In this document: positions 1 through 35,472 of the stretch, one piece after another
Numbering within the stretch: position 1 is the first letter of the stretch
How the letters are laid out: each line of letters starts with the position of its first letter
NCBI GenBank assembly: GCA_946617225.1
Contig: CAMOJW010000004.1
Coordinates: 1 to 35,472, forward strand
Reading direction: 5' to 3'
DNA: 35,472 bases
Origin: an uncultured Lachnospiraceae bacterium
GTDB lineage: Bacteria > Bacillota > Clostridia > Lachnospirales > Lachnospiraceae
Notes under the pieces: model-generated
Seen by the model: only the letters and a program-made list of their open reading frames with translations
Databases searched by the model: none
What the model was told of the DNA's origin: nothing
Program-made: the position numbers and the translations under genes

Positions 1-3000
1 GTCCACTTGGCGTAGTAGGTCTTGTTTCCGGTGGTACCCTTCTTGATGGCAGTCCCCTTGGTTTTGAACTTGGAGTCGCTGTCCCAGCCGCTGAAAACGT
101 AGTACTCGCGGACGGGTTTCTGCAGCGTGACCGCATCGATCACGGTGTAGGTCCTGGTCAGCGGTGCATCTTCTGCCTCCTCCCCACTGTTCATCACATA
201 ATTGATGGTGTAGTCGATGAGCTCCCACTGGGCGTAGAGGGTGACCTTGCCGTTGTTGGTCCTGGTGAGCTCCTTGGCTACGCCCTTGTTGGCGATGGCG
301 AGGCCGGAGCCGTCCTTGCTGGTGTTCCAGCCGACGAATTTGTAACCTTTGCGCTTGAAAGCGTTGGCAGTCAGAGCCTTGCCGGTCTTGTAAGGAATGC
401 CGGTGAGGGTCTTCATGGTCCCGGTGCCGCCGTTGGCGTTGAAGATGACCGAGAATTTGTTCTTGTTGTAAGCAGTATTACCGGACACGCGGACGATCTG
501 GGAATAGCTGGTGCCGGAGCCATCCTTGGCGCTGGCGGTGATCCTGGCCCAGCCGTCATCTTCGCCGAACAGGTGCCAGCCGTCTTCGTCCTCGTACACA
601 CTGACGATGCCTCTGTCACTGCTTTCCAGCGTCACACTCTGACAGGTGGCATCATCCGGCCCGATCTGAGCGGTGATAGGCCCTGTGGACGCATCAAAAT
701 CGATCAGTTCAGGCAGCTCGACAGCAATACTCTCTGCAGGGATGATCGTCCGGACACCGCAGTAGATATTGTAACTCTGCTCGAAGTCCTCCCAGCTGCC
801 GAATTCATTTACAAGTTCATCAAACAGCCGGTCGAACTGTTCTCTGGACCCGGCATAGTAAATGTTGCCCTGATAGATAAGGCCCAGTGTATCGCCCTCG
901 ATCTTCTCCAGGCTTTCGGGAATGACGATATAGCCTGCATTTGAGCTCAAGAATGCACGCTCTCCGACCTTCCTGATCCCTTCAGGAAGGACATATCCGT
1001 CGATTCCGGAGCATTCGGAAAACGCATAGCTGCCAATCTCCTGCAGACCAGCAGGAAAATCGATGCTGCTCAGCGAAGGGCAGTAGCCGAAAGAGCCGTT
1101 GCCAATGCAGGTGACTGTGTCAGGGATCGTCACGCTCTGCAGCTTAGTGCATCCATAGAATAGATCGTCCGGGATCCTGGTGAGCCAGGAGGGAATGGTC
1201 ACAGTCTGGAACTGTGAACCTGTAAACACACCTTCCGCGATCACTTCCAGATTCTCGGGGAAATTAATGCTGCTCATACCGCTGTAACTGAAAGAATACT
1301 CTCCGAGCATTTCCATCGATTCGGGAAGGACGATGGACTTGAGCGCAGTGCAGTCCATGAACGCCGAACTTCTGATCTCCTTAAGTCCCTCGGACAGTTT
1401 GACAGATTTGAGCTTCGCACAACCGCCAAATGCAGCGGGATTGATCACCTGGATCCCGGAACCGATCACGACCGTCTGGACATTCTGGAGACTATAGAAC
1501 TGGAGGTCTCCCATGTCCGTAACACCATTCTCGAAGACGACCTTGATGATGTTTTTCCGGTTGGATTTCCACGGCGGGTTCTGGTTGTCATATCCTTTCA
1601 GGGTTCCGTTTCCATAGAAAGTCAGCGTCCTCTTGGCACCTGAACCGGTGACTTTCCATTTGGCCTTCTGTACGACAGGTGCGTCTAAAGGATGGTCGTA
1701 AGTCAGGGTGATGCTCTCCGAGAGTTCCAACGGCAGACTCGTGACAAGTTCCCCGTCCGGTGTGCTGAACACGGCGGGCAGGGCGATCTCTTTTTCCAGG
1801 TGCAGCGGGGCCCGGATCACGCGGAGCGCAGTCATGCCTTCAAAGACGTCTTCATTCACGCCGGCCAGCGAAGACAGGTCGAAGCTGCTCAGATCCAGTT
1901 CTTCCAGACTGCTGCAGTTTTTGAACATCCGGGAGATCTTGGTCACACCACTGGTATCCCAGCCGGTGAGATCGATAGTCTGCAGGTTCCCGCATCCCTC
2001 GAACAGCTTAGACATATCCTTGTGTTCTGTGACATCCAGACCACTCATGTGCAGTTCTTCCAGCCCGGTAATGGTGGAGAAATAGCCCGGACAATTGTAG
2101 GGCAGGTGAACACCGGGCTGCAGCGTCAGCGAGCGGGTATCGGAGGGAAACACTTCAAAATCGATGCGGATGTAGTCCGATTCCATCCCGTCCAGAATAC
2201 CGCTGCCGGGAACGACGATATCCCTCTGGTCACCATTGTAATAAGACAGCTCGATATAATGGTCATAACTGTCATAGTATGCATCGTAGTCTTCCAGCCA
2301 CGGGCTCGTCTCTCCGTGTACAGTCACGTAGCACACTTCCCCAAGGTTGGATCCATCCATTGTACTGATCCCAATGTCTGTGTTGCCGGGTCTAAGGCCC
2401 CTGATATAGTAGGTGCCCTCCTCCTGATAGATCTCCGCCACCCCAGGGTCGGAATAATCGAACGCGAGGGTCTTGTTGGTCGTGTTGGCCGGCAGGATCG
2501 TCAGCAGGATCGGGACTACTTCGCCCACTTCGATGTCAGAGGGGACTGAGGGGATGAACTCTTCGGCCATAACGATCTCAGCCAGTTCTGTCTCATAGAG
2601 GCCGTCTTCATCGCGGAAGACCCTGCCACAGTTCTCGCAGTACCAGTATTCCGTTTCGCCGCCGACTGTATAGCCGAATTCATGGACCAGGGAATGCCCC
2701 TCAGCGGGCAGCAGTGTATCCTCGTAGGAGATCTCCTCTGCGCCGTACTCATCGCGGAAGATCTTTCCGCAGATGTCACACACCCAGTAATCTGTTTGAC
2801 CGCCGTTCGTACAGTCCGGAGCCTCTCCCATCACAAAGTGGAACTCATGCGTGTGTTCGGTCTGCCCGTGGTCCACTACAGTCAGGGTGATGGAACTGGA
2901 AACGCCGGTGTCCTTAGAAGTAGCTGTGAGAGTCAGCGTGCCGGCTCTGAAGAATGTAATGTAGTAGTATTCATAATAAACAGTTTCTTCTCCGTTATCG

Positions 3001-5804
3001 TACGGCATGATCTCCAATTCGATATCGGCTACATCCGTGTCGCTGACAGACCAGGAGACATTCTGTCCGGTATTAGTCGGATCGTTTGCATTGTAAACAT
3101 GTTCGTTCAATTCTATACGATCCTCGATGTAGTAGTGGTCATCGAAATCGTACAGGTCCATGTCGTTCAGGACATGGATCTTAAAGGTGGTTTTGAATAC
3201 TCCTTCTTCTGTAGATGTAGAGGCCGTGAGCACAGCTGTGCCCTTGGCCTTGCATTTCAGTTTATTGTCAGAAGTCACCTCTGCAACGGAGGGATCCGAG
3301 GAACTCCAGACAAATGAGTCTATACTCGAATCAAAAGTTAAATACGCTCTGCCGCTCAGATCGATCACCGTTCCGACTCCATAACCGGAATCAAGATCGA
3401 CATGAACAGATGACGATATATGCGTGAAGGCATCAAGATAATAGTCACCACAAGTCACCCTGAGAGTGAATTCGCCTTCCTCTAATGCCGTGAGTATTCC
3501 ATTCTCATCCACGGTCGCTATATTGGGATTGGAAGACTCCCACTGATAAACGGCATCATCAGGCTCGTCTCCCACCAGCCATACGATCCACTCTTTCAGA
3601 TCATAAGTAAGGCCGGTGTTCATGCCTTCCATATAAATATCAAATGGTGCCGTCACATGCAGAACAGTGTCTGCTGTGTACTTCCCATCAGTGACAGTGA
3701 GCGTAACAACACCCTGTTTATAAGCTGTCAGAATTCCGTTTTCATCAATGTCCGCTATGGACGGATCCTGGGAAGTCCAGACGAACTCCGCCGCACTCCC
3801 GTCATTGACATAGTATAGTCCTGTCAATTCCGGATCTGTCAGATCCAAGGTCTCGCCCACGGCACAGGACATCTCCTCGTGCTCGAATGCTATTCCGCAG
3901 ACCTTGACCACACAGACATCCTTGTACGCTCCGTCGATGGTCTGGGCAGTAATAGTCCTTACACCGATACCGTCAGTAGTGATCGTGACCGGTTCATTGA
4001 TGTACTTCATAAAGTCGTCGGAATTGTTATCCACTAGGATCACATTGTTCCAGGCGGTATCAGCAAAAATAGGACTGAGTCTCCACAGGACAGCCGTCGA
4101 GGAGGCATTTTCAGGAGTGATCGCAGCTGTCAGTTCGGCGGTCTCGCCCTGGTCCATGAACAGCTGGTGATAATTCAGCGTGACTCCTGTGGGGTGTACC
4201 GGATCGGAAGCGCCGCAGATGATATGGCAGCTGCCCTGATCAATAAACCATCCGCCGTTGACCCGATTCTGCCACATTTCTTCGGATCCCTGATAATAGA
4301 TGGCCGTGAAGCTGCCTATTACATCGTCACCGAGATATTGCACCGAAGAAGGGATATAAATGCTCTTTGCTCCATAGAAAGCATGTTCCCCGAGGTATGT
4401 CACGCCGGAGGGAACGACGACCTGCTCCAATTCTGAACTTGTAAAAGCATACCCGTCCACCTTCGTAAGTGTACTGGGCAATGCGATCGAACTGAAAGAT
4501 CTGACACCATTAAAAGCGCCGGTCCCGATCGATGTGATGCCTTCTCCGATCTCGATCTTCCGGATCTTACCGGCAAGCGCATCCCAGGGTTTGGTCTGAT
4601 ACGGCATGCTGACATTTTCGGGATTGCCTATCCTGCCGCTTCCGTTAACACGCAGGATACCATCCTCGGTCACTTCCCATGTGAAACCGCCATCTAACGT
4701 ACCGGAAGTGACATCCTGTCCCTGCTCCATCTGACTGGAATCACAGTGAACTGTAACGCCCGAACCGTAATAGATATCATTCCATTCCCCCTCCGTGCCC
4801 TGATAATAGATGACCATGCCTTCCGCAAAAGCATAGTTGTCAATATGAGTCACACTGTTCGGAATGTAAAGTGTAAGTCCCGTGCATCTGAAAAAGGCCT
4901 GATACTCAATAGTGGATATGGAATCAGGGAGTTCCAGTTCCCTGAGGCTGAGACAGCCATTAAAAGTATCAGAACCTATGACCTCGATTCCGTAGCCCAG
5001 CTGTACCTCAGTCAATTTAGGACAACCGCCGAAACACGACGCAGGCAGCGAAGTCAGCGTCTGCGGTAAGACCGCTTTCTTTAGCCGCGGCATTTCGGAG
5101 AACATAGCTTCACTCAGAGAAGTGATCCCCTCGCCAACGCGTACTTCCGTGATCCGCTCCTTATAATTGGCCCAGCTGAACTGTCCGTTGTAATATTCGT
5201 TGTATGTGCTTTCATAGAGATCTCCCTCTCCGGTGATCTCCAGGAGCATGCCGTCAGAGGTCTCCGTCACTTCCCAGAAAGCATCCGGACCGCATCTGCC
5301 GCTGGTCATCTCCTCATCGATGATGGTATAGTCCTTGGGGTCGCGAACGACCGGGTCGGACTCCTCACCGGGGATCTCAAAAACAAGATCGCCATTACCG
5401 GTATCGTTTGTGCCGGTCTCGTTAGTGGCGGCATCGTTAGATCCGGCATCATCAGATCCGTCATTTTCAGGCCTTTCAGCATCATTCGATGCCGATCCCT
5501 GAACGGGTGCTGCAGGTCCCCTGTCGCTTCCCGCATCTCCGGAAGGCTGTTCAACAGCATCCTGTCCGCTGCCTGCAGGCTGTTCGGCTGAGGCGGACTC
5601 AGGCTGTGCCTCTTCATTGTCTGCAGATCCCCCACGATCTGCAGCCGGCTGCTCCTCTGCTGCCGGACTCTTGTCTGCGCCGGAAGACTCCTCTGCCGAT
5701 GCAGGAGCAGTCTCTGTCTGCTCTGCCTCAGCAGCCGTCACAGGTACCGTGATGTTCGTGAAGATCATCGCGGCCGCCAGCATGACAGCAATAAAACGTT
5801 TCAT
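1..5804 (-). CDS. Giant secreted BspA-like surface protein (LRR_5 repeats, DUF285-type LRRs, Big_2 Ig-like domains, paired CxxC repeats, InlB_B/Flg_new-type repeats); C-terminus cut by left window edge
   Basis: Manual translation from ATG at 5804 (RBS AGGAGGGT) gives MKRFIAVMLAAAMIFTNITVPVTAAEAEQTETAPAS (signal peptide), then a low-complexity E/A/S/D/T linker, LRR_5 segments (IEIGEGITSIGTGAFNGVRSF, LKSIVLPESMEMLGEYSFSYSG), Ig-like repeats (WTSQDPSIADIDENGILTAYKQGVVTLTVT), DUF285-like MFKNCSSLEELDLSSFDLSS, and InlB-type repeats (FNANGGTGTMKTLTG...GYKFVGWNT...VTLYAQWE) at the edge. The start-codon frame and the frame read at positions 3-250 agree. Not in the ORF track because no stop lies in the window. 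Confidence 0.93.
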   Translation of the reverse strand, partial: MKRFIAVMLAAAMIFTNITVPVTAAEAEQTETAPASAEESSGADKSPAAEEQPAADRGGSADNEEAQPESASAEQPAGSGQDAVEQPSGDAGSDRGPAAPVQGSASNDAERPENDGSDDAGSNDAATNETGTNDTGNGDLVFEIPGEESDPVVRDPKDYTIIDEEMTSGRCGPDAFWEVTETSDGMLLEITGEGDLYESTYNEYYNGQFSWANYKERITEVRVGEGITSLSEAMFSEMPRLKKAVLPQTLTSLPASCFGGCPKLTEVQLGYGIEVIGSDTFNGCLSLRELELPDSISTIEYQAFFRCTGLTLYIPNSVTHIDNYAFAEGMVIYYQGTEGEWNDIYYGSGVTVHCDSSQMEQGQDVTSGTLDGGFTWEVTEDGILRVNGSGRIGNPENVSMPYQTKPWDALAGKIRKIEIGEGITSIGTGAFNGVRSFSSIALPSTLTKVDGYAFTSSELEQVVVPSGVTYLGEHAFYGAKSIYIPSSVQYLGDDVIGSFTAIYYQGSEEMWQNRVNGGWFIDQGSCHIICGASDPVHPTGVTLNYHQLFMDQGETAELTAAITPENASSTAVLWRLSPIFADTAWNNVILVDNNSDDFMKYINEPVTITTDGIGVRTITAQTIDGAYKDVCVVKVCGIAFEHEEMSCAVGETLDLTDPELTGLYYVNDGSAAEFVWTSQDPSIADIDENGILTAYKQGVVTLTVTDGKYTADTVLHVTAPFDIYMEGMNTGLTYDLKEWIVWLVGDEPDDAVYQWESSNPNIATVDENGILTALEEGEFTLRVTCGDYYLDAFTHISSSVHVDLDSGYGVGTVIDLSGRAYLTFDSSIDSFVWSSSDPSVAEVTSDNKLKCKAKGTAVLTASTSTEEGVFKTTFKIHVLNDMDLYDFDDHYYIEDRIELNEHVYNANDPTNTGQNVSWSVSDTDVADIELEIMPYDNGEETVYYEYYYITFFRAGTLTLTATSKDTGVSSSITLTVVDHGQTEHTHEFHFVMGEAPDCTNGGQTDYWVCDICGKIFRDEYGAEEISYEDTLLPAEGHSLVHEFGYTVGGETEYWYCENCGRVFRDEDGLYETELAEIVMAEEFIPSVPSDIEVGEVVPILLTILPANTTNKTLAFDYSDPGVAEIYQEEGTYYIRGLRPGNTDIGISTMDGSNLGEVCYVTVHGETSPWLEDYDAYYDSYDHYIELSYYNGDQRDIVVPGSGILDGMESDYIRIDFEVFPSDTRSLTLQPGVHLPYNCPGYFSTITGLEELHMSGLDVTEHKDMSKLFEGCGNLQTIDLTGWDTSGVTKISRMFKNCSSLEELDLSSFDLSSLAGVNEDVFEGMTALRVIRAPLHLEKEIALPAVFSTPDGELVTSLPLELSESITLTYDHPLDAPVVQKAKWKVTGSGAKRTLTFYGNGTLKGYDNQNPPWKSNRKNIIKVVFENGVTDMGDLQFYSLQNVQTVVIGSGIQVINPAAFGGCAKLKSVKLSEGLKEIRSSAFMDCTALKSIVLPESMEMLGEYSFSYSGMSSINFPENLEVIAEGVFTGSQFQTVTIPSWLTRIPDDLFYGCTKLQSVTIPDTVTCIGNGSFGYCPSLSSIDFPAGLQEIGSYAFSECSGIDGYVLPEGIRKVGERAFLSSNAGYIVIPESLEKIEGDTLGLIYQGNIYYAGSREQFDRLFDELVNEFGSWEDFEQSYNIYCGVRTIIPAESIAVELPELIDFDASTGPITAQIGPDDATCQSVTLESSDRGIVSVYEDEDGWHLFGEDDGWARITASAKDGSGTSYSQIVRVSGNTAYNKNKFSVIFNANGGTGTMKTLTGIPYKTGKALTANAFKRKGYKFVGWNTSKDGSGLAIANKGVAKELTRTNNGKVTLYAQWELIDYTINYVMNSGEEAEDAPLTRTYTVIDAVTLQKPVREYYVFSGWDSDSKFKTKGTAIKKGTTGNKTYYAKW

Positions 5805-5844
5805 GATACCCTCCTGTTTTCCCAAGTTGTTTAAATGTCGAATC

Positions 5845-5873
5845 GTGGATTAAATTCCACATTATCAATTATA
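5845..5873 (-). promoter_or_regulatory. Putative -10 (TATAAT, 5868-5873) of the BspA-like gene with a GTGGA/TCCAC dyad (5845-5860) just downstream
   Basis: Minus strand reads GTGTATAATTGATAATGTGGAATTTAATCCAC upstream of the 5804 start; the -35 is weak. Confidence 0.4.
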
Positions 5874-5963
5874 CACGTAAAGTTGATCAAATAAGCTTCA
5901 GAGTAAATTATTTTTTTCGATGAGTTTAAGTCATGCAAGACCCGGAGCTTCTGCTGATCGGGC

Positions 5964-6003
5964 ACAAAAAGAGAGCGCTTGCAAATGTATGTGCAAGCGC
6001 TCT
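5964..6003 (-). terminator. Rho-independent terminator downstream of the yneA-like gene
   Basis: 12-bp stem AGAGCGCTTGCA (5972-5983) / TGCAAGCGCTCT (5992-6003); on the minus strand it is followed by CTTTTTG. Confidence 0.75.
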
Positions 6004-6086
6004 TATGACAGGCATGGATATTCTGGCAAAATGGAATCTACGGACCATAATGGATCTCCTGATCATTATGGATCCACTGTATGATC

Positions 6087-6668
6087 TCACGGCAGCTTCT
6101 CTTCCGAATAGTAGGGAACGATCAGAGTATCCCCGGGATGGATCTTCAAACTGGTCATGTCCTCCTGATAGGTGAGGTTGTTGATAGAGCAGACCTCACG
6201 GAGATAATCCTTCATGTCCGGATAATGGACCGCATCGGCATACTGGGCGGCATAGTCCATAAAGTCCTCTCCATAGGCCACCGTGATATCCGTGTAATAC
6301 TTGTAATCCTCTGCTGCCTCGACTGCTGCAGCATGAGAATACAGGCCCGCGGAAAACAGAGAGCAGCACAGAAGGATGCCCAGAACGGCCAGACGGATCA
6401 CTGCAGAGCGAGGGAACAGAACGGTCTGAACAGCAGCCGTGCGGGACACTCTCCCGGCAGCTGCTGTGTAAGCAGACACAGTGCGTCTGACTGTCCTGCG
6501 GGCTGCATCGGCCTGAGCTGCGGCGGTGTTCGCAAGATTCCTGCGGGCTGCGGCTGTATCGATCACTGTATATCTCCTCCTGCGGGCTGCAGGCGCGGAA
6601 TGAGCGGCAGCTGTTGCGGCTCCGGCAGTTCGATTTATATTGATCACCTGAATACTATGTGCGTACAT
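6087..6668 (-). CDS. YneA-like SOS cell-division suppressor: membrane protein with divergent LysM-like C-terminus
   Basis: ORF 6087..6689; preferred start ATG at 6668 (MYAHSIQ) preceded by GGGAGGT. One TM segment (LAVLGILLCCSLFSAGLYSHAAA); C-terminal DYLREVCSINNLTYQEDMTSLKIHPGDTLIVPYY resembles LysM; divergent from lexA as in Bacillus lexA-yneA. Confidence 0.75.
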   Translation of the reverse strand: MYAHSIQVININRTAGAATAAAHSAPAARRRRYTVIDTAAARRNLANTAAAQADAARRTVRRTVSAYTAAAGRVSRTAAVQTVLFPRSAVIRLAVLGILLCCSLFSAGLYSHAAAVEAAEDYKYYTDITVAYGEDFMDYAAQYADAVHYPDMKDYLREVCSINNLTYQEDMTSLKIHPGDTLIVPYYSEEKLP

Positions 6669-6696
6669 ATCGTACCTCCCAACTGTCAAAACAGGA

Positions 6697-6771
6697 CGAA
6701 CAGATGTTTGCTACGAGTATGAGTATATCGAACATACATTCTTTTGTCAACAGAAATCGAACATATTTTCG
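6697..6771. promoter_or_regulatory. Three LexA/SOS boxes in the yneA-lexA divergent intergenic region
   Basis: CGAACAGATGTTTG (6697-6710), CGAACATACATTCT (6729-6742, weaker), CGAACATATTTTCG (6758-6771), compared with the Gram-positive consensus CGAACRNRYGTTYG. Confidence 0.85.
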
Positions 6772-6780
6772 GAATATATG

Positions 6781-6809
6781 TTTGCTTTTTGAGATGATTC
6801 TGTTATAAT
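6781..6809 (+). promoter_or_regulatory. lexA promoter
   Basis: -10 TATAAT (6804-6809) with TTTGCT/TTGCTT -35-like sequence (6781-6787), 16-17 bp spacing. Confidence 0.6.
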
Positions 6810-6866
6810 AAGTAAAAATGCAGAATGCAATAAGTCTGCGGTTCAGTACAGGAAGGAGAAGCGCTG

Positions 6867-7478
6867 ATGGCACGAATCACCCCCAAGCAGGAACAGATCC
6901 TGGAATATATCAAGAAAGAGATCTTAGAGAAGGGTTACCCGCCGACGGTGCGTGAGATCTGCGAGACTGTTCATCTCAAATCCACCTCTTCCGTTCACTC
7001 CCACCTCAATTCCCTGGAGCGCAACGGTTTCATCCGCCGCGATCCCACCAAACCGCGCGCCATCGAGATCTGCGACGACAGCTTCCAGATGGTCCGCACG
7101 GAGATGACCTCTCTTCCCATCGTCGGCAGGGTGGCTGCCGGCGAACCGATCCTCGCTCAGGAGAACATCGAGGAGTATTTCCCAGTACCGGCTGAGCTGG
7201 TCCCTTCGGGTGAGTCCTACGCCCTGCGCGTCCACGGTGAATCCATGATCAACGCCGGTATCATGGACGGCGATCTCGTCATGGTCAATTCCGTCAACAC
7301 CGCCTCCAATGGCGACATGGTCGTAGCCCTGGTTGACGATTCCGCCACAGTGAAGACTTTCTACAAGGAGAAGGATCACATCCGTCTGCAGCCCGAGAAC
7401 GACAATATGGATCCCATCATCGTCGACAACTGCATCATCCTAGGGAAGGTCTGGGCTGTGTTCAGGTATCTGAGGTAA
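6867..7478 (+). CDS. lexA: LexA repressor (SOS regulator)
   Basis: MARITPKQEQILEYIKKEILEKGYPPTVREICETVHLKSTSSVHSHLNSLERNGFI... HTH plus S24 peptidase domain (VHGESMINAGIMDGDLV). Confidence 0.98.
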   Translation: MARITPKQEQILEYIKKEILEKGYPPTVREICETVHLKSTSSVHSHLNSLERNGFIRRDPTKPRAIEICDDSFQMVRTEMTSLPIVGRVAAGEPILAQENIEEYFPVPAELVPSGESYALRVHGESMINAGIMDGDLVMVNSVNTASNGDMVVALVDDSATVKTFYKEKDHIRLQPENDNMDPIIVDNCIILGKVWAVFRYLR

Positions 7479-7490
7479 ATGATTGTGATG

Positions 7491-7520
7491 AAAGCCGTGC
7501 CGGGAGGGCACGGCTTTTTT
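7491..7520 (+). terminator. lexA Rho-independent terminator
   Basis: AAGCCGTGCC GGGA GGGCACGGCTTTTTT. Confidence 0.9.
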
Positions 7521-7602
7521 AATGTTGCGAAATCTTTTTTTATGCGGCCCTGAGAGCGGATCTTACCACAGCTTTGTCTTATATCCGGTTTTGTCCGGTG
7601 AA

Positions 7603-7997
7603 ATAAGCCCAACTCCTGTTTCCGCTTTTCGGGGCTTACTACCTTTCCTGCAATGTAAGCCGTGGGCAGGAAATAGCGACTCGAGGCTTACGGCTATTCC
7701 GGAGATATAAGCTCGAACCCTGATAATCTGCGCGTGGGCTTATTACTCCTTTGACTCAAATAAGCTCAAGGCTATTATCTACCCCTTGAGGCTTATGTGC
7801 CCGTAAGCCCCCAAAGGGGATTATCCCTTCCAGGCTTATCGTCACGAATATCCTGTAAGCTCTAAAGGCTATCTCGCATCCGCTGGGCTTACTATCACCA
7901 AAAGTCTATAAGCCCAGAAGAGGAACCTTGCGCTTGCGGGCTTATCTTCTCAAGAAATATGTAAGCCCGGAAGACGGTTCCCCGCTTCCAGGCTTAC
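7603..7997. repeat. Phased inverted-motif array: 8 x [RTAAGCYY - ~20 nt - RRGCTTAY], period 52-53 bp (one 43-bp unit)
   Basis: Forward TAAGC motifs start at 7604, 7656, 7708, 7761, 7804, 7856, 7909, 7962; reverse (A/G)GGCTTA motifs start at 7632, 7684, 7736, 7789, 7832, 7885, 7938, 7990. Coordinates counted directly; intervening sequence is not conserved. Confidence 0.95.
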
Positions 7998-8084
7998 CCC
8001 TGATCGTCGTCACAGTTGATGATCATTGTTATAGTTGTTTCTGTCGTGATATTTTCCCTATTTCACGGCAGAATTAACGTTCTC

Positions 8085-8102
8085 CGGCCTCGTCAGAGGC
8101 CG
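8085..8102. terminator. Hairpin downstream of rsfS (possible terminator, weak T-tract)
   Basis: CGGCCTC GTCA GAGGCCG. Confidence 0.45.
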
Positions 8103-8115
8103 AGCTGCGTCAGGA

Positions 8116-8481
8116 TCAGAATTCAGAAGGATCGACCATCCGGCCGTCGCGCCAGATGCGCTCGAGGTCGTAGAGGAGACGGTTCTGGGCGTCGAAGACG
8201 TGGACGATGATGTCGCCAAAATCGAGTAGTACCCAGCCGGCGGCGTCGTAGCCTTCCGTCTGGCGGATGGGGCAGCCTGCCTTCTCCACGGCTTCCGTGA
8301 CGGCGTCTGCGAGAGCCTGGATCTGGGGTACGTTGTTGCCGCCCGCGATGATCATGTAATCGGCGAGGACGGAGACACCGCTGATGTCGATGACGCGGAT
8401 GTCGACGGCTTTTTTGTCTTCCAGGGCCTCAATGGCGATCTTCACAAGTCTGTTCGAATTGTTTAATTCCTGTGTGCTCAT
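8116..8481 (-). CDS. rsfS: Ribosome silencing factor RsfS (Iojap/YbeB family)
   Basis: MSTQELNNSNRLVKIAIEALEDKKAVDIRVIDISGVSVLADYMIIAGGNN...YDAAGWVLLDFGDIIVHVF; start at 8481 preferred (GGAG upstream) over the ORF-track 8532. Confidence 0.95.
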   Translation of the reverse strand: MSTQELNNSNRLVKIAIEALEDKKAVDIRVIDISGVSVLADYMIIAGGNNVPQIQALADAVTEAVEKAGCPIRQTEGYDAAGWVLLDFGDIIVHVFDAQNRLLYDLERIWRDGRMVDPSEF

Positions 8482-8539
8482 ATTCGTCTCCATTTCTTGA
8501 CGTTGTCTGTTGTCACGCAGCTGTCCGGTCATCTGAAGT

Positions 8540-9130
8540 TTACTGCTGTTCCTGGCGGCTGTGATAGTAAGCCCAGGTCCTCTGTGTCATGGGATCGATG
8601 CTGGCACCGGTGCTCTCGAGATAGGCCAGTGTGTCGGTCAGTATGAGGAGCAGGCAGGCATCGATGTCCTCGAAGGCAAGGCTGCGGACCTGCGGGAGGT
8701 CCGGGGCGACATTGCGTCCGGGCTCGATGTAGTCTGCGATGAAGATGATCTTCTCCAGGAGCGACATGCCGGGGCGCCCGGTGGTATGGTAGCGGATGGC
8801 ATTGAGGATGTCCGCATCCTGGACGCCGTAACGCGTCCTGGCCAGGACGCTGCCCGCCTTGGAGTGAAGGAGCGCGCCGGAGCTTCTCTCCTGCTCGCTG
8901 ATCTCAAGGCCGGCGTTTTCGCAGATCTTGATCATCTTGCGAAGATCCATACACTTGGCACAGTCGTGGAGGAGGCCGGCGAGTTCAGCCTTCTCCATGC
9001 TCTCCCCGTAGCACATGGCCATGGAAGCGGCCGTACCGGAGACACCCAGAGTATGGACGAAACGCTTGTAACCCATCTCCTTCTCAAGTTCACGGACCAG
9101 GGAGATCCTGTCGGTATTCTTCTCTGCCAT
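8540..9130 (-). CDS. yqeK: YqeK family HD hydrolase (diadenosine tetraphosphatase)
   Basis: HTLGVSGTAASMA...LAGLLHDCAKCMDL...IRYHTTGRPGMSLLEKIIFIADYIEPGR. Confidence 0.95.
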   Translation of the reverse strand: MAEKNTDRISLVRELEKEMGYKRFVHTLGVSGTAASMAMCYGESMEKAELAGLLHDCAKCMDLRKMIKICENAGLEISEQERSSGALLHSKAGSVLARTRYGVQDADILNAIRYHTTGRPGMSLLEKIIFIADYIEPGRNVAPDLPQVRSLAFEDIDACLLLILTDTLAYLESTGASIDPMTQRTWAYYHSRQEQQ

Positions 9131-9247
9131 GCTGCTCTCCTGCTGTTCGGCACTGCAAGCCTGCGATCCTGCTCAGGACTGCAAAGACTGCCAGATCCCG
9201 AAGATCCTGCTCAGACCTGCACTGCGACCCGTTCTAGAAGGGGCTGT

Positions 9248-9862
9248 TCAGTCCTGCCTGTACAGGCCTCTATCTCTAATATACTCCTCCACGGCGTCCG
9301 GCACAAGGTAACGAATGCTGCGTCCCTGCCGCACGTTCTCCCGGATCTGGGTGGAGGAGATGCCGATGGCGGGGACGTCCAGGAACAGGATCCTGGCGCC
9401 GTAGTCCGCCTCGAGCTGCGCAGCGCCTGTGCGAAGGTTCTCCGGGCTGATCTGGTCGGGGCGGAGGGCTCCCACCACAGTACAGTGGGGGAAGATCCGC
9501 TCAGGGTATCTCCATGTCCCCATACTGCACACAGTGTCCGCGCCTACGATGTAGTAGAGCTCGTCGTCCGGATCCTCGGCGTGAAGGGCTTCCAGGGATT
9601 CGTAGGTGTAGCTCTTGCCTCCGCGGAGGACCTCCATGTCCGAGACGAGAAAACGGGGATTGCCGACGGCGGCCGCGCGGGTCATGGCCAGGCGGTCCTC
9701 CGCACTGCTGACGCTGTCGCTGCGATTTTCCTTGAAGTAGGATATGTAAGAAGGCATCAGAAGAACGCGGTCCAGACCCAGTTGGTCCGCCGCGGTCTCC
9801 GCAATGATCAGATGGCCCAAATGGATGGGGTCAAAAGTGCCCCCCAGGATCCCTGTCTTCAT
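9248..9862 (-). CDS. nadD: Nicotinate-nucleotide adenylyltransferase
   Basis: MKTGILGGTFDPIHLGHLIIAETA...DVPAIGISSTQIRENVRQGRSIRYLVPDAVEEYI. Confidence 0.97.
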   Translation of the reverse strand: MKTGILGGTFDPIHLGHLIIAETAADQLGLDRVLLMPSYISYFKENRSDSVSSAEDRLAMTRAAAVGNPRFLVSDMEVLRGGKSYTYESLEALHAEDPDDELYYIVGADTVCSMGTWRYPERIFPHCTVVGALRPDQISPENLRTGAAQLEADYGARILFLDVPAIGISSTQIRENVRQGRSIRYLVPDAVEEYIRDRGLYRQD

Positions 9863-9865
9863 GGA

Positions 9866-10171
9866 TCATTCTCCTTTGGTCCTGGGAAGGACGATGACCG
9901 GGTCTTTCTTAAAGGGCTTGTAGAGGATGAATTTCCTGCCAATGACGCGCACCAGCTCGGAGCGGCTCCGCTCCGCCAGGATGGAGGCCACCTGCTTCGG
10001 ATCCTCTTCCACCGTCTTCATGATGGAACCCTTCAGCAGTTCCCGGGTGTTGAAGGCCTCTTCCACGGCCTCCACGGACTCCGGGCCGACGCCGTTCTTG
10101 CCGATCTGCACGACCGGATCGAGGCTGTTGGCCAGTCCGGTCAGATAAGCTCTCTGTTTGCTTGTGAGCAT
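9866..10171 (-). CDS. yhbY: YhbY/CRS1 family ribosome-assembly RNA-binding protein
   Basis: MLTSKQRAYLTGLANSLDPVVQIGKNGV...EALNTRELLKGSI-type sequence...GRKFILYKP. Confidence 0.95.
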   Translation of the reverse strand: MLTSKQRAYLTGLANSLDPVVQIGKNGVGPESVEAVEEAFNTRELLKGSIMKTVEEDPKQVASILAERSRSELVRVIGRKFILYKPFKKDPVIVLPRTKGE

Positions 10172-10238
10172 GTTTTTCTCCTGTTATATGTAAAAATGTA
10201 TCGCGGATCATTGACCGCGGTCCATCTGCCGCTGATCC

Positions 10239-11591
<1,353 letters not shown>

Positions 11592-11620
11592 TCATAGTCC
11601 TGTGTCCGTGTCCGGCCGCG

Positions 11621-11917
11621 TCACTCGTTGACAGCGTTCTCAACCGGGTGTACGGAAGCCTTCTTGCGGAACTTGCCGAAGCGCTCGAAACGAAGCACGC
11701 CGTCGGTGAGGGCGTACAGGGTGTCATCGCCGCCGATGCCTACGTTCAGGCCGGGGTGAATGCTGGTCCCGCGCTGTCTGTAAAGGATGTTGCCGGCCTT
11801 GACGAACTGGCCGTCGGCACGCTTGGCACCTAGCCTCTTGGCATTGGAGTCACGGCCGTTCTTGGTGGAGCCCATTCCCTTTTTATGAGCAAAAAACTGA
11901 AGATCTAATCTTAACAT
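11621..11917 (-). CDS. rpmA: 50S ribosomal protein L27 with Prp-cleavable N-terminal extension
   Basis: [51 protein letters not shown]; start 11917 (GGGAGG RBS). Confidence 0.97.
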
Positions 11918-11918
11918 A

Positions 11919-12251
11919 TCATGCCTCCCTGATCTCGAAATCCACAAACTCTGATCCGTACTGTTCGGCGGCATCTCGCACTCCCATCAGCAGACAATCC
12001 ACCAGGAGCGATGCCTTCTCGGAGGGTATTCCCGGAAAAGTGCACGAGAGTCTGGCACCGTCGTCCTCGTTATCGGCGTCCACCTCGATCTCCTCCTGAA
12101 GGAGCTGTTCCAGGCAGTTGACCGTGTTGATGGCGAGAACACTCAGCGCGGCACAGACGATATCCGTACCTGCCTCGGCGTACTCCGCGTGACCGTCCAG
12201 TGTGAAGGACTTCCAGAAGCCGTCCTTCCGTTCAAACAGTACGCTGGTCAT
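11919..12251 (-). CDS. prp: Ribosomal-processing cysteine protease Prp (YsxB)
   Basis: [27 protein letters not shown] motif with catalytic His/Cys; located between rplU and rpmA. Confidence 0.95.
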
Positions 12252-12556
12252 TACGCGTTGATCTTGTCGATCTTGACGCGGGTGAAGGGCTGTCTGTGAC
12301 CGTTCTTCTTGTGGTAGCCGCTCTTCCTCTTATAGCGATAGACCACTACCTTGCGCTGTCTGCCCTGATCCATGACCGTGCCTGTGACAGTAGCTGCCGC
12401 CACATCGGCGCCGACTTTGAGACCATCCGCGCTGACGGCGATGACCTTGTCAAAAGTCACTTCCGTTCCTGCTTCGCCTTCGATCTTCTCGATATCGATG
12501 ATATCGCCTTCGGAAACCTTGTACTGCTTTCCACCAGTTGCAATGATTGCGTACAT
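12251..12556 (-). CDS. rplU: 50S ribosomal protein L21
   Basis: MYAIIATGGKQYKVSEGDIIDIEKIEGEAGTEVTFDKVI...YKRKSGYHKKNGHRQPFTRVKI. Confidence 0.98.
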   Translation of the reverse strand: MYAIIATGGKQYKVSEGDIIDIEKIEGEAGTEVTFDKVIAVSADGLKVGADVAAATVTGTVMDQGRQRKVVVYRYKRKSGYHKKNGHRQPFTRVKIDKINA

Positions 12557-12680
12557 TGCGGTACCTCCTTTTTATTAAACTCGCTGACTGCGGCGGCGGT
12601 CCTTGGCGGAACGCTCTTCGTATCCGTGGCTGCAGTACCATACAGCGGGATATCATAGTGAGCCTCATCATGCGGCATAC
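12557..12680 (-). promoter_or_regulatory. rplU 5' leader, possible L21 leader (autoregulatory RNA)
   Basis: About 124-nt GC-rich leader between the mapped promoter and the rplU RBS (AAAGGAGGT). L21 leaders are known upstream of Firmicutes rplU; structure not verified here. Confidence 0.4.
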
Positions 12681-12686
12681 TCAGTT

Positions 12687-12715
12687 AAATTATCATTCCC
12701 TGCCCTTATTGTCAA
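12687..12715 (-). promoter_or_regulatory. rplU-prp-rpmA promoter
   Basis: Minus strand TTGACA (12710-12715) - 17 bp - TAATTT (12687-12692). Confidence 0.75.
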
Positions 12716-12740
12716 GCGTTTTCTAACAATTCTGACAGAA

Positions 12741-13952
12741 TCAGCTATCCTCTTCAGAGGAGCTCTTGTCGGTCCGGCGGCGGTTCAGTTCTTCGGAGAT
12801 ATCCTTCCAGTCGACGCCCTTCTCTTCCATCACCACCATCAGGTGGTAGAGGTAGTCGGAGATCTCGTAGACCAGCTCCTGGGGTTCGGGGTTTTTGGCC
12901 GCGATGATGATCTCGGTGCCCTCTTCGCCCAGTTTCTTGAGCATCTTGTCGATGCCCTTGTCGAACAGGTAATTGGTGTAGGAGCCCTCCAGCGGGTGTC
13001 TCCTGCGCTCCCGGATCGTCTCCATGTCCTCCTCCAGGATGCCCAGGCTCTGCGGCTGCTGTGTCTCGGACCGCAGGGTGACGATGTCGTTGAAGAAGCA
13101 GGAGTGGCTGCCGGTGTGGCAGGCCGCCCCGATCTGCGTGACCGTGGCCAGCAGGGTATCCTTGTCGCAGTCGGCCTTCAGGGAATGCACGAACTGGTAG
13201 TGGCCGCTGGTCTCCCCCTTGATCCACAGGCTCTGGCGGCTGCGGGAGAAATAGGTCATCCTGCCGGTGAGCAGGGTGTGCCTGTAGGCCTCTTCGTTCA
13301 TGTAGGCCAGCATCAGGACCTGCTGTGTGCCGGACTCCTGGACGATCACGGGGACCAGGCCGTCGGGGCCTTTTTTCAGGTCCTCGAACTGCAGGCCCGC
13401 CTCGATCCGGCGGACATGCATCCCGAGAGGCACGTCGATCAGTTCCACACTGAAAGGACGCTCCGCGGCAAGTCGCTCCGCGTCTCCGCTGTCCAGGCAC
13501 ACCAGGACGCCGATGTTCCGTGCGATGTCGGAAGTCCAGGAAAAATGATCTCCGGGGACGACGCAGGCGCCGATCCTCTCGCGGCCGAATTTGGCCGCCA
13601 CCTCTGCAGCCAGCAGGCAGTTGCTGCTCTTGGAGCAGTTCAGAAGAGCTGTGCGGCAGCCCGCGTAGAGGAGCTTTTTGATGTCCTCCATCCTCTTCAC
13701 ATTGCCCGCGCCGTGCACCGGGACGGGGCAGGAAGCGCAGATCCTGCGCAGTGTCAGCAGAGAGGCCTCGTGCTCCTCATCCGTCCCGGAAAGGTCAAAA
13801 ACGACCAGTTCATCGGCATTCTGCGCGAGTTTCTGTGCCAGCTGCGTGGCATCCGGGTCCAGGACCGTCCTGTCGGTGAGGCTCTGTACCGCCGCTTCCC
13901 TGAACAGGTACAGGGATGCGACACGTGCGACGTTGTCCATAGGCAGGTTCAT
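12741..13952 (-). CDS. hisIE: HisIE (phosphoribosyl-AMP cyclohydrolase / phosphoribosyl-ATP pyrophosphohydrolase) with extra HisA/HisF-like N-terminal region
   Basis: HisI: LAYMNEEAYRHTLLTGRMTYFSRSRQSLWIKGETSGHYQ; HisE: GSYTNYLFDKGIDKMLKKLGEEGTEIIIAAKN...YHLMVVM; about 190 aa N-terminal PVPVHGAGNVKRMEDIKKLLYAGCRTALLNCS. ATG 13952 (GAGG upstream) or GTG 13967. Confidence 0.93.
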   Translation of the reverse strand: MNLPMDNVARVASLYLFREAAVQSLTDRTVLDPDATQLAQKLAQNADELVVFDLSGTDEEHEASLLTLRRICASCPVPVHGAGNVKRMEDIKKLLYAGCRTALLNCSKSSNCLLAAEVAAKFGRERIGACVVPGDHFSWTSDIARNIGVLVCLDSGDAERLAAERPFSVELIDVPLGMHVRRIEAGLQFEDLKKGPDGLVPVIVQESGTQQVLMLAYMNEEAYRHTLLTGRMTYFSRSRQSLWIKGETSGHYQFVHSLKADCDKDTLLATVTQIGAACHTGSHSCFFNDIVTLRSETQQPQSLGILEEDMETIRERRRHPLEGSYTNYLFDKGIDKMLKKLGEEGTEIIIAAKNPEPQELVYEISDYLYHLMVVMEEKGVDWKDISEELNRRRTDKSSSEEDS

Positions 13953-13963
13953 ACCGTTGTCCC

Positions 13964-15253
13964 TCACTCAAAACGTACGCGGATGGAATTGGCGTGGGCC
14001 GTGAGTCCCTCCGCTCTGGCAAATGTCTCGATATCCTCGTGTACCTTCTCCAGCGCGTCTTTGGAATAAGAGATGATGCTCGTCCTCTTGACAAAAGTGT
14101 CCACGCCCAGGGGCGAGAAGAAACGCGCCGTGCCGTTGGTGGGCAGGATGTGGTTGGGTCCCGCGAAATAATCGCCCAGCGGCTCGGAGGAATAGTTCCC
14201 CAGGAAGATGGCGCCGGCATTCCTGATCCCCGTCATGACCTGCCAGGGGTCGCGGGTCAGGATCTCCAGGTGCTCGGAGGCGATGACGTTGGCGGCATCC
14301 ACGAGGTCCTGCATGGTGTCGCCGATAAAGATATATCCGTAGTTGTCCAGGGACTGCCGGATGATATCGCGGCGCTCGAGGACCGTCAGGAACTCTTCGA
14401 TCTCTTTGCTCACATTCTCCGCGAGATTTTCATCCGTCGTCAGGAGGATGGCGCTCGCCATGGGATCGTGCTCTGCCTGGGACAGAAGATCGGCGGCCAC
14501 ATACCGGGGATCCGCCGTCTCGTCGGCGATCACCAGGATCTCGCTGGGACCGGCCACGGAATCGATGCCTGTGACGCCGAAGCAGGCCTTTTTGGCCAGT
14601 GCGACAAAGATATTGCCGGGTCCGGTGATCATATCCACTCTGGGAATGGTCTCCGTGCCATAGGCCATGGCGGCGATGGCCTGGGCCCCGCCCACCTTGT
14701 AGATCTCATCCGCACCGGCGATATCCGCGGCTACCAAAGTGCCTGCCGCCGCCCTGCCGTCCCTGCCGGGAGGAGTGGCCATGATGATGCGCGGTACACC
14801 GGCCGTCTTGGCGGGAACGATGTTCATGAGCACGCTGGAGGGATAGACCGCTCTGCCGCCCGGCACGTAGCAGCCGGAGGAGGCTACGGGGGTGATCTTC
14901 TGCCCCAGGATCACGCCGTCCTCGCGGGTGGTGATCCAGCTCTGTTTGATCTGCTTCTCGTGGAAAGCGCGGATGTTGGCAGCCGCTTTGCGCATCACTT
15001 CAATCAGGGCGGGATCGAGCTGCGCGTAGGCTTCCTTCAGCTCCTCCTCCGTCACGCGGAGCGCGGCAGCCGTCATTTTGACGCCGTCGAACTTCTCCGT
15101 ATAGCGCAGGATCGCCTCGTCGCCTGCATTCCGGACATCCTCGATGATATCGCGGACAGTTTTCTCATATTCGTTGTAGCCGGAAGGGTCTCTTCCGATC
15201 AGTTTCTCCAGTGCCCTGTCCCGGGACGCTTCTGTCAGTCTTACTGTCTTCAA
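13964..15253 (-). CDS. hisD: Histidinol dehydrogenase
   Basis: IKQSWITTREDGVILGQKITPVASSGCYVPGGRAVYPSSVLMNIVPAKTAGV...GPGNIFVALAKK...AGPSEILVIADE. Confidence 0.98.
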   Translation of the reverse strand: MKTVRLTEASRDRALEKLIGRDPSGYNEYEKTVRDIIEDVRNAGDEAILRYTEKFDGVKMTAAALRVTEEELKEAYAQLDPALIEVMRKAAANIRAFHEKQIKQSWITTREDGVILGQKITPVASSGCYVPGGRAVYPSSVLMNIVPAKTAGVPRIIMATPPGRDGRAAAGTLVAADIAGADEIYKVGGAQAIAAMAYGTETIPRVDMITGPGNIFVALAKKACFGVTGIDSVAGPSEILVIADETADPRYVAADLLSQAEHDPMASAILLTTDENLAENVSKEIEEFLTVLERRDIIRQSLDNYGYIFIGDTMQDLVDAANVIASEHLEILTRDPWQVMTGIRNAGAIFLGNYSSEPLGDYFAGPNHILPTNGTARFFSPLGVDTFVKRTSIISYSKDALEKVHEDIETFARAEGLTAHANSIRVRFE

Positions 15254-15275
15254 TAGGATCTCCTCTCTGCGCGGG

Positions 15276-15938
15276 TCACTTGCGTCCTTCCGCTTCCAGC
15301 TGTTCCCGCAGACCGCCGATCACTTCGCGGATCCGCCGGGCTTTCAGCTGCATGGACACCTGGTTGACGATCATCCTGGCGGACAGGTCACAGACGTCCT
15401 CCAGTACCAGCAGTCCGTTCTCCTTCAGGGTGGAACCTGTCTCCACGATGTCCACGATGACATCCGAGAGACCGACGATAGGTCCGAGCTCCACGCTGCC
15501 GTTGAGTTTGATCAGTTCCACCGTCTGCTGGCGGCGGTGGTAGAAATAGTCCCTGGCGATCTCGGGATATTTGGTCGCGACCCGCAGCATGGCACCGCTG
15601 TCCAGCAGTTCTCTCGCCTCCGGCGGTCCCGCGACACACATCCTGCAACGCCCGAAGCCAAGGTCCAGCACCTCGTAGACGCGGCGGTTCTCCTCCAGGA
15701 CCACGTCCGATCCTACGACGCCCAGATCTGCCGCGCCGTACTCCACATAGGTGGGCACGTCCGGGCCCTTGGCCAGGAAAAAGTTCAGTTTCTGCTCCTC
15801 ATTGCGGAAGATCAGCTTGCGGGAGTGCTTGTCGGCCATCTCCTCGCAGGTATATCCCGCCCTGCCGAGCAGTTCCATGGTCCGGCCCGCCAGTCTTCCC
15901 TTGGTGAGCGCAATGGTCAGTTCTGTTATTCCCTGCAT
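15276..15938 (-). CDS. hisG: ATP phosphoribosyltransferase, short form (HisG)
   Basis: LTIALTKGRLAGRTMELLGRAGY...GAADLGVVGSDVVLEE...DVIVDIVETGSTLKENGL. Confidence 0.97.
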   Translation of the reverse strand: MQGITELTIALTKGRLAGRTMELLGRAGYTCEEMADKHSRKLIFRNEEQKLNFFLAKGPDVPTYVEYGAADLGVVGSDVVLEENRRVYEVLDLGFGRCRMCVAGPPEARELLDSGAMLRVATKYPEIARDYFYHRRQQTVELIKLNGSVELGPIVGLSDVIVDIVETGSTLKENGLLVLEDVCDLSARMIVNQVSMQLKARRIREVIGGLREQLEAEGRK

Positions 15939-17122
15939 GCCGTTCCCTCCTGCTGTTCACTCTGCGCGTCCGGAATGAGGACGGCCGCCTTTCCCTGCGC
16001 GCGAAGGGAAGCAGCCTGTCTGAGGGATGTCCTGAAACTCGCGTCGTCACCGGCCTGATAAGACACTGTCTGCGCCTCCTCCGGTACGGAGACTTCGATC
16101 TTCTGCCTGCGCAGAGCCTCCATGAGAGGGTCCACGGCGATCATGGCGCCAACGGCCGGTGCATTCATACCAAAGAAGGACAGCAGTCGGTCATAGCGGC
16201 CTCCCGCCGCCACCGGTTCCCCGGTACCGTAGGTATAGGCCTTGAAGATCACGCCTGTGTAGTAATTGTATTTGCTCAGCAGGGACAGGTCATAGTTCAC
16301 ATGATCGGCGACTCCGTACTCTCGGAGCACCCCGTCCAGGCTGATCAGTCTCTCCAGTGCTTCCCTGGTCCGCTCGCTGCCGGCGGACTCCAGGAGCCTG
16401 CCCAGTTCCTGCCCGTTCTCCAGGAAATCGGCAAAAGACAGGAATTTATCCCGGACACTGCGGTCATAGCCGCGGCTCTTCAGGAGATCCTCGGCGGCAA
16501 AATAGTTCCTTCTCGAAATAGCGTCCCGCAGCTCCGCCTCGTCCTCGGCGGACAGGTCCGCCTCCCTGCACAGGCCGCGGAAGTACTCCGCGTTGCCGAT
16601 GCTGATACGGAATTCCTGCAGGCCCGTGGAAAGCAGGGACTCGATGAGCAGGGCGATCATCTCCGCGTCCGCGTGCACGGAGGGCTCGTTCATGAGCTCT
16701 GCGCCTATCTGGGTCGTCTCCCGGAGCTTGCCCTGCAGGTCACTGGCGTGATTGTAGAAAGCGCTGCCGCGGTAGCAGAACCGCAGCGGTGCGGTCTCCC
16801 CGCGGAAATAGCGGGAGGCCACTCTGGCCACGGAGGGCGTGAAGTCCGGCCGCAGGACCAGGGTGTTGCCCTCCTTGTCAAAGAACTTGTACAGTTCCCT
16901 GGAGGGAGTCGTCCCCACTTCATTGGAAAACACGTCAAAAAACTCGATGGTGGGCGTCTCCAGCTGCTCATAGCCGTAGAGGCGCATTTTGTCCCCGATC
17001 CTGCCGAGGATGGTCTGTTTCTGCGCCATCTCCGCGCCGACACAGTCCCTGAGGCCCACCGGTGTGTGGAGCAGGTCCAGCTGCCGGCCGTGCTGTGTGG
17101 TCTTGATCTGTACTGGTGTCAT
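15926..17122 (-). CDS. hisZ: ATP phosphoribosyltransferase regulatory subunit (HisZ)
   Basis: HisRS-like: LHTPVGLRDCVGAEMAQKQTI...LVLRPDFTPSVARVASRYF...CYRGSAFY; overlaps hisG start; start ATG 17122 with GGGAG RBS. Confidence 0.95.
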   Translation of the reverse strand: MTPVQIKTTQHGRQLDLLHTPVGLRDCVGAEMAQKQTILGRIGDKMRLYGYEQLETPTIEFFDVFSNEVGTTPSRELYKFFDKEGNTLVLRPDFTPSVARVASRYFRGETAPLRFCYRGSAFYNHASDLQGKLRETTQIGAELMNEPSVHADAEMIALLIESLLSTGLQEFRISIGNAEYFRGLCREADLSAEDEAELRDAISRRNYFAAEDLLKSRGYDRSVRDKFLSFADFLENGQELGRLLESAGSERTREALERLISLDGVLREYGVADHVNYDLSLLSKYNYYTGVIFKAYTYGTGEPVAAGGRYDRLLSFFGMNAPAVGAMIAVDPLMEALRRQKIEVSVPEEAQTVSYQAGDDASFRTSLRQAASLRAQGKAAVLIPDAQSEQQEGTACRE

Positions 17123-17180
17123 GGCTGTCTCTCCCGCCGGCAACGTCCGGCCGTCTCACACGCGGACCCGTTCCGCGATA

Positions 17181-17717
17181 TCATCCGTCCCTCTCCGCAA
17201 GGTCCTTGTTGATCATCTCCAGGTAGGGGACCATCACGCCCTGTTTTCTGGGCAGGATCCAGGTCAGGTCCAGTTCGTCGTAGCGGAAGCTCTTGCGTCC
17301 GCCCGCCTGCGCCCGCTCCCAGAAGGGGAGAAAATCCCTGAAAGGAAGGTAGTAGAACTGGTCCTCTTTGGTGAAGTATAAAAGGAAGAAGGCTATCCCC
17401 TGCTGCTGCTCGAACTCCCTCATGAACTCCACCTGGTGTTCGTGGACGTTGTGCAGGGCAAAAGTCGAAGAAGCGCACTCCTTGGCATCGAAACACACCG
17501 GAAGGCCCTGGATCACGCCGATATAGTCGACGGTGCTCTTCTTGTCAAAGTAAGCCAGGGTGATGTGCCTGTTCTCACTGTCGATCTTCATGGGGGTGAT
17601 GGGCGTGGGCACTTTCTGGATCAGGGCCAGTTTCTGCTCACGGTATCTCTCATTGGTCCGGTTGATCATCTCCTCCAGGAGCGATCCCCTCAGGCCTCTG
17701 GTCTTCCATGTACCCAT
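17181..17717 (-). CDS. recU: Holliday junction resolvase RecU
   Basis: MGTWKTRGLRGSLLEEMINRTNERYREQKLALIQKVPTPI...STVDYIGVIQGLPVCFDAKE. Confidence 0.92.
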   Translation of the reverse strand: MGTWKTRGLRGSLLEEMINRTNERYREQKLALIQKVPTPITPMKIDSENRHITLAYFDKKSTVDYIGVIQGLPVCFDAKECASSTFALHNVHEHQVEFMREFEQQQGIAFFLLYFTKEDQFYYLPFRDFLPFWERAQAGGRKSFRYDELDLTWILPRKQGVMVPYLEMINKDLAERDG

Positions 17718-18820
17718 CCGTTTCCCTTCCGGCCGCCGGACCTGCCGCCCGGGCGCCTCTGTCCTCCGCCCGCCATGGCTCTCTGAAAAGCCGTGGGCGG
17801 ATCTGTCCTGACTTCTCTGCCCCGGAGCCCCTCCGGGACCTCCGTGCCGTCATCGTCCGTTTCCGGAAATACCAGCCTGTAACAGTACAGATACTGGCCG
17901 GGAAGGCTGTCCCGCCCGGTATGGCCGGGTCCCGCGAGGCGTCTGTCCGCCGGGCCCGCGGCTGACCTGGGGCCGCCGTATTTGAGATCTCCCAGCAGAG
18001 GGTGCCCAAAAGCTGCGAACTGGGCCCGAATCTGGTGCGTCTTGCCTGTCACCAGTTCAGCCTCTACGAGGGTGCGTCCGCCGCCGGATCTGAGGACGTG
18101 ATAGCGTGTACAGGCCTCGCTGCCGGTTCCCTCCGTCCCCCCGATCTCCACTCTGTGTCTCTGCATGTCCCGCTGCAGGCGGTCGCGCAGGATCCCCTCT
18201 CCGGAGAATTCACCCATGGCCACAGCCAGGTAGTATTTCTTCAGTGTCCTGCTCCGCAGGAGGGCGGTGAGCATCCTGCTCCCGCGCAGGGTCTTGCCGC
18301 AGAGCAACAAGCCGCCTGTGTTGCGGTCAAGGCGGTTGCAGACCGAAGGCCGAAAACTCTGCAGGCTCTCGTAAAACTTCCTCCCCTCCTCACTGTCGCC
18401 TCCGGCCTGCTGCCAGAGCCGGGCGATCAGCCATTCGTTCATGGAGATGTCCCTGTCGCTGCCCTTCTGGGAGAGGGCGCCAAACGGTTTGTCCACTATC
18501 AGGACATCCTCATCCTCGTACACGACAGGACAGTCGCCGATCTCCCGCAGCGCTCTCCCGCACTCCTCGCGGAAAGAGGTCCAGGAGCCCGTATCCTCCC
18601 CGCGGCTCAGCTCTTCGATCCGCTCGTCGGACAGAAATACGCGCACGGCATCGTTTTCCTGCAGGAGCTCGCTGCCCTCAGGATGTCTGCCGTTGAGTCT
18701 GACCGTCTTCTTGCGGAGGAGTTTCCGGACCAGGGAATAGGGGGCACCCGGCAGGATCCTCATGAGATATTTGTCCAGGCGCTGTCCCGCCTGACCCTTG
18801 TCGATCACATATTCTCTCAT
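17690..18820 (-). CDS. RluA/RluD family pseudouridine synthase with S4-like N-terminus and G/R-rich C-terminal tail
   Basis: GQRLDKYLMRILPGAPYSLVRKLLRKKTVRLNG...CNRLDRNTGGLLLCGKT...LVTGKTHQIRAQFAAFGHPLLGDLKYG. Confidence 0.93.
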   Translation of the reverse strand: MREYVIDKGQAGQRLDKYLMRILPGAPYSLVRKLLRKKTVRLNGRHPEGSELLQENDAVRVFLSDERIEELSRGEDTGSWTSFREECGRALREIGDCPVVYEDEDVLIVDKPFGALSQKGSDRDISMNEWLIARLWQQAGGDSEEGRKFYESLQSFRPSVCNRLDRNTGGLLLCGKTLRGSRMLTALLRSRTLKKYYLAVAMGEFSGEGILRDRLQRDMQRHRVEIGGTEGTGSEACTRYHVLRSGGGRTLVEAELVTGKTHQIRAQFAAFGHPLLGDLKYGGPRSAAGPADRRLAGPGHTGRDSLPGQYLYCYRLVFPETDDDGTEVPEGLRGREVRTDPPTAFQRAMAGGGQRRPGGRSGGRKGNGWVHGRPEA

Positions 18821-18840
18821 GAAACCGCTCTCATCGAAAT

Positions 18841-18906
18841 CTTACAGGAAGGCCGCCAAGATCTCACCGGAAGGCCGCCAGCACCTTACAGAGAGGCCGC
18901 CAGCAT
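18841..18906. repeat. Tandem 22-bp repeat x3 spanning a stop codon
   Basis: CTTACAGGAAGGCCGCCAAGAT / CTCACCGGAAGGCCGCCAGCAC / CTTACAGAGAGGCCGCCAGCAT starting at 18841, 18863, 18885. Confidence 0.93.
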
Positions 18907-19449
18907 GCTGCGGAGCACGGCTTCCGGGTCGCCGTCGCCCTCCGCCTCCTCCTTTAAGGAAAGAAGCATGGCATCGTACTTGTCCGGATCCCGCGTGATC
19001 TCCACCTGATATCCGCTGTGGCCGTTCTTCTCGAGAACTGTGCGGATATGCGCCGCACAGGAACCGCAGTCCGTGCCCGCATCCCCGGTCAGTCCGCAGA
19101 TTCTCCGACCGGCAGCTGCCGCGTGGCTCAGGCTGTAGTTCTTATCATAGGAAGTGAGATAGAGATCATAGCATCCGGGCAGCCCTTCGGCAGCTTCCCG
19201 TATCCGTGACTCCGTCTCCTGTGTGCACCCGGAAGCTCTGAGCAGCATCACCAGGTTGACAATGCTGTTGCCGGTGGGCAATGCGCCGACCGCCGCGAGG
19301 ATGGAAAACGCGCTGCGGTTGGTCCCATACACGGCCAGGCCTGTGAAGTAGACGATCAGCACGGCCGCCAGCATGACTGCCGTGATCACGGCTCTTCTCT
19401 TCCTGCTGTAAGCAAGATATCCGAACTCTCCCTTACGTGGTCCCTTCAT
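18886..19449 (-). CDS. Small membrane protein of unknown function, about two TM segments and a CxxC-containing C-terminal domain
   Basis: MKGPRKGEFGYLAYSRKRRAVITAVMLAAVLIVYFTGLAVYGTNRS...CGLTGDAGTDCGSCAAHIRTVLEKNGHSGYQVEI; RBS AGGAG; ATG 19449. Confidence 0.8.
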   Translation of the reverse strand: MKGPRKGEFGYLAYSRKRRAVITAVMLAAVLIVYFTGLAVYGTNRSAFSILAAVGALPTGNSIVNLVMLLRASGCTQETESRIREAAEGLPGCYDLYLTSYDKNYSLSHAAAAGRRICGLTGDAGTDCGSCAAHIRTVLEKNGHSGYQVEITRDPDKYDAMLLSLKEEAEGDGDPEAVLRSMLAASL

Positions 19450-19529
19450 GATCTCCTCGTTCCGAATCCCTGCCTGTGGAGCCGGCCGGCAGGCTGTCAC
19501 GCCTCCATGCTAAAAGGCGCCTCCCTGCG

Positions 19530-19568
19530 AAAAACGAAGGCATCCTCCCGCTCTGCGAAAGGATGCCT
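19530..19568 (-). terminator. Rho-independent terminator after the coiled-coil gene
   Basis: AGGCATCCT (19538-19546) / AGGATGCCT (19560-19568), then CGTTTTT on the minus strand. Confidence 0.75.
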
Positions 19569-19593
19569 GCATTCATTCCTGTCTCACAGCGGA

Positions 19594-20232
19594 TCAGTCC
19601 AGCATATCCGCCCGGCCGTAATCCTCTTCCTCCTCGTAAGACTCCTCAGCCTCTGCCTCTGCGGCAGCGCCGTCTTCCATCTCCTCCTCGGGGGCCTCGC
19701 CATACAGCTCATTGCGGTTCTGGCGGACGGTCTCGAGATAGGCGCTGAGGTTTCCGTGAAGATTGGAGAAGATCCCTGTCATGCCGTCAAGTGCATCGGC
19801 TGTATCTCTCTCCGCCCTCGCAAGGAGGTCATCGAGATACTGAGCCGCGCTGGCACGATAGGCATCCGCGTCTTCCCTGGCCTTGTCGATGATGCTCTGG
19901 GCTTCCTGTGCAGCCGTGCTCACGATGTTCTGTGCCTCGCGATGCGCCTGCTGTACGATCTCATGCTCATTGACAAGCTCGTTGGTATGGATGGTCGCCT
20001 CGTTGATCATCTCCTGCGCTTTCCTTCTGGCCTCGTCCAGAATGGAATCGCGGTTGTTGATGATCCTCTGATAATGACGGATCTCATCGGGCGTCTTGGC
20101 GCGGAGCTCCTCCAGGAGTCCGTCGATCTCGTCCTTGTCCACGATGATGTTCGTCTTGGAAAACTTCTGATATTTACAACTGTCGATATAATCTTCGATC
20201 TGGTCGATCTGCTGTTCGATCTTACTGCTCAT
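19594..20232 (-). CDS. DivIVA-like/ATPase-type coiled-coil protein with acidic tail
   Basis: [48 protein letters not shown]...[20 protein letters not shown]; overlaps coaD stop. Confidence 0.8.
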
Positions 20233-20740
20233 CCCGTGTCTCCTTATTGGGCTGCTGCAATTGACGATACTTTTCCTTGACTATCTCTTCCACGCGAGGG
20301 GGCACACACTTGGAGATATCCCCTCCGAAAGAAGCGATCTCCCTGACAGCGGAGGAGTTGAGATAGGCATATTCCAGACTCGTGGTCAGGAAAACGGTAT
20401 CCAGCTCACCGCCGGAGAGCAGCCGGTTGGTCTGTGCGATCTGCAGCTCATACTCAAAATCCGTCACGGCCCTGAGGCCCCGGATCGCAGTATGGACACC
20501 GATCGATCTCGCGTAGTCGATCAGCAGGCCATAGAACCAGTCAACTCTTATATTTGGTATATCCGCCGTCACTTCGCGTAACATTTTAACACGTTCATCC
20601 ACAGAAAACAATGGCGTTTTGGCCCTGTTGTCGAGGACCGCGATGGTGACTTCGTCGAATTTCTCCGCGGCGCGGCGGATGATATCCAGGTGTCCGTAGG
20701 TGACGGGATCGAAACTGCCGGGATAAACTGCTTTTTTCAT
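20222..20740 (-). CDS. coaD: Phosphopantetheine adenylyltransferase
   Basis: [38 protein letters not shown]...[20 protein letters not shown]. Confidence 0.98.
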
Positions 20741-20782
20741 GCTCTACTCCTTTGAAGTTGGTTGTGATGACCGGAAAAGCTT

Positions 20783-21355
20783 TTATTCTTCAGCAGATCG
20801 CTCCGTTCTACGTCTGCGGATGAACAGATGGCGGTTGGTGCGATAGTCCTTCTCCCTGTAGATCTCCAGGCTAGTATCCTCCAGGGCGGAGAGATCCGCA
20901 TCCAGTGAGGACTCGAGCACGATGATGGTGTCCTCATGGATGTAGGGCTGTCTGTCCAGCACTTCCAGGATCTGCAGTGCCGAATCCGATCCGTAGGGCG
21001 GATCGATGTACACGACGTCCACAGTCTTCTCGTGGATGTGGTACAGGGCACTGAGCACGTCCCTCTTGAGCAGGACTGCCCTGTCCTCCAGATGGGTCGT
21101 GTGGAGATTCTTCTGGATGCACGCTATCGCATTGCGGCCGTTCTCCACGAAATAGGCCCTCGCAGCACCGCGGCTCAGCGCCTCGATGCCGATCTGCCCG
21201 CTGCCCGCGCACAGATCCAGGAAGATGCAGCCGGGAATATCCGGCATCAGGATATTGAAGAGGGTCTCCTTGATGATGTCCTGGGTAGGACGCGTCTCCA
21301 TCCCCTCCGGTGTCACGAGCCGCAGCCTTCTGGCCGAACCTGCGATCACTCTCAT
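20783..21355 (-). CDS. rsmD: 16S rRNA (guanine966-N2)-methyltransferase
   Basis: MRVIAGSARRLRLVTPEGMETRPTQDIIKETLFNIL...LDLCAGSGQIGIEALSRGA...VVYIDPPYGSD. Confidence 0.97.
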   Translation of the reverse strand: MRVIAGSARRLRLVTPEGMETRPTQDIIKETLFNILMPDIPGCIFLDLCAGSGQIGIEALSRGAARAYFVENGRNAIACIQKNLHTTHLEDRAVLLKRDVLSALYHIHEKTVDVVYIDPPYGSDSALQILEVLDRQPYIHEDTIIVLESSLDADLSALEDTSLEIYREKDYRTNRHLFIRRRRTERSAEE

Positions 21356-21369
21356 ATTCTTTCCTCCGA

Positions 21370-23640
21370 TCAGCTGCGTCTGGTCCCCTTCGTGTCCCGG
21401 GTGCCCGTCCGCAGTCTGGAGAGATCCACTGTCTTCTCTCCCGCGGCGGCCGTCACCTGGTCCCCGTCATTCAGGAGCCAGACCGCTTCGATACTGTCAT
21501 TGTCCGCCAGTTTCATGCCCCGCACGCCGGCGGCTGTTTTCTTCTGTACGGGAACGCTGTCCACGGGGAATTTCAGGAAGAAACCTCCCCGGCTCTTGAA
21601 GACGATCTTCTGCTGCCCGCTGAGGACATGTACTGACACCACACGGTCTCCGTCGTTCAGTTTGGTGGCGGCGACTGTCCTCCTGGAGACGTCGAATTCC
21701 CCTCCGTCGACGACTTTGCAGAGGGAAGTCTCCGTGACGAACAGCAGCCGGTACAGGTTCAGATCCTTCTGGGCAGCGACCAGGACGACTGTCTCCTTAG
21801 TGCTGTCGTAACCGCTGATATTGTCGACGGGAACGCCTTTGTCCTTTAGCTTGCCGGCCGGCAGGTCCTGTACCTTGAAAGTGTGGAGCTGTCCGGTGTC
21901 CGTGAACAGGCAGATCTTGCCGCCGCTCCTGCAGGGGAGATGGAACCGGTAGTTCTCCTCGACCGTCTCCCTGTTTTTCTCGTAGACAGACGTCTCGATG
22001 GTCTTGGCATAGCCGAAGCGGTCCATGACGTAGATGACTTCGCGGTCGTCGTCCTGGTCCTTGGAAATGAAGACGGCTTCCTCCGCGTTAGTGATCTCGG
22101 TCCTGCGGGGACGGCCGTACTTCTTGATCATGGCGCGCAGTTCTGAGCGCAGCACGGCGGTCATGGAGGAGCGCTCCTCCAGGATGTCCTCGTAGCGGTA
22201 GATGTTGGCGACAGTCTCCTCATTCTCCCGGACCAGGGCGTCCAGTTCCAGACCGATCAGGCGGTACAGACGCATCTCCAGGATCGCGTCGGCCTGCGCC
22301 TCGGTGAAATGCAGCTGGGAGGCCATGATCCTGGACTCGCCGCTCCGGAAATAGATGCCGTCCGTCTCGCCGCTGACGAGGCACTTTTTGGCCATCGCGC
22401 GGTCCTTGGAACCTCTCAGGATCTCGATGATCAGGTCGATGACGTTGACCGCCTTGATCAGACCCTCCTGGATCTCCCTCTTATGTCTCTCCTTCTCCAG
22501 GAGATTCTCATACTTGCGGGTGGCTGTCTCGTAGAGAAAATCTATATTGGCCTGCAGGACCTGCTTCAGGCCCATGGTCTCGGGCCTGCCGCCGCTGATG
22601 GCCAGCATGTTCACGCCGAAAGTGTCCTCCAGGCGTGTCTTCTTATAGAGGAGATTCTTGAAATTCTCCACATCCGCGTCCCGCTTGAGCTCGATGACGA
22701 TGCGGATGCCCTCCTTGCCGGACTGGTTGGTGATATCCAGGATATCCGATGTGATCCTGCTCTCGGAGAGCGCGGCTGCGTCGGAGAGGAACTTGCCGAT
22801 CCCGACGCCGATCATGGTATACGGGATCTCGGTGATCACCACGTTGGTGTGGCCGGCTCTTCCTTTCTCCGTCTCTATCCTGCCCCGCAGGCGGATGCGG
22901 CCGGTACCGGTCTCATAGATCTCCTGCAGCTCGTCCTTGTTGATGACGATGCCTCCGGTGGGAAAATCCGGTCCCTTCACGTACTTCATGAGCTGCGCGG
23001 TCGTCAGGGACGGATCGTCCATCAGGGCGATCTCCGCCTCCAAGACCTCCGCCAGATTGTGCGGCGGTGTGTTGGTGGCCATACCGACAGCGATGCCCTC
23101 GGAACCGTTCACCAGGAAGTTGGGGATCTTGACAGGCAGAACTGTGGGCTCCTTCTCGGTCTCGTCGAAGTTGGGACCGAAATCCACCACGTCCTTGTCC
23201 AGATCAGCCAGGAAAGCCTCTTCGGTCACGGGAGCGAGTCTCGCCTCCGTGTAACGCATGGCGGCGGCGCCGTCCCCCTCGATATTGCCGAAATTGCCGT
23301 GGCCGTCCACCAGGGGCATGGCCTTCTTGAAGTCCTGGGCCATGACCACAAGGGCGTCATAGATGGAGGAGTCGCCGTGGGGGTGAAATTTACCCATCGT
23401 ATCGCCGACGATACGCGCGCTCTTTCTGAAAGGCCTGTCGGAGCGGATCCCCAGCTCATACATGTCGTACAGAGTGCGGCGCTGTACGGGCTTGAGGCCG
23501 TCCCTGACGTCAGGGAGCGCACGGGCGATGATGACGCTCATGGCATAGTCTATGAAAGATTTCTGCATGAGCTCCGAATATTCACTGCGGAGGATATGAT
23601 CCTCGGGGGTCTCCGCAGGCGGTCTGTTGTCTTTGGCCAT
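21370..23640 (-). CDS. parC: Type IIA topoisomerase subunit A (ParC-like; no GyrA-box seen)
   Basis: [37 protein letters not shown]...[22 protein letters not shown]; no QRRGGxG motif found in the C-terminal domain. Confidence 0.88.
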
Positions 23641-23707
23641 AGATCTACTCTTCTATTCTAAGTGTATAAAACAGGATCAAATATCCGGCTGTGCTTCGAA
23701 AGCGGGA

Positions 23708-25636
23708 TCAGATGTCCAGCTGCGCGTCGTCGGCGTGATCGTGGATGAACTGCCTGCGGGGAGGCACTTCGCTGCCCATCAGCAGTTCCGTGATCATGGA
23801 GGCGTTGGAGGCGTCCTCGATCAGGACCTGGCGCAGTCTCCTGCGGGCCGGATCCAGTGTGGTCTCCCAGAGCTGCTCGGCGTCCATCTCGCCCAGTCCC
23901 TTGTAGCGCTGCAGCGTGAAGCCGCCCTTGTGGGTGCGCCTGTAGCGGGCCAGGGCCGCATCGTCGTAGAGATATTCTCCCTCTCCCTTCTTGGGGACCA
24001 CTTTGTACAGGGGAGGCATGGCCACATAGACATGTCCCTCCGAGATCAGGTCCGGCATGAAGCGGTAGAAGAAGGTCAGCAGCAGGTTGGAGATATGGGA
24101 GCCGTCCACGTCCGCATCCGCCATGATGATGATCTTGTCGTAGCGGAGCTTGCTGATGTCAAAATCATTCCCGTCATCCTCGGAGAAACCGCATCCGAAC
24201 GCATTGATCATGGTCCGGATCTCGGCGTTGGCAAGGACCTTGTCGATGGAGGCTTTTTCCACGTTCAGGATCTTGCCGCGGATGGGCAGGATCGCCTGGT
24301 ACATGCGGTCCCTGGCCATCTTGGCGCTGCCGCCGGCGCTGTCGCCCTCGACGATGAAGATCTCGCAGTACTTCGCGTCGCGGCTCGTGCAGTTGGCGAG
24401 CTTGCCGTTGGAGTCAAAGGAGAATTTGGCCGGCTTGATGAGGTTGTCGGTGACTTTTTTCTGAGCCTTGCGGATCCTGGCCGCCTGTTCCGCGCGGCCC
24501 AGGGAAGCCTTGAGGACCTCCAGGTTGCGGTCGTAATACCGCACGATCTCCTCGCCGGTCACCTGGGAGACGGCCTTGGCGGCATCCTGGTTGTCGAGTT
24601 TGGTCTTGGTCTGACCCTCGAAGCGGGGATCCGGATGTTTGATGGAGATCACAGCCGTGAGGCCATTCCGGATATCGGAGCCGTTGAAGTTCTCGTCCTT
24701 GTCCTTCAGGACGCCGATCCCGCGGGCGTAAGTGTTCATCACCTGGGTAAAAGTGGTCTTGAAACCGGTGAGGTGAGAGCCGCCCTCTGCATTGTAGATG
24801 TTGTTGCAGAATCCCAGCACGATCTCGTGCAGCTCGTTGACATACTGGAGGGCCGCCTCGACCTCGATACCCTCGCTCATGCCCTTGTAGTAGATCACAT
24901 CCGTGACCGTTTCCTTGCCTTTGTTCAGATTCTTCAGAAAGGCTATGAGACCTTCGGGCTCGTGGAACTCGTCCTCTCTGACGGGATCGACGCGGCGGTC
25001 CGTCAGGCGGATGGTCAGGCTCGGGTTCAGATAGGCCGTCTCGTGCAGACGGGAGCGGACGTCCTCCTCCTTGAAGCGGGTCTTCTCAAAGATCTCAGGG
25101 TCCGGGAGGAAATTGATCCGGGTACCGGTCCCGGAGGCCTTGCCTACGACAGGAAGCAGACCGTCCTTCAGTTCCTGTACAGGGACGCCCCGCTCGTACT
25201 TATCTTCATAGACCTTGCCGCCCCTGCGCACCTGCACGGTAAGCCGCTCCGAGAGCGCATTGACGACGGAGGAACCGACACCGTGCAGTCCTCCGCTGGT
25301 CTTGTAAGCCGCGTTGTCGAACTTGCCGCCCGCGTGCAGAGTCGTGAAAACGACGCGCAGGGCGCTGACACCGGTCTCGTGCAGGTCCACGGGGATGCCG
25401 CGGCCGTTGTCGGAGACGGTACAGGAGCCGTCCTTCTCCAGTGTCACTTCTATGGTGTCGCAGTAGCCGGCGAGGTGTTCATCGACGGAGTTGTCCACGA
25501 TCTCATAGATCAGGTGGTTGAGACCCCTGGTGGACGTGCTGCCGATGTACATGCCCGGCCGCGTGCGGACCGCTTCCAGCCCTTCCAGCACCCGTATGCT
25601 GCTGCCTGTATAGCTCTGTTCTTTCGTTTCTGGCAT
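23708..25636 (-). CDS. parE: Type IIA topoisomerase subunit B (ParE-like)
   Basis: LEAVRTRPGMYIGSTSTRGLNHLIYEIVDNSVDEHLAGYC...EGDSAGGSAKMARDRMYQAILPIRGKILNVEKAS...MADADVDGSHI. Confidence 0.9.
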   Translation of the reverse strand: MPETKEQSYTGSSIRVLEGLEAVRTRPGMYIGSTSTRGLNHLIYEIVDNSVDEHLAGYCDTIEVTLEKDGSCTVSDNGRGIPVDLHETGVSALRVVFTTLHAGGKFDNAAYKTSGGLHGVGSSVVNALSERLTVQVRRGGKVYEDKYERGVPVQELKDGLLPVVGKASGTGTRINFLPDPEIFEKTRFKEEDVRSRLHETAYLNPSLTIRLTDRRVDPVREDEFHEPEGLIAFLKNLNKGKETVTDVIYYKGMSEGIEVEAALQYVNELHEIVLGFCNNIYNAEGGSHLTGFKTTFTQVMNTYARGIGVLKDKDENFNGSDIRNGLTAVISIKHPDPRFEGQTKTKLDNQDAAKAVSQVTGEEIVRYYDRNLEVLKASLGRAEQAARIRKAQKKVTDNLIKPAKFSFDSNGKLANCTSRDAKYCEIFIVEGDSAGGSAKMARDRMYQAILPIRGKILNVEKASIDKVLANAEIRTMINAFGCGFSEDDGNDFDISKLRYDKIIIMADADVDGSHISNLLLTFFYRFMPDLISEGHVYVAMPPLYKVVPKKGEGEYLYDDAALARYRRTHKGGFTLQRYKGLGEMDAEQLWETTLDPARRRLRQVLIEDASNASMITELLMGSEVPPRRQFIHDHADDAQLDI

Positions 25637-25660
25637 AGATCTGTTCTACTATTCCTTCCG

Positions 25661-26530
25661 TCAGCTGATCTCCGGGATCACGGTGCAGGCCACCGCCAGG
25701 GCGACGGGGCCCGTGTGACAGCAGATGCTGAGGGGCAGCTGGTCCTCTTCCACTTCAAAGCCGGGAAAAGCTTCTCTCACCTGCCTGACCCATTCTTTCT
25801 GCAGTCCGGGGATGTTGCCGTGGACCGCGTACAGGCGGATCCCGGCGCTCTTCTCACAGCTGCGCAGCTCTTCGATATCTTTCTTCATGGCGGTCAGCAT
25901 GGCCGCGCGCCCGTGGGCGGCCGTCCTGGCCTTGGCAAAAGCGTCCAGCCTCTCGCCCTTGATCTGCAGCACCGGCCGGATCCTCAGGAGGGTGCCGATG
26001 GCTGCCGCGGCGGGAGTGATGCGCCCGCCTCTCTTCAGGTATTCCAGCGTATCCGGCATGATATAGATGCTGGATTCCGCGGACCTGCGCTCGAGCTCCT
26101 TCCGGATGGAGACAGCATCCATGCCGTTCTCCGCCATGGCGAGGGCATCCAATACACTGCTCTTCTGGGTGACGGAGACGCGGCGGTTGTTGACGACCTG
26201 GATCCTGTCGTCATAATCTTCCGCCAGCACCATGGCGCTCTGGCAGGAGCCCGAGAGACCGCTGCTCATGGGGATATAAACGGCCTCGTCGGCCTCTTCC
26301 AGCGCCGCTTCAAAAGTATTGATGACATCGGCCGGGGAAGGCTGGCTCGTGGAGATGTGCTCCCCTCCTTCCAGCTGACGGAAAAACTCCTCCCTGGTGA
26401 TGTCCCTGTCCTCGTAATAGACCTTGTCATGGATCAGGCAAGGCATAGGGACTACCATAACGCCCAGCTTCGCTGCCTGTTTCTGTGTCAGCCCACTGTT
26501 GGTATCCGTGATCACGCGGACTCTGCCCAT
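25661..26530 (-). CDS. DegV family protein (FakB-like fatty-acid-binding)
   Basis: VRVITDTNSGLTQKQAAKLGVMVVPMPCLIHDKVYYEDRDITREEFFRQLEGGEHISTSQPSPADVINTFE...YIPMSSGLSGSCQSA. Confidence 0.95.
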   Translation of the reverse strand: MGRVRVITDTNSGLTQKQAAKLGVMVVPMPCLIHDKVYYEDRDITREEFFRQLEGGEHISTSQPSPADVINTFEAALEEADEAVYIPMSSGLSGSCQSAMVLAEDYDDRIQVVNNRRVSVTQKSSVLDALAMAENGMDAVSIRKELERRSAESSIYIMPDTLEYLKRGGRITPAAAAIGTLLRIRPVLQIKGERLDAFAKARTAAHGRAAMLTAMKKDIEELRSCEKSAGIRLYAVHGNIPGLQKEWVRQVREAFPGFEVEEDQLPLSICCHTGPVALAVACTVIPEIS

Positions 26531-26652
26531 ATCTGTTACCTCACATTTCCGCTTTGAACGGAATATCTTGTATGAGAATACCTCTCACAGCACTACAGGC
26601 TGTGGCCCCGGGGGCATTCTGCCCCGATGGCATACCTTCGTTAATCATAAGT

Positions 26653-28698
26653 TCAGATACTGCGAAAGTCAACCGTTTTCAGGGCTCCGCACTCGTAGGC
26701 GGGGTCCTCAGCCAGCAGTCTGTCCACATAGGCAGCGGCTTTGTTCATCAATGCTGCGTGCTCACAGACGTCCGCCAGCCTGAATCCCATGGCTCCGCTC
26801 TGGCGCTGTCCGAAGATGTCGCCGGGCCCCCGCAGGCGCAGATCCTCCTCGGCGATCCGGAAACCGTCGTTGGTCTTCTCTATGACTTCCAGGCGCTCCG
26901 GTCTCTCCCTGCCGCCGTAGAGAAAGATGCAGTAGCTCTGCTCCGTGCCTCTTCCGACGCGTCCCCGCAGCTGGTGGAGCTGGGACAGGCCGAACCGCTC
27001 GGCGTTCTCGATCAGGATCACCGTGGCGTTGGGGACATTGATGCCGACTTCGATGACCGTCGTGGAGACGAGGATATCCGTTTCCCCGCGCCCGAACCGG
27101 TCCATGATCTCGTTTTTGGCGGCAGCTTTCATCCTTCCGTGGAGCAGTTCCACGCGGATCTCCGGTGGCATGACCCGCTGCAGCAGGTCCGTCATGTCCT
27201 CCACGTTGGTCAGGCCCTCCGTCTCTCCCTCCTCGATCTCGGGACAGATGACGTAAGCCTGACGGCCTTCCCGCACCTGGCGATAGAGAAAACGGAGCGC
27301 TTTGTCCCGTTCGCTCTGCGGCAGGGCGAGGTTCTTGGTGCGGAGCCTGCCCTCGGGCATCTCCGTCAGGCGGCTCACGCTCAGTTCCCCGTACAGGATG
27401 ATGGCGAGGGTCCTGGGAATGGGTGTCGCACTCATGACAAGGACGGGCGTATCTTCCATGCCGCCCTTCTCGGAGAGGATCTCCCTCTGCCGCACGCCAA
27501 AACGATGCTGCTCGTCGGTGATCACCAACCCCAGATCGCTGTACCGGATCTTCTCCTGGATCAGGGCGTGGGTACCGATGATGACATCGGCGGTCCCGTC
27601 CTCGATCTGCCGGAGGATCTCTTTTCTCGCCGCGCCGCGGACCGAGCCGGTCAACAGGACCGGGTGGAGATCCAGACCATAGGCTTCGATCAGGGAAGTC
27701 AGTGAGGCCATGTGCTGGGTCGCCAGCACTTCCGTGGGTGCCATCAGGGCCCCCTGCCGCCCGTTCTCCGCGCACAGGAGGAGGGCCAGAAAGGCCAGGA
27801 TGGTCTTGCCGCTGCCCACATCGCCCTGCAGCAGGCGGTACATCACGGTATCTCCGCACAGATCGCTGCGGATCTCTTCCCAGGCCCTGCGCTGGGACTG
27901 CGTCAGGCTGTAAGGAAGCGCCCCGATCAGCCGTTCCGGTCCTCCCGTCATTCTCATGGGGGAGGGGTTCAGGCGGACCTGGGCGTGTCCCTTTTCTCTC
28001 CGCACACCGAGGATAAAAAGGAAGAACTCATCGAAGATCAGGCGCTCCACGGCACTCCGCAGCGATGCCTCCGTTTCCGGCAGATGGATGTTCCGTACAG
28101 CCTCGCCCTCCGGGACGAGGCTCAGTTCCGCAGCTGCTCCCTCGGGCAGGAACTCCGGGACAGGGACACCCTCAGCTGCCTCGCGCAGCAGGGACAGGAG
28201 CAGGTTCCTTCTGAGGCCCCCGATCATGGGATAGATGGGCTGGATCCTGCCCCGGATCCGGTCATATTCATCGGGATCATAGATAGACGGCTGTTCCATG
28301 TAGAGCCTGCCGGTGGCCGTTTTGCGAAGGATCCCCCGGAACACGTGCTCACTGCCCGGCTTCAGAGAGTTCCGCAGGTAGGGCATGTTAAAGAAGGTCA
28401 GCCGGACCTGCCCGGTGGCATCCGCCGCCTGGAAATGCAGGATCGTCCTCGGTCCCTTCCGGAACAGAGAGCCGTTGCCGATGATATACAGACGCAGGGC
28501 GGACGGTCCCTCCGCGGCATCAGCCACCGGAACCGGATCCTCGGGCACCTCATAGGAGCGGGGGTACCAGGTCAGCAGGTCGCCGGCCGTGAAAAGGCCC
28601 TTTTTCTCAAGCAGCTCCCCCGACTTGGGTCCTACGCCTTTCACTTCTCTGATCGGTGTGTTTCTGTCCATCTCTCCGTTCTCAGCGCATTTCTGCAT
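26653..28698 (-). CDS. recG: ATP-dependent DNA helicase RecG
   Basis: IREVKGVGPKSGELLEKKGLFTAGDLL...LLQGDVGSGKTILAFLALL...ITDEQHRFGVRQR...GRVGRGTEQSYCIF. Start uncertain (28698 or internal MDRNTPI). Confidence 0.97.
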   Translation of the reverse strand: MQKCAENGEMDRNTPIREVKGVGPKSGELLEKKGLFTAGDLLTWYPRSYEVPEDPVPVADAAEGPSALRLYIIGNGSLFRKGPRTILHFQAADATGQVRLTFFNMPYLRNSLKPGSEHVFRGILRKTATGRLYMEQPSIYDPDEYDRIRGRIQPIYPMIGGLRRNLLLSLLREAAEGVPVPEFLPEGAAAELSLVPEGEAVRNIHLPETEASLRSAVERLIFDEFFLFILGVRREKGHAQVRLNPSPMRMTGGPERLIGALPYSLTQSQRRAWEEIRSDLCGDTVMYRLLQGDVGSGKTILAFLALLLCAENGRQGALMAPTEVLATQHMASLTSLIEAYGLDLHPVLLTGSVRGAARKEILRQIEDGTADVIIGTHALIQEKIRYSDLGLVITDEQHRFGVRQREILSEKGGMEDTPVLVMSATPIPRTLAIILYGELSVSRLTEMPEGRLRTKNLALPQSERDKALRFLYRQVREGRQAYVICPEIEEGETEGLTNVEDMTDLLQRVMPPEIRVELLHGRMKAAAKNEIMDRFGRGETDILVSTTVIEVGINVPNATVILIENAERFGLSQLHQLRGRVGRGTEQSYCIFLYGGRERPERLEVIEKTNDGFRIAEEDLRLRGPGDIFGQRQSGAMGFRLADVCEHAALMNKAAAYVDRLLAEDPAYECGALKTVDFRSI

Positions 28699-28699
28699 T

Positions 28700-28747
28700 A
28701 AACTCTGTGTTGAGCTCTGTATCGAACTCTGTCCTGAACTGCAGAAG
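28700..28747. repeat. Degenerate 12-bp tandem repeat (about 3.5-4 copies) in fakA-recG gap
   Basis: AAACTCTGTGTT / GAGCTCTGTATC / GAACTCTGTCCT / GAACTGCAGAAG. Confidence 0.85.
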
Positions 28748-28767
28748 GAACGGCAATGCCGTTCCTT
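28745..28767. terminator. Perfect hairpin AAGGAACGGC-AAT-GCCGTTCCTT between fakA and recG (possible attenuator/processing site)
   Basis: 10-bp perfect inverted repeat, 3-nt loop; no strong T-tract on either side. Confidence 0.5.
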
Positions 28768-28797
28768 CCGTATTCTTGATCATGGATGACCTGTCCG

Positions 28798-30483
28798 TCA
28801 TTCCGCAGACAGGATATAGTAGTAAACGGGCTGGCCGCCTCTCTGCAGCTCCACGTCGCAGCCGGGGAAGGCTTCCATTGCCTTCTGGTGCAGTTCGGAT
28901 GCCTGTTCTTCCGTAACTTCGCTGCCGTAATAGATGCTGATGATCTCAGTGGTCTCATCCACTATGTCGCTCAGGGTCGCCAGCGTGATCTGTTCGATGC
29001 CGGCGCCGGCCTCCAGGATGCCGCTGTCCCCGATGCCCATGATATCGTCCTTGTGGATATCCACGCCGTCGATCTGCGTGTCGCGGACGGAATAGGTGAT
29101 CTCCGCACTCTTCACGCGGGAGATCTCCTCCTGCATGTTGGCAAGGTTGCTCTCACCGTCCAGATCGGGCATGAAGTTGATCACCGCGGTGATGCCCTGC
29201 GGAATGGTTACAGTGGGCACGACGATGACCTTCTTGTCCTCGGTCATGGACGCAGCCTGATTGGCGGCCATGATGATGTTCTTGTTATTGGGCATCACAT
29301 AGATGGTGTCCGCGTCGATCCCGGCGATGGCATCCAGAATGTCGTTGGTGCTGGGATTCATGGTCTGTCCGCCGCTGATGACGCAGTCTACGCCGAGCTC
29401 CTCGAAGATGCCCTTCAGGCCGTCACCGGCGGCCACTGTAATGAAGGCGTTGTCCTTGTGGACGGCGGGAGCGGCAGGTGCGGGTTCCGCTGCGGGAGCA
29501 GGAGCCTTGTCCGCTGACGGGATCTCGGAAGCCTGTGCGGGGCTGCGCAGATTGGTCAGGGTCAGCTGCGTCAGTTCTCCGTAGAGGAGCGCTTTCTGTA
29601 CGGCGAGGCCGGGGTCATTGGTGCAGAAGGAAGCCAGGAGCAGGTTGTCTGAAGTGCTGCAGTCCACGTCGCCGCCGATGGAAGTCAGATATTTGCGGAG
29701 GTCCTTCTCAGCATGGGCGGGGACCGTGTTCTCCACGCGCACTCCCAGGCGGATCTGATAGAGGAAGCGGAGCTCCTTCTCCTCAGGAGCAGGTGCGGCG
29801 CTCTCCTCGGTGCCCGTGCTCTCACCGGGCTCCTGCAGGAACACGGCGGGATCGATCCTCCTGCCGTCCAGACCTGCAAGACAGCCCTTCAGGAACTGCA
29901 CCAGACCCTGTCCGCCGGAATCCACCACGCCCGCCTGTTTCAGCACAGGAAGCAGATCGGGGGTCGTATCCAGGACTCTCTCCGCCTCCGCGACGACGGC
30001 GGGGATAAAGACCTCCAGATCCTTCTCTCCCGCATCCGCCAGTTCTCTGGCTTTCTCGGAGATGCCCCTGGCGACCGTCAGGATGGTGCCCTCCTTGGGC
30101 TTCATGACTGCTTTGTACGCTGTTTCCGTAGCTCTCTCGAAAGCGCCGGCGAGCAGCGGCACATCCACCTCTGTCTCACCTCTCGTCACCTTGCCGTATC
30201 CGCGGATCAGCTGGGACAGGATGACGCCCGAATTGCCTCTCGCGCCGCGGAGAGATCCCGAGGACATCGCCTTGCAGATATCCTTCATGTTGTCGGAATC
30301 TCCCAGCAGGACGACCTCTTTGGCTGCCGACCGGATGGTCAGCGTCATGTTGGTGCCCGTGTCGCCGTCCGGCACGGGAAAAACATTCAGCTCGTTGATC
30401 CAGTCCTTGTGTGCCTCCAGCTCCGCTGCACCGCAGAGGAAGATCTCCGCTACTTCTCTTGCGTTCAGTGTTTCTCTGCTCAC
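28798..30483 (-). CDS. fakA: DAK2/YloV family kinase (FakA-like fatty acid kinase)
   Basis: DWINELNVFPVPDGDTGTNMTLTIRSA...GSLRGARGNSGVILSQLIRG...VDSGGQGLVQFLKG. Likely GTG start at 30483 (AAAAGGAGTATCACG-GTG); the ORF-track start 30501 is TTG and would place the RBS inside the ORF. Confidence 0.93.
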   Translation of the reverse strand: MSRETLNAREVAEIFLCGAAELEAHKDWINELNVFPVPDGDTGTNMTLTIRSAAKEVVLLGDSDNMKDICKAMSSGSLRGARGNSGVILSQLIRGYGKVTRGETEVDVPLLAGAFERATETAYKAVMKPKEGTILTVARGISEKARELADAGEKDLEVFIPAVVAEAERVLDTTPDLLPVLKQAGVVDSGGQGLVQFLKGCLAGLDGRRIDPAVFLQEPGESTGTEESAAPAPEEKELRFLYQIRLGVRVENTVPAHAEKDLRKYLTSIGGDVDCSTSDNLLLASFCTNDPGLAVQKALLYGELTQLTLTNLRSPAQASEIPSADKAPAPAAEPAPAAPAVHKDNAFITVAAGDGLKGIFEELGVDCVISGGQTMNPSTNDILDAIAGIDADTIYVMPNNKNIIMAANQAASMTEDKKVIVVPTVTIPQGITAVINFMPDLDGESNLANMQEEISRVKSAEITYSVRDTQIDGVDIHKDDIMGIGDSGILEAGAGIEQITLATLSDIVDETTEIISIYYGSEVTEEQASELHQKAMEAFPGCDVELQRGGQPVYYYILSAE

Positions 30484-30581
30484 CGTGATACTCCTTTTCA
30501 ATGATCAGGCAGACTCCTGCCTGTTCCTCGTCCGGCTGTACGTTCCTGCCGGCCACCCCTCTTCTGCCTGCAGGTCAGGAC

Positions 30582-30944
30582 TCAGTCGATGAGCCTCACA
30601 CCTTCAACATAGATATTGATCTTCTCGACTTCCATACCGGTGAAATCCTCCACGCGGTATCGTACGCTCTGGATCAGGTTGTCACAGACAGTGCGGATGT
30701 TCACCCCATAGGATACGATCACATGGAAATCGATGGAAAGTTTGCCTTCCTTGCTGACAGAGACGTTGATCCCTTTGGTCATGGCGTCTTTGCGAAGGAG
30801 CTTGACGATCCCTTCTGACATGTTCACGCCGGCCATTCCGACGATGCCAAAGCATTCATACGCGACATCACCTGCATACTGGGCGATCACATCATTGTCA
30901 ATGGATATCTTCCCGATATGTGTGTTTAATTTGGATGCCTTCAT
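30582..30944 (-). CDS. Asp23/Gls24 family protein (YloU)
   Basis: GKISIDNDVIAQYAGDVAYECFGIVGMAGVN...VIVSYGVNIRTVCDNLIQSVRYRVEDFTGMEVEKINIYVEGV. Confidence 0.96.
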   Translation of the reverse strand: MKASKLNTHIGKISIDNDVIAQYAGDVAYECFGIVGMAGVNMSEGIVKLLRKDAMTKGINVSVSKEGKLSIDFHVIVSYGVNIRTVCDNLIQSVRYRVEDFTGMEVEKINIYVEGVRLID

Positions 30945-31083
30945 TAATATCTCTCCCTCTGCACCGTTTATCAGTGCCGTCTCCGGTCCGAAACCCGGGT
31001 GCGGATCTCCGCCCCGGCATCATATTGATTATACCCGACACCGCCCTAAATGAAAAGGGGGTAAGCCGGATTGCAATTTTGGC

Positions 31084-31112
31084 TTGCATTTCTCCATTTC
31101 CTCTGATAATAT
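31084..31112 (+). promoter_or_regulatory. rpmB promoter
   Basis: TTGCAT (31084-31089) - 17 bp - TAATAT (31107-31112). Confidence 0.6.
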
Positions 31113-31152
31113 ACTAATGTTGTGATCCTGAAGAGGTTAGGAGGTGTGTAAG

Positions 31153-31338
31153 ATGGCAAAATGTGATATCTGCGGCAAGGGCGCTCATTTTGGGAATAAC
31201 GTCAGCCATTCTCATAGAAGATCCAACAGGATCTGGAATTCCAATGTCCAGAAGGTCGCCGTTAAGGTCAACGGCGCCAGCAAGAGAATGCACGTGTGCA
31301 CCAGCTGCCTTCGCAGCGGCCGTGTCGAGCGCGCATAA
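31153..31338 (+). CDS. rpmB: 50S ribosomal protein L28 (zinc-binding form)
   Basis: MAKCDICGKGAHFGNNVSHSHRRSNRIWNSNVQKV...MHVCTSCLRSGRVERA with two CxxC motifs; GGAGGT RBS. Confidence 0.98.
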   Translation: MAKCDICGKGAHFGNNVSHSHRRSNRIWNSNVQKVAVKVNGASKRMHVCTSCLRSGRVERA

Positions 31339-31353
31339 GCTGAACAGTAATGA

Positions 31354-31402
31354 AAAGAGAGAGCCATGAGCGGCTGAATGCCGCTCATGGCTCTTTTGTT
31401 TT
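31354..31402. terminator. Bidirectional Rho-independent terminator between rpmB and gerW
   Basis: AGAGCCATGAGCGGC (31360-31374) / GCCGCTCATGGCTCT (31380-31394), TTTT on plus side and CTCTCTTTTC on minus side. Confidence 0.9.
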
Positions 31403-31413
31403 GGTGTGATCCT

Positions 31414-31839
31414 TTATACTTCCGGAGCGGTCTCCGCATCCTCCGCCTCATCGGGAAAAGCCGCTTTGGCTGCCTCTTCGTCGGAAATGATCCCGGCCTT
31501 CTCGCCCTTGAATCTGTCCACCACCTCGGGCACCATGTCCATCAGCTTGATGATGGTGTTGGAGTCGCGGATGTTAACCACTTTGGTCATGCCGTCTTTG
31601 ATCACCAGCACGGCGGTGGGGGCCATCTTGGCGCTGAAGCCGCCCATTCCGGAATCCTTGGCATTGCCGCCGTTGTTGGAGCCCGCGCCGCAGCCGATGC
31701 TCACATCCGAGAGGGGGATGATCACCTGGTCACCGACGTGGACCGGTGCGCCGACGACCGTCTTGGAGGTCAGAATACCCTCCGCGTTCTCCATCATGGC
31801 GTTGACGATCGCTCTGAAGCTGTTGTTATGCTGCGACAT
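31414..31839 (-). CDS. GerW family sporulation/germination protein (YtfJ)
   Basis: ENAEGILTSKTVVGAPVHVGDQVIIPLSDVSIGCGAGSNNG...GGFSAKMAPTAVLVIKDGMTKVVNI. Confidence 0.95.
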   Translation of the reverse strand: MSQHNNSFRAIVNAMMENAEGILTSKTVVGAPVHVGDQVIIPLSDVSIGCGAGSNNGGNAKDSGMGGFSAKMAPTAVLVIKDGMTKVVNIRDSNTIIKLMDMVPEVVDRFKGEKAGIISDEEAAKAAFPDEAEDAETAPEV

Positions 31840-32632
31840 GTTTGGCTCCTTTCTTACTCCTGAGAGTTCCGATCAGCTGTCTCACATTCCTGTCCAATAG
31901 GATCTTCACGGCGGCGACCACCAGATGGATCAGACGAATGTGTCCGTTCCCCGCCGTATCGATGTCAAAACGATAGTTCATGAAATCCGTATCCAGCCGC
32001 AGACGCCCGTCCGTGACGGGATACAGGAATCCGCATACCTGGAGCACACCGGCGCTTGCTGCGGGATCCCCCAGCCCCAGGACGCCTTTCAGGTGCCAGT
32101 CCTTGGGGATGAAATGCACCAGAGCGGCGCCGATCCGCTGCAGGGTGCCTCTTAGTGCTTCCCTGGTGGAGGGCCGGTCCAGGATATTCAGCCAGTATTC
32201 CACTTTTCTGCGGATCTTCTCCGCCTTGGCGGGAAGGGCTTCCAGTTTCTCCCGGAGGCTCTGCTTCTCATCGGGCTGTTTCTCCTCCTGCTCTGCCTCC
32301 TCCGCTCCCTCAGGCTCTTTTCCTTTTCCCGAGAGGAACTTCTCCACCGGGAGCCGGAATCCCAGGATCCGAACGGACAGCAGTTCTCCGGAGGGCCAGG
32401 CGGCGCTTGCCCGGATCAAGTGCAGCAGCCAGCTGATCTCCACACTGCCCCGCAGTTCATCCACCAGAGCCGGGGCATCCAGCTCCTCTCTGGCCAGCGG
32501 ATCATCGATCCTGCCCCTCCAGCTGTACCTCACGGGGACCAGCAGGACCAGGAGCAACAGGAGGATCACTACGGCCAGCACCACCAGCAGGATCGTCCCG
32601 ATCACTTTTAAAATGGTAAGGAGCACTCCCAT
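31826..32632 (-). CDS. DUF2953 domain membrane protein (YtfI-like)
   Basis: MGVLLTILKVIGTILLVVLAVVILLLLLVLLVPVRYSW...; immediately upstream of gerW as in ytfI-ytfJ; start 32632 (GGGAGGATCT-ATG). Confidence 0.8.
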   Translation of the reverse strand: MGVLLTILKVIGTILLVVLAVVILLLLLVLLVPVRYSWRGRIDDPLAREELDAPALVDELRGSVEISWLLHLIRASAAWPSGELLSVRILGFRLPVEKFLSGKGKEPEGAEEAEQEEKQPDEKQSLREKLEALPAKAEKIRRKVEYWLNILDRPSTREALRGTLQRIGAALVHFIPKDWHLKGVLGLGDPAASAGVLQVCGFLYPVTDGRLRLDTDFMNYRFDIDTAGNGHIRLIHLVVAAVKILLDRNVRQLIGTLRSKKGAKHVAA

Positions 32633-32643
32633 AGATCCTCCCG

Positions 32644-32988
32644 TCAATGCCTGTTGTTCATCCGTACACCGTTAGGAAACAGATATCTGTGGACATCCGC
32701 TTCTCCGACTGCCAGAAGTGCCTCTTCCAGGATCTGCTGTACCAGGGCCACGGCATCACCATGCCCCTTGGCAAGCCCCAGGATCAGGGGCGGATGCTCG
32801 CGATAATAGGGCTGTAACAGATTGGCGCTGTGCATGATCTCCATCTGATCGCCGCCCCTTGCCGCGGGATCTTCGATCAGGGTGATCACATAGACTGACA
32901 GCTGTCCCTGCCCGCGGAGCAGTTTTCTCCGGATCTCATCCGGATCCGAGATCTGCGGACTGACATACAATCGTTTGTAAAAATACAT
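32644..32988 (-). CDS. Conserved hypothetical protein (about 114 aa)
   Basis: MYFYKRLYVSPQISDPDEIRRKLLRGQGQLSVYVITLIEDPAARGGDQMEIMHSANLLQPYYREHPPLILGLAKGHGDAVALVQQILEEAL; GAGGACAGC-ATG. Confidence 0.75.
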   Translation of the reverse strand: MYFYKRLYVSPQISDPDEIRRKLLRGQGQLSVYVITLIEDPAARGGDQMEIMHSANLLQPYYREHPPLILGLAKGHGDAVALVQQILEEALLAVGEADVHRYLFPNGVRMNNRH

Positions 32989-32995
32989 GCTGTCC

Positions 32996-34891
32996 TCACA
33001 ATCTGCCCGCCGCGCGCAATGTGTAGGCACCTTTTCTGAGCCGCTTCCCGATGCGCTGTGCATTGGCGCACATCTCCGCGTACTCCTCTTCGGACACCGC
33101 GTCGCAGGCGTGTCGCAGATCCTTCAGGGAATCCACCGTGAGCCCGCAGTGGTGCTTCTCCACGAAAGCGGCAAGTGCGGCCTCTTTCCAGATGATAACG
33201 GGAAGGCCTGCAGCCAGATACAGCGATGTCTTGTGAGGGTCATTGATCCGCAGATAAGCGCCGTACACGCCGCTGCAGCCATCCGCTGTATCGCCGTCCC
33301 AGACGAGACCGTAGCTCCCGCGCATGGCACCTGGCAGCTCATCCGGCGGGAAGGAACCGTGGTAGAGGATCCTCTCCGACCCTTCCCCCTCGTAACCGAC
33401 GCCGTAGAGAGCAAAATCCACATCGCCGGGCAGATCATACACATAACCGGCCTTGTGCCTGCGGAGCGTGCCCGCGATGACCACGGGCAGGTCCCTGCCG
33501 GTCTGCGCATGACCTTCCTTTCCCTCGATGAGATAATCGAAGATGCCCAGGACGATCATTCTGTCTGCGGGGATGCCCATGGAGATGAGTTTATCTTTCA
33601 TCCCGCGGTTGTGGACGATCAGGGCGTCGGAGACACGCAGGCAGTCCTTCTCCTCGACCTGAAGCCGGACACGCTCTCCGACCGAGAGATCCGAGCGGAG
33701 CGCCGCTCTCAGCATGTCCAGGTCATGAATAAGGAGGGCGACCCTGACTCCGCGTCTCTTCAGATCCCGCAGGACCAGGGAGTCAGTGATGAAATGATTG
33801 ACCAGCGGAAACTGGATCAGCAGCGTATCGCCGCGCTCCAGCTCCGAAAGAGCGTCTTTCCAGACGCGGCGGAGCTTCTCGTGGTACAGGAGCTTCTCGG
33901 GGGCGGACTGGGACGCGCGGTCCTCCGCCGGCACGTCGATCAGGATCTCCTGCCAGCCGGCCCCTCTCAGGATGGCGGCCACGTCGTCCCTGGCCTTGAT
34001 CCCGGCCGTCCTGGCATATCCCTCTTCCGTCCGGATCTCCTGCGTGAAGTAAAGTCTCTGTCCGCCGGTCCCGGTCGCACTCCCCTCCTCGGCCCAGACA
34101 TCCATATCGTGAGTCTTGCGCTTGTCCTCCGGCGGCAGCTTCATATAGTCGCCGTACAGGGAGCGCAGGTAGAGATCCCAGCAGGAAGGCGCGTTGCAGG
34201 AGATGCCCTCGAAATCGATCTTGACGGTGCGGAGGAATTCCTCTTTGGGCATCCTCTCCTGGGGCCCGTAGCCGAAATTGACACACCCGACATAATCACA
34301 CTCGTCGACAGTGTAGGTGCGGCATAGCCTGTCGATCATGGCGCAGACCCGTTCCTTGCCTATGGGCCTGGCAAGCACCTTGAAGACCGGTTTGATGGCG
34401 GCTTTGAGTCTGGTCTTGCCTTCTCCCAGCCTGGCGTACTGGATCTTCAGCACCTTGCGCAGGAACAGACTCTTTCGGAACATCCGTTCCACTTCCTTCT
34501 CATCCGAAGGAAGGCCGTCCGTGGGCATCACGTCGATCCAGAGGCTGTTCTCCGTCTCGTCGTTGTCATACCGCTTGCGGATGGACGTGCGGGTGTCATA
34601 TACTTTGGCAAAGGGATAGGCCAGATTGTGCAGCTCATACGCGGCCGCCCTGTAGGGGCCGTACTGCTCCACCTCATGCGCGACCTTGACGAACGCATCA
34701 TAATCAGGCCTGGGCATGAGCAGATCCACGTCGTCATCCCAGGGAATGAAACCGCCGTGTCTGACCGCGCCAAGCAGGGATCCTCCCGCCAGGCACCACC
34801 GGAGGCCGTGGTCATCGCAGACCCGGATGTAGGCCTTCAGGATCCCAAGCTCGTATTCATGTATTTCCTGTAAAGTGAGTTTTTTCTTCAT
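32996..34891 (-). CDS. LicD-family domain fused to Gtf3/galactofuranosyltransferase-like glycosyltransferase
   Basis: N-term MKKKLTLQEIHEYELGILKAYIRVCDDHGLRWCLAGGSLLGAVRHGGFIPWDDDVDLLMPRPDY (LicD); C-term RVALLIHDLDMLR...CLRVSDALIVHNRGMKDKLISMGIPADRMIVLGIFDYL...LYLAAGLPVIIWKEAALAAFVEKHHCGLTVDSL. Confidence 0.88.
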   Translation of the reverse strand: MKKKLTLQEIHEYELGILKAYIRVCDDHGLRWCLAGGSLLGAVRHGGFIPWDDDVDLLMPRPDYDAFVKVAHEVEQYGPYRAAAYELHNLAYPFAKVYDTRTSIRKRYDNDETENSLWIDVMPTDGLPSDEKEVERMFRKSLFLRKVLKIQYARLGEGKTRLKAAIKPVFKVLARPIGKERVCAMIDRLCRTYTVDECDYVGCVNFGYGPQERMPKEEFLRTVKIDFEGISCNAPSCWDLYLRSLYGDYMKLPPEDKRKTHDMDVWAEEGSATGTGGQRLYFTQEIRTEEGYARTAGIKARDDVAAILRGAGWQEILIDVPAEDRASQSAPEKLLYHEKLRRVWKDALSELERGDTLLIQFPLVNHFITDSLVLRDLKRRGVRVALLIHDLDMLRAALRSDLSVGERVRLQVEEKDCLRVSDALIVHNRGMKDKLISMGIPADRMIVLGIFDYLIEGKEGHAQTGRDLPVVIAGTLRRHKAGYVYDLPGDVDFALYGVGYEGEGSERILYHGSFPPDELPGAMRGSYGLVWDGDTADGCSGVYGAYLRINDPHKTSLYLAAGLPVIIWKEAALAAFVEKHHCGLTVDSLKDLRHACDAVSEEEYAEMCANAQRIGKRLRKGAYTLRAAGRL

Positions 34892-34898
34892 AGAACAA

Positions 34899-34927
34899 AG
34901 TATAATCCATCTGAAAATGTATGTCCA
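34899..34927 (-). promoter_or_regulatory. Promoter of the LicD-GT gene
   Basis: Minus strand TGGACA (34922-34927) - 17 bp - TATACT (34899-34904). Confidence 0.65.
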
Positions 34928-34935
34928 CCGCGCCC

Positions 34936-34980
34936 TGTCAAAAAAAGCCCTCATAAAAACGGGCTAAAAAACGGTTGACA
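34936..34980. promoter_or_regulatory. Symmetric inter-promoter element with a minus-oriented terminator-like hairpin
   Basis: TGTCAAAAAAAGCCC-TCATAAAAAC-GGGCTAAAAAACGGTTGACA; minus strand reads AGCCC...GGGCTTTTTTT. Confidence 0.55.
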
Positions 34981-35003
34981 GCGGAGGACTTTTTCACTAA
35001 TAT
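34975..35003 (+). promoter_or_regulatory. rpsT promoter
   Basis: TTGACA (34975-34980) - 17 bp - TAATAT (34998-35003). Confidence 0.8.
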
Positions 35004-35139
35004 ACATATGTATGCGCGGAGAGCACCGTGTCTTCTCTTTGTGCATATATGTCGGTCATCATTCGCGCGGCTGCATCGATACCGGCGCCGGAAACAGAAC
35101 CAGATCATAGAATACATATGCCACGGAGGTATCCACATT

Positions 35140-35406
35140 ATGGCAAATATCAAATCTGCCAAGAAGAGAATTCTCACCAGCGCCAAGAAGGCTGCACGCA
35201 ACAAGTCCGTGAAGTCCGAGATCAAGACCGCTGTCAAGAAGGTCCGTACTGCCATCGAAGGCGGTGACAAGGCCGCTGCTGCTGCAGCCCTCACCAAGGC
35301 CGCTTCCACCATCGACAGCGCTGCCGGCAAGGGCGTTCTGCACAAGAACCCCGCCGCCCGCAAGGTCTCCCGCCTGGCTGACGCCGTGAACAAGATCGAA
35401 GGCTGA
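35140..35406 (+). CDS. rpsT: 30S ribosomal protein S20
   Basis: MANIKSAKKRILTSAKKAARNKSVKSEIKTAVKKVRTAIEGGDKAAAAAALTKAASTIDSAAGKGVLHKNPAARKVSRLADAVNKI; RBS GGAGGT. Confidence 0.98.
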   Translation: MANIKSAKKRILTSAKKAARNKSVKSEIKTAVKKVRTAIEGGDKAAAAAALTKAASTIDSAAGKGVLHKNPAARKVSRLADAVNKIEG

Positions 35407-35434
35407 GCTATTATATCCTGCTTTAAATGAACAG

Positions 35435-35472
35435 GAGGTTGTCGTATATAAATGCGTCAACCTCTTTTTATT
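35435..35472 (+). terminator. rpsT terminator
   Basis: GAGGTTG (35435-35441) ... CAACCTC (35458-35464) followed by TTTTTATT. Confidence 0.8.

Follow-up and report, generated by a model that had tools for sequence, protein, structure and literature searches.

The window analysed here is the whole 35,472-nt stretch of contig CAMOJW010000004.1, from an uncultured Lachnospiraceae bacterium (assembly GCA_946617225.1). Within it, lexA (6867–7478, forward strand), with a terminator at 7490–7518, and rsfS (8116–8532, reverse strand) converge on an intergenic region that carries an array of short inverted sites (7603–7997). As a preliminary description of this DNA had proposed, the array is non-coding, situated between the terminator of lexA and the 3′ end of rsfS (8116). 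Its left flank (7543–7602, forward strand; tgcggccctgagagcggatc...tccggtgaa) is common to other copies of the array, with BLAST matches to locus L067 and also to L064 and L071. The right flank of the element (7998–8113, forward strand) is cut off at the rsfS stop, and comprises a partial unit of a 61-bp repeat (8030–8088) and the opening part of a terminal hairpin module (8084–8113). Divergent from lexA is a small ORF (6087–6689, reverse strand) that has a LysM-like end and may encode a YneA-type inhibitor of cell division in the SOS response.

The array is of the TAAGCC type and contains 16 half-sites, RTAAGCY (F) and RGCTTAY (R) in strict alternation, which make up eight units, each an inverted pair of 7-bp half-sites 37–38 bp long. 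The positions of all 16 sites and their unbroken alternation had been recognized in the preliminary description, and the alternating spacing rule given there (28–29 bp F-to-R, 24–25 bp R-to-F and one step of 15 bp) also stands, although its offsets change when distances are taken between the starts of the 7-mers: F-to-R is then 30–31 bp and R-to-F 22–23 bp, except for one 13-bp step (7790 to 7803). The unit period is accordingly 52–53 bp, or about five turns of DNA, with a single exception of 43 bp (7760 to 7803), or about four turns. This short step (GGCTTATGTGCCCGTAAGCC, 7790–7809), one helical turn below the other linkers, forms the centre of the array, with four units on either side. In 2,000 dinucleotide-preserving shuffles of 7479–8115 the mean number of sites was 0.9 and the longest phased chain never exceeded 2 sites, as against the 16 observed. 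Comparable ordered sets in shuffled sequence, like random spacing in related regions, had been named beforehand as grounds for regarding the array as coincidental; neither was found, the spacing in related arrays being likewise non-random.

Across the arrays overall, the F-to-R distance is constant at 29–32 bp, and 240 of 248 R-to-F steps fall at 12–14, 21–24 or 31–33 bp, so that the values of 13, about 22 and 32 bp change by about one helical turn. The linkers are pyrimidine-rich when read towards the centre from both sides and their polarity flips at the central step, both in the home genome (p=4e-17, an optimistic value because paralogous copies are not independent) and in the independent genome of the sister species UBA3863 (p=1e-4). 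Among units only the 7-bp cores are conserved. The earlier view that the intervening sequence is unconserved holds between units but not between paralogous arrays elsewhere in the genome, where the spacers match unit for unit. In four such arrays the site cores are 1–6% divergent and the spacers 21–30% (core versus spacer, p=2e-6), and the gaps within the arrays span either a complete 52-bp unit or just a few bases (1, 2 and 8 bp). Duplication and deletion by exactly one 52-bp unit, together with the recently duplicated units contained in the arrays of UBA3863, would be expected of a former tandem 52-bp repeat decaying neutrally, with the 7-bp core surviving by chance. Such decay is scarcely credible, however, given that divergence in the cores is some 4- to 16-fold lower than in the spacers, with almost no indels, and that the same geometry returns with unrelated words (see below).

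The inverted half-sites could also be read as a structured RNA or a DNA cruciform, with a hairpin in each unit or the whole array folded about its centre, and a structured RNA was one of two possibilities raised in the preliminary description. In several arrays the folding energies are lower than after spacer shuffling that preserves the sites (z from -0.2 to -5.2) and, taken by themselves, look structured, but the covariation and self-complementarity tests were unsupportive. Unit interiors have no excess self-complementarity (0.271, versus 0.276 between different units), nor are the two halves of an array mutually complementary (0.347 matched, 0.384 unmatched). The degenerate end bases of the half-sites lack pairing covariation in UBA3863; in the home genome one degenerate end position does pair above expectation (75 observed, 60 expected; z=3.3), an excess explicable by common ancestry of the paralogous units, and the end combinations A..C and G..T occur frequently either way round. 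Changes of about 10 bp in spacer length suit helical phase and not hairpins, and an Rfam scan of the array region gave no match at E<=10. Folding is therefore considered very unlikely, and the structured-RNA proposal is not supported. Spacing, core conservation, the pairing tests and linker polarity instead point to sites for protein on duplex DNA. The second possibility raised at the outset, a protein-binding platform, is favoured by the helical phasing, the site-specific conservation, the lack of supporting covariation and the recurrence of arrays mainly at convergent junctions.

The array is also dispersed, which the preliminary description had not covered. A genome-wide search with the F–R unit pattern gave 68 matches, compared with 0 for a reversed-pattern control, and the fetched loci of the home genome contain 168 units of two types, TAAGCC and a sister type, TAGGCC. 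Complete arrays in this genome typically have 8 units in 393–395 bp with the short step at the centre, and 15 such centres were counted (0 with the control pattern). Copies are found on many contigs, with common flanks and with unit-specific spacers in the same order. TAAGCC arrays form mosaics with the RTAGGCC/GGCCTAY array, the 61-bp repeats and a terminal three-hairpin module, of which the home genome has at least 40 copies and the nine other genomes searched have none. The module is seen at L063:4427–4552 and L061:5342–6107 as well as in the window, and numerous contigs terminate at it, close to it or within arrays. The 61-bp tandem repeats, which have inverted words of their own, also accompany arrays at L066:5171–5473 and L073:727–967.

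The gap between lexA and rsfS, 637 bp here, is 64 bp and free of any array in UBA3863, the closest relative examined, whose LexA is 95% identical to that of the home genome; in most other relatives it is 73–162 bp. In a scan of 85,462 genomes, one per species, multi-site arrays were confined to a few genomes of Lachnospiraceae, the remaining matches being single and at chance expectation. Triple-site matches numbered 138 in the home genome, 42 in UBA3863, 31 in G494, 18 in G496 and 7 in G495. Similarity searches of phage and plasmid DNA gave no match, and a pattern scan of viral contigs gave single chance matches only. Arrays occur at the 3′ end of hpaB (L072, L092) in two species, G000 and UBA3863, but the array sequences there do not align with each other, and the same two may have a second co-location at a DUF1667 gene.

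The genes next to arrays have metabolic, transport and enzymatic functions, are unrelated to one another and turn their 3′ ends to the array. This orientation holds for 25 of 28 flanking genes, and of 10 junctions with both genes called, 8 are convergent, counts that are approximate since the gene calls are ORF-based and only partly supported by Pfam. These genes were rejected as array-specific, being ordinary and mutually unrelated, and no defence-type genes were seen among those examined. The recurrence at convergent junctions, which the preliminary description had suggested checking, is consistent with an unrelated chromosomal DNA-binding protein whose arrays organise the nucleoid or insulate convergent genes, whether as a domain boundary or as a roadblock to bidirectional transcription and replication, the nuclease adjacency described below being incidental. 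The dyad symmetry of the array and the purifying selection on sites in dispersed copies also suit such a role. It is nevertheless judged unlikely, because the arrays are patchy (apart from the home genome, one chance match scored among 397 family genomes surveyed) and are missing from the same junction in the sister species.

In UBA3863 (L096) and Tb.RUG.154 (L171) an unannotated protein is encoded beside arrays, and it turned out to belong to a multi-copy family; in UBA3863 its gene (L096:1219–2028) adjoins a TAAGCC array. A motif-blind scan around homologues, with a strict exact-6-mer test, identified arrays at 18 of 58 loci (12 of 29, then 6 of a further 29), compared with 4 of 204 controls (Fisher, p=6e-10), the controls comprising 166 random pieces (3 positive) and 38 same-genus loci (1 positive, itself an array). 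The association persists when two genes first met through arrays are left out (p=2e-9) and against the same-genus controls alone (p=9e-4). The other 40 homologue loci, negative by the strict test, may have decayed or degenerate arrays, or none. In most cases the array starts no more than about 120 bp away from the gene, and the 3′ side is the commoner one.

About a dozen recognition words are found beside homologues, including TCGACA, and several genomes have more than one: GCACTA, AAGCGA and CGTTTA in G041, TAGACA and TGACAA in UBA3863, and CCCGTA and GCAGTA in G495, with CACCGC in the home genome. In most of these families F-to-R is 28–31 bp, and the linkers of 12–13, 21–24, 32–35 and 50 bp again differ by steps of about 10 bp. 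Two of the words in G041 (GCACTA and AAGCGA) were found both adjoining a homologue and dispersed in the genome. G046 has 48 dispersed units of the word TGACCA, including one array within its own lexA–rsfS junction (L217/L361, 1047–1444), where the period is 80 bp. This variation of words, seen from species to species and among the paralogues of a single genome, and an adjacency to the nuclease family far above controls likewise speak against a nucleoid or insulator protein unrelated to that family.

Most same-genus species with homologues are without RTARGCC arrays. The home genome has two homologues, C28, the closest to the L096 protein (46% identity), which is without an array, and C5, which has a CACCGC array of 61-bp period; the period of the 61-bp repeats resembles that of the CACCGC array adjoining the homologue in L346. 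No homologue was found beside a TAAGCC or TAGGCC array in the home genome, a result that is not decisive since this genome is 79% complete and breaks at arrays.

The array-associated protein is a stand-alone protein of about 270 aa, in which the motifs RSKSE, PDF and EH show little or no variation across homologues (E163, P196-D197-F198 and H213 invariant, E212 nearly invariant). In its predicted model (pLDDT 82, pTM 0.53) an N-terminal helix precedes a three-stranded sheet and a long helix, after which comes an alpha-beta core whose elements are ordered as in PD-(D/E)XK nucleases. Matches to PDB folds are weak (best E=0.086), with Exonuclease 5 and MunI among the top ones. Over its C-terminal region of about 115 residues the protein is similar to the C-terminus of PDC-S68, a candidate for phage defence (E=1.6e-19). 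The family is predicted to be nuclease-like, of PD-(D/E)XK type. Mean identity between paralogues falls from 45% across the C-terminal nuclease part to 24% over the N-terminal part, a contrast of the sort expected if a fast-evolving N-terminal domain sets the recognition word, as we infer from these sequences.

Since PD-(D/E)XK domains also occur in defence proteins such as PDC-S68, the adjacency of gene and array could reflect regulation or defence and not spread. The protein might be an anti-phage or anti-plasmid device, a nuclease held on chromosomal arrays (by self-marking or sequestration) and freed or activated by foreign DNA, and besides the match to PDC-S68 it can be cited for this that the same domain caps RecD-like helicases in viral contigs. 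These contigs (L367–L374) encode large RecD-like helicases with the nuclease domain at the C-terminus, the PDC-S68 arrangement. The homology is confined to the C-terminal part, however, no defence-type neighbours were seen beside arrays, and tens of dispersed copies free of cargo fit spreading better, so that defence is held to be quite improbable. Our protein resembles PDC-S68, a RecD-like helicase with a C-terminal nuclease, in its homologous nuclease domain but differs in lacking the helicase, in its N-terminal domain and in having an adjacent array.

Among known systems, REP elements are short inverted motifs that alternate in orientation and are dispersed extragenically near gene 3′ ends, in species-specific families in which the gene for the RAYT enzyme adjoins its own repeat family (PMC3733652). 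The arrays are like REP/BIME elements with RAYTs in their short inverted motifs of alternating orientation, in forming species-specific families, in being dispersed, extragenic and mainly at 3′ ends or convergent junctions, and in the putative enzyme gene that adjoins its own repeats. Unlike those elements they have no conserved REP hairpin, no base-paired stem and no GTAG/CGTC tag on a stem, and consist instead of 7-bp sites at a constant, helically phased spacing; the candidate partner is of PD-(D/E)XK type and not a Y1 transposase. A RAYT/Y1 transposase was considered as partner and rejected, as Y1_Tnp (PF01797) is uncorrelated with arrays: none is present in the array carriers G494 and G495 and the home genome has only a contig-end fragment, whereas many array-free relatives have several.

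The sopC partition centromere of plasmid F consists of 43-bp repeats with an inverted site. The arrays are likewise tandem, phased inverted sites for a DNA-binding protein (here putative), but they are chromosomal, at tens of loci, with no ParA or ParB neighbour seen and with spacers free to vary. Integron attC arrays have 7-bp inverted boxes, and the arrays similarly repeat such boxes at tens of bp; in contrast to attC they have no cassettes or ORFs, their box sequence is different and their sites appear to act as duplex without a folding constraint. There are no identical direct repeats with unique spacers as in CRISPR, a class the preliminary description had correctly set aside, the sites alternating in orientation around a repeat core of only 7 bp. 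In a comparison with transposons and MITEs, which are bounded by terminal inverted repeats and target-site duplications, the copies were seen to have flanks in common and the sister species to have the junction empty, but neither a target-site duplication nor a precise end of insertion was identified.

On balance we lean, with modest confidence, towards a paralogue-specific protein that binds its own phased array, the arrays being copied into mostly convergent intergenic regions. The array would be duplex DNA for many copies of one sequence-specific protein, with roughly a whole number of helical turns from unit to unit and with two half-arrays of opposite polarity joining at a unique centre. 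The best candidate for binding is the array-associated PD-(D/E)XK-type family, in which the N-terminal helix, three-stranded sheet and long helix may read the half-site ahead of the conserved nuclease core, each paralogue having its own recognition word and its own array beside its gene. The protein would cut DNA and drive the copying of arrays elsewhere, mostly into intergenic regions between convergent genes, the route probably being cleavage with copy-repair, a spread that may be likened to that of REP elements with RAYT transposases but would use a different enzyme class.

No description of these arrays was found in the open-licence literature, and we put at roughly even the chance that they represent an undescribed Lachnospiraceae system, selfish or host-serving, in which any host benefit is conjectural and nuclease paralogues, each evolving a word of its own by way of the fast-changing N-terminal domain, spread phased arrays of it along the chromosome. 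If so, the arrays would account for the poor assembly of these genomes at convergent junctions and would offer a dense, phased DNA scaffold for engineering, and the recruitment of mobile arrays as insulators of convergent genes would become directly testable. Specificity that differs between paralogues would supply a large natural set of proteins matched to DNA words, in which the evolution of recognition could be studied. A nuclease-like family with long arrays of its own sites would then constitute a second, unrelated bacterial solution to the problem solved by REP elements and RAYTs.

Follow-up and report, generated by a model that had tools for sequence, protein, structure and literature searches.

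The plasmid centromere and iteron arrays (parC, tubC, parS and RepA iterons) consist of many short, helix-phased sites that support cooperative protein assembly; the known ones number one or a few per replicon, each next to the gene of its own protein. The chromosomal sites matS, SBS and NBS, tens of which are dispersed for one DNA-binding protein each (MatP, SlmA and Noc, respectively), are short palindromes that occur singly, and their motifs are conserved between species. MITEs, BOX and Correia elements are non-coding, mosaic and present in tens of copies per genome. BIMEs and REPs are built of alternating inverted units in tandem, located mostly between convergent genes (PMC2817692; PMC3733652), and in REPs, one end of the palindrome bears an unpaired tag, GTAG or CGTC (PMC3733652).

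The DNA analyzed here is a stretch of 35,472 nucleotides (hereafter, the window) from a gut Lachnospiraceae genome (G000; draft assembly, 79% complete) that contains an array of half-sites between lexA and rsfS. Like the plasmid centromere and iteron arrays, it consists of many short, helically phased sites that would allow proteins to assemble cooperatively; unlike them, arrays of this kind are present in many copies per chromosome and alternate in orientation at 29 and 23 bp, and no gene of a cognate protein was found next to them. They share dispersal at tens of sites with the chromosomal organizers (matS, SBS, NBS) but are arrays of 12-20 half-sites with species-specific motifs. The resemblance to MITEs, BOX and Correia elements lies in their non-coding, mosaic nature and their tens of copies per genome, the difference being that the core is a phased site array and that no terminal repeats were seen. 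No description of dispersal, fixed geometry and motif turnover in combination was found in the literature searched.

The array comprises 16 alternating half-sites at positions 7604-7996, eight TAAGCYC (F) and eight RGGCTTA (R). The F half-sites (TAAGCCC, TAAGCTC or TAAGCCG) start at 7604, 7656, 7708, 7761, 7804, 7856, 7909 and 7962, with spacings of 52, 52, 53, 43, 52, 53 and 53 bp, and the R half-sites (GGGCTTA or AGGCTTA) at 7632, 7684, 7736, 7789, 7832, 7885, 7938 and 7990, with spacings of 52, 52, 53, 43, 53, 53 and 52 bp. The F-to-R steps are 28 or 29 bp and the R-to-F steps 24 or 25 bp, the sole exception being the 15-bp step from 7789 to 7804, where the gap is 8 nt (TGTGCCCG) rather than 17 nt as elsewhere. 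The dyads are about 26 bp apart, and 21.5 bp next to the short gap. On re-reading the half-site positions, all the spacings given in a preliminary description of this sequence (52-53 bp, dyads at about 26 and 21.5 bp) were correct, as was its derivation of the 43-bp exception from an 8-nt instead of a 17-nt gap between the fourth R and the fifth F site. The composite pattern TAAGCYC-N18-24-GGCTTA has nine matches in the window, all inside the array, and none in 100 dinucleotide shuffles. The features of the locus are listed in Table 1.

Table 1. Features of the lexA-rsfS locus in the window
Feature	Position	Strand	Basis
lexA, upstream neighbor, convergent with rsfS	6867..7478	+	Pfam LexA_DNA_bind, Peptidase_S24
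Intrinsic-terminator-like hairpin of lexA with T-run (aaagccgtgccgggagggcacggctttttt)	7491..7520	+	sequence
End1, conserved 5' flank of the dispersed element (ATGCGG..GAGC..CACAGCTTTGTC..TCCGG)	7543..7603	+	blastn to L096, L100, 80-85%
Left half-array, 4 F/R unit pairs; 17/18-nt linkers, T-tract toward the junction	7604..7795	.	
Head-to-head junction ('pivot'), AGGCTTA-TGTGCCCG-TAAGCCC	7789..7810	.	short step in 17/20 long arrays, plus one with a second at its edge
Right half-array, 4 unit pairs; linkers of the reverse-complement type (A-tract)	7804..7996	.	
End2, conserved 3' flank, up to the rsfS stop codon	7997..8115	+	blastn to >15 G000 loci
rsfS, downstream neighbor, convergent	8116..8532	-	Pfam RsfS

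Several tens of arrays of this kind are present in G000. The composite TAAGCYC pattern has 65 matches on some sixteen contigs of this genome (none in the reversed control) and about 36 matches in the genome of a sister species (G001). A second version, TAGGCCY/RGGCCTA, is represented by 95 matches per strand in G000 and by none in 60 other genomes, including G001; in all these pattern searches, matches to the reversed controls were zero or nearly so. The TAAGCC (A-type) and TAGGCC (G-type) arrays have identical steps and often lie side by side or in tandem. Each array is pure for one version, with only three stray sites of the other kind (exact sites in arrays of at least eight sites; the L102 chain, where an A array is joined to a neighboring G array, was left out), and arrays of the two types look homologous unit by unit only weakly (identity 0.46 for matched versus 0.42 for shifted units). 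Among some 450 other genomes of the genus and family, no A- or G-type arrays were found, and two single pattern matches in other genera are not within an array. The arrays inside one genome are related by descent, so the counts of sites and steps are not independent. Many arrays are located at contig ends (contigs C27, C53, C60 and C76 of G000; C32 and C83 of G001); the draft assemblies break within arrays, and the copy number is therefore underestimated.

Of the 20 long arrays (at least 14 sites) of G000 and G001, 17 contain one and only one short interior step (R to F, 15 or 16 bp). An eighteenth, L092, contains a 15-bp step and a second short step at its degenerate edge, and of the two long arrays without a short step, one runs into a contig end. 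The preliminary description had rightly noted the short step but regarded it as an irregularity of a single repeat; because it recurs about once per array across the genome and in the sister species, the short step is a design feature, and a deletion in one repeat is ruled out as the cause of the 43-bp step. Asymmetry is evident in the 17-nt linkers, whose T-tract is directed toward the short gap on either side: T-type linkers prevail on the left (63:7) and A-type linkers on the right (61:4), with a nominal p of 3e-25 that overstates independence given that the arrays are related. The polarity of the linkers flips at the short gap, which is therefore the head-to-head junction of two oppositely oriented half-arrays. 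Thus, the 43-bp step in the window is a conserved head-to-head junction, and positions 7796-7803 are the dyad of the whole array. In two G001 arrays, the junction is longer, 36 and 57 bp (+21 and +42), with the adjacent R site degenerate in both; these lengths agree with whole helical turns. The GCAGAC and ACTGTC arrays of other species, described below, are unidirectional and lack a junction, so that the junction is not essential to the geometry.

When the steps between the 6-mers were counted with no spacing filter, the F-to-R steps were almost always 29 or 30 bp and the R-to-F steps 23 or 24 bp, plus 14 bp at the junction. The mean periods of the three TARGCC sets are 52.34, 52.28 and 52.55 bp. 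An intergenic locus downstream of the HpaB gene is orthologous in two species (coding flanks 88-90% identical) and contains an array in both; across the arrays of the two species, loops and linkers are at background similarity (identity of 0.39 for both matched and shifted units), with the spacing kept within +/-1 bp. Such tolerance over diverged sequence shows a constraint on spacing, for which a rigid protein scaffold is as good an explanation as the matching of helix faces, the two being hardly separable. A motif-free scan of congeners detected GCAGAC arrays in G033 and ACTGTC arrays in G016, with periods of 53.07 and 52.00 bp, respectively; in genus-wide searches, GCAGAC arrays were found in G033 and G080, and ACTGTC arrays in G016, with essentially zero matches in the other genomes and in the reversed controls. 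When TAAGCC, TAGGCC, GCAGAC and ACTGTC are aligned on the geometry, the common pattern, as read from the motifs, is NNNGNC. Motif-free scans of about 30-200 kb each, small parts of the genomes G003, G004, G015, G017, G024-G026, G028-G030, G032 and G035, yielded no clear array. Locus L191 (G025:C9, 105-218) contains a short row of CTCCTAAG/CTTAGGAG half-sites with a period of about 42 bp (four turns), which may be a shorter-period relative of the arrays. A 52-bp tandem repeat in Paenibacillus sp. J5C2022 (L077, 6219-6500; TTTGTA-N10-TACAAA) was dismissed as a relative, since it looks like nothing more than a recent tandem duplication.

Between G033 and G080, the lengths of orthologous arrays differ by 159 bp (three units), by 53 bp (one unit) and by single bases; in one case, the change does not correspond to a unit (net 17 instead of 53 bp), and another array contains a 3-bp insertion. 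The expectation that indels would cluster at 10-11 or 21 bp holds only at the junction (15/16 bp; 36 and 57 bp on degenerate sites), the changes elsewhere being +/-1 bp, the single +3, the single non-unit change and whole 53-bp units. Strict quantization of indels by helical turns is thus only partly supported. Whole-unit changes keep the phase, yet recombination between repeats alone gives them too.

In a set of 184 distinct units, the two arms lack Watson-Crick covariation at their variable positions 6 and 7, where C-A combinations occur roughly as often as T-G, and pairing within the loops is at the background level; positions 1-5 are fixed by the site-calling threshold and carry no evidence on covariation. 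At position 3, covariation reflects solely the A/G switch between array types; inside each array, this position is pure. With arms that vary independently and loops at background, the half-sites behave as independent duplex sites. The initial proposal of selection on DNA rather than RNA is borne out by these observations, together with the spacing kept over diverged loops and linkers and the geometry kept with different half-sites; DNA-level selection on the spacing is accordingly supported.

The arrays of G000 are parts of a larger mosaic with conserved flanks that includes the 5' part, which comes after terminator T-runs, a 61-bp module, present in tandem at several loci, small hairpins, and an inverted repeat with 27-bp arms. 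As in the window, arrays at other loci start directly after gene-specific terminators. End2 contains one unit of the 61-bp module, which L139 and L102 carry as a tandem repeat; two small hairpins follow this unit. The tandem module adjoins TAGGCC arrays in L102 (G000:C76, 693-992) and L139 (G000:C11, 4138-4520); it contains inverted arms of the CCGTGA/TCACGG type that vary together between loci, and might be yet another array of binding sites, with a motif of its own. The inverted repeat (L139, 4563-4639, and more than 15 G000 loci), with 27-bp arms (ACCATCTTCCGGGGCAGCTGTCAAGGA) and a 23-nt loop, is located near the stop codon of the convergent gene and is probably the terminator of that gene, common to several loci. 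Another tandem repeat of about 64 bp (GGAGTGACATCAGGAGACTTGTAAAGGCTC..) lies within the same mosaic element in L090 (G000:C6, about 4480-4800), and L212 (G000:C19, 12317-12674) contains a 71-bp tandem array of five units with GGCGGATCCGCC palindromes. The lexA/rsfS site of the sister species G001 is devoid of an array; it is too diverged to place the insertion junctions, and no TIR was seen.

Convergent gene pairs flank 10 of the 14 two-sided array loci in G000, compared to 17 of 181 background pairs, whereas the G033 and G080 arrays are located mostly in tandem or divergent gaps, with no convergent bias. The only divergent case in G000 is L103 (G000:C92, 3961-4073), a five-site partial array without a junction in the gap between a histidine phosphatase gene and a ferredoxin-type gene. 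The genes that adjoin the arrays are diverse metabolic and housekeeping ones. No recurrent regulator, recombinase or DNA-binding gene was found among the Pfam-scanned array neighbors; a binding protein could be encoded away from the arrays. A search for a gene common to the array neighborhoods recovered only ordinary homologs and orthologous loci (L139 and L252, a prs-like pair with no more than 49% identity, were not taken as orthologous). The sequence L102:1-1100 had no blastn match in phage and plasmid records, and the pattern matches in viral contigs are not arrays of this kind. A CRISPR array is not supported: the conserved part is only 6-8 bp, the element is flanked by lexA and rsfS, and the scanned neighbors are not cas genes.

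Among the alternative explanations, the one that differs from our preferred reading mainly in who benefits is a selfish dispersed DNA, MITE- or satellite-like, in which a transposase or recombinase provided in trans would bind the half-sites, and the motif would change because this enzyme and the element co-evolve. The dispersed copies with conserved flanks and modular make-up, the lack of an array at the sister species' lexA/rsfS site, the rapid motif turnover with two coexisting versions, and the position of End1 after terminator T-runs are all compatible with this scenario. However, there is no transposase or recombinase among the Pfam-scanned neighbors, a target-site duplication could not be shown, orthologous loci of sister species have retained their arrays, and the sites fill the entire array instead of its ends; we consider this explanation unlikely, albeit a serious contender. 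A REP/BIME-like origin, that is, imperfect palindromes that form DNA or RNA hairpins, are mobilized by a RAYT, are placed at the 3' ends of genes, and bind gyrase or IHF, is far less probable. The arrays do resemble REP/BIME (PMC2817692; PMC3733652) as dispersed intergenic inverted units in tandem that form modular mosaics, and in G000, the alternating units lie mostly between convergent genes. Yet, the unit of the arrays is set by the half-sites and their spacing on duplex DNA, with independently varying arms, unpaired loops and no conserved hairpin stem; the half-site motif is replaced between species; and the G033 and G080 arrays mostly occupy tandem or divergent gaps. Furthermore, most of the array-bearing species lack a RAYT: the Y1 transposase domain is absent in G033, G080 and G016, with one clear domain in G001 and one weak, interrupted match in G000, and the transposase/RAYT hypothesis was rejected on the ground of its absence from three of the five array-bearing genomes. 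The constant GTAG/CGTC tag is also missing from the array consensus R-TARGCCY, and related species use GGCAGACA and TACTGTC.

A multi-hairpin non-coding RNA appears highly improbable as well. Each F-loop-R segment can be drawn as a stem of 6-7 bp, and position 3 covaries, A-T in one array type and G-C in the other; such covariation between array types only is, however, what is expected of a palindromic DNA site, C-A mismatches are as frequent as T-G, and an RNA would give no reason for the dyad symmetry about the junction or for the five-turn period. The independent variation of the arms disfavors RNA hairpins. There is no Rfam match at the gathering score in the window and elsewhere only chance-level, sub-threshold ones, and the Rfam, tRNA and TRF scans of the window returned nothing for the array. 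The least probable explanation, to which we assign hardly any weight, is a neutral tandem repeat in which the spacing is a mere memory of recent unit duplication, with no selected function. Some arrays (L109, L176) indeed contain near-identical units, and the 53- and 159-bp differences between orthologous arrays are changes in unit number, but the loops and linkers of many arrays are at background while the half-sites and the spacing stayed within +/-1 bp, and four half-site motifs share the same geometry. Taken together, the comparisons with REP/BIME, CRISPR, Rfam RNAs, and phages and plasmids do not place the arrays in any of these classes.

Thus, with a probability that we put at about 0.66, the region in the window is one copy of a dispersed non-coding element, the core of which is a putative array of duplex binding half-sites (RTARGCCY); the sequence-specific protein that they serve would bind cooperatively and change its specificity from species to species under a constant geometry. 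Protein binding, its cooperativity and its co-evolution with the motif are what we infer from the sequence patterns. With half-sites alternating at about 29 and 23 bp between 6-mer centers, the repeat of about 52.4 bp amounts to five turns of B-DNA, and sites of like orientation share one helix face. Each unit is polar, with its asymmetric linker, and in G000, two runs of units face each other at the 8-nt junction. Protein dimers might then load next to one another along this face; the resulting nucleoprotein complex would be cooperative, possibly wrapped or filamentous, and would extend both ways from the junction, at intergenic regions and, in G000, mostly between convergent genes. The arrays would accordingly work like a nucleoprotein array of the centromere or operator type.

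A broader possibility, which we put forward tentatively and at somewhat less than even odds, is a genus-wide system in which a DNA-binding protein and tens of arrays co-evolve, with the half-site replaced genome-wide between species (TAAGCC, TAGGCC, GCAGAC, ACTGTC), an invariant five-turn, 29/23-bp geometry, two specificities in one species, and bidirectional assembly from the junction. If true, such a system would be a bacterial counterpart of the fast-evolving centromere or satellite arrays. Chromosome-wide DNA-binding systems of bacteria usually keep their motif across whole phyla; in the arrays described here, the geometry stays constant, one motif gives way to another from one congeneric species to the next, and a single genome contains two versions. 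The arrays therefore allow a direct test of how a binding protein and tens of its targets change together, and of whether the driver is host chromosome organization or a selfish element, and they offer a natural collection of data on how proteins assemble along helically phased DNA.
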